The notes under the pieces were generated by a model. That model was not told the origin of the DNA. It made no database searches and saw only the letters and a program-made list of their open reading frames with translations. Shown here one piece after another: positions 1 through 64,000 of a DNA stretch of 64,000 bases (position 1 is its first letter; each line of letters begins with the position of its first letter). Source of the DNA: Myxococcus stipitatus. GTDB taxonomy: Bacteria; Myxococcota; Myxococcia; Myxococcales; Myxococcaceae. Both the position numbers and the translations under genes were made by a program. The stretch is from positions 372,001-436,000 of the forward strand of contig NZ_JAKCFI010000006.1 in assembly GCF_021412625.1 (NCBI RefSeq). The letters are read 5' to 3'.

Positions 1-384
1 TTCGACCTGGGTCGCTTCCGGGACACCAAGTGCGGCGTGCTCTCCTCGGGCGAACAGACGCGCGTGGCGCTGGCGAAGGCCATGCTCAACCGCCCCAGCC
101 TGCTCCTGCTGGACGAGCCCACCGCGTCGCTGGACCCGGCCACCGCGCGAGACATCCGCGCGCGCATCAAGGACTTCACGGCGAAGGGCACCGGCGGCGT
201 GCTCTGGACGTCGCACAACATGTACGAAGTGGAGGAGGTCTGCGACCGCGTCCTCTTCGTGTCGCGCGGGAAGGTCCTGCTCCAGGGCAACCCGCGCACG
301 CTGCCCAACGAGCATGGCAAGCAGTCGCTCGAGGAGCTGTTCATCACCGTGGCCCGCGAGCCGCTCGCGCTGGAGCACCCCTAG
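1..384 (+). CDS. ABC transporter ATP-binding protein (5' truncated by window edge)
   Basis: This is the C-terminal part of an ABC ATPase that would power the permease starting two bases after its stop. Visible motifs are the signature loop LSSGEQ, the Walker B/D-loop LLLLDEPTASLD and the switch histidine in TSHNM. The Walker A motif and N-terminus lie upstream of the window. The frame is open from base 1 and stops at TAG 382-384. The pairing with a single ABC-2 permease suggests an exporter of the NodI/NodJ or drug/polysaccharide type. The substrate cannot be read from the sequence. Confidence 0.93.
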   Translation, partial: FDLGRFRDTKCGVLSSGEQTRVALAKAMLNRPSLLLLDEPTASLDPATARDIRARIKDFTAKGTGGVLWTSHNMYEVEEVCDRVLFVSRGKVLLQGNPRTLPNEHGKQSLEELFITVAREPLALEHP

Positions 385-386
385 AC

Positions 387-1190
387 ATGCGCCTGTCCCG
401 CGCCGCCGCCATCGTCCTGCGGCAGTTCTATCTCCTCCGGGGAAGCCCCTCGCGCATCTTCCCCCTGTTCGTCTGGGTGGCCATCGACATCGTCCTGTGG
501 GGGTTCATCACCCGCTACCTGGGCACCATCACCGCGCCGGGCATGGACCTGTTGCCCGCGCTGCTGGGCGCGGTGCTCCTCTGGGACTTCCTCACCCGGG
601 TGATGCAGGGCGTGACGACCACGTTCTTCGAGGACGTCTGGTCCCGCAACTTCCTCAACGTCTTCGCCACGCCCATGAGCACCCGCGAGTACGTGCTGGG
701 CCTGGTGCTCGCCAGCATCGCCACCAGCTCCCTGGGCCTCGTCGTCATGTTGGCGGTGGCGGGCGCCGTGTTCGGCCTGTCCATGGCCATCTATGGCGCC
801 ATGCTGGTGCCGTTCCTGCTCGTGCTGTTCCTGTTCGGCATCGCGCTGGGCATCTTCGGCACCGCGGTGGTGCTGCGGCTGGGGCCGTCCGCGGAGTGGT
901 TCATCTGGCCCATCCCCGCGCTGCTGTCCCCGTTCGTCGGCGTCTTCTACCCGCTGTCCACCCTGCCCTCGTGGATGCAGGTCATCTCCCGCCTGCTGCC
1001 GCCCTCGTACGTCTTCGAGGGCATGCGGGCCATCGTCTCCGGCGGCTCGGTGTCGTGGACGAACGTGCTCGTGGGCGGGGGGCTCGCGGTGCTCTACATC
1101 CTGCTCGCGGGCCTCTTCTTCTCGCGCATCTTCAAGCTGGCCGTGCGCACGGGGCTCATCGCCCGCTACAGCGCGGAGAGCGTGAACTGA
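387..1190 (+). CDS. ABC-2 type transporter permease
   Basis: A 267-residue integral membrane protein with about six hydrophobic segments and the ABC2_membrane layout (start MRLSRAAAIVLRQFYLLRGS). It forms the inner-membrane channel for the ATPase just upstream. ATG 387 begins two bases after the ATPase stop, so the two are translationally coupled. The same frame is open further upstream, but that part only shadows the ATPase. The length fits NodJ-like exporters. Substrate unknown. Confidence 0.92.
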   Translation: MRLSRAAAIVLRQFYLLRGSPSRIFPLFVWVAIDIVLWGFITRYLGTITAPGMDLLPALLGAVLLWDFLTRVMQGVTTTFFEDVWSRNFLNVFATPMSTREYVLGLVLASIATSSLGLVVMLAVAGAVFGLSMAIYGAMLVPFLLVLFLFGIALGIFGTAVVLRLGPSAEWFIWPIPALLSPFVGVFYPLSTLPSWMQVISRLLPPSYVFEGMRAIVSGGSVSWTNVLVGGGLAVLYILLAGLFFSRIFKLAVRTGLIARYSAESVN

Positions 1191-1216
1191 GGGCCCGCCT
1201 CCCCACGCGCGGGCCC
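1191..1216. terminator. Hairpin between convergent genes
   Basis: GGGCCCGC (1191-1198) pairs perfectly with GCGGGCCC (1209-1216) across a 10-base loop, directly after the permease stop and before the convergent peptidase stop at 1233. A pyrimidine-rich tract follows on the + strand. This fits a bidirectional terminator, though no clean U-run is present. Confidence 0.5.
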
Positions 1217-1232
1217 TCCTCCCTCTTCCGCG

Positions 1233-3314
1233 TCAGTCCATGAGCTGCTGGGACAGGTACACGTGGTGCAGCGCCCAGCGGCGCGCGTTGAGCACCGGGT
1301 CCGCGTCGTTGGAGTGCCCGCCGTCCGTGTTCTCGTAATAGAGGTACGGCAGGCCCATGGACTCCAGCTTCGCGGCGAACTTGCGCGCGTGGCCCGGGTG
1401 GACGCGGTCGTCCTTGGTGTTGGTGGTGATGTACGGCTTGGGGTAGCGCACGCCCGGCTTCAGGTTCTGGTAGGCGGAGTACTTCGCGATGAACGCGGCG
1501 TCTCCGGGCACCTCCGGGTTGCCGTACTCGCCCACCCACGACGCGCCCGCCGGCAGCTTGTGGTAGCGCAGCATGTCGATGAGCGGGCTCTCGATGACGG
1601 CCCCGTTGAGCAGCTCCGGCCGCTGCGTCATCACCACGCTGGTGAGGACCCCTCCGTTGGAGCGGCCGTAGATGGCGACCCGGCGCGGCGAGGTGAATTT
1701 CTTCCGCTCGAGGTCCTCGATGACGGCCGCGAAGTCGTCGAACGCGTGCTGGCGCTGCTCGCGCAGCGCGGCCTGGTGCCAGCGGGGACCGAACTCACCG
1801 CCGCCCCGGATGTTGGCGATGACATAGGCCCCGCCGCGCTCCAGCCACAGCTTGCCCACCTGGGGCAGGTACTCGGGCGGCTTGGAGACCTGGAAGCCGC
1901 CGTAGCCGTACACCACCGTGGGCGTGCTCCCGTCCCACTTCAGCTTCTTGGGGCGCACCAGGAAGTACGGCACCTTCGTCTTGTCCTTCGACGCCACCCA
2001 GTGCTGCTCCACCACGTGCGTCGACGCGTCGAAGCGCGCGGGCAGGGACTTCACCTGCTTCACCGCCTTGGTCGACGCGTCCCCGAGCCACAGGGACGTG
2101 GGCGCCAGGAAGCCCTCGGCGCCGGCGAAGAAGCGGTCATGCGACGACGAGGTGGCGACGATGTCCACCGACGCGTTCCTCGGCATGCCCAGCCGCGCGC
2201 GCGTCCAGCGCGACTTGCCCGGCGAGTACACCTCCAGCGTGCCCTTCACGTCCTCGTACAGGTTGACGAGCAGCTTGTTGCGCGTGCCCGCCACCGACTC
2301 GATGGCCTGGCGCGGGCCGGGCTGGAGGATGAGCGTGGGCTTCGCCTTCGCCGGGTCCTCCTTCAGCGCCGCGAGCGGATACGCCAGCAGCGCGCCCTGC
2401 TTGAAGCGGCCCCAGTCTTCTTCAATCGTGAAGACGACCTGCCCCTGCACGAAGGCCCGCAGGGACACCTTGCGCGGGAAGGGCAGGCGCACGGGCGCGG
2501 CGTCCGTGAGCAGCCACAGCTCGGACTCGAAGAACGTCACCGCGCGGTTGACGATGACGCCCTGCAGCTGCCCCTCCGGCGCCCTCAGGAGGAACGCCGA
2601 CGCGGAGACGTCCGTGGGCTCGCCCCGGAACACCTCCGTGGCCGACTCCAGCGGCGTGCCGCGCTTCCAGCGCTTGAGCACGAAGGGATAGCCGGACTCG
2701 GTGAGCGTGCCGCCGCCCCAGTCCCGCCCCACGAGCAGCGTGTCCGCGTCCAGCCACTCGGAGGACTGCTTGCCCTCCGGAATCCGGAAGCCGCCCTCCA
2801 CGAACTGCTTCGCGGTCGCGTCGAACTCGCGGACCTCCACCGCGTCCTTGCCGCCGTTGGAGAGCGACACGAGGCAGCGCTGGTCCGCCGGCGGCAGGCA
2901 GTCCGTGCCCTTGAAGATCCACGGCTGGCCCTCCGCCTTCGCCAGCGCGTCCACGTCCAGCACCGTCTCCCACGAGGGCTGCGCGCCGGTGTAGCTGTCG
3001 GTCGAGGCCTGTCGCCACACGCCCCGGGGGTTGGCGCGGTCCTGCCAGAAGTTGTCCACGCCGCCCGCGCGGAACTTCGGCGCGGGGATGCGGTCGGTGG
3101 CGGTGTAGATGGAGAGCGCTTCCTGGAGGAAGGGCTCGAAGCGCGGGTCCTTCTCCAGCACCTCCAGCGTGCGCGCGTTCTGGGCGCGCACCCACTCCAG
3201 CGCGCGCGGCCCCTCCACCTCCTCCAACCAGAGGAAGGGGTCCTCCTCGGCGGCCACCGCCACGGAGGCGGTCAATAGCCCGGTCAACAACGGCGCGACG
3301 AACAACCTGCCCAT
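1233..3314 (-). CDS. Secreted prolyl oligopeptidase family serine peptidase (S9A)
   Basis: A 693-residue peptidase that would cleave short peptides after proline. An N-terminal beta-propeller occupies about the first 400 residues and an alpha/beta hydrolase domain follows. The catalytic serine lies in GRSNGGVL, the aspartate probably in NTKDDRVHPGH and the histidine in DGGHSND. The N-terminus MGRLFVAPLLTGLLTASVAVA is a signal peptide, so it acts in the periplasm or outside the cell. ATG 3314 was chosen over an upstream in-frame start because it is preceded by GGGAGACGAGG and gives a clean signal peptide. Length matches the family. Confidence 0.95.
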   Translation of the reverse strand: MGRLFVAPLLTGLLTASVAVAAEEDPFLWLEEVEGPRALEWVRAQNARTLEVLEKDPRFEPFLQEALSIYTATDRIPAPKFRAGGVDNFWQDRANPRGVWRQASTDSYTGAQPSWETVLDVDALAKAEGQPWIFKGTDCLPPADQRCLVSLSNGGKDAVEVREFDATAKQFVEGGFRIPEGKQSSEWLDADTLLVGRDWGGGTLTESGYPFVLKRWKRGTPLESATEVFRGEPTDVSASAFLLRAPEGQLQGVIVNRAVTFFESELWLLTDAAPVRLPFPRKVSLRAFVQGQVVFTIEEDWGRFKQGALLAYPLAALKEDPAKAKPTLILQPGPRQAIESVAGTRNKLLVNLYEDVKGTLEVYSPGKSRWTRARLGMPRNASVDIVATSSSHDRFFAGAEGFLAPTSLWLGDASTKAVKQVKSLPARFDASTHVVEQHWVASKDKTKVPYFLVRPKKLKWDGSTPTVVYGYGGFQVSKPPEYLPQVGKLWLERGGAYVIANIRGGGEFGPRWHQAALREQRQHAFDDFAAVIEDLERKKFTSPRRVAIYGRSNGGVLTSVVMTQRPELLNGAVIESPLIDMLRYHKLPAGASWVGEYGNPEVPGDAAFIAKYSAYQNLKPGVRYPKPYITTNTKDDRVHPGHARKFAAKLESMGLPYLYYENTDGGHSNDADPVLNARRWALHHVYLSQQLMD

Positions 3315-3490
3315 GTCCTCGTCTCCCAGTGGCGATGCGGGGGGCTCGGGAACACGGGACGACCGCCTGCATTCCTGCGGCGGTCGGCTCACCTCGCCCC
3401 AGGCGGACAGCTTCCTCCAGGTTCCTCCCAGGGACCACCCCCGTCCGGAGTTCCAGGAGTTGCCGTCCGCCCATTCCCCTGGGCAGGGGG

Positions 3491-4411
3491 CTACTTGCGC
3501 CGCCCTCGCGTGCCAGGGTCGGTGGATGGCAGCTCCGCGAGGAAGTGGTCGACGCAGGCTCGGACCGCGGCCGTGAGCGAGCGATGCGCGCGGTAGAGCA
3601 GATGGACCCCGCCGACCTCGCCCTCGTAGGCGCCGAGCACGCGCACCAGCCGCCTGCCGCTCACGTCATCCATGCAGAGCACCTCCGGCAGCATGGCGAT
3701 GCCGACCCCCGCGAGCACCGCGCGGTGGGCCGCGGCGAACTCACTCACATGGAAGCGCGGCGCGAACGTGATGCGCCTGCGCTTGCGCCCGCTCGCGAGC
3801 GTCCAGGTCGCGAAGCCATCGACGGCGTGCGTGGCGATGCAGTCATGGCGCGCCAGGTCCTCGAGCCGCTTCGGCGCGCCCCGCGCCTGGATGTACCTGG
3901 GGCTCGCGAAGAGGAGCTTGCGGGTCGACCTCCAGAGCTCGCGCGCGACGAAGTCGGCGGTGTCCTCGACCTTGCCCGTCACGATGACGATATCGACCCC
4001 CTCCGGGTCGAAGCGCGCGCCGCGTTCGCCCAACTCCAGGTCGATGGACACGGAGGGATACCGGGCGAGGAAGCCATACACCACGTTCGACACGGCGGCG
4101 GCCAGCCCCGTGGGCGCGCGGATGCGCACGCGCCCGCGCGGCTCCGCCTGGAGCTCGCGCACCCGCCCCGTCCCCTGTGACAGGTCGTCCATCGCGCGGG
4201 CTGCGTGCTCGAAGTACGCGCGCCCCGCGTCGGTGAGCTCCAGCCGCCGCGTCGTGCGCTCGAGGAGCCGCGCGCCGAGCGAGGACTCGAGCTTCGCGAT
4301 GCGCCGACTCACGGTCGATACGAGGACACCCTGCTCCCGAGCCGCCGCGGAGAAGCTCCGCGACCGCACCACGCGGACGAACAACGCCACGTCGTTGATG
4401 TCCAGCTCCAT
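3491..4411 (-). CDS. LysR family transcriptional regulator
   Basis: A 306-residue regulator with an N-terminal winged helix-turn-helix (FSAAAREQGVLVSTVSRRI) and a C-terminal periplasmic-binding-like effector domain. It diverges from the NmrA-family reductase at 4488 across 76 bases, the classic arrangement in which a LysR protein controls itself and its neighbour. The phrase ARLLERTTRRLELTDAG is typical of the CrgA/DsdC-like branch. Effector unknown. Confidence 0.92.
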   Translation of the reverse strand: MELDINDVALFVRVVRSRSFSAAAREQGVLVSTVSRRIAKLESSLGARLLERTTRRLELTDAGRAYFEHAARAMDDLSQGTGRVRELQAEPRGRVRIRAPTGLAAAVSNVVYGFLARYPSVSIDLELGERGARFDPEGVDIVIVTGKVEDTADFVARELWRSTRKLLFASPRYIQARGAPKRLEDLARHDCIATHAVDGFATWTLASGRKRRRITFAPRFHVSEFAAAHRAVLAGVGIAMLPEVLCMDDVSGRRLVRVLGAYEGEVGGVHLLYRAHRSLTAAVRACVDHFLAELPSTDPGTRGRRK

Positions 4412-4487
4412 TGTTGCATCCCAGGCAAGAGTGGGTTCCCGGCGCGCACACTACTGCGAGCGCCCCCCGGCGCGTATTCCTTCACAC
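4412..4487. promoter_or_regulatory. Divergent promoter region of LysR and NmrA-like genes
   Basis: These 76 bases are the only room for both promoters and the LysR binding site. I see no clear T-N11-A palindrome, so the assignment rests on gene arrangement alone. Confidence 0.4.
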
Positions 4488-5363
4488 ATGACCCAACGGA
4501 ACATCGTCGTCACAGGCGCAACAGGGAACATCGGTGGCCGCGTCGCGCGCGAGCTCGCCAGGCAGGCCAAGGCAGGCATCACCGCCTTCGTGCGCGACCC
4601 GACCCGGGCCCACGCGCTCGCCTCGGCGGGCGTGACGCTCCGGCGGGGTTCGTTCGAGGACACCGCGTCACTGCGCGAGGCCTTCGCCGGCGCGGACACG
4701 GTCGTCCTCATCACCTCGGGAGCGACCCTCGCCGCCCAGGCCCAGGCGGCGTTCGACGTCGCGCGCGCCGTCGGCATTCGCAAGGTCGTGCGCGTGTCGT
4801 CGCTGAAGGCGGACGTCGCGGGCCCGACGGACGCCACCCATCAGGATGGACGCGCCGAGACCGCGCTGAGGGACAGCGGGCTCACCCACGTCATCCTGCG
4901 CGGACACTGCTTCATGCAGAACCTCTTCCACAACCTCGGGTCCCTGCGCGCGGAAGGCCGGCTCTACGCGGGCATGGGGAATGGCCGTATCGGGATGATC
5001 GACTCGCGCGACATCGCCGACGCCGCGGTCGCCGCCGCGACGCAGGACACCTGGGACGGCCGGACCTTCGAGCTGACGGGGCCCGCCGCCCTCACCTACC
5101 ACGACGTCGCCGCCAGCCTCGGGCGGGAGCTCGGTCGCGAAATCACCTACGTACCGGTGTCACCGGAGGCCGCGGGCGAGACCGCGCTGAAGCACGGCGC
5201 GGACCCGTGGGTCGCGCGGGTGCTGTCCGAGTACTCCGCGGCCTACACGAACGGCTGGGGCGACTTCACGACCCCGGACGTCTCCACCCTCACGGGCCAC
5301 GCGCCACGGTCCATATCGGAGTTCGCGCGCGAGGTGCTCCTCCCAGCGCTGCGAGCGGGGTGA
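4488..5363 (+). CDS. NmrA/SDR-type NAD(P)-binding reductase
   Basis: A 291-residue protein with an N-terminal Rossmann fold: VVTGATGNIGGRVA carries the GxxGxxG dinucleotide motif and FVRDP follows the second strand. The rest matches NmrA-like atypical short-chain dehydrogenases such as QorB-type quinone reductases. It lacks the classical YxxxK pair, as usual in NmrA proteins. The cytoplasmic substrate is probably a quinone, azo compound or redox signal (inference). Divergent from the LysR gene at 4411, its likely regulator. Confidence 0.88.
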   Translation: MTQRNIVVTGATGNIGGRVARELARQAKAGITAFVRDPTRAHALASAGVTLRRGSFEDTASLREAFAGADTVVLITSGATLAAQAQAAFDVARAVGIRKVVRVSSLKADVAGPTDATHQDGRAETALRDSGLTHVILRGHCFMQNLFHNLGSLRAEGRLYAGMGNGRIGMIDSRDIADAAVAAATQDTWDGRTFELTGPAALTYHDVAASLGRELGREITYVPVSPEAAGETALKHGADPWVARVLSEYSAAYTNGWGDFTTPDVSTLTGHAPRSISEFAREVLLPALRAG

Positions 5364-5436
5364 TTCCGCCCCAGCAGCTCCACGGGAGTCCGGACCGGGG
5401 CTGAACCGCCGGCATCAGGAGGCCTAGAACTTCCGG

Positions 5437-8400
5437 GTGTTTCGTCCGTTGAGAGCCGCCATGACCCTCTCCGTCTCGCGGCTCCTGGGCGTCCTCGCCG
5501 TCCTGGGCCTCTCCGCTCCGCTCATGGCGATGTCCCGGCCGGGCCCCGCCGGTCAGCGCCCCGCCCCTCGCATGGGGGAGCCCCGGTTCCAGACCTACGT
5601 CTCCACCGACAAGCCCATGTATCGGCCCGGGGAGCAGGTCCTGGCGCGGGGGCTGCTGCTCCACGCGGACACCCGCAAGCCCCTCACGAAGCCGCTGCCG
5701 GCCCTGGTGGAGATTCGAGGCCCCAAGGGCGACGTCATCCTCCAGGGGCGCATCGACGCCCGCGACGCCGTCTGGGGGCACGCCTGGACCATCCCGGAGG
5801 GGCAGGCCGGAGGTGAGTACACCCTTCGCGTCAGCTACCCCTCGCTCGGGGCGGCCCCGGTGGAGCGCAGGTTCGACGTGCGGGCCTACCGCGCGCCGCG
5901 CCTCAAGTCGCAGATCGAGTTCCTCCGCGACGGCTACGGCCCGGGCGACCTGGTGACCGCCACGCTGGACGTGAAGCGCGCCGAGGGCGGCGTGCCCGTG
6001 GGGGCGACCGTGACGGGCGATGCCATCGTCGATGGCCTCCGCGTGGCGCAGGTGCCCTGCACCGTGGACGCGACCGGGCACTGCACCATCCGCTTCCCGC
6101 TGCCCAAGGCGATGGAGCGCGGCGAGGGGACGCTCGCCTTCACCATCCAGGACGGCGGCGTGGTGGAGACGGCGTCGAAGACGCTCCCCATCCTCCTCCA
6201 GACGCTCGACCTCGCCCTGTTCCCGGAGGGCGGCGACCTGGTCGCGGGCCTGTCCTCGCGCGTGTACTTCGAGGCGCGGACGCCCGCGCGCAAGCCCGCG
6301 GACCTGAAGGGCGCGGTGGTGGAGCAGGAGACGGGCAAGGTCGTCGCGGAGGTGGCGTCGGAACACGAGGGCCGGGGACGCTTCGAGCTGACCCCGCGCG
6401 CCGGAGCGACGTACGCCCTGCGCATCGACTCGCCCTCGGGCATCCGGAAGACCTTCCCGCTGCCGCGCGTGAAGACCACGGGCGCAACCCTCCGCGCGAG
6501 CGAGGACATCGTCGCCGCGGGCGCGCCGGTGCGACTGACCGTCGGCGCCCGGGGCGTGGGCCGGGTGACGGTGACGCTGAGCCAGCGCGAGCGCCGCCTG
6601 GAGACCGTCCGGCTCGACAACCCGGCCGGCGGCGAGGTGACGCTGAAGGCTCGTGACGTGGATGGCGTGCTCATCGCCACATTGTGGGACGCGGACGGAC
6701 GTCCGCTCGCGGAGCGGCTGGTGTTCCGCCAACCCGAAAAGGACATCTCCCTCGAGCTGAAGGCGGACCGTCAGCGCTACGTGCCCGGGGCGCCGGTGGA
6801 GCTGACCGCGCGCACCACGCGCGACGGCAAGCCCGTCTCCGCGCTGGTGCTGCTCACCGTCACCGACGACGCGGTGCTGGAGCTCCAGGAGAAGCGCGAC
6901 CAGGCGCCCTCGCTCCCGGTGATGGTGCTGCTCGAGCCCGAGGTGAAGGAGCTGGCCGACGCACAGCTCTACTTCGACCAGGGCAACCCCCGCTCCCGGC
7001 GCGCGGTGGACCTGCTGCTGGGAACCCAGGGCTGGCGGCGCTTCGCCACCGTCGACGCGAGCGCCTTCCTGAGTCAGCACGGCGAGCAGGCCCTGCGCGC
7101 GTTCGCGGTGAGCTGGAGGAACACCCCGCGCCTCGTGGGCAATACGTCCCCGAGCAAGGGCATCGGACTCCGCCCGGCGGAGCCGCGTCGGAAGAGGGCC
7201 AGCGCCGAGCCCCAGCTCGAGTTCGAGGAAGGGGCCGCGGTCGCCGAGCTCGCCGCCGGAGCCCCCGTGGCCCAGGACCAGGTCGCGCAGGCCCCGGCCC
7301 CCGCCGCGCCGCCCGTGGAGAAGGCCGCGCGCGACGACGCGGCGTTCGCGGGCGGCGAGGTCCTGGACGAGATACGCGAGGCCCCGGCGATGCTGCGACG
7401 CAAGCGCGCGATGAACTGGGACGGGAACCAGGTCCTCCTCTCCGAGCCGCTCGCCTACGTCCGCGAGTACGCGCATCTCGCGCGGCCGGGCCGCAAGGCG
7501 GGAGACCGGCGGGACTTCGCGGAGACGCTGTACTGGACGGCCGGCGTGCGCACGGACCCGCGGAGCGGCGAGGCCACGGTGCGCTTCGCGATGAGCGACT
7601 CGGTGACGACCTTCAAGGCGCTCGGGGGCGTGGTGGGTGACGATGGCGCGCTCGGCTCGGCCGTGGCGACGCTGGAGTCCGTTCAGCCGTTCTACGCGGA
7701 GCCCAAGCTGCCGCTGGAGGTCACCGCCGGCGACAGGGTCCAGCTGCCCGTGGCGCTGGTGAACGGGACGACGTCCACGCTGAACGACGCGCGCGTGAAG
7801 CTGGACGTGACGGGCGCCGTGAGGTTCGCCGGTGGCCAGGCCATGAGCCTGGCGGCGGGCGCCCGGGGCCGTCAGCTCTACTCGCTGGAGATTGGCCGCG
7901 AGGCCCGCCCGGTGGACGTGAAGCTCACCGCGAGCGCCGGTGACTATCGGGACGTCGTCACGCGCACGCTGTCCATCAAGCCGGAGGGGTTCCCCGGGAA
8001 CGTGTCCTTCGGAGGGCTGCTGTCGGCGTCGCAGCCGGCGGCCCACGCCGTCACCCTGCCGGACGACGTCGTCCCCGGCACCCTCCGCGCCTCCATCAAG
8101 GTGTACCCCGCGCCCCTGGCCAACATGACGGAGTCGCTCGAGCGCCTCATCCAGGAGCCGAGCGGCTGCTTCGAGCAGACCAGCTCCACGACGTACCCCA
8201 TGACGATGGCGCAGCAGTACTTCCAGACGCACTCCGGCGTCAGTCCGGCGCTGGTCTCCTCCGCGAGGGAGAAGCTGGAGCGGGGCTACCAGCGGCTCGT
8301 GGGCTTCGAGACGAAGCAGCGCGGCTACGAGTGGTTCGGCGAGGCCCCGGGCCACGAGGCGCTGACCGCCTTCGGCCTGCTCCACTTCACGGACATGAAG

Positions 8401-9597
8401 CGGGTGCGCGACGTCGACGCGGCGATGCTGGAGCGCACGCGGGGCTGGATGCTCGGCCAGCGCGACGGCAAGGGCGGCTTCACGCGCAAGCGCCGCGCGC
8501 TGCACGTCTGGGTGGAGGACGAGGACACCTCGAACGCGTACATCACCTGGGCGCTGCTGGAGAGCGCGGACTCGCGCGCCGCGCTCGCGAAGGAGCTGTC
8601 CCGCGAGGTGGCCGCGGTGAGGACCGCCGCGACGCGGAGCTCCAACAGCTACGTGGTGGCGCTCGGCGCGAACGTGCTGTCGCTCGCGGGGGACAGGGAC
8701 GGGGCGCGCGCGTTGATGACGCGGCTGGCGCGCCTCCAGCAGAGCAATGGCATGGTGGGCGGAGGCACGCAGTCCATCGTCGGCAGCTCCGGGGTGACGC
8801 TGGACGTCGAGACCACGGCGCTGGCCGTGCTCGCGTGGCTGCGGGAGCCGGAGCACCAGGGTTCGGTGCAGCGGGCGATGAAGTTCCTCGCGGAGACCAA
8901 CGACGGAGGCCGCTACGGCACGACGCAGAGCACCGTGCTCACCCTCCGCGCCATCATCGCCTACGACCAGCAGCGCGCCACGTCGCTCGTGCCGGGTCAG
9001 GTGCGCGTCTACGTGGAGGGGCGCCCGGTGGGCGAGCCCGTCCGTTTCGACGGCTCCTCCCAGGAGGCCCTGGCGCTGCCCGACGTGAGCGCCCTGCTCG
9101 GCCCGGGGGGACGCCGCGTGGAGCTGCGCATGGAGGGTGGCTCACAGCTCCCGTACTCGGTGGAGGTCACCTACTCCTCGCGCCTGCCGAGGAGCTCCAG
9201 GCAGACCCAGGTGGCGCTGGAGGTGACGCTGGCGAAGCAGCAGCTCACCGAGGGCGAGCCCACGGAGGCGCGGGTGATGGTGCTCAACCGCACGGACCAG
9301 AAGCTGCCCACCGCCGTGGCCATCTTCGGCGTACCGGGCGGGCTGGAGGTGCGGCATGACCAGCTGAAGGAGCTGGTGAAGCGCCAGCTCGTGGATGCCT
9401 ACGAGGTGCTGGGCCGGGACGTCGTCCTGTACTGGCGCGGGATGGAGCCCCGCAAGCGCATCGACGTCCCGCTGTCCCTGGTGGCGGCGGTGCCCGGCAC
9501 GTACACCGGGCCGGCCAGCCGCGCGTACCTGTACTACACGGACGAGCACAAGGTCTGGAGCGAGGGCGTGAAGGTCTCCATCGCCCCCAGGCCCTGA
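5437..9597 (+). CDS. Exported alpha-2-macroglobulin family protein with thioester
   Basis: A 1386-residue protein of the bacterial alpha-2-macroglobulin family, which traps proteases entering the periplasm. An MG2-type segment (STDKPMYRPGEQV, about residue 50) starts a run of macroglobulin domains. An Ala/Pro-rich linker lies near residues 600-640, followed by the DFAETLYW and SDSVTTFKAL signatures. The thioester motif GCFEQ sits at residues 910-914, then an alpha-helical thioester domain and a C-terminal receptor-binding-like domain. A signal peptide ends near LSAPLMA but has no lipobox cysteine, unlike the E. coli lipoprotein. GTG 5437 has AGGAGG 14 bases upstream; ATG 5461 (MTLSVSRLLG) is an equally credible start. 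No penicillin-binding protein 1C gene is adjacent. Confidence 0.93.
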   Translation: MFRPLRAAMTLSVSRLLGVLAVLGLSAPLMAMSRPGPAGQRPAPRMGEPRFQTYVSTDKPMYRPGEQVLARGLLLHADTRKPLTKPLPALVEIRGPKGDVILQGRIDARDAVWGHAWTIPEGQAGGEYTLRVSYPSLGAAPVERRFDVRAYRAPRLKSQIEFLRDGYGPGDLVTATLDVKRAEGGVPVGATVTGDAIVDGLRVAQVPCTVDATGHCTIRFPLPKAMERGEGTLAFTIQDGGVVETASKTLPILLQTLDLALFPEGGDLVAGLSSRVYFEARTPARKPADLKGAVVEQETGKVVAEVASEHEGRGRFELTPRAGATYALRIDSPSGIRKTFPLPRVKTTGATLRASEDIVAAGAPVRLTVGARGVGRVTVTLSQRERRLETVRLDNPAGGEVTLKARDVDGVLIATLWDADGRPLAERLVFRQPEKDISLELKADRQRYVPGAPVELTARTTRDGKPVSALVLLTVTDDAVLELQEKRDQAPSLPVMVLLEPEVKELADAQLYFDQGNPRSRRAVDLLLGTQGWRRFATVDASAFLSQHGEQALRAFAVSWRNTPRLVGNTSPSKGIGLRPAEPRRKRASAEPQLEFEEGAAVAELAAGAPVAQDQVAQAPAPAAPPVEKAARDDAAFAGGEVLDEIREAPAMLRRKRAMNWDGNQVLLSEPLAYVREYAHLARPGRKAGDRRDFAETLYWTAGVRTDPRSGEATVRFAMSDSVTTFKALGGVVGDDGALGSAVATLESVQPFYAEPKLPLEVTAGDRVQLPVALVNGTTSTLNDARVKLDVTGAVRFAGGQAMSLAAGARGRQLYSLEIGREARPVDVKLTASAGDYRDVVTRTLSIKPEGFPGNVSFGGLLSASQPAAHAVTLPDDVVPGTLRASIKVYPAPLANMTESLERLIQEPSGCFEQTSSTTYPMTMAQQYFQTHSGVSPALVSSAREKLERGYQRLVGFETKQRGYEWFGEAPGHEALTAFGLLHFTDMKRVRDVDAAMLERTRGWMLGQRDGKGGFTRKRRALHVWVEDEDTSNAYITWALLESADSRAALAKELSREVAAVRTAATRSSNSYVVALGANVLSLAGDRDGARALMTRLARLQQSNGMVGGGTQSIVGSSGVTLDVETTALAVLAWLREPEHQGSVQRAMKFLAETNDGGRYGTTQSTVLTLRAIIAYDQQRATSLVPGQVRVYVEGRPVGEPVRFDGSSQEALALPDVSALLGPGGRRVELRMEGGSQLPYSVEVTYSSRLPRSSRQTQVALEVTLAKQQLTEGEPTEARVMVLNRTDQKLPTAVAIFGVPGGLEVRHDQLKELVKRQLVDAYEVLGRDVVLYWRGMEPRKRIDVPLSLVAAVPGTYTGPASRAYLYYTDEHKVWSEGVKVSIAPRP

Positions 9598-9618
9598 GCG
9601 AGTCCCCGGTCAGGGGCC
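9590..9618. terminator. Possible hairpin over convergent gene ends
   Basis: GGCCCTGA (9590-9597) can pair with TCAGGGGCC (9610-9618) with one bulged base. It overlaps the stop codons of the macroglobulin gene and the convergent dioxygenase gene, the only possible terminator position in this 12-base gap. Confidence 0.35.
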
Positions 9619-10338
9619 CTGGAAGCCCTTCGCGCGGAAGGTGAGCACGAGGGTGTCCCGGTGCCCCTGGCCTCCCAGGGGCTGGATGGGCGTGCTCTCG
9701 TGGATGACGCGCTCGTCGTCCAGCAGCAGCGCGGACCAGGGCTGAGTCAGCGTGAAGCGGATGCCGTTGGGGCCCGCGGCCTCGAAGACGCGCGTCTCGC
9801 CGCCCTTGATGCCCTCGCGGCCGACGAGCAGCACGGCGACCAGGTCCACGCCGTCGCGGTGCGCGCCCTCGGGCGTGGGCCGGCCGATGCCGTCCGTGGT
9901 GTCGATGCGGAACTGGTGCGCCTCCACGAACCAGGGCTGGCGGCCCTTCAGCGCGGAGGCCTGCTCCGCGAGCCGCGCGAGCAGGCGGCTCCACTCCGGC
10001 CGCGAGACGACGCCGGGGAGCATCGGCTCGAACCAGCGCTCCAGGCCTCCGTGCAGCGCGTTGTACTCGACGGGCTGCCAGTGGGCCCGGTGGGGCACCG
10101 CGGTGACGGACTCGCCGTCGACGACGAAGCACGAGTGCCGACGCGAACGGTAGCGCCCCCCATCGCGGAGGTAGCCATCGGGCGGCAGGTCGTTCCACGT
10201 CGGGCACCAGCCATCCAGGGTCTCGGAGGGGATGCCCACCAACGCGCCGAGGCCCGCGCGGTCGAGGACGGCGAAACCCCGCTCACGCAGCGCGGGGAGG
10301 ACTTCGGAAGGGGCGACGACGGGCGGAGAGAAGCTCAT
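9610..10338 (-). CDS. 2-oxoglutarate/Fe(II)-dependent dioxygenase family protein
   Basis: A 242-residue protein matching the 2OG-Fe dioxygenase group that includes free amino-acid hydroxylases (BsmA-like). The iron-binding facial triad is visible as HRD in PEGAHRDGVDLV plus the distal histidine in RVIHESTP. The 2-oxoglutarate-binding arginine is probably in GHRDTLVLTFR. It would hydroxylate a small molecule in the cytoplasm. ATG 10338 (MSFSPPVV) was chosen; a GTG at 10401 would add 21 low-complexity residues. Substrate not determinable. Confidence 0.85.
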   Translation of the reverse strand: MSFSPPVVAPSEVLPALRERGFAVLDRAGLGALVGIPSETLDGWCPTWNDLPPDGYLRDGGRYRSRRHSCFVVDGESVTAVPHRAHWQPVEYNALHGGLERWFEPMLPGVVSRPEWSRLLARLAEQASALKGRQPWFVEAHQFRIDTTDGIGRPTPEGAHRDGVDLVAVLLVGREGIKGGETRVFEAAGPNGIRFTLTQPWSALLLDDERVIHESTPIQPLGGQGHRDTLVLTFRAKGFQGP

Positions 10339-10488
10339 GTGTTCGCACGGGGACTTCGCGGGCGAGTCATCGTCCTTCCCGGCACCGTCGTCAACCGTCA
10401 CACGTGGCGCCGCCGCTGGCCGGCACAGTCGTTCGTATGGACTCCGAGGACAGGCCCCCGGGCGGCGGTCCCCCTGCCCGCCCGGCCG

Positions 10489-11409
10489 TCAGCCCCCGCC
10501 CGCCACCCCCTCGAAGGCGGGCAGGAAGCACTCCTCGAGCACCTCCAGGAAGGCGCGGACCCGGGGCGAGAGGTTGCGGGTGCTCGGGTAGAGCACGTGC
10601 CACTCGGGAGGGTCCGGGCACCACGCGTCGAGCACGCCGCGCAGCGTGCCCGCGCGGACGGCGGCCCGGGCGAATGACTCCGGCAGACGGGTGATGCCGT
10701 GTCCCGCCACCGCCAGCTCACGCAGGACGACGAAGCTGTTCACGCGCATCCGCTCCCTCACCTGGACCCGCAGCGGCTTGCGGTCGCGGACGAAGTCCCA
10801 CGTGGTGGGAGGGTGCTTGGTGCTCATGACGAGGCAATCGTGGGAGGACAGGTCCTCGGGGCGCCGGGGCCTGCCCCGACGCTCGAGATAGGCGGGGCTC
10901 GCGTAGAGCCGCAGCCTGCCGGGCGTGCCCAGCCTGCGCGTCACCAGGGACGAGTCCGGCAGCGGACCTGGACGCAGGGCGACGTCGAAGCCCTCCTGGA
11001 CGAGGTCGACGTAGCGGTCCGTCAGCTCCACGTCCACCTGCACCGCCGGGTGGCGGCGCATGTACTCGGAGACGATGCTCCCCAGGAGGAACTGGCCGGG
11101 CTCGAACAGCATCGCGACGCGCAGCCGCCCGGATGGGCGCGCGCGGCTGTCGAGCACGCGTCGCTCCGCCTCGTCCAGCGACGAGAGCGCGGGCTGAACC
11201 TGCTCGTAGTAGGCCGCGCCCACATCCGTCAGGCGCAGTGTGCGCGTCGTGCGCTCGAGCAGGCGCGCGCCCAGCACGTCCTCCAGCCGGGCCACCTTCA
11301 AGCTCACCGTGGACTTGGACATGCCCAGCACGCGCGCCGCCGCGCGGAAACTCCGAGACTCCACGACGCGGACGAAGACGGCGACGAGGTCGAGAGTGCT
11401 GGGTTCCAT
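10489..11409 (-). CDS. LysR family transcriptional regulator
   Basis: A 306-residue LysR protein: helix-turn-helix FRAAARVLGMSKSTVSLKV, then the effector domain (VDVELTDRYVDLVQEGFDVALRPG). It diverges from the SnoaL-like gene at 11503 across 93 bases and probably controls it. ATG 11409 opens the family-conserved N-terminus (MEPSTLDLVAVFVRVVES). The frame is open further upstream but those codons shadow the divergent gene. Confidence 0.92.
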   Translation of the reverse strand: MEPSTLDLVAVFVRVVESRSFRAAARVLGMSKSTVSLKVARLEDVLGARLLERTTRTLRLTDVGAAYYEQVQPALSSLDEAERRVLDSRARPSGRLRVAMLFEPGQFLLGSIVSEYMRRHPAVQVDVELTDRYVDLVQEGFDVALRPGPLPDSSLVTRRLGTPGRLRLYASPAYLERRGRPRRPEDLSSHDCLVMSTKHPPTTWDFVRDRKPLRVQVRERMRVNSFVVLRELAVAGHGITRLPESFARAAVRAGTLRGVLDAWCPDPPEWHVLYPSTRNLSPRVRAFLEVLEECFLPAFEGVAGGG

Positions 11410-11502
11410 TGTCCTCGAATCTAGGACAGTCCTTCCATCCGGGCCACATTGTCCAAAGGTGGAGCGGAGGCCATCCTGGTCGAGAAAACTCGGGAGGACC
11501 TC

Positions 11503-11964
11503 ATGGCGGCGATGGAACAAGGATTCGACGAAGCGGGAGTCCGGGCCGCGCTCCAGCGGGTGCGCGCCGCCCTGGAGATGCTGGACGTGAAGCGCTTCGC
11601 GGCGTGCTTCGCGGAGGACGCGGACTTCAACACGCCTCCCGGCACCTGGCTGCGGGGCCGGAAGGCCATCGAGGAGGCCCACGAGGCGCTCTTCGCGCCG
11701 ACCCCGGCGCCTGGCCGGGCCAGCTTCGCTCGGGCGAAGTCCACGGTGGACATCCTCGGCACGCGTTTCCTGCGCCCCGACGTGGCGGTGGTGGACTGGG
11801 AGTGGACGCAGACCGGCGCGATGACGGACGGACAGCGCTGGCCGGACCGGCGGGGGCTGCTGACCATCGTCTGGACACGCGAGGAGGATGGCGTCTGGCG
11901 CGCCAGCGCCTGGAGGAACAAGGACTACGTCCACCTGCCCGGGGCACCCACGGCTTCACGGTAG
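11503..11964 (+). CDS. SnoaL/NTF2-like protein
   Basis: A 153-residue cone-fold protein of the nuclear transport factor 2 superfamily. It shows the usual elements: an N-terminal helix, FAEDADFNTPPGTWLRGRKAIEE, and a closing strand VWRASAWRNKDYV. Such proteins are small-molecule isomerases, cyclases or binding proteins; the reaction is unknown here. ATG 11503 follows the ribosome site GGGAGGACC. It is divergent from the LysR gene at 11409. Confidence 0.82.
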   Translation: MAAMEQGFDEAGVRAALQRVRAALEMLDVKRFAACFAEDADFNTPPGTWLRGRKAIEEAHEALFAPTPAPGRASFARAKSTVDILGTRFLRPDVAVVDWEWTQTGAMTDGQRWPDRRGLLTIVWTREEDGVWRASAWRNKDYVHLPGAPTASR

Positions 11965-11973
11965 GGCGAGTCA

Positions 11974-12035
11974 CCCCTGGTGGCCCGAAACGAGACCTCC
12001 CCCCGGGTAGCCGCCATGAAAGGGGCCACCGGGGG
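11974..12035. terminator. Long-loop inverted repeat between convergent genes
   Basis: CCCCTGGTGGCCC (11974-11986) pairs with GGGCCACCGGGGG (12023-12035) with one mismatch across a 36-base loop. It fills the gap between the SnoaL-like gene and the convergent cytochrome gene. The long loop makes a terminator role tentative. Confidence 0.35.
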
Positions 12036-12058
12036 GACATCACCATTCGGGACTCAGG

Positions 12059-12886
12059 TCACTTCTTGCCGTAGTCGAGCTTCGTGCCCTTGCGCTGCGC
12101 GTAGATGTACGCCTCCATCGCGCGCAACCGAGGGTCCCCGTCCGCGAGCGGCTTGCCGCGCACCGGGTTCTCGATGCACCAGTTGATCATGTCCCGCAGC
12201 AACGCCACGCGGCCCAGCTGCACCTGGTACTTCGGATACGTCTCCGGGTGCGTGTTCGCCGCGTCCGGGTGGCACATGTCGCAGGAGATGGCCACCGTCC
12301 CACCGATGGCGTCCGCGTCGTGGAACACGCGGTGCCCCTCCTTCACGAACTGGTCGGTGGACGCCGCCCAGATGGCCTCGTCGCGCGAGGTGAACGCGCC
12401 ATACGTCTGACCGTTCTGGATGTTCGCCCCGGCCTCCTTGCGCACCTGCTTGCCGCCGCTGTCCGCCGTCACGCCACCCTCGCGCACGGAGGCCCCCACC
12501 GCGGGATTCTGCACCCCCGCCGGAGGATTCGGCGTCCCCTGCGCGGGTTGCTTCTGCGCCTGCGCCAGCATGGGCGGCGGCGTGGGGTCCCAGTTCGCGT
12601 CCGGGTTCTTCTTCCTCCAGGCGTCCATGAGCTCACCCGACACGCGTTGGGCCTGCTCGCGCGTCAGCTTCTGCCCCTCCTTGACGCCCTTCACCTCGAG
12701 CGACGTCACGCCGTCACACATGCCGACCACGAGGTTGCCGTCCTTCGACACCGGCACCTGGTGGCGGGGCAGCTCCGTCCCCTGGGTGGACTCCGGGCGC
12801 GGCGCGGGGGTCGTGGCCAGCGCCACGCCTCCCACGAACGACAGCAGCGCGCACATTCCCGCAAGCAGCTTCATCCGGAAGGTCAT
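12059..12886 (-). CDS. Exported mono-haem c-type cytochrome
   Basis: A 275-residue protein with signal peptide MTFRMKLLAGMCALLSFVGG and one haem-c site, CDMCH (residues 202-206). Beyond the haem it reads INWCIENPVRGKPL...DPRLRAMEAYIYAQRKG, which resembles the C-terminal pattern of SoxA/TsdA-type cytochromes (my comparison, not a search). Residues 100-150 are a Pro/Gln/Ala-rich linker. It is last in an operon with a metallophosphoesterase (15-base gap) and a di-haem peroxidase, so it is a plausible periplasmic electron carrier for that peroxidase. Confidence 0.85.
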   Translation of the reverse strand: MTFRMKLLAGMCALLSFVGGVALATTPAPRPESTQGTELPRHQVPVSKDGNLVVGMCDGVTSLEVKGVKEGQKLTREQAQRVSGELMDAWRKKNPDANWDPTPPPMLAQAQKQPAQGTPNPPAGVQNPAVGASVREGGVTADSGGKQVRKEAGANIQNGQTYGAFTSRDEAIWAASTDQFVKEGHRVFHDADAIGGTVAISCDMCHPDAANTHPETYPKYQVQLGRVALLRDMINWCIENPVRGKPLADGDPRLRAMEAYIYAQRKGTKLDYGKK

Positions 12887-12901
12887 CGTGTCCCCTCGCG
12901 C

Positions 12902-14020
12902 TCAGTAGCTCGGAAGCTTCGTCTGGGGCGGCACATCCTGCTTCCCGTTCGACGTGAGGTAGCTCGCGCGCACGGTGATGGGATTGCGCTCCCACAGGTT
13001 GTACAGCTTGTTCACCAGCCCCGCCTCCGTCACGTCCATCCGCCCGTCTCCGCACCCGTCGAACTGGCTGAACGGGTCCGGCCGGTTCATCTGCACCGTG
13101 AGCTTCGGCAGCCCCTCCGGGGCATACGGCCACGGCCACGCCGTGGACAGCATCCCGTGGAAGGAGATGTTGCCAATCTGGTTCGACAGCATCTGGTGCG
13201 TGTGGCCATGGATGACCGTGACGCGCTCGAAGGGCTTGAGCAGCGCCTGCACCTCGTCCGCGTCGTCCGTCCAGAAGTTCCAGGGCCGGTAGTACTTGTA
13301 GAGCGGGGAGTGGCTGAAGACGATGACGGGCGTCTTCTTGTCCACCTTCGCCAGGTCCTGGCGCATCCACTCGCGCTGCGGCCCGCCCACCTCGAAGCGG
13401 GACTGGATGCCGTTGTCCAGGCCCGCGACGATCTTCATCCGCTCCATGGGCGACAGCTTGCGCTCCGTCCAGAAGTCCTTCTCCAGGATGGAGTTGAGCA
13501 CCACGAAGTGCACGCCCTTGTGGTCGAACGAATAGTTCGGCGCGCCGAACAGGTCCTTCCACAGGTCCCCCATGTCGAGGAACCAGTCGTGCTCGCCCAC
13601 CATCATCCGCACGGGCGCCTTGATGCTCTTGAGGATTTGCGCCCCCAGCTTCAACTCCCCGGCCTGTCCCAGCTGCGCCAGGTCCCCGCCGAAGAGGACG
13701 AAGTCCGGCTGCGGGTCCAGGCCGTTCACGTCGTCCACGGCCTTCAGGATGGCGCGCACGAACCGGTCGTTGAGCTTCTGCTCGTACAGGTGCGTGTCGG
13801 AGATGTACGCGAAGCTGAAGCGCGGCTGGGTCCCCTGGGCCTGCGCCACGTCGACCAACTGGAAGCTGTGCGGCGTGCGCAGGCCCATGCCCGCGGCGAT
13901 TCCGGCGGAGATGCCCGCCACGCGCAGGAAGGCCCGGCGGTCCAACCGCTGGAGCTCCTGGAAGAAGGCGTCGCGCTCCTCGTGGTGCTTCGTCTCGATG
14001 CTGCGGAACTTGTTCCCCAT
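12902..14020 (-). CDS. Tat-exported metallophosphoesterase
   Basis: A 372-residue calcineurin-like phosphoesterase. A Tat signal is visible (RRAFLRVAG, residues 28-36, then a hydrophobic stretch to GMGL). The metal motifs appear in order: DTH (75-77), GGD (111-113), GEHDW (142-146, in place of GNHD), a later FSHSP histidine and GHTH. The C-terminus carries DGCGDGRMDVTE, which could bind calcium. It is exported folded, probably with a di-metal centre, and is encoded between two haem proteins. The substrate (phosphoester or cyclic nucleotide) is unknown. Confidence 0.92.
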   Translation of the reverse strand: MGNKFRSIETKHHEERDAFFQELQRLDRRAFLRVAGISAGIAAGMGLRTPHSFQLVDVAQAQGTQPRFSFAYISDTHLYEQKLNDRFVRAILKAVDDVNGLDPQPDFVLFGGDLAQLGQAGELKLGAQILKSIKAPVRMMVGEHDWFLDMGDLWKDLFGAPNYSFDHKGVHFVVLNSILEKDFWTERKLSPMERMKIVAGLDNGIQSRFEVGGPQREWMRQDLAKVDKKTPVIVFSHSPLYKYYRPWNFWTDDADEVQALLKPFERVTVIHGHTHQMLSNQIGNISFHGMLSTAWPWPYAPEGLPKLTVQMNRPDPFSQFDGCGDGRMDVTEAGLVNKLYNLWERNPITVRASYLTSNGKQDVPPQTKLPSY

Positions 14021-14033
14021 GGGCGGCGCCTCC

Positions 14034-15347
14034 TCAGGGCTTCTTGGTCGAAGCGGGCTTGGCCAGCGTCTCGGTGCCGTACAGGCCGATGTCCGCCGGG
14101 TTCTTCACCGCGAGGTCTGGATTGGGAGCCAGGTCCCCCAGGTTCCCCTTCTTCCCCATCGCCACGGCCGTGTCCCGCTCGGGCCGCTGGTTCTTGCGCC
14201 CGCGCTGCCGCGCCAGCTCCTGCGCGTTGAACTTCGTGAAGCGCGTGTCCGTGAGGGTGAAGAGGAAGGCCACCAGGTCGTCGATTTCGGGTTCCGTCAG
14301 CCCCAGCCGCTGCATCCCGCCGTCCAGATAGGGGTTGGGCACGCCGCCCTTGTTGTAGTGGTCGATGACGTCCCACAACGTCACCAGCGAGCCGTCGTGC
14401 ATGTACGGGCCGGTGATGCCGATGTTGCGCAGCGTGGGCGTCTTGAAGGCGCCCACGTCGTTCTCCTGCTTGGTCACCAGGAAGCGACCCAGCTCGGAGA
14501 AGCGCGTCTGGAGCGCCAGCTCGTCGATCTGCTTCTCGTCGCCCAGGCGCACCACCTTCAGGCCCTCGCGCGCCAGCTGGGGGAAGTCCTGCTTGTGGGC
14601 CGCGACGCCGATGTTGTGGAACTTCTGGTCGCTGAACAGCGGGTTCACCGCGTTGCCCGCGTGGCAGGAGTTGCACCGCGCTTTGCCGTTGAAGAGGGCC
14701 CAGCCCCGGCGCTCGGCCTCGTCGAGCGCCTTGGTCTCCCCGAAGATGAAGCGGTCGAAGCGCGCGTTGCCGGAGAACTGCGTGCGCTCGAAGGCGGCGA
14801 TGGCCGCCGCCAGGTCGTCATAGGTGACGTCCCGCTTGAACACCTGCTGGAAGGCCGTCGCGTATTCGGGGATGGCGCGCACCTTGGCCACCACCGCCTC
14901 CGGCGACGGCATGGCCATCTCCACCGGGTTGAGGATGGGCAGCTTCGCCTGGTCCTCCAGCGAGGCCGCGCGGCCATCCCAGAACTGCGAGCCATTGAAG
15001 AGGGCGTTGAGCACCGTGGGGCTGTTGCGCATGCCCTTGAGCCCCTTGACGCCCTCGGACACCGTCTTGCCGTCGGTGAAGCCCTTGTTCGGGTCGTGGC
15101 ACGTGGCGCACGACACGCTGTCATCCAAGGACAGCCGCTTGTCGTTGAAGAGCTTCTCGCCCAGCGCCACCCTGTCCGGTGACGGCGCCGCGCTCGCGGG
15201 CACCGACACCTTCCACAACGCGGCCGAGACCCCCAGTGGCAACGGGTCCGGTGGCGGCGCCGAGGCCGGGGCCGGTGGTGCGGCCCACGCCTCATGGACG
15301 GACAGCAGCACGGCGAGCGACAGGGCAACGCCGGACGGCGTTCGCAT
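14034..15347 (-). CDS. MauG/CcpA-type di-haem cytochrome c peroxidase
   Basis: A 437-residue periplasmic di-haem protein with signal peptide MRTPSGVALSLAVLLSVHEAWA and two haem-c sites, CATCH (80-84) and CNSCH (225-229), the spacing expected of bacterial cytochrome c peroxidases and MauG. Conserved CcpA segments include TPTLRNIGITGPYMHDGS and the early GEKLF. ATG 15347 follows a GGGAGGGG ribosome site; an upstream in-frame codon would destroy the signal peptide. First gene of a three-gene operon with 13- and 15-base gaps. It would reduce H2O2 or oxidise a protein partner. Confidence 0.93.
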   Translation of the reverse strand: MRTPSGVALSLAVLLSVHEAWAAPPAPASAPPPDPLPLGVSAALWKVSVPASAAPSPDRVALGEKLFNDKRLSLDDSVSCATCHDPNKGFTDGKTVSEGVKGLKGMRNSPTVLNALFNGSQFWDGRAASLEDQAKLPILNPVEMAMPSPEAVVAKVRAIPEYATAFQQVFKRDVTYDDLAAAIAAFERTQFSGNARFDRFIFGETKALDEAERRGWALFNGKARCNSCHAGNAVNPLFSDQKFHNIGVAAHKQDFPQLAREGLKVVRLGDEKQIDELALQTRFSELGRFLVTKQENDVGAFKTPTLRNIGITGPYMHDGSLVTLWDVIDHYNKGGVPNPYLDGGMQRLGLTEPEIDDLVAFLFTLTDTRFTKFNAQELARQRGRKNQRPERDTAVAMGKKGNLGDLAPNPDLAVKNPADIGLYGTETLAKPASTKKP

Positions 15348-15555
15348 GGTCACCCCTCCCAACCGGCGACGGACGACGCCACGAGGAAGTCGCGGCGCGC
15401 GAAGCCGGAACTGCTCTCTCCCGAAAAGACCATTGTCCTCGGGTTGGGAGCCAGCACGGAGGCGAGGCAATGTCGACCACTGGAACTCGCCCGCACGGGC
15501 GGGGCGGCGGGAGTGTCTGTGATTGGACAGATGAGGGGTCGCGTCGCCAGCGGCG

Positions 15556-16971
15556 TCAGCGCGCGGGGAGGCGGACGTCGCGGGCCCGGAACAGGAGGCC
15601 GGACGCGGTCGCGGGCGCGAGCACGGCGGCGGTGATGACCAGCCAGTCCACCGGCCCCCTGGCGCGCACCGCGTTGAAGGACGCGGCCTGGACCAGGGTG
15701 AGGCACGCGTCCGCGGCGGTGAGGCCCGCGAGCGCGGTGGCCAGGTCGTCCCTCCAGCGACGCACCAGGGAGAAGAGCCCCACGGACAGCGCGACGTCGA
15801 ACACCACCCAGCCCCACTGCACGCCCACCGAGGGGAACCAGCGCGCGGTGGTCGGCAGCGCCAGGAGGAGGGTCCACGGGACGAGCAGCACCGCCAGGGC
15901 CCTCACCAGCAGCCGGGGCCGCCGCAGCACCGTGGCCACGCCGAAGCGCACCAGGCTGCCGCGCGCGAAGGCCCGCAGCGCGTCGTACAGCGCGAGCCAG
16001 CCGCCGCCCTCCGGGGAGTAGGAGAGGTGGAGCGGCACCCACGCGTCGGGCCGGAACTTCGCCTTGAACGCGCGCAGGCCCTCGAAGTCGAACAGCGGAC
16101 GGCCACAGACGCGCGCCAGTCGCAGCCAGGGCCGCACCGGCCCCGCGAGCGGCGCCAGCCCCAGCGTCACGTAGCGCCGCCCCTCGCGCGCCGCCGCGCG
16201 CATGGCCGCGTCCACCAGCGTCTCCGCCGTGCCGTTGGGCGCCTCCGGGTCGCGCAGGAGGTCCTGGAGGAACCAGCCCTCGCGCGCGTAGACGGGGGAC
16301 ACGAGCAGCACGCCGACCAGGACGTCCCCCACCTCCGCCACGAACACACGTCGCTCGCGCGCGAAGCTGTCCGGGCGCAGCTGGACCAGGAAGCCCATGG
16401 GCGCCATCCGGCGCGAGGCGAGCCAGCGCTCCTTCAGGCGCTCCACCGCCCGCCGGACGGGGTGCCCCGCTTCCTCGAGCACGGAGGCCGGCGGCTCGCG
16501 CACGGTGACGCCGTGGGCGCGCGCCCGGCGCAGCTGCTCGCGCAGGCTGCGGCTGCCTCGCACCACGGCCTCCCAGCGCGCAGGGTCCCACTCCGGCTGC
16601 TCGCCGATGGCGAGCGAGGACAGCGGGACGCGCTCGGTGAAGCGGGGCTCGGTCGCGAAGAAGCAGGCGCGCCGCCCCGCCGCTCGCGCCGCCGCCTGGA
16701 ACTCGGCGGCGACGGGCCCCAGCCACTCCGGGGACGTAATCGGCGCGCCCGCCGCGACCCAGGCCGCCCCCGTGTCCACGTAGGCCACGCAGGCCTCCAT
16801 CGACGGGGAGAACCAGTAGTGGAAGCCCGGCTGGAGCACCTGGAACGACGTCGCGTTCCAGCCGAAGCGGCGCAGGAGCTCCAGCACCCGCGCCCGCTCG
16901 TCCGCCCCTTGCTCCGCCACCGCGTCCAGGTGCACCAGGTCCCTCACGCCGGCTGCGACGTCCGCCTCCAC
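15556..16971 (-). CDS. DUF2156 (phosphatidylglycerol lysyltransferase C-terminal-like) membrane protein
   Basis: A 471-residue protein whose first ~300 residues match the acyltransferase-fold catalytic domain of MprF (DUF2156), which moves an aminoacyl group from aminoacyl-tRNA to a lipid. It is followed by about four hydrophobic segments at the C-terminus rather than the N-terminal flippase of MprF. Visible stretches include FQVLQPGFHYWFSP, VVRGSRSLREQLRRARA and FDFEGLRAFKAKFRPDAW. GTG 16971 follows AAGGAG five bases upstream; GTG 16947, overlapping the ClC stop as GTGA, is the alternative. It overlaps the ClC channel gene by 28 bases, so the two are co-translated. Confidence 0.85.
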   Translation of the reverse strand: MEADVAAGVRDLVHLDAVAEQGADERARVLELLRRFGWNATSFQVLQPGFHYWFSPSMEACVAYVDTGAAWVAAGAPITSPEWLGPVAAEFQAAARAAGRRACFFATEPRFTERVPLSSLAIGEQPEWDPARWEAVVRGSRSLREQLRRARAHGVTVREPPASVLEEAGHPVRRAVERLKERWLASRRMAPMGFLVQLRPDSFARERRVFVAEVGDVLVGVLLVSPVYAREGWFLQDLLRDPEAPNGTAETLVDAAMRAAAREGRRYVTLGLAPLAGPVRPWLRLARVCGRPLFDFEGLRAFKAKFRPDAWVPLHLSYSPEGGGWLALYDALRAFARGSLVRFGVATVLRRPRLLVRALAVLLVPWTLLLALPTTARWFPSVGVQWGWVVFDVALSVGLFSLVRRWRDDLATALAGLTAADACLTLVQAASFNAVRARGPVDWLVITAAVLAPATASGLLFRARDVRLPAR

Positions 16972-18812
16972 GCGCGCTCCTTGCGCCGCGAGTTCTCCAG
17001 GCGGCGTCGGTGCGCGCCCAGCAGGTCGCTGCGGGTGATGATGCCCACCACGCGCCCCGGAGTCTCGCGCGGCACCACGGGCAGGCGGCCCACGCCCTCC
17101 TCGACCATCAGGTCGGCCGCCTCGCGCAGTGAGCTGTCCTCATAGGCCACCGCCGGGGGCCGTCCCACCAGGTCCCGGACGCGCCGGCCCGCGGCCTCCC
17201 GCCCGTCCAGCAGGTCCCTGCGGGTGACGACGCCCACCAGCGTGTCGCCATCCACCACGGGGAAGCCCTGGTGGCGCGTGCCCTCGCCGCCCGCCGCCAG
17301 CCAGCCACGCACCTCCTCGAGGGACCGCCCCGCCTCCAGCGTCACCACCGGCCTGAGCCCGACCTCGCGCACCAGCGTCTGTCCCAGCGCGTCCACGCCA
17401 TACTCGGTGAGCACCCGGCCTCCGCGCCGCGCCAGCTTCTCCGTCATGATGGAGTGGCGCATCATCAGCGAGGACACGAGGTAGGCCGCCGCGCAGCCGC
17501 CCAGCAGGGGCAGCAGGCCCATGGGCTGACGCGTCGTCTCGAACGCGAAGACCACCGACGCGAGCAGCGCCCTCGACGCGCCCGCGAAGATGGCCGCCAT
17601 GCCCACCAGCGCCGCGACGCGGATGTCCACGCCCAGGCCGGGCGCCAGGTGCGTCGCCAGCAGCCCCAGCCCCGACCCCAGCCCTCCGCCGAGCGTGAAC
17701 AACGGCGCCAGCGTCCCGCCCGAGGTGCCGCTGCCCAGCGCCACGGACCACGACACGAACTTCAGCGCGCAGAACGCGAGCATGGCCATGCCCACGAAGC
17801 GGCCGGAAAGGATGTCCTCGATGTTGGTGTAGCCCACGCCCAGCGTGCGCGGGGACACGAGCCCCACCACGCCCACGGCGACCGCTCCGAGCGCCGGCCA
17901 CCACATCCAGTGCAGCGGCAGCTTCTCGAACGCGTCCTCGATGGCATACACCGCCCGGGTCGCCAGCATGGACGCCACGCCCACCACGGCGCCCAGCATC
18001 ACGTAGAAGGCCAGCGCGGAGCCGCTCGGATACGCCAGGTCCGGGATGACGAACGCGGGCGCGCTGCCCTCGAACGCCAGCCGCACGCCGGTGGCCGTCG
18101 CGGTGGCCAGCGCCACGGGGATGACCGAGCGCGGGCGATACTCGAACAGCAGCAGCTCCACCGCGAGCAGCACCGCGGACACGGGGGCGCCGAAGGTGGC
18201 CGCCATGCCCGCCGCCGCGCCCGCCGCCAGCAGCGCCTTGCGCTCGTCGGCCGTGACGTGCAGCACCTGGCCGAGCAGCGAGCCCAGCGCCCCGCCCGTG
18301 GCGATGATGGGCCCCTCCGCCCCGAAGGGGCCGCCCGTGCCGATGGCCACCGCCGCCGACAAGGGCTTGAGGAACGTCATGCGGGGCGGGATGCGGCTCT
18401 GGTTGTAGAGCACCTGCTCCATGGCCTCGGGGATGCCGTGTCCCCGGATGGCCCGCGAGCCATAGCGCGCCATCAGCCCCACGATGAGCGCACCCACCAC
18501 GGGCACGGCGATGACCCACGGCCCCAGCGTGTTGTCCGCGGGCGACACGGCCGCGGTGGACAGCCGACCGAAGAAGGCCAGGTTCGTGAAGAAGTGGATG
18601 AGCAGGCCCAGGCCCTTCGCCACCAGGCCCGCCGCCAGCGCCAGCAGCACCGCGAGCCCGCTGATGAAGACCACCCGCTTGTCCACGGGTTCGGCGCTCG
18701 TGGGCGCCCGCATGCCCGCGAGCGTGGGGCCCATCGACGGGGCCACCGGCAACTGAGCCCTCGCCACCTCCCCCAGTCCCGACTCGACCCGCGTTCCCTC
18801 AGGCCGCTCCAT
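16944..18812 (-). CDS. ClC family chloride channel/transporter with CBS pair
   Basis: A 622-residue ClC protein. Selectivity motifs are GHGIP (124-128), GAEGP (164-168, gating glutamate 166 kept) and a later SGGTLAPLF. A retained gating glutamate allows either a channel or a Cl-/H+ antiporter. The last ~150 residues hold two CBS motifs (GFPVVDGDTLVGVVTRRDLL and GRLPVVPRETPGRVVGIITR), which often bind adenosine nucleotides. The gene overlaps the MarR gene by 14 bases and the DUF2156 gene by 28 bases, forming an operon. Confidence 0.95.
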   Translation of the reverse strand: MERPEGTRVESGLGEVARAQLPVAPSMGPTLAGMRAPTSAEPVDKRVVFISGLAVLLALAAGLVAKGLGLLIHFFTNLAFFGRLSTAAVSPADNTLGPWVIAVPVVGALIVGLMARYGSRAIRGHGIPEAMEQVLYNQSRIPPRMTFLKPLSAAVAIGTGGPFGAEGPIIATGGALGSLLGQVLHVTADERKALLAAGAAAGMAATFGAPVSAVLLAVELLLFEYRPRSVIPVALATATATGVRLAFEGSAPAFVIPDLAYPSGSALAFYVMLGAVVGVASMLATRAVYAIEDAFEKLPLHWMWWPALGAVAVGVVGLVSPRTLGVGYTNIEDILSGRFVGMAMLAFCALKFVSWSVALGSGTSGGTLAPLFTLGGGLGSGLGLLATHLAPGLGVDIRVAALVGMAAIFAGASRALLASVVFAFETTRQPMGLLPLLGGCAAAYLVSSLMMRHSIMTEKLARRGGRVLTEYGVDALGQTLVREVGLRPVVTLEAGRSLEEVRGWLAAGGEGTRHQGFPVVDGDTLVGVVTRRDLLDGREAAGRRVRDLVGRPPAVAYEDSSLREAADLMVEEGVGRLPVVPRETPGRVVGIITRSDLLGAHRRRLENSRRKERAWRRTSQPA

Positions 18813-19368
18813 GACGCTTCCCCCTGGCCGACCGGGCCACCTTCGCTCGCGCGCGCGTGCGCGACGGCGCGGGCTCGTCCTCGAAGAACAGCGGCGCCTC
18901 GTTCCCGTCGAGCCCCAGCTGCGTCACCAGCGTCCCGAGCCCCCGCGCGAGCCCCTCGCGGACCTCCGGCTCCAGCTTCCGCAACCCGTCGATGAGGCGC
19001 GTCTGCGCCATGGCGGGAGCCTCGCGCAGCAGCGCGCGCCCCGCCGGGGACAGCGCGACCTCCACCCGGCGACCGTCCTCCGGCGACGGGCGGCGGGTGA
19101 CCAGCTCCCGCTCCTGCAGCCGCGCCACCACCACCGACACGCTGCTCTGGTGGGTGAGCGTCCGCTCCGCCAGGGCGTTGATGGAGCACGGCCCCGCCTC
19201 CGCCAGCTGCTGCAACACGAAGAGCTGCGCGCCGCTGATGCCCACCAGCCGCTCCGACGCCCGAGCGGACACGCGCAGCAACCGGACGACCCGACGGATT
19301 CCATCCATGACCTCGCGCACGTCGTCCGTCTCCGACGGGGCGGTCCGTCGATTTATATGGGAGCCCAT
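18799..19368 (-). CDS. MarR family transcriptional regulator
   Basis: A 189-residue winged-helix regulator: INALAERTLTHQSSVSVVVARL is the recognition helix region and SPEDGRRVEVALS the wing. The C-terminus is basic (RTRARAKVARSARGKR), unusual for MarR and possibly an extra DNA contact. It is first in an operon with the ClC transporter (14-base overlap) and DUF2156 genes, and probably represses it. A 30-base imperfect palindrome spans its own start codon. Confidence 0.9.
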   Translation of the reverse strand: MGSHINRRTAPSETDDVREVMDGIRRVVRLLRVSARASERLVGISGAQLFVLQQLAEAGPCSINALAERTLTHQSSVSVVVARLQERELVTRRPSPEDGRRVEVALSPAGRALLREAPAMAQTRLIDGLRKLEPEVREGLARGLGTLVTQLGLDGNEAPLFFEDEPAPSRTRARAKVARSARGKRHGAA

Positions 19369-19377
19369 TGATTTCGA
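19348..19377. promoter_or_regulatory. Candidate MarR operator spanning the start codon
   Basis: TCGATTTATATGGG (19348-19361) and CCCATTGATTTCGA (19364-19377) form an inverted repeat with 10 of 14 matching positions around a two-base centre. It is an AT-rich island covering the MarR start codon (19366-19368), which suits autorepression. Inferred from symmetry and position only. Confidence 0.4.
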
Positions 19378-19646
19378 CTGAAACTACGTGCCCGCCGGGA
19401 AGCGCGCAACGTGAAACACCGCGAGGTGACTCCGGGCGGACACCCTCCCGCTCGCCCGGCGGCTCGCCTCGGTCTGATACATGCGAGCGTGTCAACCTCC
19501 ACCCATCTTCCGCGCCCCCCTCGGGAGCCGCCATCATCCGGGGCCTCACGCCGACCGCGCGGTGGACCGTCGACAGTCGCGCGGCCGGGTCGCCACGCCC
19601 CGTGTCATCACGAATCAGACACGGGCCACACCCCAGGAGCCCCTGC

Positions 19647-20378
19647 TTGTCACAACCCAGACACCCCGGCACGCGAGGTCGCGGCAGGTTCACCCTGCCG
19701 TGCGTCCTCGCGGCGCTGCTGTCTCCCGCGCTCGCCTCCGCCGACGACTCACCGGGCGTGCGCACCAACACCGCGCGCCTGCTGGGCACCGACGCGGCGG
19801 AGGTCATCGACGCGCCCGTGCTCGGCCTCCAGCGCGCGGCGCTGCCCTTGTTCGCGGGGCTGGTGGTGGACACGTCGCTGTACGCGGACGCGCTCCTCGC
19901 GCCCAACCTCGGGCTGCGCTGGGCCAAGGCCCTCGGGCCACACCGCATCGTGCTCGGCGCGCGCTACACGCACTTCGTCGGCGCGTCCGTGTATTCGGAC
20001 ATCGTGGAGTCGGAGGAGCCCTCCATCACGCGCTTCGAGCCGGAGCTGAGCGGCCCCTCGTTCTACGGAGTCTACGGCCTGTCGCTCGGGCGGTTCCTGC
20101 TCCAGGCGGAGGCCCGCTACGCGCATTACACGTCGGACTACCTGTCCTTCACGGCGGGGGCCGCCCTCCGCTTCGCGGGGAACTGGTCCTTCGTCGGCGA
20201 GGCGGGCGTGCGCGTCGAGGGGGGGACGGCCGCGCGCTTCGGCGCGGGCATCCGCTACGGCGGCGAGCACCTCGGCCTCGGCGTGGGCGCCACGTACGTG
20301 GACCTGAGCGACCCGGCCGTCCCTGGCGAGAAGCTCGCCGTCCTCCCTGTCCTCGACCTCTCCTGGACCTTCCGATGA
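19647..20378 (+). CDS. Outer-membrane beta-barrel-like protein
   Basis: A 243-residue secreted protein. After a signal peptide (FTLPCVLAALLSPALASA) it shows alternating amphipathic strands with aromatic ends (GPHRIVLGARYTHFVGAS, FLLQAEARYAHYTSDYLSF) and ends in an aromatic-Arg pair (LSWTFR), as in small outer-membrane barrels. TTG 19647 was chosen because AGGAG lies seven bases upstream and it starts directly before the signal peptide; no ATG or GTG fits. The next gene overlaps its stop as ATGA, so the two are a pair. Function unknown. Confidence 0.72.
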   Translation: MSQPRHPGTRGRGRFTLPCVLAALLSPALASADDSPGVRTNTARLLGTDAAEVIDAPVLGLQRAALPLFAGLVVDTSLYADALLAPNLGLRWAKALGPHRIVLGARYTHFVGASVYSDIVESEEPSITRFEPELSGPSFYGVYGLSLGRFLLQAEARYAHYTSDYLSFTAGAALRFAGNWSFVGEAGVRVEGGTAARFGAGIRYGGEHLGLGVGATYVDLSDPAVPGEKLAVLPVLDLSWTFR

Positions 20379-20965
20379 AGACCCGAGTTCTGTTCGTCAC
20401 CTGCTGTCTGTTCCTGCTGGCGTCCTGCTCGGCGGAGATCTCCATCGAGACCGAGCCCTTCGACCTGAGGGTGCCCGCCACCTCGCTGCTCCAGCCCGTC
20501 TACGCGGAGGTGGCCCTCGACCTGCCGCAGGAGTCGGTGAACACGCAGGACCTGGACATCGTGGTGGAGCAGGTGGCCGCCACGCTCACCGTCGTGAACC
20601 CGTCCTCGTCGCTGACGCTGCGCACCTCCATGCGGCTGTCCTTCACGGGGCAAGCCACGCCGGACGACCCGGTCTTCTACACCGACCTGAACCTGCCCGC
20701 GTACTACGCGCAGGCGGCCGAGATTCTCCCCGCCCGGGACTTCGCGCCCACCACGAGCACGCCGCTGCGCCTCGACTCGCCCGCGCTGAAGCAGGCCGTG
20801 GGTCGCCGCCGTGTCTGGTTCATCGTCAGCAACACGGCGATGCGCGGAGGGCTGACGCCGCCCCAGCTCCCGGTGGAGCTCCGCCTCGAGGACATCGTCT
20901 TCCAGGCGCTCCTCACCAAGCCCTTCCCGGGGCTGGGCGGCGCGCTGGAGAACGGCGGGCTGTAG
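20375..20965 (+). CDS. Hypothetical lipoprotein paired with upstream barrel-like protein
   Basis: A 196-residue protein with a lipobox (LFLLASCSAEIS), so it is lipid-anchored. ATG 20375 overlaps the previous stop as ATGA, which indicates translational coupling and perhaps a complex with the outer-membrane-type protein. The mature part is rich in beta strands and has the segment LPQESVNTQDLDIVVEQVAATLTVVNP. I do not recognise a family. Confidence 0.8.
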   Translation: MKTRVLFVTCCLFLLASCSAEISIETEPFDLRVPATSLLQPVYAEVALDLPQESVNTQDLDIVVEQVAATLTVVNPSSSLTLRTSMRLSFTGQATPDDPVFYTDLNLPAYYAQAAEILPARDFAPTTSTPLRLDSPALKQAVGRRRVWFIVSNTAMRGGLTPPQLPVELRLEDIVFQALLTKPFPGLGGALENGGL

Positions 20966-20990
20966 CTGGCTTCCCCTCGGGCGGCGGGGC

Positions 20991-21908
20991 TCACCCCTCG
21001 CCGTCCGCGTCCTCGTCCGCGCCGTCCGTCGTCGCCGCGGGCGCGCGGCCCAGCAGCCGGTCGATGTCCGCGCGGGCCGTGTCCGCCTCGGGGCCGGTCA
21101 GCCGGCCCACGGAGGCGAGCTGGTCGACAATCCAGTGCGCGCGCTTCCACAGCGCCCGTGAACCCGAGGACGGCGAGCGCTTGCGAGGCGCGGGCAGCAT
21201 CGCGGCGAGGATGGCGCCCTGCGCGGGGGTGAGCTGGGAGGCGGACATGCCGAAGTGCTCGCGTGCTCCCGCCTCGATGCCATACACACCGCTCCCCCAC
21301 TCCACGACGTTGAGGTACAGCGCGAGGATGCGCTTCTTGGTGAGCGCCTCCTCCAACCGGTGGGCGAGCACCAGCTCCTTGGCCTTGCGCAGCAGGCTGC
21401 GGTCCGTGGACAGCCACAGGTTCTTCGCCAGCTGCTGGGTGATGGTGGAGGCGCCACGGCCCAGCTTCCCCTTCTCCCAGGCCTCAGCCACCGCCTTGCG
21501 CACCTCGTCCGTGTCCACGCCCTCGTGGAGGTAGAAGCCCGCGTCCTCCGACACCAGCACCGCCGCCACCGCGTGCCGGGAGATGGCGTTGAGCGAGACC
21601 CAGTGCTGGCGCCGTCGCGCCTTCCTCCCCGCCTCGCGGGCCTCCTCCGCGCGCTGGTCCATCAACGCCGTCGACTTCGGGTTCTCCTTCGCCAGCACCT
21701 CGGCTTCCGGAAGGCGGACGTACTCGACGATGCAGAGTCCGAGCGCCACCACCCCCAGCGCGAGCACGGCCCGGCGCCGCCAGCGCGGACGACGCGCGGG
21801 GACGCGTGCCGGCTCCACGACGCCAGGCAGCGCCTCCGGGGGACTCACGCCCGCCGCGTCAGCGGGCTTCGGCTCCGAGGGTGACGACTGCGCATCCGGG
21901 GTCGACAT
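20991..21908 (-). CDS. mtgA: Monofunctional peptidoglycan glycosyltransferase (GT51)
   Basis: A 305-residue enzyme that polymerises lipid II into glycan strands on the periplasmic face. One transmembrane helix (about 47-64) is followed by the GT51 domain: catalytic glutamate 121 in SEDAGFYLHEGVD, the GASTITQQLAKNLWLS motif and KKRILALYLNVVEWG. There is no transpeptidase domain, so it is monofunctional. The first 40 and last 20 residues are Pro/Ala- and Asp-rich extensions. Convergent with the lipoprotein gene ending at 20965. Confidence 0.93.
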   Translation of the reverse strand: MSTPDAQSSPSEPKPADAAGVSPPEALPGVVEPARVPARRPRWRRRAVLALGVVALGLCIVEYVRLPEAEVLAKENPKSTALMDQRAEEAREAGRKARRRQHWVSLNAISRHAVAAVLVSEDAGFYLHEGVDTDEVRKAVAEAWEKGKLGRGASTITQQLAKNLWLSTDRSLLRKAKELVLAHRLEEALTKKRILALYLNVVEWGSGVYGIEAGAREHFGMSASQLTPAQGAILAAMLPAPRKRSPSSGSRALWKRAHWIVDQLASVGRLTGPEADTARADIDRLLGRAPAATTDGADEDADGEG

Positions 21909-21965
21909 CCCGGCGGTGCATAGCGCCTCCGGCTCCCGCCGTCACGTCCCCGGCGGGGCCACCGC

Positions 21966-22616
21966 TCACCGTCCGGACCCGCGAGGCGCGGCCCCCCACC
22001 GCTCGTCCACGGAGGCGAACCCGGCCACCAGCTCACCGGCCAGGTAGCCTCGGTGGCGTTTGTCGCGGCGGCGAATCCAGTCGTTGAGCACACGGCCGCG
22101 CGCGTCCGTCCGAGCGTCCGGTCGGGCGAGGTTGAGGCGGCCGCGCTTCACCCCGCCTCCGGCGCGGTGGACGAAGGTCACCGTGCCATCCGCGCCCACC
22201 CGCTCGACGATGCCGATGTGCGTGAGCCCGTCGTTGCGGCGCCCGTCCTTGTTCCGGTCCACCGTCTCCCGGAAGAACACCAGGTCCCCTGGCGTCGGCG
22301 CCGACCGGAGCGAGCCCAGCGCATCCGCCTTCCGGTAGATGGCCTTCACGCCGTTCTCTCCCGGCAGCGTGCGCTCCGGCATCAGGCTCAGCCCGGGCGC
22401 GCGGTACGCCAGCTGCGTCAACCCCGAGCAGTCGTCGTTCACGGACGTGCTCACCTTCGCGAGCGAGCCCAGCCCGACCCAGGCCTTCGCGCGCCACACG
22501 GCCCGCTGCGCCGCCGACGCGGTGGACCGCTTCGGCGTGCTCCGCTTCGCGGCGTCCGCCATGCCACCCCACAGCAGCAGCCCCACCACCACGCCCCACC
22601 ACGCTCCCCGCCCCAT
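21966..22616 (-). CDS. Secreted NlpC/P60-like cell-wall hydrolase
   Basis: A 216-residue exported protein with a papain-like amidase fold. The catalytic cysteine is in NDDCSGLTQLAY (Cys63) and the histidine in GLTHIGIVERV (His133). PTPGDLVFFRETVDRNKDGRRND between them is typical of NlpC/P60 or CHAP hydrolases that cut peptidoglycan stem peptides. The signal peptide MGRGAWWGVVVGLLLWGGMADA sets the start at 22616. An in-frame ATG at 22661 is possible and neither has a strong ribosome site. It lies 57 bases upstream of MtgA in the same direction, so both may act on the wall. Confidence 0.8.
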   Translation of the reverse strand: MGRGAWWGVVVGLLLWGGMADAAKRSTPKRSTASAAQRAVWRAKAWVGLGSLAKVSTSVNDDCSGLTQLAYRAPGLSLMPERTLPGENGVKAIYRKADALGSLRSAPTPGDLVFFRETVDRNKDGRRNDGLTHIGIVERVGADGTVTFVHRAGGGVKRGRLNLARPDARTDARGRVLNDWIRRRDKRHRGYLAGELVAGFASVDERWGAAPRGSGR

Positions 22617-22894
22617 GCCGGAAGGCGAGAGCAACCGGCATGCCTCCCCGGCGGCGCGCATGACGTCCCGCCGTGGACACTCCCCGAGGGGCGCCGCGCC
22701 CTCATGCTGGGCAATCCATTTCCCACCGAGGTGGCCCCCGTCGTCCCATGAGAGACCCGAGTACCCATTCGCTGCCCAGCTCACGGCACGAACGGACGCG
22801 GAGCTCGGGAGGCGCTATCGAGCGACTCCGCACCGCATGAAGCCGATGGCGACGGCCCATGAGCCGAGCCCAGCCAGGGCGCGCCTTGTTGTCG

Positions 22895-23035
22895 TTACGC
22901 GTCCTCGGCCATGCCCTCGAGCTGGTCCTCCGCGATCTCGCGGTAGAGGGGCACGACTTCGACGGCGAGGACGGCTCGCATTTCCTTGCGGGCGCTGTCG
23001 ATGTTCCCGGCCTTCCTGTACCTGGGCTTGCTCAC
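22895..23035 (-). CDS. 46-residue hypothetical protein coupled to the histidine kinase
   Basis: A small gene. GTG 23035 overlaps the kinase stop as GTGA and the frame ends at TAA 22895-22897. The product starts MSKPRYRKAGNIDSARKEMR and continues with an acidic, probably helical tail (VVPLYREIAEDQLEGMAEDA). Codon choice is rich in G/C at third positions like real genes nearby. Basic N-terminal and acidic C-terminal halves suggest a small regulatory or adaptor protein (inference). I do not recognise a family. Confidence 0.55.
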   Translation of the reverse strand: MSKPRYRKAGNIDSARKEMRAVLAVEVVPLYREIAEDQLEGMAEDA

Positions 23036-25098
23036 GTCCCGGCGTGGGGTGGCGACAGCGCCTCCGTGCGCGACACCCGGGGCTCCACGGGCAGCTCCAG
23101 CACGAACGTGGCCCCCACGGAGTCCCCGTCCTCGACGTGGATCGCCCCGCCATGGGCCTCCACGATGCGCCGGACCAGGTACAAGCCCAGCCCCAGTCCA
23201 CCGTACTCGTGGACGGACACGGCGCGCTCGAACGGAGCGAAGATGCGGTCCATCGCCTCCGGAGGGATGCCGATGCCCCGGTCCCTCACGCTCAGCCGGG
23301 CGCGGGTCCCCACCTGGCTCAGCGACACGTCCACCTCCGAGCCCGCGCCGAACTTGAGGGCGTTCGCCAGCAGGTTGGACAGCGCCTGGTCCACGCGCCC
23401 CACGTCCAGCCAGCCGATGATGGGCCGCGTCGACGTCGACAGCTCCAGCTGAGTGCCGACACGCGCCGCCTCCGGCAGATGCCGGGCGACGACGCCCCGC
23501 ACGAGCGAGACCATGTCCACCCGCTCGCGGCGCAGCTCCAGCTCTCCGGACTTGAAGACGCCGACGTCCAGCACGTTCTCCACCAGGCGCGTCAGCCGCC
23601 GCACCTGCCGGAGGATGGCGTCCATGTTCCCGTCACGCTCGACGTCCCGTGAGCGGGCCAACATCGCCTGGATGCGCAGGGTGAGGGTGGCCAGCGGGGT
23701 GCGCAGCTCGTGCGCCGCCACGGCGATGAAGTCCTCGCGCACCGCCACCGCCGCGCGCGCCTCGTCCAGGAGCTCCGCGTTCTCCAGCGCCATCGAGCAG
23801 CGCCTCGACAGGTCCTCCGCCAGGACCTCGTCTGGGAGCCCCGCGACCCGCCCCTCCTCGGACATCGTCAACGCCAGCGCGCCCACCACCCGTCCGCGCA
23901 TCCGCATCGGCGCGAGCACCCCGGAGCCCGCGGACCCACGCCAGACCCTCGTGCCCTCCGGCACCGGCGGAAAGTGTCCGCGCAGGCCCCGCTCACTCGA
24001 CGGGCCCCAACCCGACGCGGCCACGCGCTCCAGCACGCCATCCCTCCGCGTGAGCCAGATGGCGGCGCCCGACGCGAACTCCGGCACGAGCAGCTCCGTC
24101 ACGTGGGGGAGCGTGACGCTCCAGTCCGGACTCTCGGCGAGCACCTCGCCCGCGCGGGCCAGCACCCGCTGCGCCGCCTCCGCGCGCCGCCGCTCCGCCA
24201 CCACCGCGGACACCGTCAGCGCCGACAGGCCGAGCACCGCCATGAACACCTGCATGGACAACACCCGCTCCGCCTCCGGCACCTGCAACACACCGAAGGG
24301 CCCATGCCCCAGCCGGGTGAACTCCACCGCCATCGCGCTCATCACCGCCGACGCGCTCGTCGCGCCGCGTCCACCCAGCCTCAAGGCCGCGACGAGGACC
24401 AACGGGAAGGCCGCGTAGGGCAGCGTGGTGGTGAGGGCCGCGGAGCCCGGCCCATCGTCGGTGCGGAAGATGACGAAGCCCACGAGCGCCACCAGCACCA
24501 GGAGCCCCCACAGCTCCAGCGACCTCCGGGGCCTCGGGGACCGTCCCTCCACCGGCCACCACGTCAGCACCAGCGGCGCCACCAGCAACGTGCCCAGCAC
24601 GTCGCTCAGCCACCACACCTCCCACTCGTGCGCGAACGAGGGCGTGGAGTCCAGCCACACCTTCGCGGCGAGCGCCCCCAGCGTGGCGCTCGGCAGCGCG
24701 GCCACCAACGCCCCGAACACGAGCAGCCCCAGGACGTCCCGCACACGATGGAAGCGCATCGAGGACCCCAGCCAACGCCGCATCAGGGTCGCGCCCAGCA
24801 GCGTGCGCAGCGCGTTGCCCACCGACCAGACCGTCGCCACCTCCCAGGGGAACCCCTGCGACCCCACGGAGACCAGGTCCGTGAGGAACACCGCCAACAG
24901 CAGCGCGGGCCACATCCGCGTGGGCGAGCGCAGGAAGAAGGCCAGGGTCAGCCCCGCCGGCAGCCAGAGGATGGCGCTGCTCAGCGGCGGGAACACGAAG
25001 TGCGAGCTGACGACCTTCAGCACCTCGAAGGCCACCGCCAGCAGCACCGCGCGCTCCCAGCCGGCCCGCCTCAACGAGAGTGGCATCCAGACCCCCAT
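23032..25098 (-). CDS. MASE1-GAF sensor histidine kinase
   Basis: A 688-residue membrane kinase. About eight N-terminal hydrophobic segments match MASE1 (SSAILWLPAGLTLAFFLRSP), then a coiled region and a GAF-like domain. The kinase core follows: phospho-acceptor His near residue 462 in AAHELRTPLATL, N box LLANALKFG, G1 DRGIGIP, F box FAPFERA and G2 GLGLGLY. No receiver domain and no adjacent response regulator, so it is an orphan by location. The start is uncertain; ATG 25098 (MGVW) or ATG 25086 (MPLS) are both possible. The stop overlaps the small gene at 23035. Confidence 0.93.
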   Translation of the reverse strand: MGVWMPLSLRRAGWERAVLLAVAFEVLKVVSSHFVFPPLSSAILWLPAGLTLAFFLRSPTRMWPALLLAVFLTDLVSVGSQGFPWEVATVWSVGNALRTLLGATLMRRWLGSSMRFHRVRDVLGLLVFGALVAALPSATLGALAAKVWLDSTPSFAHEWEVWWLSDVLGTLLVAPLVLTWWPVEGRSPRPRRSLELWGLLVLVALVGFVIFRTDDGPGSAALTTTLPYAAFPLVLVAALRLGGRGATSASAVMSAMAVEFTRLGHGPFGVLQVPEAERVLSMQVFMAVLGLSALTVSAVVAERRRAEAAQRVLARAGEVLAESPDWSVTLPHVTELLVPEFASGAAIWLTRRDGVLERVAASGWGPSSERGLRGHFPPVPEGTRVWRGSAGSGVLAPMRMRGRVVGALALTMSEEGRVAGLPDEVLAEDLSRRCSMALENAELLDEARAAVAVREDFIAVAAHELRTPLATLTLRIQAMLARSRDVERDGNMDAILRQVRRLTRLVENVLDVGVFKSGELELRRERVDMVSLVRGVVARHLPEAARVGTQLELSTSTRPIIGWLDVGRVDQALSNLLANALKFGAGSEVDVSLSQVGTRARLSVRDRGIGIPPEAMDRIFAPFERAVSVHEYGGLGLGLYLVRRIVEAHGGAIHVEDGDSVGATFVLELPVEPRVSRTEALSPPHAGT

Positions 25099-25229
25099 TC
25101 GCAAGGTAAACAACCCGGACGCCCCCTGGACGCCGCGAGGCGGCCGGACCCGCGAGCGCACGCCGGCGCGCCGCGCCCCATGAAGGGAGCCGGGCGGACC
25201 GGAGGCTCCGCCGGTAGAGTGGTCTCGCC

Positions 25230-25850
25230 GTGGCGCCCTTCGCCTACTACGACCAGCTCCCCGCCGAGCAGCAGCGCGTCTACCGGATGAGCGACACCCT
25301 GCCCGTCCCCCACCTGAGGCAGCCCGCCCTGCCGCGCTTCTACGTGGGCGCGCTCCGGGAGGCCCTGCTGTCGGGCGAGCGCCCCGCGCTGGAGCGGGCC
25401 ACCACGCGGCTGGCGGACGCGCTGTGCGCCCAGCTCGGCGTCAGCGCGCCCCGGGTGGAGGTGCTCGGGGTCCGCCCCACCGACGCGGCCGAGAGCGAGC
25501 TGCACGGCCTCTACCGATGGGAGCCCGGCCAGCGCCCGCGCATCCAGGTGTGGATGCGCACCGCGAAGCGCGCCCGGGTCGTGGCCTTCCGCACGTACCT
25601 GCGGACCTTCCTCCACGAGCTGTGTCACCACCTGGACTTCCGGCTGCTGGAGCTGACGTGTTCGTTCCACACGGAGGGCTTCTTCCGACGCGAGTCGGGG
25701 CTCCTCGCCCAGCTGTTGTCCCCGGCCCCCCCGGAGGAGGGGCCCTCCCCCTCGTGGCAAGGGTGTGGCGGCGGACACCCCACCCGGGAGAAGACGGGTT
25801 TCTTGCATCCTGGACACAGAAGTGGGAGCGCCCGGCGGAGACGGGGCTAG
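25230..25850 (+). CDS. HExxH-motif putative metalloprotein
   Basis: A 206-residue protein with HELCHHLD at residues 129-136, a zinc-peptidase-type helix within FLHELCHHLDFRLLELTCSFHTEGFF; a later histidine or glutamate there could be the third ligand. No signal peptide is visible, so it is probably cytoplasmic. GTG 25230 is the frame start. The last ~40 residues are low-complexity (Gly/Arg/Ser-rich). Its stop is 14 bases before the M1 aminopeptidase start, so the two are probably co-transcribed. Peptidase activity is inferred from the motif only. Confidence 0.75.
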   Translation: MAPFAYYDQLPAEQQRVYRMSDTLPVPHLRQPALPRFYVGALREALLSGERPALERATTRLADALCAQLGVSAPRVEVLGVRPTDAAESELHGLYRWEPGQRPRIQVWMRTAKRARVVAFRTYLRTFLHELCHHLDFRLLELTCSFHTEGFFRRESGLLAQLLSPAPPEEGPSPSWQGCGGGHPTREKTGFLHPGHRSGSARRRRG

Positions 25851-25863
25851 ATTCCGCCTCCCT

Positions 25864-28416
25864 ATGGCGCACACGACCGAAGACAAGAACTTCCGGCTCC
25901 CCCCCACCGTTCGCCCCAGCCGCTACGCGGCGACGCTGACCCTGGACCTGGACGCGAAGTCCTTCTCCGGGCAGCAGACCGTCGACGTGGAGGTGACCGA
26001 GCCCACGCGGGAGATCGTCCTCCACGCCATCGCGCTCACGCTCGGCGAGGTGACGTTCCGCGCGGGCGGCGACACGCGCAAGCCGGCCTCCATCCAGCCC
26101 GTCGCCGTGAGCGAGACGGTGGTGCTGCGCTTCGACGCGCCGCTGCCGGTGGGCAAGGCCGCCCTGGACGTGGCGTGGAGGGGCGCCTTCACGGAGGGCC
26201 TGCGCGGCCTGTACCTGGCCGGCAAGGTGGCCGCCACCCAGTTCGAGGCCGCCGACGCGCGCCGCGTCTTCCCGTCCTTCGACGAGCCGTCCTTCAAGGC
26301 GAAGTGGTCGCTGTCCGTGCGCGTGCCCCAGGGGCTCACCGTGCTGGGCAACGGCCCGGTGGTGAAGGAGGAGCAGGACGGCGCCCACGTGAAGGTGACG
26401 TTCCAGGAGACGGAGGTGCTCAGCAGCTACCTCATCGCCCTGGTGGTGGGCCCGCTGGTGGGCACGCCCGCCGAGCGCGTGGGCGACATCCCCGTGCGCA
26501 CCTGGGCCCTGCCGGAGAAGGCGCACCTGACGCGCTTCGGCCAGGACGTGGCGCTGGCGGTGCTGCCCCGGCTGCAGGACTACTTCGGCCTGCCGTATGC
26601 CTTCACCAAGGTGGACCAGGTGGGCATCCCGGACTTCGAGGCGGGCGCCATGGAGAACGCGGGCCTCATCACCTACCGCGAGGTGGCGCTGCTGTTGGAC
26701 CCGGCCACCGCGCCGCTGTCCGTGCAGAAGCGCGTGGCGGAGGTGGTGACGCACGAGCTGGCGCACCAGTGGTTCGGCAACTGGGTCACCATGGTGTGGT
26801 GGGACGACCTGTGGCTCAACGAGGCCTTCGCCACGTGGATGGCGTTCAAGATCGTCGACCAGTGGAGGCCCGAGTGGCGCATGTGGCTGGACTTCGACTC
26901 GCACCGCGCCAGCGCGCTGCACCTGGACGCGCTCAAGTCCACGCACCCCATCCACGGCGCGGTCCACAACGCGGGCGAGGCCGGGGAGAGCTTCGACGCG
27001 ATTACGTACGAGAAGGGCGGCGCGGTGCTGCGGATGATCGAGGGCTTCCTCGGCGAGGGGCCGTTCCGCGAGGGCATCCGCCTGTACATGCGCAAGCACG
27101 CGCGCGCCAACGCGGTGAAGGAGGACCTGTGGAACGCGCTGGGTGAGGCGGCGAAGCAGCCGGTGGAGGAGCTGGCCACCGCGTGGGTGGGCCAGAGCGG
27201 CTTCCCGCTGGTGAGCGCGAAGGTGGACGGGCGCGAGCTGTCGCTGTCGCAGCAGCGCTTCTATTCGGAGCCGGGCGTGGGGAGCGCGGAGAAGTGGCCG
27301 GTGCCCATGGTGCTGCGCTACGAGGACGCCTCGGGCGTGCACGAGCAGCGGGTGCTGCTGCGCGAACCCAAGGCCACGGTGAAGCTGGAGGGCTCCGGCG
27401 AGGTGAAGTGGCTGTGCGCCAACGCGGGCTCCACGGGCTTCTACCGCGTGGCGTACGACACGCCCGCGCTCCAGAAGCTGGCGGCGAACCTCCAGGCGCT
27501 GGCGCCCTCCGAGCGCATCTCCCTGCTGGCGGACCAGTGGGCGCTGGTGCGCGCCGGCAAGGCGTCCGTGGCGGACCTGCTCGACCTGGCGGCGCGCTTC
27601 GGGGACGAGGAGGACGACTCCGTCCTGGACGAGCTGGTGGGCCGGCTGGGCTACGTGGAGGGCCGGCTGGTGGAGGGCGAGGACCAGGCGCGGCTGCGCG
27701 CGTGGGTGGAGAAGCTGCTGGGCCCCGGCCTGAAGAAGCTGGGCTGGCAGGCGGCGGCGGGCGAGACGGACCGCGTGAAGCTGCGGCGCGCCGCGCTGGT
27801 GCGGGCGGTGGGCGGGCTGGCGCGAAGCCGGGAGGCATTGGCCGAGGCGAAGCCGCGCGTGGCGCGCATGCTCCAGGGCGAGCGCGACGCGCTGGAGCCC
27901 AACCTGCTGGACGCGGCGGTGGGCATGGTGGCGCGCGCGGGCGACGCGGCCCTCTTCGACACCATCCTGCAGAAGGTCCCCCGGGAGCCGGACCCGGCCA
28001 CGCAGCGCCGGTACCTGATGGCGCTGACGGCCTTCGAGGAGCCGGCCCTGGCCCAGCGCGCGCAAGGGCTCTTGTTCTCGGACACGGTGAAGACGCAGGA
28101 CGTGGCCAGCTTCGTGTCGGGCCTGATGGCCAACCGCACCGGCCGGGACGCGTGGTGGGCGCGGATGCGCGAGCAGTGGAAGGACGTGGTGGCGCGCACC
28201 GGCGGCGCGCCCATGCTGCTGCGCCGCATCGTGGAGGCGATGGGGCTATTGCGCACCCGCGAGCAGCTGGACCAGATGAAGGCGCTGCTCCAGGGGCACC
28301 CCATCCCGGAGGCCCAGCAAGCCACCGCGCAGACGTTGGAGCGGCTGGCGCAGGACGTCGCCCTGCGCGAGCGCTGTGGCCCCGAGGTCTCCGCCTGGCT
28401 GAAGAAGCAGCCGTGA
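25864..28416 (+). CDS. M1 family zinc aminopeptidase
   Basis: An 850-residue aminopeptidase that removes N-terminal residues from peptides. The substrate-binding GAMEN motif is at 261-265 and the zinc site at His297, His301 and Glu320 (HELAH ... NEAFATW). An ERAP1-like C-terminal helical domain fills the last ~330 residues, as in the ~850-residue bacterial and eukaryotic enzymes. No signal peptide (MAHTTEDKNFRLPPTVRPSRY), so cytoplasmic. It lies 14 bases downstream of the HExxH gene. Confidence 0.96.
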   Translation: MAHTTEDKNFRLPPTVRPSRYAATLTLDLDAKSFSGQQTVDVEVTEPTREIVLHAIALTLGEVTFRAGGDTRKPASIQPVAVSETVVLRFDAPLPVGKAALDVAWRGAFTEGLRGLYLAGKVAATQFEAADARRVFPSFDEPSFKAKWSLSVRVPQGLTVLGNGPVVKEEQDGAHVKVTFQETEVLSSYLIALVVGPLVGTPAERVGDIPVRTWALPEKAHLTRFGQDVALAVLPRLQDYFGLPYAFTKVDQVGIPDFEAGAMENAGLITYREVALLLDPATAPLSVQKRVAEVVTHELAHQWFGNWVTMVWWDDLWLNEAFATWMAFKIVDQWRPEWRMWLDFDSHRASALHLDALKSTHPIHGAVHNAGEAGESFDAITYEKGGAVLRMIEGFLGEGPFREGIRLYMRKHARANAVKEDLWNALGEAAKQPVEELATAWVGQSGFPLVSAKVDGRELSLSQQRFYSEPGVGSAEKWPVPMVLRYEDASGVHEQRVLLREPKATVKLEGSGEVKWLCANAGSTGFYRVAYDTPALQKLAANLQALAPSERISLLADQWALVRAGKASVADLLDLAARFGDEEDDSVLDELVGRLGYVEGRLVEGEDQARLRAWVEKLLGPGLKKLGWQAAAGETDRVKLRRAALVRAVGGLARSREALAEAKPRVARMLQGERDALEPNLLDAAVGMVARAGDAALFDTILQKVPREPDPATQRRYLMALTAFEEPALAQRAQGLLFSDTVKTQDVASFVSGLMANRTGRDAWWARMREQWKDVVARTGGAPMLLRRIVEAMGLLRTREQLDQMKALLQGHPIPEAQQATAQTLERLAQDVALRERCGPEVSAWLKKQP

Positions 28417-28441
28417 CGTCGGCGTTTCCCAGAGGCTCTTG

Positions 28442-29806
28442 ATGAAGACCACCCTGACGCCCACCAGCCTCCTGGGCGCGCGCGAGGCCCTCCGGCGCGC
28501 CAACACGGACTTCGCCCGCGTCTATCCGGGCGAGTCGCCCCGCCGTCAGCCGGTGCACGTGGTGTACGGCGGCGCGCACCTGTTCCGCGCGGAGTCGGCG
28601 CGGAAGCTGGGGAACCTGGCGCTCGCGGCGCTGAGGGACTACGCCCCGGACGCGGCCGAGCTGGCCCACGGCCTGGGGTTGCCCCAGCGGGGCCGCTTCG
28701 CCCAGCGCGTCTACGAGCGCGTGCTGGACAAGCTGACGCGGGAGCCCGTCGAGGACTACCGCATCGACTTCGAGGACGGGTACGGCCACCGCCCGGACGC
28801 GGAGGAGGACGCGCACGCGGTGGCCGCCGCGAAGGAGATGGCGCGGGGCCTGGCCCTGGGCACGCTGCCGCCCTTCGTGGGCATCCGCGTGAAGTCCTTC
28901 ACGGAGGAGTTGTTCGAGCGCGCCTCGCGCACGTTGGACCTGTTCGTCACCACGCTGCTCGAGCACAGCGAGGGGCGGCTGCCACCGTCCTTCGTGGTCA
29001 CCCTGCCCAAGGTGACGCTGCCCGAGCAGGTGGCGGCGCTCGCGCGCATCCTCGAGGTCCTCGAGTCGGCGCATGGCCTGACGCGAGGGGTGCTGGAGCT
29101 GGAGTTGATGGTGGAGACGCCCCAGGCGCTCTTCGACCGCGAGGGCCGGCTGCACCTGCCCGCGCTGGTGGCCGCCGGAGCGGGGCGCTGCGCCAGCGTG
29201 CACCTGGGCCTGTATGACTACACCGCCGCGCTCAGCGTGAGCGCCCACGCGCAGAGCATGCTGCACCCCGCCTGTGACTTCCTGCGCGACCTGGTGCAGG
29301 TCTCGCTCGCGGGCACGGGCATCCTGCTCTCCGACGGCGCGACGAACGTGATGCCGGTGCCGCCACACCGCAAGCAGGGTGACACGCCGCTGCTGCCCAC
29401 GCAGCTTCGGGAGAACAGCGAGGCGGTGCAGCGGGTGTGGCAGCAGACCTATCGCCACATCCGGCACTCGCTGGAGCGCGGCTGGTATCAGGGCTGGGAC
29501 CTGCACCCGGCGCAGTTCCCGGTGCGCTACGCGGCCGTGTATGCGTTCTTCCTGGAGGGGCTCGACGCGGCGACGCGACGGCTCAAGGCGTTCATGGAGA
29601 AGGCGGCGCAGGCCACGCTGGTGGGCGACGTGTTCGACGACGCCGCCACGGGCCAGGGGCTGCTCAACTTCTTCCTTCGCGGCCTGGGCTGCGGCGCGCT
29701 CCAGCAGGACGAGGTGCTCGCCGCCGGCCTCACGCTGGAGGAGCTGCGCGGCCGTTCGTTCCGGGCCATCCTCGAGTCACGCCGAGCCCGCCCCTCCGGG
29801 GCGTGA
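28442..29806 (+). CDS. DUF6986 / HpcH-citrate lyase-like aldolase family protein
   Basis: A 454-residue protein related to the HpcH/HpaI and citrate-lyase beta TIM-barrel aldolases. Supporting segments are VEDYRIDFEDGYGHRPDAEEDAHAV, an acidic metal-binding-type loop, the strand VLELELMVETPQALF with the catalytic-type glutamate, and ASVHLGLYDYTAAL. RefSeq labels such proteins DUF6986 (from memory). ATG 28442 follows AGAGGCTCTTG. It lies 25 bases after the aminopeptidase and probably shares its transcript. Reaction unknown. Confidence 0.78.
   Translation: MKTTLTPTSLLGAREALRRANTDFARVYPGESPRRQPVHVVYGGAHLFRAESARKLGNLALAALRDYAPDAAELAHGLGLPQRGRFAQRVYERVLDKLTREPVEDYRIDFEDGYGHRPDAEEDAHAVAAAKEMARGLALGTLPPFVGIRVKSFTEELFERASRTLDLFVTTLLEHSEGRLPPSFVVTLPKVTLPEQVAALARILEVLESAHGLTRGVLELELMVETPQALFDREGRLHLPALVAAGAGRCASVHLGLYDYTAALSVSAHAQSMLHPACDFLRDLVQVSLAGTGILLSDGATNVMPVPPHRKQGDTPLLPTQLRENSEAVQRVWQQTYRHIRHSLERGWYQGWDLHPAQFPVRYAAVYAFFLEGLDAATRRLKAFMEKAAQATLVGDVFDDAATGQGLLNFFLRGLGCGALQQDEVLAAGLTLEELRGRSFRAILESRRARPSGA
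29789..29803. terminator. Short hairpin at gene end
   Basis: CGCCCC-TCC-GGGGCG is a perfect 6-bp stem with a 3-base loop overlapping the last codons of the aldolase-like gene. A convergent gene ends at 29891. No U-tract follows, so the terminator role is tentative. Confidence 0.3.
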
Positions 29807-29890
29807 GGGCGCGCCGCGCCGCGAGGCAGTCACCAACTGGCCCGGTATGTCGCTCGCGCCGGGGGGCCGAGCCACGCGCCGGGCCGAGCA

Positions 29891-30982
29891 TCAGCCCGCG
29901 GCCGGCCCCGGCGTATCACTCGTGTCCGGTGTCTCCGGGCGCTCCCGGGTCGCGCGGGCCGCGCGGAACAGGGCGACGTCGATAGCCACCGCGCCCGCGA
30001 GGAAGAGCAGCGGACCCATCCGCAATGACAGCCCGAGCAATCCCCACAGCGTGACGACCCCCGCGAGCACCGGCAGCAGCACCACGGGCGCCGCCGCGCG
30101 GGCGCGCGGCACCGAGACCAGCAACGCCATGGACAACAGGCACACGACCACGAGCGGCGCGCCAGCGCGGGCGCGGCCCGGCAACGAGTAGGCCGAGTAC
30201 CGGGTGCTCATCCCCGGCTGCCAGCCATAATCCCACTGCTCGTACTCGACGCCCGTGCGCCGCCCTCGCGGGTCCACCTCGACGATCTGCTTGCGGTCGT
30301 AGCCGTAGCTCCCCAGCGACGTGAAGCCCTGGAGCCCCGAGCCCCACGTGAACAGCAGCGACAGCGCGCAGACAGCCGCCGCCGGCAGCACCCACCGCTT
30401 CAGGCTCGCGGCCCCGGGCGGGACACGCAGCTCCGGGTCCGCCGCGGACGAGGCCTCGAACACACGCCACTGGACGTAGCCCAACACGACGGCGGCGACG
30501 ACCCACAGGAGCGGCACGAGCCCGAAGCCCAACGACAGGAACGCGAAGGTGATGGCCAGCGCGGTGAACACCGGCAGGAACGCGGGGTGCTCGGCCATGT
30601 TGGCGAGCCGGGCCAGGGGCTCCGGCACGGGCCGCCCCGCGGCACGCCACTCCCTCGCGCCGAGCAGCACGCTGCCGGCGACCATCACCACCGACCAGGG
30701 CAGGCCGATGCCTCCGCTGATGATGGGCAACCCGGGCAGGAGCACGGCGGCGGCGACCAGCCCGGACCCCAGCAGCGGCAACGAGCCCCCCGGCAGCTTC
30801 GCGCGCAGGCGCGGGTCCTCCAACACGTTCTGCACCGCGCGCCCGGCGGCCTCCGCGCCACGACGCGCGCTCTCGGCCATCTCATCCACGCTCGGGAGGG
30901 TGGACGACACGTCGCGACCACAGCGCGGACAGACAGGGGCGCTCGCCTCGGGGAGCGGCTGACCACAATGAGGACACGACAT
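29891..30982 (-). CDS. Zinc-ribbon multi-pass membrane protein
   Basis: A 363-residue protein that opens with a rubredoxin-type zinc ribbon (CPHCGQPLPEASAPVCPRCG, residues 3-22), then a short amphipathic helix and about eight hydrophobic segments. This layout is common in hypothetical membrane proteins with a cytoplasmic ribbon. ATG 30982 was chosen because GGAGGGACTCCC precedes it and it starts at the ribbon. A loop with YGYDRKQIVEVDPRGRRTGVEYEQWDYGW suggests an extracytoplasmic domain. Function unknown. Confidence 0.8.
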   Translation of the reverse strand: MSCPHCGQPLPEASAPVCPRCGRDVSSTLPSVDEMAESARRGAEAAGRAVQNVLEDPRLRAKLPGGSLPLLGSGLVAAAVLLPGLPIISGGIGLPWSVVMVAGSVLLGAREWRAAGRPVPEPLARLANMAEHPAFLPVFTALAITFAFLSLGFGLVPLLWVVAAVVLGYVQWRVFEASSAADPELRVPPGAASLKRWVLPAAAVCALSLLFTWGSGLQGFTSLGSYGYDRKQIVEVDPRGRRTGVEYEQWDYGWQPGMSTRYSAYSLPGRARAGAPLVVVCLLSMALLVSVPRARAAAPVVLLPVLAGVVTLWGLLGLSLRMGPLLFLAGAVAIDVALFRAARATRERPETPDTSDTPGPAAG

Positions 30983-31212
30983 GGGAGTCCCTCCGGATGC
31001 CATGGGAGGACAGCCTAGCGCCTCCAGACATGGGCACCACGGCCGACTCGCGCCAGACACGCTGGCAACGGACGCACGCTCGGCGCGCGAGGGCACGGCC
31101 CGGGGCCAGGGCACACGGGAATGCGGCGCGAGCGCGCACCGCGTGACACCTCCCCTGGCGCCACGTCATCCATGGGCGTCGACCCACCGCGGGTCCCCCT
31201 CGGAAGACCGCC

Positions 31213-32280
31213 CTACCAGAGCATGTCCTGGTCCTCGCTGACGCCAGGGACCTGGGACAGCTGGAGCGTCCTGCTCCCCACCTTCACGGTGCCCTCGAAG
31301 AAGCCCACCGGCTGGGCGAAGTGGCTGACGATGAGGCGCAGGTTGCGCTCCTCGCGGTGCACGTGGATGGGCTGGAAGCGCAGGTCCACCGCGCCGTCCA
31401 CCGTCGTCATCCGCCAGGGGGCCAGCAGGTCCTTCGCGTCGTACTCGAAGCGGGCGCGGGCCAGCGGATAGAGCCGGTCGCCCAGCCACAGCGCGTTCTC
31501 GTTGGCCTCCGCGTTGCTCTCGTTGAAGCCCTCCACCAGGTTGAGGCCCACGGGCGTCCCGTCCGCCAGCCGCCCCGCCGCGAAGGCCCAGCGCCACGCG
31601 GTGTGTCGCGCCAGATAGCCCTGCGTGTAGTCGATTCCACCCACGCCCCCGTCCAGCCGGAAGCGCTTGCCCCCCGCCTCCAGACTTCCGAAGGACAACA
31701 GGCCGTTGCGCTTCATCGTCACGTTGACCAGCCCGTCGCCCTCCACGGGCGCGATGACCGTCAGCGCCGGAGGGCCGCCGGCCACGAGCAGCTCGCCGGC
31801 CCACTGGAAGGTGTTGAGGCTGCCGGTGCGCACGCGACTGACGTCCACCTCCACCTGGTAGCGCTCGTCCTCCTCGCCCCGACGGATGGCCAGCTTCCCC
31901 CCCAGCGTCCGGAAGGACGCGCTGAGCCCCGCGCCGGGCCTGTCCCCCAGCGCCACCATGGGGCCCGGAGCGCCGAGGAAGCTCACGTCGCACAACGGCC
32001 TGCGCTCCTTCAGGTCGATGGCCACCGCGAAGGCGCTGGCGGAGTAGCCCAGGTCCACCACGGCGAAGAGGGCGGCCACCTCCGGCGTCGCGGCGAAGGT
32101 GTAGTGCCACCGCTTGCGCTTGAGCAGGCGGGTGGCGCGCGCCGGGGCCCAGCGGCCCATCAACTTGGGGAGGTCCACCTCTGGCAGCTCACCCTGGTAC
32201 GTGCCGAAGCGGGGCTCGCCCTGGGTGGTGGCCACGGAGGTGGGCGCGGCGGGCAGGAGGGCATCTCTCTCGGGCGTCAT
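31213..32280 (-). CDS. DUF2804 family protein
   Basis: A 355-residue protein matching DUF2804: a beta-rich protein with the typical RLLKRKRWHYTF start, GYSASAFAVAIDL, the central WAFAAGRLADGTPVGLNLVEG and a C-terminal HFAQPVGFFEGTV. No signal or membrane segment is visible. The family is widespread and uncharacterised; lipocalin-like folds have been proposed for related DUFs, which I cannot verify here. It lies 86 bases downstream of the ABC permease on the same strand. Confidence 0.82.
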   Translation of the reverse strand: MTPERDALLPAAPTSVATTQGEPRFGTYQGELPEVDLPKLMGRWAPARATRLLKRKRWHYTFAATPEVAALFAVVDLGYSASAFAVAIDLKERRPLCDVSFLGAPGPMVALGDRPGAGLSASFRTLGGKLAIRRGEEDERYQVEVDVSRVRTGSLNTFQWAGELLVAGGPPALTVIAPVEGDGLVNVTMKRNGLLSFGSLEAGGKRFRLDGGVGGIDYTQGYLARHTAWRWAFAAGRLADGTPVGLNLVEGFNESNAEANENALWLGDRLYPLARARFEYDAKDLLAPWRMTTVDGAVDLRFQPIHVHREERNLRLIVSHFAQPVGFFEGTVKVGSRTLQLSQVPGVSEDQDMLW

Positions 32281-32366
32281 TCCCGCCCATTGGAAGCCAA
32301 CCCACGCCGGATGTCATGCGCCGTCGCGAGCGAGGTGTCTGGAGGCGGACCCTGCCCCCCGGACAC

Positions 32367-33539
32367 CTACGCGCGACCGAAGACGATGCGCTCCTGGGAC
32401 AACAGGCCCGTGGTGATGCGCAGGGACACCCACGCCACCACGACGCTGGAAGCCGCCGCGATGAGGAACGGCACCGGCCCCAAAGCCTCGCCGCGCATCA
32501 CCTCGCCCGCCAGCAGCTCCTGCCCCAGCACCGGCACCGCGAACATCCACGTCTTCGTCTGCACCGGCGACAGCGCCAGCACCATGCCCGGCAACATGGG
32601 CACCACCATCAACAGGGACAGGTAGGTCTGCGCCTCCTTGAACGAGCGCGCATAGGTGGACACCCACATCTGCACGGCGGAGGCGGCCAGCGTCAGCGGC
32701 AGCACCGCGAGCGCCATGTTCAGCGCGGCGGGGGCGTCGAAGCGCGCCTTGACGCCCAGGTCCTCCAGGGGCACGCGCTTGACCACGAGCAGGTAGGCCA
32801 CGAGCGTCACCAGCACCGCGCCCGCGGCCATGGCGACGGTGGCCAGCCACTTGCCCGCCACCACCGCGCCGCGCGGCGTGGGGTTGAGCAGCAGCGGCTC
32901 CAGCGAGCCGCGCTCGCGCTCGCCCGCCATGGTGTCGCTCGCCAGCTGCATGCCGCCCGCGAACGCCGCCAGCACCAGGAAGAGGGGCACCATGTTCAAG
33001 AAGCCCGCCGCGGTGCGCTCCGGCGTGGACAGGTCCTCCTCGTCCACGCGCAGGGCCACGGCCAGGTCCGGCGCCACGCCGCGCGCGGCCAGCCGCTGGT
33101 TGCCCACCGTCTGCGAGTACGCGTCCAGCAAGCGCTTGAGCCGCGTCACCGTGTGGCGCGCGGACTGACGGGAGCTGTCCACCACCATCCGCACGTCCGC
33201 GGTGCGCCCGGTGGAGAAGTCCTTCCCATAATCCTCGGGGACGATGAGCACCGCGTCGAGCGAGCCCGCGCGGATGCGCTCCTCGTAGTCCTCCGGCACC
33301 TGCTTCAGCGTCGCGCCGTGGCGCTCCAGGAAGGCCATGAGGCTGGGGGCATGCTCGCGCCCCACCACGGGCAGCTCCAGCGGCCGGTCCTGCCGGTACC
33401 AGGACGCCAGCAGGTTGAACATGACCAGGAAGATGAGCGGGCCCACCACGGGCCACAGCATGGAGGTGAGCATCGAGCGCCGGTCGCGCACGTGGTCCCT
33501 CAGCTCCTTGCGGAAGACGGTGCCAACCAGTCGCCTCAT
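32367..33539 (-). CDS. ABC-2 / NatB-like exporter permease
   Basis: A 390-residue permease. One N-terminal transmembrane helix is followed by a large extracytoplasmic domain (about residues 50-190, with FSTGRTADVRMVVDSSRQSARHTVTRL) and then five helices, the NatB/ABC2_membrane_3 layout. MAGERERGSLEPLLLNPTPR is a family signature. ATG 33539 overlaps the ATPase stop as ATGA, so subunits are made in fixed ratio. Probably exports ions, a peptide or lipid. Confidence 0.93.
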   Translation of the reverse strand: MRRLVGTVFRKELRDHVRDRRSMLTSMLWPVVGPLIFLVMFNLLASWYRQDRPLELPVVGREHAPSLMAFLERHGATLKQVPEDYEERIRAGSLDAVLIVPEDYGKDFSTGRTADVRMVVDSSRQSARHTVTRLKRLLDAYSQTVGNQRLAARGVAPDLAVALRVDEEDLSTPERTAAGFLNMVPLFLVLAAFAGGMQLASDTMAGERERGSLEPLLLNPTPRGAVVAGKWLATVAMAAGAVLVTLVAYLLVVKRVPLEDLGVKARFDAPAALNMALAVLPLTLAASAVQMWVSTYARSFKEAQTYLSLLMVVPMLPGMVLALSPVQTKTWMFAVPVLGQELLAGEVMRGEALGPVPFLIAAASSVVVAWVSLRITTGLLSQERIVFGRA

Positions 33540-34270
33540 TGCATCAACCCCTGCTCGCTGCCGATGGTCGCGACGAAGGCCTCTTCCAGGCTGTCCTTGC
33601 CGGTGGTCGCGCGCAGCGCGTCCGGGGTGCCGTCCGCCACCACCCGGCCATGCGCCACCACGACGATGCGCTCGCACAGCGCGGCCACCTCCTGCATGAC
33701 GTGGCTGGAGAAGACGACGCAGCACCCCGCGTCCTTCAGCCGCCGCAGCAGCGTGCGCACCGCGCGCGTGCTCATCACGTCCAGGCCGTTGGTGGGCTCG
33801 TCCAGCAGCACGTTGCGCGGCCCGTGCACCAGCGCCCGCGCCAGCGCCACCTTCACCCGCTCGCCCTGGCTGAAGCCCTCCGCGCGCCGGTCGGCGATCT
33901 CCTTCATGTCCAGCAGGTCCACCAGCTCGTCCACGCGCTTGTCGAGCACCGCGCCGGACAGGCCATGCAGCTCGCCGTAGTACCGCGCGTGCTCGCGCGC
34001 GGTGAGGCGCGGGTAGAGCCCCCGCGCGTCCGGCAGCACGCCCAGCGCGCGGCGCGCGTCCTGCGGGCGCGTCACCACGTCCACGTCGTCCACCGTCGCG
34101 GTGCCTCCGTCCGGGCGCACCAGCGTGTAGAGCATGCGCATCGTCGTCGTCTTGCCCGCGCCGTTGGGCCCGAGCAGGCCGGTGATGCACCCGTCCTCCG
34201 CGGTGAAGGACACGTCCTCCACCGCCGTCACCTTCCCGAAGCGCTTGTGCAGGTTCGTCGCGCGAATCAT
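33536..34270 (-). CDS. ABC transporter ATP-binding protein (NatA-like)
   Basis: A complete 244-residue ATPase: Walker A GPNGAGKTTT, Q-loop region, signature FSQGERVKVALARAL, Walker B NVLLDEPTNGLD and switch histidine SSHVMQEV. It overlaps the hydrolase stop by one base (TGATG) and the permease start by four (ATGA), giving a three-gene coupled unit. No accessory domains, matching NatA/CcmA types. Confidence 0.95.
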   Translation of the reverse strand: MIRATNLHKRFGKVTAVEDVSFTAEDGCITGLLGPNGAGKTTTMRMLYTLVRPDGGTATVDDVDVVTRPQDARRALGVLPDARGLYPRLTAREHARYYGELHGLSGAVLDKRVDELVDLLDMKEIADRRAEGFSQGERVKVALARALVHGPRNVLLDEPTNGLDVMSTRAVRTLLRRLKDAGCCVVFSSHVMQEVAALCERIVVVAHGRVVADGTPDALRATTGKDSLEEAFVATIGSEQGLMQ

Positions 34271-35775
34271 CAGGGCACCGGGCCAGCGAAGGAGGTGAAG
34301 AAGGGAGGCCGGGAGAGGCTCGCGCCGCAGGTGGGCTTCAGCCCCTCCACGCCGCCCTGGTCCAACAGCGCCCCCATCAGCGAGCGGGCGCACTCGGCGC
34401 CCAGCGTGTTGTGCCCCACGCCCGGCACCACCACGTGCAGGCCGTTCTTCAACGTGCGCTTCGCCTCCTCGGCCCAGGACGGCGGCGTCACCGGGTCCAG
34501 CTCGCCCGACAACAGCAGCGTGGGCACGTCCGACGTCACCGGCTCGCGGTAGCCCGCCGGCAGCGTCGCGCGCGGCCAGCCCTCGCACGCGGCCAGCACC
34601 TCCAGCCCCTGCGTCGGGCCGAACCACGTCCCCTTCGCCTCGCGCTCCACCGCCGCCGCGTCGTAGAAGGGCGCGTCCTCCGCGCACACGACGGCGAAGT
34701 ACAGCCCGCGGCTCACCGAGGACTCCAGCCCGTCCGTCAGCTGCAGGGACATCGCCACGAAGGGCGCCCAGTCCCCATGCGACGCCCGGTCCAGCATCAG
34801 CGGCACCAGCGAGGCCACCTCCGGGCTGTAGAGCTGCCCGAACAGGGAGCCCAGGAACGCCTTGCGCGTGAGGGGGAAGTCCTCCGACACGCCCGTGCGG
34901 GGGTGGGCGACCCGCACCTGCTCCGGCGCCTTCTCCAGGCGCGCCAGCAGCGCCTCCGTTCGGGGCCGCAGCTCCGGGTACGCCTTCGCGCAGGCCGCGT
35001 CCTTCTCGCAGTGCGACAAGAGCAGCTCCAGCGCGCGCTGTCCGTCCCGCGCCGCGTAGAGCGGCAGGTACAGGGACAGCGGCGCCACGCCGTCGAGGAT
35101 GGCGGTGCGCACCCGCTCCGGATGCTGGCGCATGTACACCAGCGCCGCGCGCGTGCCGTAGGACACGCCCCAGAGGTTGACCTTCGCGTAGCCCAGCGCC
35201 TCGCGCACCTCGTCCAGGTCGTCCATGGCGACCGGCGTGGTGTACTGGCGCACGTCCGCGTCCCAGCGCTCGCGGCACGCGCGCAGCTTCTGGCCCACGT
35301 CGCCGTCGTCCATGGCGCTGGCGAGCCCCTCGCCGGGCGTGCTCACCTCGCACTTCAGCGGGTTCGAGTCGCCGGTGCCGCGCTGGTCGACGAGGACGAT
35401 GTCGCGGTGGCGGCGGATGCGCTCCACGGCCGCCAGCACCGGCGCCCGCGAGGCCGCCTGCCCCGGCCCCCCCGCCAGCAGCACCAGGGGGTCGGGCTGG
35501 GGCTGGGCCGCCAGCGCCGGCACCACCACCACGCGCAGGGGAATCCGACGGCCCGCCTTCGCGGCCCGGTCCTCGAAGACCTCGTGCGTGCCGCACAGCG
35601 CCTGGGTCGACAGCCCCTCCAGCCGGCAGGGCTTCAACTCCAGCCTGCGCCCGCCGGCCTCCGAGCCGCCACCGCGCGAGCACGACACCAGCAACACCGC
35701 GAGACCCAGCGCCCAGAAGCCGCGCCTGGCCCCTCCTGTCAGACAGGAGGCAATGTGTGTCCGAACCCCGGGCAA
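34270..35775 (-). CDS. Lipid-anchored alpha/beta hydrolase (TAP/S33 peptidase type)
   Basis: About 501 residues with a lipobox (LGLAVLLVSCSRG) and an alpha/beta hydrolase fold. The nucleophile serine is in LWGVSYGTRAALVYM, the oxyanion region in VLLAGGPGQAAS, and the TAP-like C-terminus includes PTLLLSGELDPVTPP (acid) and VVVPGVGHNTL (histidine). It resembles tripeptidyl or proline iminopeptidases. TTG 35775 was chosen for its GGAG six bases upstream; GTG 35829 is an alternative. It is first in the ABC operon (TGATG overlap), so it may process what the transporter moves (inference). Confidence 0.88.
   Translation of the reverse strand: MPGVRTHIASCLTGGARRGFWALGLAVLLVSCSRGGGSEAGGRRLELKPCRLEGLSTQALCGTHEVFEDRAAKAGRRIPLRVVVVPALAAQPQPDPLVLLAGGPGQAASRAPVLAAVERIRRHRDIVLVDQRGTGDSNPLKCEVSTPGEGLASAMDDGDVGQKLRACRERWDADVRQYTTPVAMDDLDEVREALGYAKVNLWGVSYGTRAALVYMRQHPERVRTAILDGVAPLSLYLPLYAARDGQRALELLLSHCEKDAACAKAYPELRPRTEALLARLEKAPEQVRVAHPRTGVSEDFPLTRKAFLGSLFGQLYSPEVASLVPLMLDRASHGDWAPFVAMSLQLTDGLESSVSRGLYFAVVCAEDAPFYDAAAVEREAKGTWFGPTQGLEVLAACEGWPRATLPAGYREPVTSDVPTLLLSGELDPVTPPSWAEEAKRTLKNGLHVVVPGVGHNTLGAECARSLMGALLDQGGVEGLKPTCGASLSRPPFFTSFAGPVP
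35732..35750. repeat. 19-bp perfect palindrome
   Basis: CCTCCTGTC and GACAGGAGG flank a single A. It lies near the 5' end of the hydrolase gene, within the first codons of the signal sequence and 164 bases from the divergent LEA-type lipoprotein start. It could be an operator or an mRNA hairpin; no second copy is seen nearby. Confidence 0.4.
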
Positions 35776-35913
35776 GGATGGCTCCGTGTATGGTGCGGGG
35801 AGGCTTGCCGCATACCATCCCGCCACCACTCCGGTACACCCCCGCGGCGAGCGCGCTCCCGGACGCCCGCGGGCTTGAATGCCGCGCGCCGGGGCCCGTC
35901 TGGTGATACGCCC

Positions 35914-36756
35914 ATGCCCACGATGAAACGCGCCGTCCTCCTCCTGGCCACCCTCGCTCTCACCACGCTCAGTGGCTGCGCCGCGCTGCAGAGCCTGCTG
36001 AAGGGCGCCTTCAAGAAGCCCACCCTCACCTTCAAGACGGCGCGCCTGTCCAGCGCGTCCCTGTCCGACGCCACCGTCGACCTGGTCTACGAGGTGAACA
36101 ACCCCAACGGCTTCGGCCTGGAGCTGGCCTCCGTCGACTACGCCTTCTTCGTCGAGGGCAAGCAGGTGGTGGCCGGCAAGCCCCGCAAGGGCCTCGACCT
36201 CAAGGCCAACGGCAGGAGCGAGCTGGTCTTCCCCGCGAACGTGAAGTTCGCGGACATCGTCCCCGTCGTGGAGACGTTCCTCAACAAGGACAAGGCGGCC
36301 TACAAGGCCCAGGGCAGCGTGGGCGTGCAGACGCCCATCGGCGTGCTGTCCTTCCCCCTCCAGAAGGAGGGCACCTTCGACGTCCCCAAGATTCCGCAGG
36401 TGTCCTTCCAGGCGCCGCGCATCACCAACATCAACCTCACCAGCGCCACGGTCGAGTTCCCCCTGAGCATCACCAACCGCAACAGCTTCCCCCTGCCGGT
36501 GGCCGGCATCACCGGCGCGCTCAAGGTGGCCGGCGCGGACGTGGGAACCCTGACCACCGGCAACCTGGGCACGCTGGACGGCAGCGGGACGAAGCAGGTG
36601 ACGCTGCCGCTCACCATCAACTTCGCCCGGGCCGCCTCCGCCGCCATGGCCCTGCGTTCGGGGGGCAACGCCAAGCTGAGCCTGGATGGCCGGCTGACGT
36701 CGGACGCCCAGTCCGTGCCGCTCAACCTGAGCCAGCTCGTCAACATCGTGAAATGA
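35914..36756 (+). CDS. LEA type-2 (WHy domain) lipoprotein
   Basis: A 280-residue lipoprotein with lipobox LTTLSGCAAL. Two repeated beta-sandwich units follow, each with the late-embryogenesis-abundant type 2 pattern: VDLVYEVNNPNGFGLELASVDYAFFVEGKQV and VEFPLSITNRNSFPLPVAGITGALKVAG. Such proteins are linked to stress and desiccation tolerance in other organisms. ATG 35914 follows GGTGA; a second in-frame ATG sits at 35923. Divergent from the hydrolase-ABC operon. Confidence 0.88.
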   Translation: MPTMKRAVLLLATLALTTLSGCAALQSLLKGAFKKPTLTFKTARLSSASLSDATVDLVYEVNNPNGFGLELASVDYAFFVEGKQVVAGKPRKGLDLKANGRSELVFPANVKFADIVPVVETFLNKDKAAYKAQGSVGVQTPIGVLSFPLQKEGTFDVPKIPQVSFQAPRITNINLTSATVEFPLSITNRNSFPLPVAGITGALKVAGADVGTLTTGNLGTLDGSGTKQVTLPLTINFARAASAAMALRSGGNAKLSLDGRLTSDAQSVPLNLSQLVNIVK

Positions 36757-36850
36757 CGGCCGCCCGGGGGGCGGGCAGGGGGAGGCCCACCTCGTGGTTG
36801 TCCCAGGGCGCCCTAGCCGTTACGGTTGAGCGCCCTTCGGGACCCAAGCC

Positions 36851-37243
36851 ATGCGCCGCATCCTCTTCAAGTCAAAAATCCACCGCGCCACCGTGACCCA
36901 GGCCGACCTGGACTACGAGGGCTCCGTCACCATCGACAAGAACCTGCTCCTCGCGGCGGACATCCTGCCCTTCGAGAAGGTGGCGGTGTGGAACGTCACC
37001 CGGGGCACGCGCCTGGAGACGTATGCCCTGGAGGGCGAGGCCGGCAGCGGCGTCATCTGCATCAACGGCGCCGCCGCGCACCTCAACCAGCCCGGGGACC
37101 TGGTCATCCTGGCCACCTTCGCGGAGGTGGAGGAGTCCCAGGTGCGCGACTGGAAGCCCACCGTCGTCTTCGTGGACACGAAGAACCGCATCGTCCCCGG
37201 CGTGAAGGAAGAGATTCCGGGGCCGGCGCGACGGTCCGCCTGA
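36851..37243 (+). CDS. panD: Aspartate 1-decarboxylase
   Basis: A 130-residue pyruvoyl enzyme making beta-alanine from aspartate for pantothenate and coenzyme A. The proenzyme self-cleaves between Gly24 and Ser25 (DYEGSVTID), leaving Ser25 as pyruvoyl. Other conserved parts are KIHRATVTQ, the active-site region [15 protein letters not shown] and NGAAAHL. Length is standard. The other pantothenate genes are not in the window. It stands 95 bases after the LEA lipoprotein. Confidence 0.97.
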
Positions 37244-37343
37244 GCCCGCCTGCTCTTGGAGCGGCTTTGCCCGCCCACGCGCCTTTTGCCATGCTCGGTC
37301 CCCTCTTGAAGATGGGGCCCAGGGCCCCGGAGGCGACATCACG

Positions 37344-37787
37344 ATGAGGCGGATGTGGGTGGCAACGAGCGCGCTCGCGCTGGGACTCCTCGGCTGTTCC
37401 GGGGCGGGCGCGTTCCGGCCCAATCCCAACGACGAGGACCCCATCTACGGGGCCATCCCCGTCATCAAGGCGCCCGCGCAGAGCCGCTGCGTGGCGCACG
37501 GCAAGTCCTCCGTGCGCGCCAACTGCGACGAGGCCCTCTACCTGGCCACCGAGTACACCCGCCGCCTGTCCGTGGGGGACGAGGTCTGCCTCGAGGGGGG
37601 TTATGGCGAGGAGCCGGGCTATGCCTGCAAGGCGCGCGCGGCCGTCATCGACACGTCGCCCAACCAGGTGAAGCTCGAGGTGCGAGGGGCCCGGCCCGAC
37701 TCGCGCTGGTTCAACGTGGAGATGCGGCACGCCTGGTACGAAGAGGGCGCGCTGGTGGACCTCTATCTGTCCGAGCGGGGTTACTAG
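37344..37787 (+). CDS. Hypothetical lipoprotein
   Basis: A 147-residue protein with signal peptide and lipobox (LALGLLGCSGAG). The mature part has four cysteines (RCVAHGKSSVRANCDEAL, EVCLEGGYGEEPGYACKARAAV) that could form two disulfides. I do not recognise a family. ATG 37344 begins directly at the signal peptide. A gap of 35 bases leads to the EcsC gene, so co-transcription is possible. Confidence 0.82.
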   Translation: MRRMWVATSALALGLLGCSGAGAFRPNPNDEDPIYGAIPVIKAPAQSRCVAHGKSSVRANCDEALYLATEYTRRLSVGDEVCLEGGYGEEPGYACKARAAVIDTSPNQVKLEVRGARPDSRWFNVEMRHAWYEEGALVDLYLSERGY

Positions 37788-37822
37788 AGGAACGCGCCTC
37801 ACCGGCGAAGGGAGTGGTCGTC

Positions 37823-38455
37823 ATGGGCATCTACGACAGCGTGGCCGAGCGGCTGGCCTTCATGAAGAAGCTGAGTCCGGCGGAGCTGAAGAAGCTCGGC
37901 TCGGCGCGGCTGTCGGACATCGTCCTGCAGGAGACCAAGCGCGCCCGGGTCCGCGTGGCGGAGCTGGAGAAGCGCTACCCCCAGGCCCAGGCCCGGGAGC
38001 TGGCCCAGCGGCTGGTGGACGAGAAGAAGAACCTGGCCAGCATGGTGGGCGGCGTCAGCGGCGTGTTCGGCCTGGTCGCCCTGCCCGCGGACCTCCTCTT
38101 CATGGCGTACCTGCAAATCACCCTGCTCACCGACGTGGCCACCCTCTACAAGGTGAACCTCAAGAGCGAGCGGACCCGCGGGGAGATGCTGGACCTGTTC
38201 GGCTACGCCAACGGCCTGGGTCCCCTGCACCGGGCCAGCCCCAAGGTGATGGGGAAGCTGGCCGAGCTGCTCCTGAAGAAGGGGGGCATGCACACGCTGG
38301 GGCGCGCCATGCCCCTCGTCGCCGCCCCCGTCACCGCCTACCTCAACAACCAGCACATCCAGCGCGTGGGGGAGCAGGCCGTGCGCTTCTACGAGGGCTT
38401 CGACAAGGCCCACGCCAAGGCCCGCGCCCAGCGGAAGCAGGCCAGCGGGAGCTGA
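37823..38455 (+). CDS. EcsC family protein
   Basis: A 210-residue protein of the EcsC family. The centre (MVGGVSGVFGLVALPADLLFMAYLQITLL) is hydrophobic and contains the family's PADL...YLQ pattern, followed by LFGYANGLGP. ATG 37823 follows GGGAGTGG. EcsC of Bacillus accompanies an ABC transporter; here no ABC genes are adjacent. Molecular role unknown. Confidence 0.85.
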   Translation: MGIYDSVAERLAFMKKLSPAELKKLGSARLSDIVLQETKRARVRVAELEKRYPQAQARELAQRLVDEKKNLASMVGGVSGVFGLVALPADLLFMAYLQITLLTDVATLYKVNLKSERTRGEMLDLFGYANGLGPLHRASPKVMGKLAELLLKKGGMHTLGRAMPLVAAPVTAYLNNQHIQRVGEQAVRFYEGFDKAHAKARAQRKQASGS

Positions 38456-38637
38456 ACCCTCCGTGAAGTCCACCCGCTCTACTGGGTGACCTCCGAAAAA
38501 ATCCGCGGCGGGTCCGATATGCCTCCCGCCGCCCGCCGTTCACGCATCATGGCGGGGCGGAAGCCCCTTCGATGACGGGTCGCCAGGCAACCCCTGAGCC
38601 GGAGGGACCGGTGAACCCGCGAGGCGGAGGCACGAAG

Positions 38638-39207
38638 ATGTCCGAGCTTTCGGCGGAAGTGCGTGTGCAGGTGGCGCGGTTGCGGAACCTCCTCATCGAC
38701 GTGGCGCGCTGCGGCGCGCTCGCCAGCCCCCTGGGTGCGCTGCCCCATCACGAACTGGACCCCATGGAGGTCCAGGCCATCTGGTGGCTGAAGGCGGAGA
38801 GCCTGTTGCCCGTCAACGTCCTGGCGGACCGGCTGGGGGGCATCGCCATGCCCCGGCTGAGCCGGCTGTTGGACCGGTTGGAGGACGCGAAGCTCGTCCA
38901 GCGCGAGCGCTCGGTCCGGCATGATCGCCGCCGAGTGCGCGTGCGGCTGACCGAGCAGGGCCGGGCCCTGGCGGAGCGCGCGGACTCCATCGTCCAGGAG
39001 CGGATGGCCCGGCTGCTGATGCCGCTGGGTGGTGAGCAGCGCAGCGCGTTGATGGACCTGCTCGAGGGCTGGGTGGAGGCGCTGGGCTGCTGGAACCGCG
39101 CCGAGGAGCTGGCCGCCGAGGAGGCCACCGCGAAGCTGCCCAAGGCCAACCGGCCTCCCCTGCTCACGGCCGTCGAGGACGTAGGCGTCACCGCCAACGC
39201 GGCGTGA
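38638..39207 (+). CDS. MarR family transcriptional regulator
   Basis: A 189-residue winged-helix protein: LPVNVLADRLGGIAMPRLSRLLDRL holds the recognition helix and RSVRHDRRRVRVRLTEQG the wing. ATG 38638 was chosen because GGAGG sits seven bases upstream; an in-frame ATG at 38572 would add 22 disordered residues. Target unknown; the nearest genes on either side do not suggest one. Confidence 0.85.
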   Translation: MSELSAEVRVQVARLRNLLIDVARCGALASPLGALPHHELDPMEVQAIWWLKAESLLPVNVLADRLGGIAMPRLSRLLDRLEDAKLVQRERSVRHDRRRVRVRLTEQGRALAERADSIVQERMARLLMPLGGEQRSALMDLLEGWVEALGCWNRAEELAAEEATAKLPKANRPPLLTAVEDVGVTANAA

Positions 39208-39231
39208 TTCACGCGGGCCCGGAGCGACGCC

Positions 39232-40953
39232 TCACAGGCGGAGCTCCGCCACCCCATCCGACAGGCACCCTGGAGCGACGTCGCCGGCCCCGGCCGCGCG
39301 GCCCTCCCGCGACACCTCGACCTGGACCGGCCCCTCGCGAACGAAGCCGAGCCGCGCCAGCCCCTCCACGTCGGTGAGCACGCGCAGGGGTGGCAACGAG
39401 CCGCGCGCGCCCACGAGCGTGATGCTCGCGCCGGGCACCGGCCTGTCGCCCTCCAGGACGCGCACCGCGCACGCCACGCCCTCCGTCAGCCACGTGGATG
39501 ACAGGTGCCGCTCCCGGTCCTCCACGCCGAACGAGACGGGCGCGGTCGCCTGGACATCCACCGGGGACGCCGCCACCTGGACGCGGTAGGTCCCCGTCCG
39601 CGCCACCGACACCGCGAGGCCCCCTGCCTCGGGCAGGAAGTGCTCCGTCGACTCCGTGAGCCACGTCCCGTCCTCGCCCTGACGCTCCAGCAGGAAGACG
39701 GGATAGGGCCTCCGGGCACGCGTCTCCAGCTGGCTCCGCGCGAAGGGGTCCAGGTCCAGCACCAGCCAACGGTACGCGGGAACCCGCCACGTCACCTCCA
39801 CCTCCGTGGCCTCCGACGGAGGCGTGAACAGGAATGCCCATTGCGCCGGGGCCCTGGGCCGCCCCTCGCCCGACGCGGACGTCTCCACCGTGAAGCGGGA
39901 GGGCCGCCATGACGGCACGCCCTCGACGACGAACCCACCGTCGACGGACAGCCCGACCTCCCGTCCCTCCGGGTCCAGCAACCGCGCCCCGGGCGGCGGC
40001 GTCGATGCCCCTTCCCATGACACCCGGCCCCTCAACACGAGCGTGCTCGCCAGGCCTCGTGGGAAGAGCGTGGCGACGTCCAGGACCACGTCCTCCACCC
40101 GCCCCTCCCGCAGGGGGACCTCCACCGGCCCCGCCTCCTGTCCCGACCCCGCCCGCAGCCACAAGCGCACGGCGGGGTCCGGCGGCAACGGCAGGAGCAC
40201 GGACGCGCGCTCCGCCTCGAGCGGCAACGCGGTCCCCGCTTCCAATGCGGCGGCCACGCGCGGCGCCGCGTGCCGCACCAGCGGCCACAGCTCGCTCGCG
40301 CGCTCCACGTCCCGAGGGTCCTCCGCCACCACCCGCGCCACGCGCAGCGAGAACGCCCCGTGCTCCGGCCGCACGCCCTCCAACCGCACGCGCACCCCCG
40401 TGGGACGCCGGGCCCGCAGGACGCCCATGTCCAGGATGCCCGACTCCGGCACCGCGTCCGGCGTCCAGGACTCCCACCAGAACGTCCCATCCGGCTCCCA
40501 CGCCATCACCTGATAGCGCTCCGCCCGGGGAACGGGCTGGGGCCCCAGCACACCTCCCGAGGCCGAGGCCACCACCGGGGCGCGCTCCCACGAGGCCACG
40601 TTCGCCAGGTCCTCCCGCCGCTCGGGCCCTGCGCCTCGCCAGCCCTCCCGCCGCGCCGCCTCCCATTGGCGCTCGTCCTCCGGCGAGATGAACGCCGCGC
40701 CGAGCCGCGCCTCGCCCCCGAACGGATGCGCGCCCTCCAGCACCGCGCGCAGCCGCAACCCGCCCGCCTCGACCGGAGGTGACGACTCCGGCTTCGCTGC
40801 GACCCCGGGAGCCGTGGCAAGCACACCGCCCACCGGGCGCGCGGCGCCGACGGTGGGCGCATCCCTCCGCGCACACCACGCGCCGACGAGCCCGAGCACG
40901 ACCAGCAGCGCTCCGGCCATCGCCCACCGACCCCCGCGCGGCGAGCGGCTCAA
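39232..40953 (-). CDS. Hypothetical membrane-anchored multi-Ig-like protein
   Basis: A 573-residue protein with one N-terminal hydrophobic segment (MAGALLVVLGLVGAWC) and a long beta-rich remainder that looks like consecutive carboxypeptidase-regulatory or Ig-like modules (GARLLDPEGREVGLSVDGGFVVEGVP, GDRPVPGASITLVGARG). TTG 40953 overlaps the nuclease stop as TTGA; ATG 40920 is the alternative start. Coupling suggests a joint role at the cell surface with the secreted nuclease. Function unknown. Confidence 0.72.
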   Translation of the reverse strand: MSRSPRGGRWAMAGALLVVLGLVGAWCARRDAPTVGAARPVGGVLATAPGVAAKPESSPPVEAGGLRLRAVLEGAHPFGGEARLGAAFISPEDERQWEAARREGWRGAGPERREDLANVASWERAPVVASASGGVLGPQPVPRAERYQVMAWEPDGTFWWESWTPDAVPESGILDMGVLRARRPTGVRVRLEGVRPEHGAFSLRVARVVAEDPRDVERASELWPLVRHAAPRVAAALEAGTALPLEAERASVLLPLPPDPAVRLWLRAGSGQEAGPVEVPLREGRVEDVVLDVATLFPRGLASTLVLRGRVSWEGASTPPPGARLLDPEGREVGLSVDGGFVVEGVPSWRPSRFTVETSASGEGRPRAPAQWAFLFTPPSEATEVEVTWRVPAYRWLVLDLDPFARSQLETRARRPYPVFLLERQGEDGTWLTESTEHFLPEAGGLAVSVARTGTYRVQVAASPVDVQATAPVSFGVEDRERHLSSTWLTEGVACAVRVLEGDRPVPGASITLVGARGSLPPLRVLTDVEGLARLGFVREGPVQVEVSREGRAAGAGDVAPGCLSDGVAELRL

Positions 40954-41813
40954 TCCGTGTCGCTGTTGGAGTACAGGGTGACGTACACCGGCGCGTGGTC
41001 CGACAGCCGGGTGACGAAGTCGACCGTGTCCGCGACGTAGTCGCGCCCCGTGGCCGACAACTCCGTCACGAACGTCGGCTGCATCCAGAAGTGGTCATAC
41101 GCGCTGGCGAAGGCCCCGCTGAGGTTGAGCGTGGTGAGCACGTCCAGCTTGCAGCTCACCGCGGGGGACAGCGCCGCCAGCTCCGCCCACGAGGTCGCGG
41201 TGCAGGCCATGTTGTGGTCGCCCAGCAGGATGACGTCCTGGTCGCCGGTGTTCGAGGCCTGCACCGTCTGGAACACGGTGTCGATGGCCCGCACCTCCGC
41301 GTCCCGCTCCGCCGCCGTCCCCCAGATGGCGTGCCAGTTGATGAACGTGTAGTCCGCGCCCGTGGGGACGTGGCGCACCTGGACCACCTGCGGCTCGCGC
41401 TCGAAGACATCCGCCGCGTCGGCGTGGACGCGGGAGGACAGCAGCGCCACCGTGTCCGTCCGGTACACCACCGCGTAGCTCTCCTTGTACGAGGAGCGCC
41501 CCAGCAGCGGCGTCTGGACATGCGCCCACGTCACGCCGGAGACCTCCGTCAACGCGGCGGCGATGGCGGGCGCCACCGACGCGTTCATCACCTCCTGGAG
41601 GAACACCAGGTCACAGCCGTTGTTCGACGTGCTGTTGGCGCCGTACTGGTTCCACACCTGCTTCGCGTCATCCAGGTACGTCTGCTCCCCGCTCCACCCC
41701 TCGTGGCGCAGGTTCCAGCTCACCACCCGCAGGTAGGAGCCCGCATACGCCAGCGTGGGCACCCCCCACGCGACCAGCAACACCACTCGCGACAGCCAGG
41801 TCGACAGTCCCAT
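40950..41813 (-). CDS. Secreted endonuclease/exonuclease/phosphatase family protein
   Basis: A 287-residue DNase I-fold enzyme exported by signal peptide MGLSTWLSRVVLLVAWGVPTLAYA. Active-site motifs: WNLRHEG (Asn34), FLQEVMN (Glu74), FINWHAIWG, LLGDHNMA and SDHAPVYVTL. These fit a metal-dependent phosphodiesterase, nuclease or sphingomyelinase-like enzyme. GAGGTG precedes ATG 41813. A possible predatory or nutrient-scavenging role is inference. Divergent from the 42048 gene across 234 bases. Confidence 0.88.
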   Translation of the reverse strand: MGLSTWLSRVVLLVAWGVPTLAYAGSYLRVVSWNLRHEGWSGEQTYLDDAKQVWNQYGANSTSNNGCDLVFLQEVMNASVAPAIAAALTEVSGVTWAHVQTPLLGRSSYKESYAVVYRTDTVALLSSRVHADAADVFEREPQVVQVRHVPTGADYTFINWHAIWGTAAERDAEVRAIDTVFQTVQASNTGDQDVILLGDHNMACTATSWAELAALSPAVSCKLDVLTTLNLSGAFASAYDHFWMQPTFVTELSATGRDYVADTVDFVTRLSDHAPVYVTLYSNSDTD

Positions 41814-41948
41814 GCGGTCACCTCGGAAGAGCGGGCCGGACGCGCGGCCCTCGCGGGAACCGTCCTAGTGATTCGCCCCGTCGCGAACAACCACGCCCCG
41901 GGCAGGGTGCTCACCACCCCACGCCCCAGGTCGACGCATGCTCCATAA

Positions 41949-41965
41949 ATGCAACTTGATTGCTT
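41949..41965. promoter_or_regulatory. Candidate operator A1 (ATGCAA-N5-TTGCtT)
   Basis: ATGCAA-CTTGA-TTGCTT lies in an AT-rich island 82 bases before ATG 42048. It differs at one arm position from the perfect inverted repeat at 51781. The form resembles operators of Fur-superfamily metal repressors, which I infer; no repressor gene is in the window. Confidence 0.45.
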
Positions 41966-41982
41966 TTACGAATCGATTACAA
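41966..41982. promoter_or_regulatory. Candidate regulatory site A2
   Basis: TTACGAATCGATTACAA directly abuts site A1 and matches 14 of 17 positions of the site at 44143 (TTACAACTCAATTACAA). The stretch 41945-41990 is the most AT-rich in the area and probably holds the promoter of the 42048-44090 genes. Confidence 0.4.
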
Positions 41983-42047
41983 ATAATACCCGACAAGCGA
42001 CACTACGCGGGACCGCAGGACCTACCCCCCCGGGAGGAATACCGTTC

Positions 42048-42716
42048 ATGACCAGACGCCATTGGGGCCTTGGCGCAGCCATGCTCGCGCTCGCGGGCAT
42101 GTTCGCCGCGTGGCCGGGCGCGGACTCCGCGCCGGGCGACGCGGCGGTCGCCGAGGAGCGCGCCGCCCGTCCTTCCCCGCCGCCCCACGCCGCCCTCGTC
42201 GCGCTTCCCCCAGCGCCACCGAGCGTCCAGGACCTCGCGCGACCTTGGAGGGAGCGCGTGCTCGTCGCGGAGGACCTCCCCTCGCAGGTGGACGAAGGCG
42301 AGGGGACGCGGGTTCGCCCCCGGCGCGCGCCCTCCGAGTCGCGGCGGCGGGTCGTCCAGGCGCTGCGGGGCGCCCGCGAGCCGGGCCTCCGGAGGGAGGC
42401 CGTGCTCGCCGTGCTGCGCTCCTCCGGAGAGAGCCACGAGCCCTGGACCGAGCGGGCCCGCGCCGCGCTCGCCACCTGGCGACGGCGGGTGGAGGAGGAC
42501 GTGCTGCCCGTCCAGGTGGAGCCTCCCCACTGCTTCGCCGCGGGCTGCGTCACCCGCGTCACCTTCCCCGACAAGGACTCCCTCCAGGAGTCCTACCGCC
42601 GCGCTCCCGAATGGAGGCTCGGCGCTCCGGGCGCGCACCTCCAACTGCCGCCCGAGCGCCTCGCGTCCGGCGAGTTCATCGCCACCTGGCTCGTGCTGCC
42701 GCCGGACGCTCCCTGA
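42048..42716 (+). CDS. Hypothetical exported protein, first gene of the metal-cluster operon
   Basis: A 222-residue protein with an N-terminal hydrophobic segment (LGAAMLALAGMFAAW) that may be a signal or anchor. A Pro/Ala/Arg-rich middle follows and a small C-terminal domain with PHCFAAGCVTRVTFPD, a Cys-x4-Cys pattern that recurs in myxobacterial exported proteins in my experience. GGGAGGAAT precedes ATG 42048. It follows operators A1/A2 and leads to the lipoprotein gene after 58 bases. Function unknown. Confidence 0.75.
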   Translation: MTRRHWGLGAAMLALAGMFAAWPGADSAPGDAAVAEERAARPSPPPHAALVALPPAPPSVQDLARPWRERVLVAEDLPSQVDEGEGTRVRPRRAPSESRRRVVQALRGAREPGLRREAVLAVLRSSGESHEPWTERARAALATWRRRVEEDVLPVQVEPPHCFAAGCVTRVTFPDKDSLQESYRRAPEWRLGAPGAHLQLPPERLASGEFIATWLVLPPDAP

Positions 42717-42774
42717 CGCGTCCCTTCCCACCTGTCTCACCCCCCCGCTGTCCCAACCCGAAGGAGAGGTCCCC

Positions 42775-43374
42775 ATGAAGCTGGAGTCGCCGTTCCAGAA
42801 GTCCGTCCTCGCCGCCAGCGTCGCGGCGCTGCTCGCCGGCTGCGGCACCACCGACGTCGAGGAGGAGGAGGTCTCGCGGGAGGAGCTGGCGCGGTCGGAG
42901 GCCGCGCTGCTGCCCTCCTGCGAGGAGCCCGAGGAGTTGGCCGAGGTCGTCGAGCACGCGTGCATCCACGCGGAGGTCGGGCCCTTCGAGCCCGTCACCG
43001 CCGCCGCGCTGGGCGCGCCCGTCCTGGTGGACGTCAGCACGCCTCACACCGCGTACAACATCACCCTCCCCGCGAACCCCTCCACCTGGGGCTGGGCGGG
43101 CCGCGTCTCGTTCCTCCCGGACGAGTCCGGTGAGTTCGCCTTCCTCCTCTCCCGGTTCCGCGGCCTGCGCATCTACGACGCGGCCACCGGCGCCGAGGTG
43201 GCCCGCGAGTGCCGCTACCAGGTGCCCGTGGACGTCTGCGACGTGCTGAAGACGGCCGTCGTCGCGGACCTCGAGGCGGACACCGAATACCACCTGGAGT
43301 TCCGCTCCCTGCTGCCCCGCAACGCCTCCTTCTCCCTCGTCATCGAGGAGGCGGCCCACCACCACGAGGAGTAG
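42775..43374 (+). CDS. HACxH-domain lipoprotein (paralogue 1)
   Basis: A 199-residue lipoprotein (lipobox AALLAGCGTT). The shared domain opens with EHACIHAEVGPFEPVTA, followed by HTAYNITLP, GEFAFLLSR, a two-cysteine stretch (ARECRYQVPVDVC) and TEYHLEFRS. The protein ends in HHHEE. Histidine and cysteine clusters suggest metal binding at the outer membrane (inference). ATG 42775 follows AAGGAGAGG. Similar in layout to the products from 43446, 44173 and 45272. Family not recognised. Confidence 0.82.
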   Translation: MKLESPFQKSVLAASVAALLAGCGTTDVEEEEVSREELARSEAALLPSCEEPEELAEVVEHACIHAEVGPFEPVTAAALGAPVLVDVSTPHTAYNITLPANPSTWGWAGRVSFLPDESGEFAFLLSRFRGLRIYDAATGAEVARECRYQVPVDVCDVLKTAVVADLEADTEYHLEFRSLLPRNASFSLVIEEAAHHHEE

Positions 43375-43445
43375 GCGCTCCCACGCCTCCCACTCCATGT
43401 CCTCCAGAAACCCCGAACCCGTCCGTCTCCAGGGAGAGCACCCGC

Positions 43446-44090
43446 ATGAGACACCGCAGCCGTGTCCTCTTCCTCGCCACCTGCGCCCTGGCGGCTTCCG
43501 CCTGCGGTGGTGGCGACACGCCCCCCGACGACGAGCCCATCCCTTCGGAAGACCCGTGCGCGCCCCATGGCCACATCCACCGTGAGCCCACGGGAGATTG
43601 GTGCCATTGCAACAAGGGCTACCTGCCCTCATCCACCGGACTCGCCTGCGTCGTGGACCCCGACCATGTCCCCAGCGAAGGCTTCGACTTCGGAGACAAT
43701 GGAGAGCACGCCTGCTGGCACGTCACCCATGGCCCCTTCGTCACCGTGGAGGCCACGACGAGCCGAGCCCCCCGGGTGGATGACTTCCACACCTACTACA
43801 CCGTGAAGCTCCGTCCGGAGAATGGCCTGTACGTCGGCACCTTCAGCTACAAGGCCTTCGCCTCCGGCGACTTCGTCGTCTACCTGAGCACCCCGGACGT
43901 CCCCGTCACGCTGGTGGAGACGCCCATCCAGCAGACCGTCACGCCCGCCGCCACGCGGCCCACCGACAATCACTGCGCCGGCCTCCAACACATGGTCGGC
44001 TACGAACTGACGGACCGCGTCCAGTACACCCTCACGCTCGGCCCCACCTCGCACCCCGAGGTCGGAATGGTCATCGAGCACCTCGAATAG
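43446..44090 (+). CDS. HACxH-domain lipoprotein (paralogue 2) with EGF-like segment
   Basis: A 214-residue lipoprotein (lipobox LAASACGGGD). Before the shared domain it has a small cysteine- and histidine-rich piece (APHGHIHREPTGDWCHCNKGYL) resembling an EGF-like module. The domain follows: EHACWHVTHGPFVTVEA, FHTYYTVKL, GDFVVYLSTPDVPV, NHCAGLQHMVGY and LGPTSHPEVGMVIEHLE. GGGAGAG precedes ATG 43446. Same direction as and 71 bases after paralogue 1. Confidence 0.82.
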   Translation: MRHRSRVLFLATCALAASACGGGDTPPDDEPIPSEDPCAPHGHIHREPTGDWCHCNKGYLPSSTGLACVVDPDHVPSEGFDFGDNGEHACWHVTHGPFVTVEATTSRAPRVDDFHTYYTVKLRPENGLYVGTFSYKAFASGDFVVYLSTPDVPVTLVETPIQQTVTPAATRPTDNHCAGLQHMVGYELTDRVQYTLTLGPTSHPEVGMVIEHLE

Positions 44091-44142
44091 CCACACATCC
44101 ACCGGACGGCGTCCCCCCATCCGGGAGACGTCCGCCCACAAA

Positions 44143-44159
44143 TTACAACTCAATTACAA
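44143..44159. promoter_or_regulatory. Candidate regulatory site B
   Basis: TTACAACTCAATTACAA sits 13 bases before ATG 44173 inside an AT-rich island and matches 14 of 17 positions of site A2 (41966). It contains the direct repeat ATTACAA. Probably a promoter or operator for the third lipoprotein gene. Confidence 0.4.
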
Positions 44160-44172
44160 GAAAGAGACATCC

Positions 44173-44871
44173 ATGAAGAAGCTGACCTGGACGCTGCTCG
44201 CGCTGTCGCTGGCGGCATGCGGTCCCCTGGAGGAGACGGAGCAGGAGTGGGAGGCGGGAGAGACGGAGCAGGCGCTGGAGGCCGGCTGCGTGTCGGTGGA
44301 CTCCACGCTGATGACGACCCACGCCTGCACCCACGCGGGCAACGCCGCGGACAATGTGAACGTGACGACCAGCGCCACGCGCGTGGCCACCGCGCCGGAC
44401 GTCAGCGCCCGGCACCTGCACTACACGCTGGGCCTTCCGGCGGGCGCGGAGGGCTCCGTGACGTACACGCCCATCGCGGTGACTTCGACCACGTCCACGG
44501 TGGAGTCCATTGCGTTCTACCTGTCGCGGAACGTGGCGTTCACGGTGGTGGACACCACCACCAGCGCCGTCGTGCCGGCGCTCATCAGCGAGGGCCTCTC
44601 CGCCGCCTCGTGCTCGCTGACGCAGGCCCGGGTGTACGACCTCGTCGTGGGCCGCGAGTACATCCTCGCCGTCGGCCCCGCGACGGGGAACCAGGTGGGC
44701 ATGGTGCCCGAGTACCTCTACGACAATCGGGACCGCTTCTACCGGGACCAGGACGGTGACGGGTACGGCACCAACACGCCCGTCTACCGCTTCGCCTGCG
44801 AGGCGCCCTCGGGCTACGTGAAGCAGCGCTTCGACTGCGACGACACCAACCCCGCCATCTTCAACTGCTAG
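44173..44871 (+). CDS. HACxH-domain lipoprotein (paralogue 3) with calcium-binding-like tail
   Basis: A 232-residue lipoprotein (lipobox ALSLAACGPL). The shared domain is present with variations: THACTHAGNAADNVNV, RHLHYTLGLP, IAFYLSRNVAFTVVD, AASCSLTQARVYDLVVG and VGPATGNQVGMVPEY. A C-terminal extension has DQDGDGYGT, typical of thrombospondin-type/EF-like calcium loops, and DCDDTNPAIFNC, a MopE-like repeat. It has its own AT-rich upstream region, so it may have a separate promoter. Confidence 0.82.
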   Translation: MKKLTWTLLALSLAACGPLEETEQEWEAGETEQALEAGCVSVDSTLMTTHACTHAGNAADNVNVTTSATRVATAPDVSARHLHYTLGLPAGAEGSVTYTPIAVTSTTSTVESIAFYLSRNVAFTVVDTTTSAVVPALISEGLSAASCSLTQARVYDLVVGREYILAVGPATGNQVGMVPEYLYDNRDRFYRDQDGDGYGTNTPVYRFACEAPSGYVKQRFDCDDTNPAIFNC

Positions 44872-44950
44872 TCGCGCGCTCGCGCCCGGGCGGCTCCACC
44901 GCCCCCTTGCGCCCGTGACACCACGCGGTCGCATCCCCGCCTCACCGGCC

Positions 44951-44975
44951 GGCCGCCAGCACCTCGCTGGCGGCC
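44951..44975. terminator. Perfect 10-bp hairpin
   Basis: GGCCGCCAGC (44951-44960), loop ACCTC, GCTGGCGGCC (44966-44975). It is 79 bases after the paralogue 3 stop and just before the tandem repeats. Strong stem, no U-run. Probably ends the lipoprotein transcript. Confidence 0.5.
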
Positions 44976-44990
44976 CTCCGCTCACGCCCC

Positions 44991-45285
44991 CACGTCGTAC
45001 GGTCACCCCGCCGCGCTCGATTGCCAACCGCTCGGTGCCGCTCCTCCACCACCGCCTCGAAGGCCCCTCCGAAGATGACTCCACGCACCCACGTCGCGCG
45101 GTCACCCCGCCGCGCTCGACCACCAACCGCTCGGTGACACCCCTCCACTGCCCCTGCAAGGCCCCTCCGAAGATGAATCCACGCCCCCACGTCGCGCGGC
45201 CACCCCGCCGCGCTCGACCGCCAACCGCTCGGTGCTTCCCTTCCACCGTCCCCTGCAAGGCCCCTCCGAAGATGACGCTCCGCTC
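44991..45285. repeat. Three tandem 98-99 bp repeats running into a lipoprotein start
   Basis: Three imperfect direct copies start at 44991, 45090 and 45188. Each begins CACGTCG, contains CACCCCGCCGCGCTCGA and CCAACCGCTCGGTG, and ends with GGCCCCTCCGAAGATGA. The ATG in the third copy (45272) is the start of paralogue 4. ATG in copy two (45173) is in frame with it; ATG in copy one (45075) is not. This fills most of the 400-base gap 44872-45271, which holds no other gene. Confidence 0.85.
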
Positions 45286-46243
45286 CCGCACCGCCGCCGC
45301 CCTGCTCACCCTCTGCGCAACGCTCGTCCTGACCGGCTGCGACGGCGACACCTCGGACCCGCCCGCTCCCGACGCCGGCCACTCGGACGCCGGCGTGGAG
45401 CCGGACGCGGGTCCCCGGCCCGACGCGGGCGGTGACCAGGTCGCCCCCATCGCCACCACCTCCGACCCCGCCGAGGGCGCCACGGACGTGCTGCCCGTAC
45501 AGACCTTCAAGGTGGACGCGACGAACACGACCCTGCGTCGGCTCGTCACCGTCTCCTTCGACGAGCCCATGGACACCACCCAGGCCCAGGTGCGCCTGTT
45601 GGACCGGACCACTCCCGCCACGCCTCCGCGCGACCTCACCGGCCAATGGTCCGACGACGCGCGCACGCTCCACCTCGCCATCCCGCGCCCCGCGTCCGAC
45701 CTCCCGCCCCTGGAAGAGGACACGCGCTACGCGCTGGACCTCACGGCGCTGCGCGACGTCGCGGGCAACACGCTCGACACGTCGCACCCGGGCCTGGGCG
45801 ACGGCATGCTGGACTTCACCACCGGCGAGCGAGACCGCGTCACCGAGCACGCCTGCGGCCACGCGCTCCTCGAGGCACCCGTCGCCGTGAAGGCCGGCGC
45901 GTCCCCCACGACGATGTATCCCGCGACGGACTCGCCCCACGAATTCTACGAACTGACGCTCCCCGCGCGGGGCGCGGACTTCCTCGGCTATTCGGAGGTC
46001 GTCTCCGCCGAGCGCGACGAGCCCATCGTCATGTACCTGGACCAGGCGCTGCCGGTGGTCGTGCACGACGTGACGGAGGACGAGGTGGAGATTGCCTCCA
46101 CGCTCGCCCCCGCGCCGCCCGTCTGCCCCTCCGCCATCACCCACACGCTGAGGTTCACCGCCCCGGCGGGAGACCGCTTCCTGCGGCTCACCTACGGGCC
46201 CTCCACGCGGGAGAAGCTCACCTTCGTCTTCGAGCGCTACTGA
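45272..46243 (+). CDS. HACxH-domain lipoprotein (paralogue 4) with bacterial Ig-like domain
   Basis: A 323-residue lipoprotein (lipobox LCATLVLTGCDG) with an Asp-rich linker (PDAGHSDAGVEPDAGPRPDAG). A Big_5-type Ig-like domain follows (ATTSDPAEGATDVLPVQTF, VTVSFDEPMDTT), then the shared domain: EHACGHALLEAPVAVKA, PHEFYELTLP, IVMYLDQALPVVVHDVT, PPVCPSAITHTL, LTYGPSTREKLTFVFERY. The start lies in the third tandem repeat; ATG 45173 in the second would add 33 residues before the signal. Its end overlaps the convergent Crp-family gene by seven bases. Confidence 0.82.
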   Translation: MTLRSRTAAALLTLCATLVLTGCDGDTSDPPAPDAGHSDAGVEPDAGPRPDAGGDQVAPIATTSDPAEGATDVLPVQTFKVDATNTTLRRLVTVSFDEPMDTTQAQVRLLDRTTPATPPRDLTGQWSDDARTLHLAIPRPASDLPPLEEDTRYALDLTALRDVAGNTLDTSHPGLGDGMLDFTTGERDRVTEHACGHALLEAPVAVKAGASPTTMYPATDSPHEFYELTLPARGADFLGYSEVVSAERDEPIVMYLDQALPVVVHDVTEDEVEIASTLAPAPPVCPSAITHTLRFTAPAGDRFLRLTYGPSTREKLTFVFERY

Positions 46244-46845
46244 CTGGCGTCGCTCGCCGCCGCCTGCTGCCTGCGGCGCCGCGACACGATGCGGCTCAGG
46301 CCCACCTCGGTGATGCCGAGGTAGGCCGCCACGTCGCGCTGGGGAATCCTGCGGTGCAGGTGGGAATGCTCCGCCCAGAAGCGCTCCAACCGCTCCTCGG
46401 CGGACAGCTCCAGGAACTCCTGCTCCCGCTGCTCCTTCAGCAGGAAGTGCTTCTCCGCCACGCTGCGGGCCAGCTGCACCCAGCACGCGTGCCCCGCCTC
46501 CAGTTCCTGGAGGTCCGCCACCCGGAACACCAGCACCCGCGCCGGCTCCAGCGCCTCGATGGCCGTCATCGACGGCTTGCCCTGCAACATCTCCGAGTAC
46601 GCGCCCAACAGCTCGCCCTCCGCGCGGAAGGCCTTCACCGACTCCCCGCCTCGCGCGGACACACGCACCAGTCGGAACACGCCCTGGAGCACGACCGCGA
46701 AGCGGTCCGACGCATCACCCGGGCGCAGGAAGAGGGCCTTGCGGTCCACCGTCTGCTCCTTGCCCAGGACCTCCGCTCGCAACCATTCGTCGGGAGGGAT
46801 GGGCGCGAACTTGGAAAGTTGCTCGAAGAGCGCTGGAAATCTCAC
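46237..46845 (-). CDS. Crp/Fnr family transcriptional regulator
   Basis: A 202-residue regulator with an N-terminal cyclic-nucleotide-binding barrel (ALFLRPGDASDRFAVVLQGVFRLVRVS) and a C-terminal helix-turn-helix (IPQRDVAAYLGITEVGLSRIVSRRRR). The phosphate-binding cassette is not the canonical cAMP one and no Fnr cysteines are seen, so the ligand is unknown. GTG 46845 is the start. It diverges from the sterol-desaturase gene at 46911, a likely target. Confidence 0.9.
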   Translation of the reverse strand: MRFPALFEQLSKFAPIPPDEWLRAEVLGKEQTVDRKALFLRPGDASDRFAVVLQGVFRLVRVSARGGESVKAFRAEGELLGAYSEMLQGKPSMTAIEALEPARVLVFRVADLQELEAGHACWVQLARSVAEKHFLLKEQREQEFLELSAEERLERFWAEHSHLHRRIPQRDVAAYLGITEVGLSRIVSRRRRQQAAASDASQ

Positions 46846-46859
46846 GGGGGAGTGACCTT

Positions 46860-46875
46860 GGTTAACCCAGGTTAA
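46860..46875. promoter_or_regulatory. Candidate operator with GGTTAA repeats
   Basis: GGTTAACC (46860-46867) is palindromic and a further GGTTAA lies at 46870-46875. It sits 15 bases upstream of the Crp-family start and 36 upstream of the divergent desaturase start. Assigned from position and symmetry only. Confidence 0.3.
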
Positions 46876-46910
46876 GGCGACGTGGGGGAGGGGCGCCGTA
46901 CACCCGATGC

Positions 46911-48161
46911 ATGCCCATCAACGTATACGCCATCGCCACGCCTTTCGTCATCGCGTTGGCGTTGGGTGAGTTCGTGTACTGCGTGGCGAGACGCAACGGC
47001 TACTACAGCTTCCAGGACTCCATCGCGAGCATGGGCACGGCCGTCATCAACCAGTGTGTCAACGTCGCGGTGGCGTTGCTCGTGCTCCCCCTCTTCAACG
47101 CACTGGAGCGATTTTCCGTCGCGAAGTGGGACGCCACGTCGCCGCTCGCGCTGCTCGGGCTCTTCCTGGGCGTCGACTTCCTCTTCTACTGGTTCCACCG
47201 CTTCGGGCACCGCACCAACATCGGCTGGGCGGCGCACTCGCCCCACCACTCGACGGAGGAGCTCAACTACGCCGTGGCCCTGCGGGCCAGCGTGACGCAG
47301 CGGCTGTTCTCCTTCCTGTTCTACTGGCCGCTGGTCGTCGTCGGCTTCCCCTCCGAGGCCGTGCTCGCCATGGTGGCCTTCCACCTGGTGCTCCAGTTCA
47401 TCCCCCACACGCGCGTCATCCCCAAGCTGCCGCGGTGGATCGAGTCCTGGCTGAACACGCCCTCGCACCACCGCGTGCACCACGCCCGCAACGACCTGTA
47501 CATCGACAAGAACTACGCGGGCTTCCTCATCATCTGGGACCGGATGTTCGGCACGTTCCAGGAGGAGACGGAGGAGTGCTCGTACGGCGTCACCACGCCG
47601 CCGAACACGTGGGACCCGACCTTCATCAACTTCCAGTACTGGGCCAAGCTCGTCGGCGACGCCATCCACACCCGCAGCTGGTGGGACCGGCTGCGCCTGT
47701 GGGTGATGCCCACCGGCTGGCGCCCCGCGGACCTGCCAGCGCGAACGGAGGCGGGCTGGAAGCAGGCGGGCGCGGAGGTGAAGTTCCAGTCCGTGGAGCT
47801 GCCCGGCATCCGCGGCTACCTCGTGTTCCAGATGCTCACGTCGCTGCCGTTCATGCTGCTGGTCAGCCACCATGCCTCCCCGCTCTCCGGCTGGCGGAAG
47901 CTGGTGCTCAGCGCCCTCTTCTGGGCCATGGCCACCGCGTGGGCGGGGATGCTGGAGTCCAAGCGCTGGAGCCTGGGCCTGGAGATTGCGCGCGTGCTCG
48001 GCATGGGCGGCCTGGTGACGCTGTGGCTGGTGCAGGCCGGCGCGCCCCAGGCCTGGAGCGCGCTCACCGCCGGCTGGCTCGCCGTCACCCTCGTCTGGCT
48101 GCGCGTCTCCCGCACGACGAACCGCGGCGCCGCGCCGCTGTCCCAGGAGGCCGCGAGCTGA
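46911..48161 (+). CDS. Sterol desaturase / fatty acid hydroxylase family membrane enzyme
   Basis: A 416-residue membrane enzyme with the di-iron histidine boxes HRFGH (96-100), HSPHH (109-113) and HHRVHH (186-191), followed by a further block around the WDRMFGTF segment. Several transmembrane helices flank the boxes and four more lie in the last ~120 residues. It probably hydroxylates or desaturates a lipid; alkylglycerol monooxygenase-like enzymes share this layout. It may serve the ether or sterol lipids of myxobacteria, but this is inference. Divergent from the Crp-family gene. Confidence 0.92.
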   Translation: MPINVYAIATPFVIALALGEFVYCVARRNGYYSFQDSIASMGTAVINQCVNVAVALLVLPLFNALERFSVAKWDATSPLALLGLFLGVDFLFYWFHRFGHRTNIGWAAHSPHHSTEELNYAVALRASVTQRLFSFLFYWPLVVVGFPSEAVLAMVAFHLVLQFIPHTRVIPKLPRWIESWLNTPSHHRVHHARNDLYIDKNYAGFLIIWDRMFGTFQEETEECSYGVTTPPNTWDPTFINFQYWAKLVGDAIHTRSWWDRLRLWVMPTGWRPADLPARTEAGWKQAGAEVKFQSVELPGIRGYLVFQMLTSLPFMLLVSHHASPLSGWRKLVLSALFWAMATAWAGMLESKRWSLGLEIARVLGMGGLVTLWLVQAGAPQAWSALTAGWLAVTLVWLRVSRTTNRGAAPLSQEAAS

Positions 48162-48173
48162 GCGGCCCGCGCT

Positions 48174-49013
48174 TCACGGCTCCCAGACACCCGTGAAGGC
48201 CGTGGAGCGGCGCACGTTGACCGACAGCGCCCGGTGCACCTGCGCCTCGGGGGGGACGTCCACGCGCCCACCGCCCTCGGGGAGCGTCAGGCGGTCGAAG
48301 TGCGTGCCCTCGAACCAGCGGTGGGGCTGGAGCTCCACGACGAAGCACCCCGCGTCCTCCAGGTCCGCCTCCACCGGCACGAACTCCACCCGCTGGAGCG
48401 CCACCGGCGGAGGGAAGTCCAGCGCCACGCGGAACGGAATCTGGAGCTGCTCGCGCGAGGCCGTGCCCTCCAGCACCACCGAGTGCCCCTCGAGCACCGC
48501 CGCCTCCGCGCCCAGCACCCGGGAGGGGGGCTGGAGCAGCAGCGAGAAGGAGCGCGCACGCCCCGCGATGCCCGGCGAGCGCCCCAGCACCCGCGTGGCG
48601 CCCGCGTCGGCGAACAGGTCGAACACCACCTCCCGGTCCCACTCGCCCAGCACCGTGCCCCCGGAGAAGAAGTCCCCGTCGTGCGCATGCGCGGTGGGCA
48701 TCAGCATCCGCGCGAGCCGCGTCGGCCAGTCGCTCCCGCGCGCCTGTCGTGACTGGAGCGGCGAGGGGTTCTCGAAGAGGTAGATGGGGCCCAGCACCAT
48801 CCAGCCGGAGGTGAGCCGCACGCGCCAGCCCGTGTCCGTGGAGAGGTCGCCCACGCGCTCCTCGCCCGGAGCCCGCGCGGTGCGCAGCCCCAGGTCGAAC
48901 ACGATGGCGCGCCCGCCCGTGCCGGACAGCCCACAGGCGGGCAGCCCTCCGGCCAGCGAGGCCCCCAGCATTCCCAGCACGGCCCTACGGGTGACACACG
49001 GCGCGGTCGTCAT
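48174..49013 (-). CDS. Tat-type hypothetical lipoprotein coupled to the TonB receptor
   Basis: A 279-residue exported protein: TRRAVLGM matches the twin-arginine pattern and a lipobox (AGGLPACGLS) follows. The mature part is beta-rich with histidines (PTAHAHDGDFFSGG, LQPHRWFEGTHFDRLTLP). ATG 49013 overlaps the receptor stop as ATGA, so the two are made together. It probably works at the surface with the receptor, for example in capturing its ligand (inference). Family not recognised. Confidence 0.78.
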   Translation of the reverse strand: MTTAPCVTRRAVLGMLGASLAGGLPACGLSGTGGRAIVFDLGLRTARAPGEERVGDLSTDTGWRVRLTSGWMVLGPIYLFENPSPLQSRQARGSDWPTRLARMLMPTAHAHDGDFFSGGTVLGEWDREVVFDLFADAGATRVLGRSPGIAGRARSFSLLLQPPSRVLGAEAAVLEGHSVVLEGTASREQLQIPFRVALDFPPPVALQRVEFVPVEADLEDAGCFVVELQPHRWFEGTHFDRLTLPEGGGRVDVPPEAQVHRALSVNVRRSTAFTGVWEP

Positions 49014-51700
49014 GGCGAGTCCTCCTCGAGGTCGAGGTACACGGTGAGGGTGCCCCGGAACGTCCGAGGCGCCCCGGCGGAGAAGTGGCGCGTGGCCAGC
49101 AGCGACGCGGGCGCGTCCGGTCCCCGGAAGTTGGAAACGTGGTGCAGCTCCGTCTCCCGCCAGCGCGCGTCGAGCAGGTTCTCCACGGCCACTCCCAGCT
49201 CCAGCCAATCCCAGCGCGCGCGGGAGCCCACGTCGAAGAGGAAGACCGGCGCGCTGTAGCGGTCGAGCGGCAACGGCCGCGGGCCGATGGCGCTGTGCCC
49301 GAGCGCCACGCTCCAGCCCAGGCGCTGCCCCGACACGGTGACGGTGCCCCGCGCCGACGCGTCCACCCGGCCGAGCAGCGTGGGGATGTACGGCACCACC
49401 GCGCCCTCCCAGACCTTCCACGGAGACTCCCCCGGCGTGGGCAGCGTGGCCCGCGACCAGGCGAGCGACGTCTGCACGTCGAACCGCTCGGCCCAGGTCA
49501 GCCGCGCCGTGGCGAAGGCGCCCAGCCGCCTCGACGCGCCGATGGGCTGGTTGCGTCCCAGCTTCTCGTCGAAGACGTAGTCCTGCGACACCCTCGTGAC
49601 GAAGGTGGCCGCGCGCGCCTCCAACGCCCAGGGCCCGCCACCGTCCGCCTCCAGCCGCCAGCCCACGCCCGTCTCGCCGGAGATGACGCGCGCGTAGGGC
49701 GCCAGCTCCGCGTCGGACAGCGCCGCCGCGTCGCTGGAGCGCGCCCCCAGCCCCGCGCTGGTGAGCCACGTCCACCGGGGCGACAGGCGCACCTCCGCGC
49801 TCGCGCGGGGACTGGCGAAGAAGCCATACGCCTCCAGGGACTCCTCCGGGATGCGCGGGCCGTCCCGGTCCACCGCGGGCCGGTTCAGGTCGTCCACGCC
49901 GAAGAGGAAGGCGTCCAGCCGCACGCCGCCGCGCAGCGTGAGCCAGGAGGTCGGCGCGACCCGCAGGGCGGCGTGGCCCGCGAGGTTCGTGGTGCGAACC
50001 TGGTTGTCGAAGAGCGTGGCGTAGGGCGCGCCTCCCGCGTCCCTCAAGCGACGCGAGCGCGTGCGCACGTCGTCGTGACGGACCTCGTAGCCCAGCGTCA
50101 GCGGGCGGGCCTCGCCCAACAGCGTGAGCCCCGGGACGTAACGCCCCCGCAGGCCCAGGGTGGTGCCCCGGTAGTACCCCTCCGTGTCGTCGCCACGCTG
50201 GGGCCCGCCGTCGGGAAGCGTGTCCTGGAGGAAGCCCGTGAAGTTGTCGCGGATGCGCGTCTGGCGCAGCACCACGTAGCCCTGCTGGACGAGCCGGCCG
50301 CCGCGCGACAGGCGCGTCTGGAGCTCCGCGGACAGCAGGTGCCGCTGTCCCGCGCCGCCCTGGTTCGCGTCGTGGAAGCAGAAGAACTGAGAGTCCGCGT
50401 CCGGCGCGCAGGGCAGCCGCGCGTTGACGACATCCGTCTCCCGAATCACCCCCGCGGAGGAGAAGCGCCCCGCGTGGCTGGCGCCGAGCAGGCGCAGCCG
50501 CGACGCGTCGCCCACCCGCAGCTCCACCTGCGCCATCGCCCCGGCGCTCGCGTGGGAGCGGTTCGGCCCGAAGCCGTGGCCCTGGCGCAACAGGAGTCCC
50601 ACGAAGGTGGCCTCGCTCGCCTCGGGCGGCCCCCAGACCAGGGACAGCCGGCGCGCCGCGAAGCTGCCGGAGCTGGCGGACACGGCGAGCCCCCGTCGTT
50701 CCAATCCGAGCTGGTACTCCACCGTCCCCGCGACGCCGAAGTCGCCCTGTCCCGGGTCGAACGGCCCCTCCGTGACGCGCAGTGCCCGCACCAGCTCCGG
50801 GATGATGAAGTAGGTGTCCGCGTAGCCGTGGCCGTGCGAATGGGAGACCTCGTTGAGCGGCACGCCGTCGAGGCGCACCTCCACGTCCTTGCCCTCGCCC
50901 GCGTCGAAGCCCCGGATGAAGATGGACTCCGCGTGCCCCTCGCCACCGTGGTTGGCGAGCATCACCCCGGGCGCCAGCAGCATCAGGTCCGCCGCGGAGT
51001 TGCGCGGCACGTCCGCCAGCTGCCCCACCTCGATGTGGAAGTCCCCCACCGCGACCGGAGGCGGCGCCCGCGCCGTGCCCCGCACGGTGGTGGAGAAGGT
51101 CGGGGGCTGACGCGGACCGGCGCCCTCCACACCTGCTCCGTCTCGCGCGTCATCGGCCGCCCGGTCCAACGTCCGCGAGGGCTCGGCCCCTGCCGAAGCC
51201 ACCGCGCCCCCCGCGCCACCGGGCTCGCCTGATGCCCCATGAGCATCCACCGGAGCACGAGTAGACGCCGCGTGAGCATCCACCGGAGAGTGAGCAGCCG
51301 CCACGTGCGCATCCTCGGGAGTGCGAGCCGCCGCCGCGTGCCTATCCACCGAGGCGCCAGACGCCTCGGCATGCGCGTCCTCCCCTGGCGGAGAGAAGAC
51401 GACGGGGACGTCCACCTGCACGGCGAGCGGCACACCCTCCCGGGTCGCGGGCTGGAAACGCCAGCGCACCGCCGCCGCCAACGCGGCCCGGTCCAGCAAT
51501 GTCCCCCCGGACTCACGGACCTCCACGCGCTCGACCTCGCCCTCGGCGTCGATCGTGAGCCGCACCAGGACCGTCGTCGGTCCCTCCAACACGGCGCCTC
51601 CGGGCATCGCCGCCGGCGCCATCTCCCGTGGCGAGGGCGGGACGATGGGCGGTTCGGCCAGGGACATCAGCCCCCAGACCATCAACATCGGAATCCACAC
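49010..51700 (-). CDS. TonB-dependent receptor with N-terminal TonB-C domain and DxH repeats
   Basis: An 896-residue outer-membrane receptor. Domain order: signal peptide (MWIPMLMVWGLMSLA), a TonB C-terminal-like domain (about 30-105; VLVRLTIDAEGEVERVEVRE, AAVRWRFQPA), a linker of five 11-residue DxH repeats (107-161), the plug (PRNSAADLMLLAPGVMLANHGG, with HSHGHG at 287-292), and a barrel ending in LTVYLDLEEDSP. GTG 51700 was chosen over GTG 51751 because AGGAGG lies nine bases upstream and it starts at the signal peptide. Metal is the favoured ligand because of the histidines (inference). Divergent from the lipoprotein at 51813. Confidence 0.93.
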   Translation of the reverse strand: MWIPMLMVWGLMSLAEPPIVPPSPREMAPAAMPGGAVLEGPTTVLVRLTIDAEGEVERVEVRESGGTLLDRAALAAAVRWRFQPATREGVPLAVQVDVPVVFSPPGEDAHAEASGASVDRHAAAARTPEDAHVAAAHSPVDAHAASTRAPVDAHGASGEPGGAGGAVASAGAEPSRTLDRAADDARDGAGVEGAGPRQPPTFSTTVRGTARAPPPVAVGDFHIEVGQLADVPRNSAADLMLLAPGVMLANHGGEGHAESIFIRGFDAGEGKDVEVRLDGVPLNEVSHSHGHGYADTYFIIPELVRALRVTEGPFDPGQGDFGVAGTVEYQLGLERRGLAVSASSGSFAARRLSLVWGPPEASEATFVGLLLRQGHGFGPNRSHASAGAMAQVELRVGDASRLRLLGASHAGRFSSAGVIRETDVVNARLPCAPDADSQFFCFHDANQGGAGQRHLLSAELQTRLSRGGRLVQQGYVVLRQTRIRDNFTGFLQDTLPDGGPQRGDDTEGYYRGTTLGLRGRYVPGLTLLGEARPLTLGYEVRHDDVRTRSRRLRDAGGAPYATLFDNQVRTTNLAGHAALRVAPTSWLTLRGGVRLDAFLFGVDDLNRPAVDRDGPRIPEESLEAYGFFASPRASAEVRLSPRWTWLTSAGLGARSSDAAALSDAELAPYARVISGETGVGWRLEADGGGPWALEARAATFVTRVSQDYVFDEKLGRNQPIGASRRLGAFATARLTWAERFDVQTSLAWSRATLPTPGESPWKVWEGAVVPYIPTLLGRVDASARGTVTVSGQRLGWSVALGHSAIGPRPLPLDRYSAPVFLFDVGSRARWDWLELGVAVENLLDARWRETELHHVSNFRGPDAPASLLATRHFSAGAPRTFRGTLTVYLDLEEDSP
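51218..51382 (-). repeat. Five 33-bp repeats encoding 11-residue DxH units
   Basis: Consecutive units on the coding strand read EDAHAEASGAS, VDRHAAAARTP, EDAHVAAAHSP, VDAHAASTRAP and VDAHGASGEPG, each with Asp-x-His at positions 2-4. DNA period is 33 bp. They link the TonB-C-like domain to the plug in the periplasm. Confidence 0.85.
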
Positions 51701-51780
51701 GGTGGGAACCCTCCTCGGGTCGCGGCGCCAGCGCCTCCAGGAACGCGGCACGGCCCGGGGATAACCCTCATCACCTTGAA

Positions 51781-51797
51781 ATGCAATTCAGTTGCAT
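51781..51797. promoter_or_regulatory. Candidate operator C: perfect ATGCAA-N5-TTGCAT
   Basis: ATGCAATTCAGTTGCAT is a perfect 6-5-6 inverted repeat between the TonB receptor (start 51700) and the lipoprotein (start 51813), so it can control both. It sits in an AT-rich stretch (51770-51815) and matches site A1 at 41949 with one arm change. Confidence 0.5.
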
Positions 51798-51812
51798 ATA
51801 CATCACGGAAAC

Positions 51813-52700
51813 ATGAACGCGAACCGACGTGGTGGGATTCGAGGGCTCCGGGTGGTCCTGGTGGCGATGGCGCTCGCGGGTGTGGCCTGTGACCCGGTGG
51901 CCCGAGGCGACGTCCTGGTGACGATGAGCGGGGGCGACGGCACCCAGCGGGGTCTGCCGGACACCGTCTTCGAGGACGGCTGGTCCATCCAGTTCACGAA
52001 GTACCTGGTGTCGCTCGGGGACTTCACCCTCACGTCGGCGTCCGGAGAGGTCCAGCGCAGCCCCCGGTACGTGCTCGTGGACGTGCAGAAGGGGGACGTG
52101 CCGCTGACGGAGCTGCGGGGGTTGGGCGCGGGGCGGTGGGACGTGGCGTTCCGGGTGGCGCCGCCCGGCGAGGCCACGGAGTTGGCGGATGGACAGGTGC
52201 TGGCCGAGGACCTGGCGCGCATGCGCCAGCGCGGCTTCAGCTACTGGGTGGAGGGGCGCGCGGTGAAGGCGGGCGCGGGCGTGCTCACCTTCCAGATGGG
52301 CTTTCCCGTCGACGCGCGCATGGAGGACTGCATCAACGGCGTGGACGGGACCCAGGGCATCATCGTGCCGGAGGGCTCGACGGCGGAGGTGGAGGTCACC
52401 ATCCACGCCGAGCACATGTTCTATGACCGGCTGGGCACCCACCAGGGCGTGAAGCTGCGCTTCGACGCCATCGCCGCCACCGCCAGTCCGGAGGGACTCA
52501 TCACCCCGGAGGGCCTGGCCTCACAGCGGCTCACCGACCTGCGGGATTCCGAAGGGGGGGAGCTGCGGGATGGCGCCGGAAACCCCGTCGTGTATCTCCC
52601 GGGCGCACACGACGTCCGGACGCTCCAGGAGTTCGTCACCCAGAGCATCGTCGATCAAGCCCACCTCAACGGCGGAGGGGTTTGCACGGTCGCCAATTGA
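51813..52700 (+). CDS. Hypothetical lipoprotein divergent from the TonB receptor
   Basis: A 295-residue lipoprotein (lipobox MALAGVACDP). The mature part begins DVLVTMSGGDGTQRG and contains WSIQFTKYLVSLGDFTL, YVLVDVQKGDVPL and a histidine-rich piece HAEHMFYDRLGTHQG, with two cysteines (DCINGVDG, GVCTVAN). It recalls in outline MbnP-like metal-binding partners of TonB receptors, but I cannot confirm membership. ATG 51813 follows operator C by 15 bases. It probably belongs to the same regulon as the receptor. Confidence 0.8.
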   Translation: MNANRRGGIRGLRVVLVAMALAGVACDPVARGDVLVTMSGGDGTQRGLPDTVFEDGWSIQFTKYLVSLGDFTLTSASGEVQRSPRYVLVDVQKGDVPLTELRGLGAGRWDVAFRVAPPGEATELADGQVLAEDLARMRQRGFSYWVEGRAVKAGAGVLTFQMGFPVDARMEDCINGVDGTQGIIVPEGSTAEVEVTIHAEHMFYDRLGTHQGVKLRFDAIAATASPEGLITPEGLASQRLTDLRDSEGGELRDGAGNPVVYLPGAHDVRTLQEFVTQSIVDQAHLNGGGVCTVAN

Positions 52701-52767
52701 GAGGGCCGACTCCCGGGCCCCCTCCCATCCATGGATTTGGCCCAGCCGGCGCCGCTAAGGAACATCC

Positions 52768-53343
52768 ATGGACGCGCCACACCATCTGCAAGCCCGCATG
52801 GCCCTTTGTCGCCCCGAACACCAGGTGCTCGCCCTGTTCGTACAGAGCCTCCACGCCACCATCGCGCAGCGGACCGGACACGTGGACGCCAACGTCCCCA
52901 CCGTTGGACGCGGCGCGCCCACCCACCGCGCCGCGCGGGAGTACCTGCAGCTGCTGCACACCGGCGCGAGCGCCCTCGCCTCCCTGCTGGAAGAGCCCTA
53001 CGCGAACGCCGTGGAGCAGCTCTCCTTCGCCGCCGCGGAGCCCATCTACGCCGCGCCCGTGGGCGCCATGGTGGTGGCCATCACCGGACAGGACCCGCAC
53101 CGCGGCCTCGCCGTGGCCGCCGGCTTCGCGGAGGCCACCAGCACCTTCGGCGAGCGGGACTACGAGCGCATCGACGACACCACCGCGCTCCTGCGCTTCC
53201 GCGACGAGCTGTTCGGGCCCGCCTGGACACGCGGCATCATCCTGCGGGGGCTCTTGCGCGCGAACCCGGGACACCACTTCCACATGGAGCTCCAGTCCGG
53301 GGAGGCGCCCTTCAAGGACTTCACCCTGCGCATCCACTGGTAG
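52768..53343 (+). CDS. DUF2378/TIGR02265-like myxobacterial protein
   Basis: A 191-residue cytoplasmic protein that looks like the Myxococcus paralogous family TIGR02265 (DUF2378). Supporting parts are the phrase VAAGFAEATSTFGERDYERID and the C-terminal LFGPAWTRGIILRGLLRANPGHHFHMEL. Many copies occur in myxobacterial genomes and none has an established role. The assignment rests on resemblance, not a search. A strong hairpin follows its stop. Confidence 0.65.
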   Translation: MDAPHHLQARMALCRPEHQVLALFVQSLHATIAQRTGHVDANVPTVGRGAPTHRAAREYLQLLHTGASALASLLEEPYANAVEQLSFAAAEPIYAAPVGAMVVAITGQDPHRGLAVAAGFAEATSTFGERDYERIDDTTALLRFRDELFGPAWTRGIILRGLLRANPGHHFHMELQSGEAPFKDFTLRIHW

Positions 53344-53358
53344 GGGCCCGCCCGAGCG

Positions 53359-53384
53359 GGGCGGGAGCCGTGTCGCTCCCGCCC
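53359..53384. terminator. Strong hairpin between convergent genes
   Basis: GGGCGGGAGC (53359-53368), loop CGTGTC, GCTCCCGCCC (53375-53384) is a perfect 10-bp stem between the DUF2378-like stop and the convergent thioredoxin stop. Likely bidirectional terminator. Confidence 0.6.
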
Positions 53385-53391
53385 GGACGAC

Positions 53392-53772
53392 TCAGGCCTT
53401 GGGCGCTTCCTTGTTGCGGCGCTCCTCGACCTCCTTCTTCACCTGCTCCATGTCGAGCGCGCGCACCTGGCGCACCAGGTCCTCCAGCGCCGCGGCGGGC
53501 AGCGCGCCAGCCTGCTCGAACAGCAGGATGCCGTCGCGGAACACCATCAGCGTGGGGATGGAGCGAATCTCGAACGCGCCGGACAGCTCCGGCTGCGCCT
53601 CCGTGTCGATCTTCCCGAAGACGATGTCCGGGTGCTTGTTCGAGGCCGTCTCGAACGTGGGCGCGAACATGCGGCAAGGCCCGCACCACGCCGCCCACCA
53701 GTCGAGGATGACGATGCCGTCCTTCCCGACCGTTTCCTTGAAGTTGTCCTTGGTGATTTCCACCGTCGCCAT
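53392..53772 (-). CDS. trxA: Thioredoxin
   Basis: A 126-residue thioredoxin with active site WCGPC (Cys30 and Cys33), the cis-proline in RSIPTLMVF and FGKIDTEAQPEL. A 20-residue charged helical tail (EQVKKEVEERRNKEAPKA) makes it longer than E. coli TrxA. No signal peptide, so a cytoplasmic disulfide reductase. It is followed upstream on the same strand by the FKBP gene 40 bases away, so the two may be co-transcribed. Confidence 0.95.
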   Translation of the reverse strand: MATVEITKDNFKETVGKDGIVILDWWAAWCGPCRMFAPTFETASNKHPDIVFGKIDTEAQPELSGAFEIRSIPTLMVFRDGILLFEQAGALPAAALEDLVRQVRALDMEQVKKEVEERRNKEAPKA

Positions 53773-53812
53773 GACGGCCCTCGTTTCTCCCCGCCACCGG
53801 CGGGGCGTGACT

Positions 53813-54136
53813 TCAGCGGACCTCGAGCAGCTCCACCTCGAACAGCAGCGTGGAGTTGGGCGGAATCACGGGCGGGAAGCCGCGCGCGCCATAGCCCATG
53901 TCGGGGGGGATGGTGAGCTTGCGCACGCCGCCCACCTTCATGCCGGCGACACCCTTGTCCCAGCCCTGGATGACCTGGCCGGCGCCCAGCTTGAACGTGA
54001 AGCCCTCTCCCCGGTCCCGGCTGCTGTCGAACTTGGAGCCGTTGGTCAGCGTCCCCACGTAGTGCACGGTGACCGACTTGCCGGCCGTCGCCTCCGCGCC
54101 ACTTCCCACCTTCACGTCTTCGACCTTCAGGCTCAT
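53813..54136 (-). CDS. FKBP-type peptidyl-prolyl cis-trans isomerase
   Basis: A 107-residue single-domain FKBP. Conserved parts: [43 protein letters not shown] and [30 protein letters not shown], which supply the aromatic ligand-binding pocket. Length matches human FKBP12. No signal peptide. ATG 54136 follows CAGGAGCG. Likely a folding helper transcribed ahead of thioredoxin. Confidence 0.96.
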
Positions 54137-54281
54137 TCCCGCTCCTGTCGCAGTAGAAGGTTTCACATTAACCCGTGGCCCCGCCGACCGCCGCACAGGA
54201 AAACAGGATGGCGCGGGCCCGTTGCCTACCGGGCACCGCGCCACCTGTCATGGCCCCAGGGGGGCCTTCACCTCTGGTGAA

Positions 54282-55433
54282 TCAGAACGTACCGCCCACG
54301 CTGACGGTGCCCTGGTAGCTACCGCCCTTGGACACGTCCTCCGTGCCAGGGGTGATGCCCGGCGCGAAGTCCTTGTCGAAGAGGAAGTTGTAGTTGGCGC
54401 GCGCGTCCACCGTGAAGTGACCGATGTACCCGCGAAGCCCCAGCCCCGCCGGCACGTTGCCCACCGTGTCATCCCGGTAGCCCAGCGCCTCTCCGTGGCG
54501 GAAGTTGTAGTCGCTGATGCCGATACCGCCCAGCAGGTACGGCTGCACCGTCGTCGGCGTCAGGCCCACCGTCAGCACCGCCTGGCCACCATTGCGGACC
54601 AGGTCCGGGCTGTCGCCCTCCACGTGGCCGCGCCTGGCGTCGATGTTGTTGAGCGCGCCCGTGTAGCCCACCTCCAGGCCCAGCTGGCGGGTCGGCTTGA
54701 AGGACGCCGTCACGCCCGCGGTGGGACCGGGGTTGATCTGCGGAGCCAGCGCGCCGGTGTAACCCTCGACACCGCCGCCGATGGTGACGGTCAGGCCCTT
54801 GCTCTTGTTCTTGTCCTCCTTCTTCACCTCGAGCGGCTCCACCGGCTCCGCCGCGGGACGGAAGTCGTTCGACGGCGCGCTGACGCCGCTACCGCCGAAG
54901 GCCTGGGTGTCCTGCGCCGGGTAGGACTCGGCCGCCCGGTCCTTCGGGGGGGTGGACTCCGGCCGAGGCTGGGGCGAGGACTGCTGAGACGAAGACGAAG
55001 GCGGAGGCGGAGGAGCCTGGAACTGGTGCTGCTCCATGCCGCTGCCGCCCATGCCGCTGCCGCCCATGCCGCTGCCGCCCGTGCCCTGTCCGCCGGATTC
55101 GCTCGGCTGGCAGCGCAGCGGCATGTTCAAGTACACCTCGCCCTGGGGCGAGCCGCCCTGGGACGCGGAGCCTCCCTGTCCCACCTGCCCGCTGCCGCCG
55201 ATGCCCGACGAATCATTCGACGTCGAGCTGTCGGGCACGGGCTGCGTTTCGATGATGAGGTCGTCCTCCTGGTACTCGTTCCCGCTGGGAGAGGTCTCGG
55301 ACTGCGCCAGCAGCACGCCCTTTCCGACTCCCTCCGCGCCCGCCCTGGGTGGGGGGCAATCACCATCGGCCGCGAGACCCGTGGTGCCGTAGAAGAGCGC
55401 CCCGATGGCGCCAGCCAGAATCTTCGCTTTCAT
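54282..55433 (-). CDS. Outer-membrane beta-barrel protein with Gly/Ser/Pro-rich passenger
   Basis: A 383-residue protein: signal peptide MKAKILAGAIGALFYGTTGLA, then about 190 low-complexity residues with GGSGM repeats, PPPPPSSSSQQSS and charged parts, and a C-terminal eight-strand-like barrel from about residue 215 (VEGYTGALAPQINPGPTAGV to VSVGGTF). The terminal phenylalanine fits BAM-dependent insertion. ATG 55433 follows GAGGAGGG. It may be a structural or adhesion-type outer-membrane protein. Confidence 0.82.
   Translation of the reverse strand: MKAKILAGAIGALFYGTTGLAADGDCPPPRAGAEGVGKGVLLAQSETSPSGNEYQEDDLIIETQPVPDSSTSNDSSGIGGSGQVGQGGSASQGGSPQGEVYLNMPLRCQPSESGGQGTGGSGMGGSGMGGSGMEQHQFQAPPPPPSSSSQQSSPQPRPESTPPKDRAAESYPAQDTQAFGGSGVSAPSNDFRPAAEPVEPLEVKKEDKNKSKGLTVTIGGGVEGYTGALAPQINPGPTAGVTASFKPTRQLGLEVGYTGALNNIDARRGHVEGDSPDLVRNGGQAVLTVGLTPTTVQPYLLGGIGISDYNFRHGEALGYRDDTVGNVPAGLGLRGYIGHFTVDARANYNFLFDKDFAPGITPGTEDVSKGGSYQGTVSVGGTF
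55036..55080. repeat. Three 15-bp repeats encoding GGSGM
   Basis: ATGCCGCTGCCGCCC is repeated three times on the + strand (starts 55036, 55051, 55066) and encodes consecutive GGSGM units of the outer-membrane protein on the other strand. A diverged fourth copy follows. Likely to vary in number among strains. Confidence 0.85.
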
Positions 55434-55586
55434 CCAACCCTCCTCGTCGAGTGGCTGACATGAAGGTTGTTTCCGGGGCGACATCCGGCAAGGCACGCCA
55501 GGGCGTGGATCAACCTTCCCTGGCGGCTTGCTGAGCGAGCGGCCGGGCGTGGAGTCCGCCCGACAAGGCTTGCGTGGGAGGCGGCT

Positions 55587-57482
55587 TCAGGCGCCGCCGC
55601 GCATCCATTCGGAGCCGGTGACGACGGGCAGCTGGAGCGCGCGCTCCCGGTCCAGGTCCAGGTTGCCGATGTGCAGCGCCAGCGGCGACTGGACCCACTT
55701 GTAGATGGACTGCTGGAACAGGCGCACGAACTTGTCCACATACGAGGCGAGCCGCGCCAGCTCCACCTCCGGGAACATGGAGGTCAGCGCCTTCACCATC
55801 TCCGCGGGCGTGAGCTTCTCGCCCGCATAGAGGTAGAAGCACGCGTCGAGGATGGGGAAGGGCATCAGCTCCTCCTCCCCCACCTGGTTGTGCGCCAGCT
55901 CCGGCCCCGCGGGCTTGGCGAGCACCTTGCGGATGCCCTCGTAGCCCGTCGTCTCCAGCAGGTAGTCCAGCAGGTACATCACCACCGTCTTGGGCACGTT
56001 GGCGATGACGGCCAGCGCGCCCATGAGGTCGCCGCCGATGGTGGTGTAGCCCACCGACTTCTCGCTCATGTTGCCCGTCTGGAGGAACAGGCCGCCGCAG
56101 GAGTTGCTCCAGTTCCACATGCGCTGGGCGCGCAGGCGGGCCTGGATGTTCTGCTCCGTTATCGGCGTGACGGGCGCGCCGCCGAGCATCTGCCGGGCCA
56201 CGGCCCGCTCGCGCTCGAAGGCCTCGTCGATGGAGACGACCTGGAAGGGCACGCCCAGCTCGCGCGCGATGGTCTCCGCGGCGTCGCGAGTGGAGTCGCT
56301 CGAGTAGCGGCTGGGCATGTAGAAGGCCTGGAGGAGCGAGCCCGGGTCCTGGGGCCGCACGCGCCTGGCGTAGCGGTGCGCGATGAGCAGCGTCAGGAGC
56401 GAGTCGCGCCCGCCGGACAGGGCGATGCCCAGCACCTTGAAGGCGCGCGTCTTCTCGAAGTAGTCACCCACGCCCAGCGAGAGCGCGTCGAGGATGTCCT
56501 CGCACAGGGCCTCGCGCGCGGGGCGCCGCTTGTCGGGGGCGGGCAGGAAGAAGCTGCGGTGGGCGGGCACCGGGTAGGTGAGCGCCTCGCGCCGCGTGGC
56601 CACCGCGCCGGTGCAGTCCAGCTCCGTCGTGCCCTGGCCGCCCCGGGCCAGCCAGTCGTCGCGGTCCACGCGCCAGGTCGTCGCCTCGCCGCGCAGCCGC
56701 AGCGTGCGGTCCAGGTCCACCACCGCCGCCGCGTAGCCCTGCTGGAAGCGCGGCGTCTCCATCACGTGGCGGCCGTTCTGGTTGAGGAAGCCGCCGCCGT
56801 CGAAGATGAGCCCGTCGTTGCTGCCCACCGCGTTGCAGTAGGCGATGGTGCACTGGTGGTCCGCCGAGCGCGTGGCGATGAGCTCGCGGCGCGTCTCCAC
56901 GAAGCCCAGGCGGAAGGGGGACGCGGACAGGTTGACGACCAGCTCCGCGCCGGAATACGTGCGCCGGCGCATGGGGCCGTCCGCGCTCCAGATGTCCTCG
57001 CACACCTCCGGGGCCACCACGCCGAAGTCGAAGCGGAAGATGTAGTCGCCCAGCGGCACGCCCCGGTGGACCTCCGCCATGCCCGGCCGGCCCCGGCCGA
57101 AGGTGCGCGCCTCATAGAAGACGCTGTAGGTGGGCAGCTTCTCCTTGGGGACCAGCCCGAGGATGCGCCCGCCGGCCACCACGGCCGCGCAGTTGAGCCG
57201 CTGGCCCTGGAAGGCCACGCCCACGCCGACGACGAACACCGAGGGCAGCGCCGCCGTCTCCCGCGCGAAGCGCTCCAGCTCCGGCCACTGGCGGTCGATG
57301 AACCCCTGCCACTGGACCATGTCCTCGGCGGGGTAGCCGGCGATGAGCTGCTCCTGGAAGACGCCCACCGTGACGCCGTCCTCCGCCATCCGCTTCGCCA
57401 GGGTGAGCGCCCGGTCCGTGTTGGCCACGAAGGCGCCGACGGTGGTGTTGACGCTGGCGATGCCGACCTTGACGAGCCGCAT
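55587..57482 (-). CDS. nadE: Glutamine-dependent NAD+ synthetase
   Basis: A 631-residue enzyme converting deamido-NAD+ to NAD+. The N-terminal nitrilase-type glutaminase domain has Glu44 (VFQEQ), a lysine in VPKEKLPTYSVFYE and the nucleophile Cys161 (VAPEVCEDIW). The C-terminal synthetase domain has the P-loop SGGRDS near residue 355. Conserved YTTIGGDLMGALAVIANVPKT lies later. ATG 57482 starts at the conserved MRLVKVGIASVNTTVG. Length fits the two-domain form. Confidence 0.96.
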   Translation of the reverse strand: MRLVKVGIASVNTTVGAFVANTDRALTLAKRMAEDGVTVGVFQEQLIAGYPAEDMVQWQGFIDRQWPELERFARETAALPSVFVVGVGVAFQGQRLNCAAVVAGGRILGLVPKEKLPTYSVFYEARTFGRGRPGMAEVHRGVPLGDYIFRFDFGVVAPEVCEDIWSADGPMRRRTYSGAELVVNLSASPFRLGFVETRRELIATRSADHQCTIAYCNAVGSNDGLIFDGGGFLNQNGRHVMETPRFQQGYAAAVVDLDRTLRLRGEATTWRVDRDDWLARGGQGTTELDCTGAVATRREALTYPVPAHRSFFLPAPDKRRPAREALCEDILDALSLGVGDYFEKTRAFKVLGIALSGGRDSLLTLLIAHRYARRVRPQDPGSLLQAFYMPSRYSSDSTRDAAETIARELGVPFQVVSIDEAFERERAVARQMLGGAPVTPITEQNIQARLRAQRMWNWSNSCGGLFLQTGNMSEKSVGYTTIGGDLMGALAVIANVPKTVVMYLLDYLLETTGYEGIRKVLAKPAGPELAHNQVGEEELMPFPILDACFYLYAGEKLTPAEMVKALTSMFPEVELARLASYVDKFVRLFQQSIYKWVQSPLALHIGNLDLDRERALQLPVVTGSEWMRGGA

Positions 57483-57590
57483 GTTGCTCCACTCCCCTTC
57501 CGGCCGGACGCGACAGGCGCCTGGGCCGGTTTGGCGCCCAGCAATGCCCGGCCCGGCGCGCAAGGCAAGCCCCGCGACGCGCCGACAGGC

Positions 57591-58256
57591 TCAGTTCAAG
57601 GGGCCGGAGGGCCGCACGGGCTGGAGCCGGGCGATGAGCTCCCCCACGTCGTCGAGCACCGCGTCCAGCCGGCGCTTCACGTCCAGCTCCGCCAGCAGCG
57701 CCTGGCGCCGGTCCGCCTCCGGGACGATGGCGGAGGCCACCACGTCCGCGAGCATGCCGCCCGTCGCGCGCGCGGCCACCGGCAGGAGGCTCTCCGCGAA
57801 GGTCGGCGGCACGCGTCCGGCCAGCTCGAAGACGGCCTGCCGCAGCCGCTCCTCCTCCGGCCCCTGGTAGGGCGCGTCCGGGAGGACCTGGGCGCGCACC
57901 TCGCGGTAGGCCTTGTCCCCGGACAGCTCCGACACCATCCGGATGCGGCTGATGCCCTGGAGCAGGATGTTGAAGCGCCCGTCCTCCACCTCTTCCTCCC
58001 AGGCGATGACCCCGGCGCACATCATCGACTGCATCGGCGGGCGGCCCTCGTAGCGTCCCTCCCAGCCCTCCTCGAGCTGGGCCAGCGCGATGACCCGGTC
58101 GGTCGCGAGCGCGTCGCGCACCATGGCCCGGTAGCGCGGCTCGAAGATGTGCAGGGGGATGACGGTATGGGGGAAGAGCACCGCCGACGGCAGCGGGAAG
58201 ACCTTCAGCGCGTTCGCGGCGCGCTCGACGCGTTCTTGGGCGGTCATCTCGGGCAT
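57591..58256 (-). CDS. LON-domain (Lon N-terminal-like) protein
   Basis: A 221-residue stand-alone LON substrate-binding domain protein: LPSAVLFPHTVIPLHIFEPRYRAMVRDAL is the diagnostic start. GRFNILLQGISRIRMVSEL and DVKRRLDAVLDDVGELIARL follow. There is no ATPase or protease domain, so it is not Lon itself. Such proteins are widespread with unclear function, often in protein quality control. ATG 58256 follows AGGAAGG; ATG 58247 is possible. NAD+ synthetase lies 108 bases further along the same strand. Confidence 0.9.
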   Translation of the reverse strand: MPEMTAQERVERAANALKVFPLPSAVLFPHTVIPLHIFEPRYRAMVRDALATDRVIALAQLEEGWEGRYEGRPPMQSMMCAGVIAWEEEVEDGRFNILLQGISRIRMVSELSGDKAYREVRAQVLPDAPYQGPEEERLRQAVFELAGRVPPTFAESLLPVAARATGGMLADVVASAIVPEADRRQALLAELDVKRRLDAVLDDVGELIARLQPVRPSGPLN

Positions 58257-58383
58257 CCTTCCTGGTGTTGTAAGCCCGACAGGCGCCGGACGCACCGGAA
58301 CCGTCCCCCGCCGCGCCCCCTCTCCGACCAGCCCTGTCCAACCCGCTGGATTCGCAGGGACTTTTCCTCCCGGGCGCCGGGCC

Positions 58384-59028
58384 TCACCCTCCGGCGCGCG
58401 GGCGCCCGCCGCCCCCGGTCCAGGCGCGCAACGCCACCTCCACCAGCCCCACCAGCTGCGCCTCGGTGGCGCCGTCCTGCGCCTGTACGGACATTCCCTG
58501 GATGAGCGCGCCGACGAAGCGGGCGAGGGACTCCGCGTCCGTCCCCGGGGGCAGCTCCCCCTCCTGGATGCCGCGCGCGACGCGCGCCTCGAGCGCCCCG
58601 AGCGCCTCCCCGCGCAGCCCCGCGACCAGGTCCGCCACGGGCTGGTTCTCCTCCGCGCAGCGCAGCACGGCGGTGGAAATCATGCAGCCGGTGGCGTGCT
58701 TGCGCCGGGTGAAGTTCCGGGCCGACTCCCGGAGCAGCCGCTCCAACGCGCCTCGCGCGGTGGGCTCCTCCTCCAGGATTCTGCGCGTGTAGGCCCCCTG
58801 CTCGGACTGGTAGCGCGCCAGCGCCCGCTCGTAGAGGCCGGCCTTCGAGCCGAACGCGCCATAGAGGCTGGGCGGGGTGATGCCCATGGCCTGGGTCAGG
58901 TCCGCCACCGAGGCGCCCTCGTAGCCCAGCCGCCAGAACACCTCCAGCGCCCGGTCCAGGGCCTTCGTCTCGTCGAACTCCCGGGGCCTCCCGCGGGAAC
59001 GTGGCTGAGGGGCGGCGACTTTTTTCAT
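58384..59028 (-). CDS. TetR family transcriptional repressor
   Basis: A 214-residue TetR protein with helix-turn-helix EGASVADLTQAMGITPPSLYGAFGSKAGLY and a C-terminal ligand domain (TGCMISTAVLRCAEENQPVADL). It diverges from the serine hydrolase at 59104 across 75 bases. ATG 59028 follows GTGAGCGCT; GTG 59037 is an alternative. Two similar 14-base semi-palindromes lie in the gap, so it probably represses both genes. Confidence 0.92.
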   Translation of the reverse strand: MKKVAAPQPRSRGRPREFDETKALDRALEVFWRLGYEGASVADLTQAMGITPPSLYGAFGSKAGLYERALARYQSEQGAYTRRILEEEPTARGALERLLRESARNFTRRKHATGCMISTAVLRCAEENQPVADLVAGLRGEALGALEARVARGIQEGELPPGTDAESLARFVGALIQGMSVQAQDGATEAQLVGLVEVALRAWTGGGGRPRAGG

Positions 59029-59083
59029 AGCGCTCACTATTGAAATACCAACAGGTGCTTCCTATTTACGTATCGCTCGCTAC
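59027..59083. promoter_or_regulatory. Two candidate TetR operators
   Basis: ATAGCGCTCACTAT (59027-59040) and GTATCGCTCGCTAC (59070-59083) are imperfect palindromes sharing TAxCGCTCxCTA, 43 bases apart, in the divergent TetR/serine hydrolase promoter region. The first overlaps the TetR start codon. Confidence 0.45.
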
Positions 59084-59103
59084 ATAAACAGGAGTCACAC
59101 CCC

Positions 59104-60393
59104 ATGCATTCTGCCATCGCCGCCCTCTGGGTGGCCGTCGGTCTTGGATTGTCCCCCGCTTCCCCGGAGTCCCGCGCGTTGGCGGAGAAGCTGGACCCGG
59201 TCATCGACCGGGCCATCGCCCAGGAGCGCGTCGTGGGGACGGTGGTGGTGGTCGCGGTGGACGGGAAGGTCGTCTACCGGCGCGCCGCGGGCCTGTCGGA
59301 CCGGGAGGCGCGCACGCCGATGAAGGAGGACGCCGTGTTCCGGCTGGCGTCGATGACCAAGCCGTTGGTGTCCGTGGCCACGCTGGCGCTGGTGGACCAG
59401 GGGAAGCTGTCGCTGGAGGACCCGGTCACGAAGTGGCTGCCCACGTTCCGTCCCAGGCTGGCGGATGGCCGCGAGCCCGTCATCACCGTGCGCCACCTGC
59501 TCACGCACACCTCGGGCCTGAAGTACGGCTTCAACGAGACCACCGCGGAGGGGCCCTACCAGCGCGCGGGCGTCTCGGACGGCCTGGACGACCCGCCCGG
59601 GCTGACGTTGGAGGAGAACCTGCGCCGCATCGCCTCCGTGCCGCTGGTGAGCGAGCCCGGCGCCGCGTTCACCTACTCCGTGTCCACGGACGTGCTCGGC
59701 GCGGTCATCGCCAGCGCGGCGGGCGCGCCGCTGCCGGAGGTCGTCTCCCGCTACGTCACCGGGCCGCTGGCGCTGAAGGACACCGCCTTCACCGTGAAGG
59801 ACGTCTCCCGGCTCGCCACGCCGTACGCGGATGGCAAGCCCCGGCCGGTGCGCATGGGCGAGACGGAGGCCGTGCCCCTGTGGGGTGGCGTGGTCCGCTT
59901 CTCGCCGGGCCGCGCGCTGAACCCCCAGGCCTTCCCTTCCGGCGGCGCGGGCATGGTGGGCACGGCGGATGATTACGTGAAGTTCCTCGAGGCGGTGCGC
60001 CAGGGCGGCGCGCCGGTGCTCACGGCGAAGACCACGCGCGCGCTCGTGGAGGACGGCTTCGCGGCGAAGAAGCTCCAGAGCAGCGGTCCGGGCTGGGGTT
60101 GGGGCCTGGGCTCCTCGGTGGTCGTGGACCCGACCCTGGCGAAGACGCCCCAGTCCGTGGGGACGTTGCAGTGGGGTGGTGCCTATGGCCACAACTGGTT
60201 CGTGGACCCGAAGCGTCGCCTCACCGTCGTGGCGCTCACCAACACCGCGTTCGAGGGCATGTCCGGGGCCTACACCCTCGAGGTGCGCGACGCCATCTAC
60301 GCCGGGCTCGGCAAGGCGCCCCAGGGGAAGTCCCCAGCGGCGAAGACGCGCGCCCGAGGCACGGAGCGCGGCGTCGCCCAGCCGCGCCCGTGA
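59104..60393 (+). CDS. Beta-lactamase-family serine hydrolase (class C fold)
   Basis: A 429-residue exported enzyme with the penicillin-binding fold: catalytic Ser83 and Lys86 in LASMTKP, and Tyr191 in YSVS where class C beta-lactamases have YxN. A later GGAYGHNWF replaces the KTG motif. These features favour an esterase or peptidase over an antibiotic-hydrolysing enzyme. The N-terminal MHSAIAALWVAVGLGLSPAS is a short signal peptide. Divergent from, and probably repressed by, the TetR protein. Confidence 0.9.
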   Translation: MHSAIAALWVAVGLGLSPASPESRALAEKLDPVIDRAIAQERVVGTVVVVAVDGKVVYRRAAGLSDREARTPMKEDAVFRLASMTKPLVSVATLALVDQGKLSLEDPVTKWLPTFRPRLADGREPVITVRHLLTHTSGLKYGFNETTAEGPYQRAGVSDGLDDPPGLTLEENLRRIASVPLVSEPGAAFTYSVSTDVLGAVIASAAGAPLPEVVSRYVTGPLALKDTAFTVKDVSRLATPYADGKPRPVRMGETEAVPLWGGVVRFSPGRALNPQAFPSGGAGMVGTADDYVKFLEAVRQGGAPVLTAKTTRALVEDGFAAKKLQSSGPGWGWGLGSSVVVDPTLAKTPQSVGTLQWGGAYGHNWFVDPKRRLTVVALTNTAFEGMSGAYTLEVRDAIYAGLGKAPQGKSPAAKTRARGTERGVAQPRP

Positions 60394-60557
60394 GCCCCGG
60401 GCTCGCGCCTCGGCCTCGCTTCACCCAGGGTAGCGAAGCACTCGTCGAACACCGGGGTCGCCTTGTACACGGCGGTCCAGGTGTCCGCGTCCAGGTCCAC
60501 GACGCCGTGGCCGTGGCGCGCTAGAATCCCCTCCACCACGAGAAGGACGGGGGACCC

Positions 60558-61112
60558 ATGAAGCACACGCAAGCCATCACCCTGCTCGGTGTCACGCTGC
60601 TGTTCGGCTGTGGGGAGAGCGAAAAGCCGCCACCGGAGAACCCGCCGGAGGCCGAGCGGAGCACCACGTGCACCATGACGGTGACGGGCGCCATCGAGGG
60701 AACAGCCGCCTGCACGAGGGGCTCGCTCGTCCATGCGAAGCGGTCGAACTCCTTCAAGTTCCTCCTCGACGCCCTCGAGGGACAGGCGCTCGGGTTCGGC
60801 GTCGCCGCCCTCGTGATGCAGCCGCCCCAGCCCGGGACCTTCAACGGCCCCACCGAAAAGGTCTCGTGCGGCATCCTCGTGGTCGACCAGGACGAGCGGC
60901 GGTGGTACTCGGAATACGATGACCGCGAGACCGGCGTCAGCCTGCGGGGGAGCTGCACCCTGACGCTCACGGCGATCGAGCCCATGAACGATGGGTCGGT
61001 CGACTTCCCTTCCTACTGGGCCTGGGGCACCGTGCACGCACACCTGCTGGAGGTGGACGGCCCGGAGGGCGAGTCGGGCCCGGTGGACGTGGTGTTCGAC
61101 TTCTCCGAGTGA
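60558..61112 (+). CDS. Hypothetical lipoprotein
   Basis: A 184-residue lipoprotein with lipobox LLGVTLLFGCGE and a Pro/Glu-rich tether. Cysteines in TTCTMTVTG, TAACTRGSL, VSCGILVV and GSCTLTLTA could give two disulfides. The remainder is beta-rich and acidic (SEYDDRETGVSLRG). I do not recognise a family. ATG 60558 follows the GGGGGACCC stretch. Confidence 0.8.
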   Translation: MKHTQAITLLGVTLLFGCGESEKPPPENPPEAERSTTCTMTVTGAIEGTAACTRGSLVHAKRSNSFKFLLDALEGQALGFGVAALVMQPPQPGTFNGPTEKVSCGILVVDQDERRWYSEYDDRETGVSLRGSCTLTLTAIEPMNDGSVDFPSYWAWGTVHAHLLEVDGPEGESGPVDVVFDFSE

Positions 61113-61157
61113 CACGACGACGTCGCGCGGCGGAGCCTCCCTGGCGCCAGCGCCCGC

Positions 61158-62150
61158 TCAGGACTCCGGCCCCGCCGCCTCCACCTCGCGCTGACGGAAG
61201 ACGCCGGGCGTCACGCCCACGCTCCGCTTGAAGGCCTTGCCGAAGGAGCTCTCCGTCTCGTAGCCCACGGCGCGCGCCACCTCGGCCATCGACCGGTGTC
61301 GCTCGCGCATCAGTCCCATGGCGCGGTGCATGCGCCACCGGGTGAGGTACGCCAGCGGGGCCTCGCCCACGAGGACGCGGAAGCGCTCGGCGAACACGGA
61401 GCGGGACATGCCCGCCAGCTTCGCGAGCGACTCCAAGGTCCAGGCCGCCTCCGGCGCCTCGTGCATGCGCTGCAACACCGCGCCGATGCGAGGGTCCACC
61501 AGCGCGCGGAGCCATCCGCCCTCCCCGGCGGACGACGCCAGGTGCGCCCGGAGCGCCTGCACGAAGAGCACGTCCGCCAGCCGGCTGACCACCGTCTCGT
61601 ATCCGGGCTGCTTCGCCTCGAGCTCGGAGGCCACGAAGCGCAGCGTGGGTTCGAGCCAGCGCGGCGTCGTCTCCGCGTCGCCCCTCACGTGCAGCAGCGT
61701 GGGCAGGTGCTTGACGAGCGGGCTGAGCGTCTCGCCCTCGAACGTGAACGAGCCCACCACCAGCGTCACCGAGGCGCCCCCTCCACCGTACTGGAGCAGC
61801 CCTCCGCACCGCATGGGTCCACGCGTCGCATAGACCTCCGCGATGGGCAGCGCCCGCGTGCCCTTCTTGTCACGCAGACAGAAGCGCACGCCCGCGGGGA
61901 TGAACACGAAGTCACCTCCCGCGAGCACCAGGTCCCGCGCGTCCGTGGACAGCACGCAGTTGCCGCGCATCACCGCGTAGAAGAGCGGGTAGGGGCACCC
62001 ATCGACCCTCATGCCCCACGGCGCGGTCATCTCGTAGCGGGCATCCACCCGGCTGCGCAGGTGCACGCCGCGCAGCGCATCGGCGAGGACGTCCAACCCC
62101 GGCGAACCAGGGCCGGACGATTGGACGAGAGAAACGGACTGTCGGCGCAT
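61158..62150 (-). CDS. AraC family transcriptional regulator with cupin domain
   Basis: A 330-residue regulator: an N-terminal cupin-type sensing domain (cupin_6-like; APWGMRVDGCPYPLFYAVMRGNC, DLVLAGGDFVFIPAG) and two C-terminal helix-turn-helix motifs (TLESLAKLAGMSRSVFAERF, RSMAEVARAVGYETESSFGKAF). It diverges from the quinone oxidoreductase at 62210 across 59 bases and probably controls it. Ligand unknown. Confidence 0.93.
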   Translation of the reverse strand: MRRQSVSLVQSSGPGSPGLDVLADALRGVHLRSRVDARYEMTAPWGMRVDGCPYPLFYAVMRGNCVLSTDARDLVLAGGDFVFIPAGVRFCLRDKKGTRALPIAEVYATRGPMRCGGLLQYGGGGASVTLVVGSFTFEGETLSPLVKHLPTLLHVRGDAETTPRWLEPTLRFVASELEAKQPGYETVVSRLADVLFVQALRAHLASSAGEGGWLRALVDPRIGAVLQRMHEAPEAAWTLESLAKLAGMSRSVFAERFRVLVGEAPLAYLTRWRMHRAMGLMRERHRSMAEVARAVGYETESSFGKAFKRSVGVTPGVFRQREVEAAGPES

Positions 62151-62209
62151 GTTCGTCCTTTCCGCCGGGACTATAGGTCCTCGCGAATCCCATCCCAGGA
62201 GAGAGCGAC

Positions 62210-63217
62210 ATGAAGGCCATCCGTCTGCGCCAGTTCGGCGGTCCCGAGCAGCTCCACCTCGAAGAGCAGCCCGAGCCGACGCCCTCCGAGCACGAGGTCC
62301 GGCTCCGCGTCCACGCCGCGGGGCTCAACTTCACCGACCTGTGGCAGCGGGAGGGCCGACTGCCCGGAGCACCGCCGCCGCCCTTCACGCCGGGCATGGA
62401 GGCCGCGGGCGTCATCGACACCGTGGGGGCGTCCGTCCGAGGACTCGAGCCAGGCGCGCGGGTCGTCGCTTTGCTGCCCGCCCAGGGGGCCCTCGCGGAG
62501 TACGCCGTCACCCCCGCCGCCTCCGTCCTCCCGATTCCGCGAGGCGTGTCGTTCGAGCAGGCGGTGGCGCTCCCCGCCCAGGCCCCCACCGCGCTGCTCG
62601 GGCTGCGCGTCGGCGCGAGGCTCCAACCCGGTGAGTCCGTCTTCATCCCCTCCGCGGCGGGGGGCGTGGGCACGCTGCTCGTGCAGCTCGCCCGCCGGTT
62701 CGGGGCTTCGCGTGTCATCGGCGGCGTGGGCGGCGAGTCCAAGCGCGCGCTCGTCCAGCGGCTCGGGGCGGACGCCGTCGTGGACACCTCGCGGCCGGAC
62801 TGGCCCACCCGGGTCCGGGAGGCCACGGCGGGACGCGGCGCGGACATCGTCTTCGTCTCGGGGGGCGCGGAGGCCGGCGCGCTCGCGCTCCAGGCCCTCG
62901 CGCCCCGTGGCCGGCTGGTGCTCTTCGGCGCGCAGAGCCTGTTCGAATCCCAGTGGAGCCGCGAGCAGATGATGGGCGCCGTCGCCCAGAACCAATCCAT
63001 CACCGGCTTCGCGACCTTCAGCCTGCCATGGGAGGAACGTCAGGACGCGCTCCGCGAGGCGCTCGCGCTCGTCGAGTCCGGGACGCTCGAGGTCGTCATC
63101 GGACAGGCGTTCTCCCTGGAAGACACGGCCCGTGCCCACCGCGCCCTGGAGGCGAGGACGACCACCGGCAAGGTCGTCATCCACGTCGCCCCGCATTCCA
63201 CCTCCTCCAAAATTTGA
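62210..63217 (+). CDS. NADPH:quinone oxidoreductase / MDR family zinc-type dehydrogenase
   Basis: A 335-residue medium-chain reductase: a catalytic domain (RLRQFGGPEQLHLEEQPEPTP, GLNFTDLWQREG) and a Rossmann domain with IPSAAGGVGTLLVQLARRFGA. The catalytic and structural zinc cysteines are absent, as in quinone oxidoreductases. Cytoplasmic, NADPH-dependent. ATG 62210 opens MKAIRLRQFG. Paired with the AraC regulator. Confidence 0.93.
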   Translation: MKAIRLRQFGGPEQLHLEEQPEPTPSEHEVRLRVHAAGLNFTDLWQREGRLPGAPPPPFTPGMEAAGVIDTVGASVRGLEPGARVVALLPAQGALAEYAVTPAASVLPIPRGVSFEQAVALPAQAPTALLGLRVGARLQPGESVFIPSAAGGVGTLLVQLARRFGASRVIGGVGGESKRALVQRLGADAVVDTSRPDWPTRVREATAGRGADIVFVSGGAEAGALALQALAPRGRLVLFGAQSLFESQWSREQMMGAVAQNQSITGFATFSLPWEERQDALREALALVESGTLEVVIGQAFSLEDTARAHRALEARTTTGKVVIHVAPHSTSSKI

Positions 63218-63264
63218 TGAAACAGCAACCAACACACACGCAACTTCGATACAAAAACATAAGT

Positions 63265-63278
63265 AGTACACATGTACT
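63265..63278. promoter_or_regulatory. Inverted repeat AGTACA-CA-TGTACT
   Basis: A perfect 6-2-6 inverted repeat inside an AT-rich stretch (63210-63280), 60 bases before the discoidin-domain lipoprotein. This stretch probably holds the promoter; the repeat may be an operator. No partner regulator is seen. Confidence 0.35.
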
Positions 63279-63337
63279 TCCGGCGCGAATCCAGACTAGG
63301 ACCGGCTTTGATTTCCTTTCCTGGAGAACGCACCTCG

Positions 63338-64000
63338 ATGAAGAAACACATCGTGATGGGGAGTTGGGCGCTGGCCCTGCTGCTCGTGGGCTGTGATGGA
63401 GCGACGGAGGCACCCGCGGGCGAGCCGGCGACGCGGGCGTCGGCGCTGGATGGCGGGCTCGTGAACGTCACGCTGTCCAAGCCCGCGACGGCGTCGCACG
63501 TGCAGACGGACCCGTACTTCCCGCCGGAGAAGGCGGTGGATGGGAACATCACCTCGGACGACTCGCGGTGGTGTCCTGGTCCGTACCGGCTCGCCCAGCG
63601 CTACCTCGACATCGACCTCCAGGGCACGTTCGACCTGCACCGGGTGGAGCTCTATACGGGCTACCGGGACATCCGTCCCGTGGCGAACTACGACCTGCAC
63701 TACTACGACGGCACCAGCTGGCTGCCCATCCCCGGCGCCGCGAAGACGGGCAACACCAGCATCGCGGTCTCCACCACCTTCACGCAGGTGGTGCGCGGCC
63801 AGCGCGTGCGCTTCCTCTGCAACGAGCCGAACGAGGAGAACTGCCGGGTGAAGGAGCTGTGGGTGTTCGGCCTGCCCGTCACCCCGGGAGCGAACCAGCC
63901 GCCCGTGGCCAACGCGGGCGCGGACCAGAGCATCACCCTGCCCACCTCCAGCCTCACCCTCGCGGGCTCCGCGACGGACGCGGATGGCACCATCACGTCC
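63338..64000 (+). CDS. Discoidin (F5/8 type C)-like domain lipoprotein, 3' truncated by window edge
   Basis: The first 221 residues of a larger surface protein. It has a lipobox (ALALLLVGCDGA), then a galactose-binding-like/discoidin domain: VTLSKPATASHVQTDPYFPPEKAVDGN is the typical opening, with RYLDIDLQGTFDLHRVELYT, and FLCNEPNEENCRVKELWVFG at its end. ANQPPVANAGADQSITLPTSS begins a PKD-like or K319L-like Ig domain that runs off the window. Probably binds polysaccharide or is part of a secreted hydrolase. ATG 63338 follows GGAG. Confidence 0.85.
   Translation, partial: MKKHIVMGSWALALLLVGCDGATEAPAGEPATRASALDGGLVNVTLSKPATASHVQTDPYFPPEKAVDGNITSDDSRWCPGPYRLAQRYLDIDLQGTFDLHRVELYTGYRDIRPVANYDLHYYDGTSWLPIPGAAKTGNTSIAVSTTFTQVVRGQRVRFLCNEPNEENCRVKELWVFGLPVTPGANQPPVANAGADQSITLPTSSLTLAGSATDADGTITS

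Follow-up and report, generated by a model that had tools for sequence, protein, structure and literature searches.

Myxococcus stipitatus carries a TonB-dependent receptor gene in the vicinity of several genes for histidine-bearing lipoproteins, and the question raised by this locus is whether these genes form one regulon for the capture of a metal and, if so, of which metal. A sequence-only reading had proposed a single regulon under a Fur-type repressor that captures zinc or copper at the cell surface. The analysis presented here covered a stretch of 64,000 nt (the window; G000:C6:372001-436000) of the 10.1-Mb genome, together with orthologous loci and family genomes.

Gene organization of the locus

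The gene content that had been described from the sequence was confirmed by ORF analysis, motif inspection and family alignments. A row of genes on the plus strand opens with p42048 (42048..42716, 222 aa), which had no Pfam or NCBIfam match and whose product, rather than being a lipoprotein, carries a membrane anchor at its N terminus. It is followed by four HACxH lipoprotein genes: H1 (42775..43374; motif EHACIH and a His-rich tail, HHHEE), H2 (43446..44090; EHACWH), H3 (44173..44871; THACTH) and H4 (45272..46243; EHACGH), the last with an N-terminal Big_5 Ig-like domain detected by Pfam. On the minus strand, the receptor gene (49010..51751) and a gene for a Tat-exported lipoprotein (48174..49013; TRRAVLG...LPAC) are coupled by an ATGA overlap at 49010-49013. 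Divergent from the receptor is a further lipoprotein gene (51813..52700, plus strand), designated the 51813 lipoprotein. The gap between H3 and H4 was found to be filled at 44983-45294 by three imperfect direct repeats with a spacing of 99 nt.

Operator in the window and in orthologous promoters

Two AT-rich palindromes, at 41949 and 51781, had been noted previously and were recovered as real features, compared to 0.18 such palindromes expected from shuffled sequence. The half-site pattern given for them, ATGCAA-N5-TTGCAT, does mark the operator but proved to be a degenerate reading of a conserved 17-bp palindrome, wTGCAAC-N3-GTTGCAw. When the genome was scanned for the degenerate pattern with at most one mismatch, four places were found, and two of these were outside the locus, one close to an ornithine carbamoyltransferase-like gene and the other to a Spo0M-like/sensor-kinase pair. 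The scan was thus uninformative alone, and the motif was rebuilt from the orthologues. By this approach, the operator was detected in the receptor/51813 promoter at 45 of 45 orthologous loci (about six of which represent the same genome counted twice), directly after a TTGA(C/A) hexamer that resembles a -35 element.

A weight matrix trained on the orthologous promoters only was then run over the window. Four outliers were obtained (scores of 20.3, 17.9, 15.3 and 14.8), the next best site scored 8.1, and 0.05 hits were expected by chance at a score of at least 14.7. Three of the four outliers precede genes of the locus. The best (20.3) is the perfect palindrome ATGCAATTCAGTTGCAT at 51781..51797 in the receptor/51813 intergenic region, which abuts a TTGAAA -35-like hexamer. 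The site upstream of the p42048-H1-H2-H3(-H4) row, ATGCAACTTGATTGCTT at 41949..41965, has one mismatch (14.8), and a degenerate site, TTACAACTCAATTACAA at 44143..44159 (15.3), lies before H3 and had been missed by the sequence-only reading. Intact boxes were detected upstream of H3 in relatives (e.g., L170, L172, L174, L175, G023 and G051), and in Corallococcus interemptor (L175) H1 is preceded by ATGCAACTTGATTGCAT, nearly the same as the 41949 site. For p42048, a perfect box is positioned between this gene and a divergent S14/L28 pair in G045, and a perfect box adjoins zur in G029. In most orthologous loci the ATG of the 51813 gene is 12-15 nt past the operator, so its mRNA may be leaderless.

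Regulator and regulon content in family genomes

The operator consensus of the orthologues is the same as the predicted Desulfovibrio Zur consensus ATGCAACNNNGTTGCAT (PMC545781), and the operator palindrome is identical to the predicted Desulfovibrio box ATGCAAC-N3-GTTGCAT, ATGCAACnnnGTTGCAT (Rodionov et al. 2004, PMC545781). In Desulfovibrio this box precedes znuABC-zur; by contrast, the box is carried here by outer-membrane and lipoprotein genes, and znuABC-like loci in seven genomes were found to have none.

When 19 family genomes were searched with the operator pattern, 106 strand hits were obtained, compared to 3 with a reversed control. Boxes were located upstream of zur itself (L120, L121), of ZigA (636 bits in NCBIfam, cutoff 600), and of DUF1826, L28-S14 and L33 genes; by inspection, the L28 and S14 paralogues are devoid of zinc-binding Cys pairs. 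A GTP cyclohydrolase II gene (L095 2410-3048) is also preceded by a perfect box, which recalls the Zur-regulated ribA of Vibrio. COG0523 proteins, ribosomal paralogues, ribA in Vibrio, TonB receptors and autoregulation are recognized Zur targets (PMC6103462); DUF1826 is not mentioned as such in that work. Taken together, boxes before zur, ZigA, DUF1826, L28/S14/L33 and GTP cyclohydrolase II constitute the signature of a zinc-starvation regulon. The earlier proposal of one regulon with a Fur-type repressor is supported by this result, and its choice between zinc and copper is narrowed to zinc by the operator and the regulon content of relatives, with copper left unsupported.

The window's genome encodes two Fur-family proteins, one canonical and one divergent (C6:580071-580520). 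The latter is the proposed zur, although by sequence it is closer to generic Fur than to a Zur model, and sequence models gave no clear assignment to a subfamily. Its homologues adjoin box-carrying operons in G029 and, in Polyangiaceae, the receptor cluster, and a zur homologue was present in every searched genome that had a strong 51813 orthologue. No box was detected at the zur promoter of the window's genome, nor were a ZigA-type COG0523 gene, a DUF1826 gene or a second S14 gene found there. The recognized Zur regulon thus appears reduced in this genome, and the assignment of zinc, which from the evidence of the relatives is the most likely metal of the locus, rests on those relatives. A literature search of partial coverage found no report of a myxobacterial Zur regulon or zinc TonB system.

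Gene association across relatives

Conservation of the gene set had been put forward as a check, and it was borne out throughout Myxococcaceae and, for part of the set, in Polyangiaceae. The p42048/H1-H4 row, the receptor-Tat pair and the 51813 gene stay together in Myxococcus, Archangium, Corallococcus, Pyxidicoccus and further genera, with p42048 at the start of the row in other genera as well. Crp-family and fatty-acid hydroxylase genes separate the two blocks only in the window's genus; in other genera both genes are absent and the p42048-H1-H4 block abuts the receptor block. Judged from this gene order, the two are evidently genus-specific insertions, and their membership in the system is unsupported. 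The Crp-family gene was also rejected as a local regulator, since it is confined to this genus.

In the basal Myxococcaceae loci L054 and L184, genes for AztD, the lipoprotein, an H2-like protein, the receptor and the Tat lipoprotein form one row. The receptor-Tat-lipoprotein genes of Polyangiaceae (L187, L188) adjoin a zur homologue, ZigA and AztD, and L188 includes in addition DUF1826 and a HACxH-type protein with the motif SHACDH. AztD and ZigA are zinc chaperones; a ZigA-type COG0523 was not found in the window's genome. A paralogous receptor/Tat/MbnP-like lipoprotein operon, widespread in Myxococcota (L055 5418-9573 on G000:C8, L060-L070 and L189-L238), is box-free, with the box in 0 of 50 loci (L189-L238); its metal is perhaps copper.

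TonB-dependent receptor

By Pfam, the receptor is composed of TonB_C (E 7e-13), plug (E 9e-11) and barrel (E 3e-9) domains. The His-rich plug motif that had been pointed out (HSHGHG, within SHSHGHGYAD) was confirmed and is kept in orthologues, with HSHGHG, HAHGHG or NAHSHG in the Zur-linked branch compared to HIHALG in the paralogues. The DxH linker repeats that had been listed beside it are real in the window's receptor, but orthologues lack them entirely or almost entirely; they are thus not a family feature, and the linker was rejected as a metal ligand. From what is known of the family, a receptor of this type would imply energized import across the outer membrane, and its N-terminal TonB_C domain may modulate energy coupling. 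A phmmer comparison to PDB sequences, in which relation to ZnuD was queried, listed BtuB as the sole entry. The NCBIfam model of the myxochelin receptor MxcH aligned to the TonB_C and plug regions at 52 bits, below its cutoff of 925, and identity with MxcH was ruled out. No metallophore genes were seen near the locus.

The 51813 and Tat lipoproteins

Alignment of the 51813 family, in which the closest named relative is from Myxococcus dinghuensis (87% identity), revealed invariant C26 (the lipidation site), C173, C291, H198, H201, D205 and H284; H198, H201 and D205 form an HxxH...D motif and H284 is a second histidine. An AlphaFold model (pLDDT 91.6) was found to resemble MbnP of Methylosinus (7l6g) at Z 9.8 over 192 residues and 3.8 A, a remote likeness in which MbnP nonetheless ranks above the next family. 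Pfam MbnP was matched weakly (E 0.0013) by one of 24 family members; the window's own protein had no match in Pfam or NCBIfam, MbnP models included. No gene for a di-haem MbnH or cytochrome-like partner was noted on inspection of the neighboring ORFs. The 51813 lipoprotein is comparable to MbnP in predicted fold and TonB-receptor association, but differs in a sequence likeness that is nearly undetectable, in the lack of an MbnH-like gene nearby, and in its apparent placement under Zur control instead of in a copper/methanobactin context.

The Tat lipoprotein is remotely related to the 51813 lipoprotein, with an hhalign probability of 92.6% between its family and the 51813 family. Its family has a conserved AHAH segment; the TAT_signal model matches weakly in 3 of 15 members, and no Pfam match was detected. 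PDB sequence searches with profiles of the 51813 and Tat families returned no matches.

HACxH lipoproteins

In the HACxH family alignment, C90, H92 and C177 are invariant and H88 and H115 nearly so, the first His of the motif being missing in some members. H2 is the best conserved of the four lipoproteins and is composed of a Cys/His-rich EGF-like N-terminal part and a beta-sandwich domain. H1-H3 had no Pfam match, and H4 matched only through its Ig-like domain. In the AlphaFold model of H2 (pLDDT 89), HACxH forms a helix N-terminal to the sandwich, such that H88 and H92 are spaced i,i+4. C90 and C177 are conserved together and probably form a disulfide, with the histidines as probable metal ligands judging from conservation. 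The domain (residues 95-212) resembles the PPC/clostridial collagen-binding sandwich (Z about 8 to a best of 10.2, ~105 residues) but adds an N-terminal helix, a lipid anchor and the Zur link; no sequence match to PPC/collagen-binding Pfam models was found, and the HACxH profile gave only weak, incidental matches among PDB sequences. On another contig of the window's genome (L252 3846-4535, G000:C1), a small PPC-like lipoprotein with CEH and NHRRYDI motifs and a His-rich tail is encoded ~8 kb from znuABC; lipoproteins of this type were also found near znuABC in G007 and G038, the distance being about 5-10 kb in several genomes.

Proposed function and comparison with known systems

We consider it highly likely that the locus is a zinc-starvation system under Zur control, in which the TonB receptor would import zinc and the envelope lipoproteins would bind it. 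The location of the operator inside the promoter implies, by analogy to known families, repression by Zn-Zur. When zinc is sufficient, Zur bound to wTGCAACnnnGTTGCAw in the -35/-10 spacer would block transcription; when zinc is short, the locus would be derepressed, and it is very probably at zinc shortage that it is switched on and used to capture the metal. The receptor, which has a plug loop rich in histidine and a TonB-like domain of its own, may then carry zinc, free or in a complex, across the outer membrane, while the 51813, Tat and HACxH lipoproteins may bind zinc at the envelope via their conserved histidines and either deliver it to the receptor or act as a buffer for it.

In kind, this is Zur-regulated TonB-dependent zinc acquisition, and what is new are the undescribed lipoprotein families. 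A Zur-type operator before a TonB receptor is shared with the Zur regulons that include the zinc receptors ZnuD (Neisseria, Pseudomonas), ZnuK/L/M (Caulobacter) and ZrmA (P. aeruginosa), and co-regulated COG0523/ZigA and ribosomal paralogues are common to the locus's family and known Zur regulons (PMC6103462). Compared to ZnuD-type systems, what sets the receptor here apart is its N-terminal TonB_C domain and its coupling to HACxH lipoproteins and to two MbnP-like ones, none of which is in the regulon table of PMC6103462.

Other explanations were weighed against this one. The Streptomyces nickel Nur box is TTGCAA-N5-TTGCAA. The operator resembles it, and generic Fur models match the proposed zur protein, as would suit a sensor of the Fur family, for nickel (Nur) or otherwise, that controls import of nickel or cobalt; the zinc-type regulon content (ZigA, AztD, DUF1826 and ribosomal paralogues without zinc-binding cysteines) and the occurrence of the same box ahead of znuABC-zur in Desulfovibrio make this reading very improbable. 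Equally improbable is a copper or methanobactin-type system in which the 51813 lipoprotein would act with the TonB receptor. The MbnP fold and the weak Pfam match in one member are in its favor, but an NCBIfam MbnP-type match and a cytochrome-like partner gene are both lacking, and the Zur-linked branch has a Zur operator and zinc neighbors. That the genes are chance neighbors, with the receptor/51813 pair the only real unit, is hardly credible: the separation of the two blocks by Crp and fatty-acid hydroxylase genes is confined to one genus, the blocks abut elsewhere, an H2-like gene stands between lipoprotein and receptor in basal lineages, and boxes precede both blocks.

A different doubt concerns the lipoproteins and leaves the Zur regulon itself in place. 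The HACxH and MbnP-like lipoproteins could be structural, receptor-gating or prey-contact proteins that do not bind zinc. The invariant HACxH cysteine pairs with the distant C177 in what may be a structural disulfide, the sandwich resembles collagen-binding/PPC domains, and some members do without the first His. Against this stand the conserved histidine sets (H88/H92 on a predicted helix with H115, and H198/H201/D205/H284) and the related lipoprotein that neighbors znuABC in several genomes, and we regard non-binding lipoproteins as unlikely. Within the preferred reading of a Zur-controlled zinc system, a surface relay is somewhat doubtful but can be outlined: the two MbnP-fold and several HACxH lipoproteins would strip zinc from sources such as prey proteins and feed the receptor, with no diffusible zincophore. 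If such a relay is true, the MbnP fold would gain its first branch specific for zinc, and myxobacteria their first described Zur regulon. For predatory myxobacteria, the analysis supplies a candidate Zur operator together with a regulon, and it provides the HACxH, Tat and 51813 lipoproteins, which are without Pfam/NCBIfam assignment, with a concrete role in acquiring zinc that can be tested. It also suggests that TonB receptors for metals besides copper may have MbnP-fold lipoproteins as partners.

Additional boxes

Some boxes in the family genomes precede non-zinc genes, namely a subtilase and DUF418; for the latter, a membrane protein, the box is perfect in L096 and L101 (G007, G028). In the window, the second-best matrix hit (17.9), ACGCAACTTCGATACAA at 63238-63254, is upstream of a lipoprotein-like ORF (~63339-64000+) and is possibly a further Zur target.
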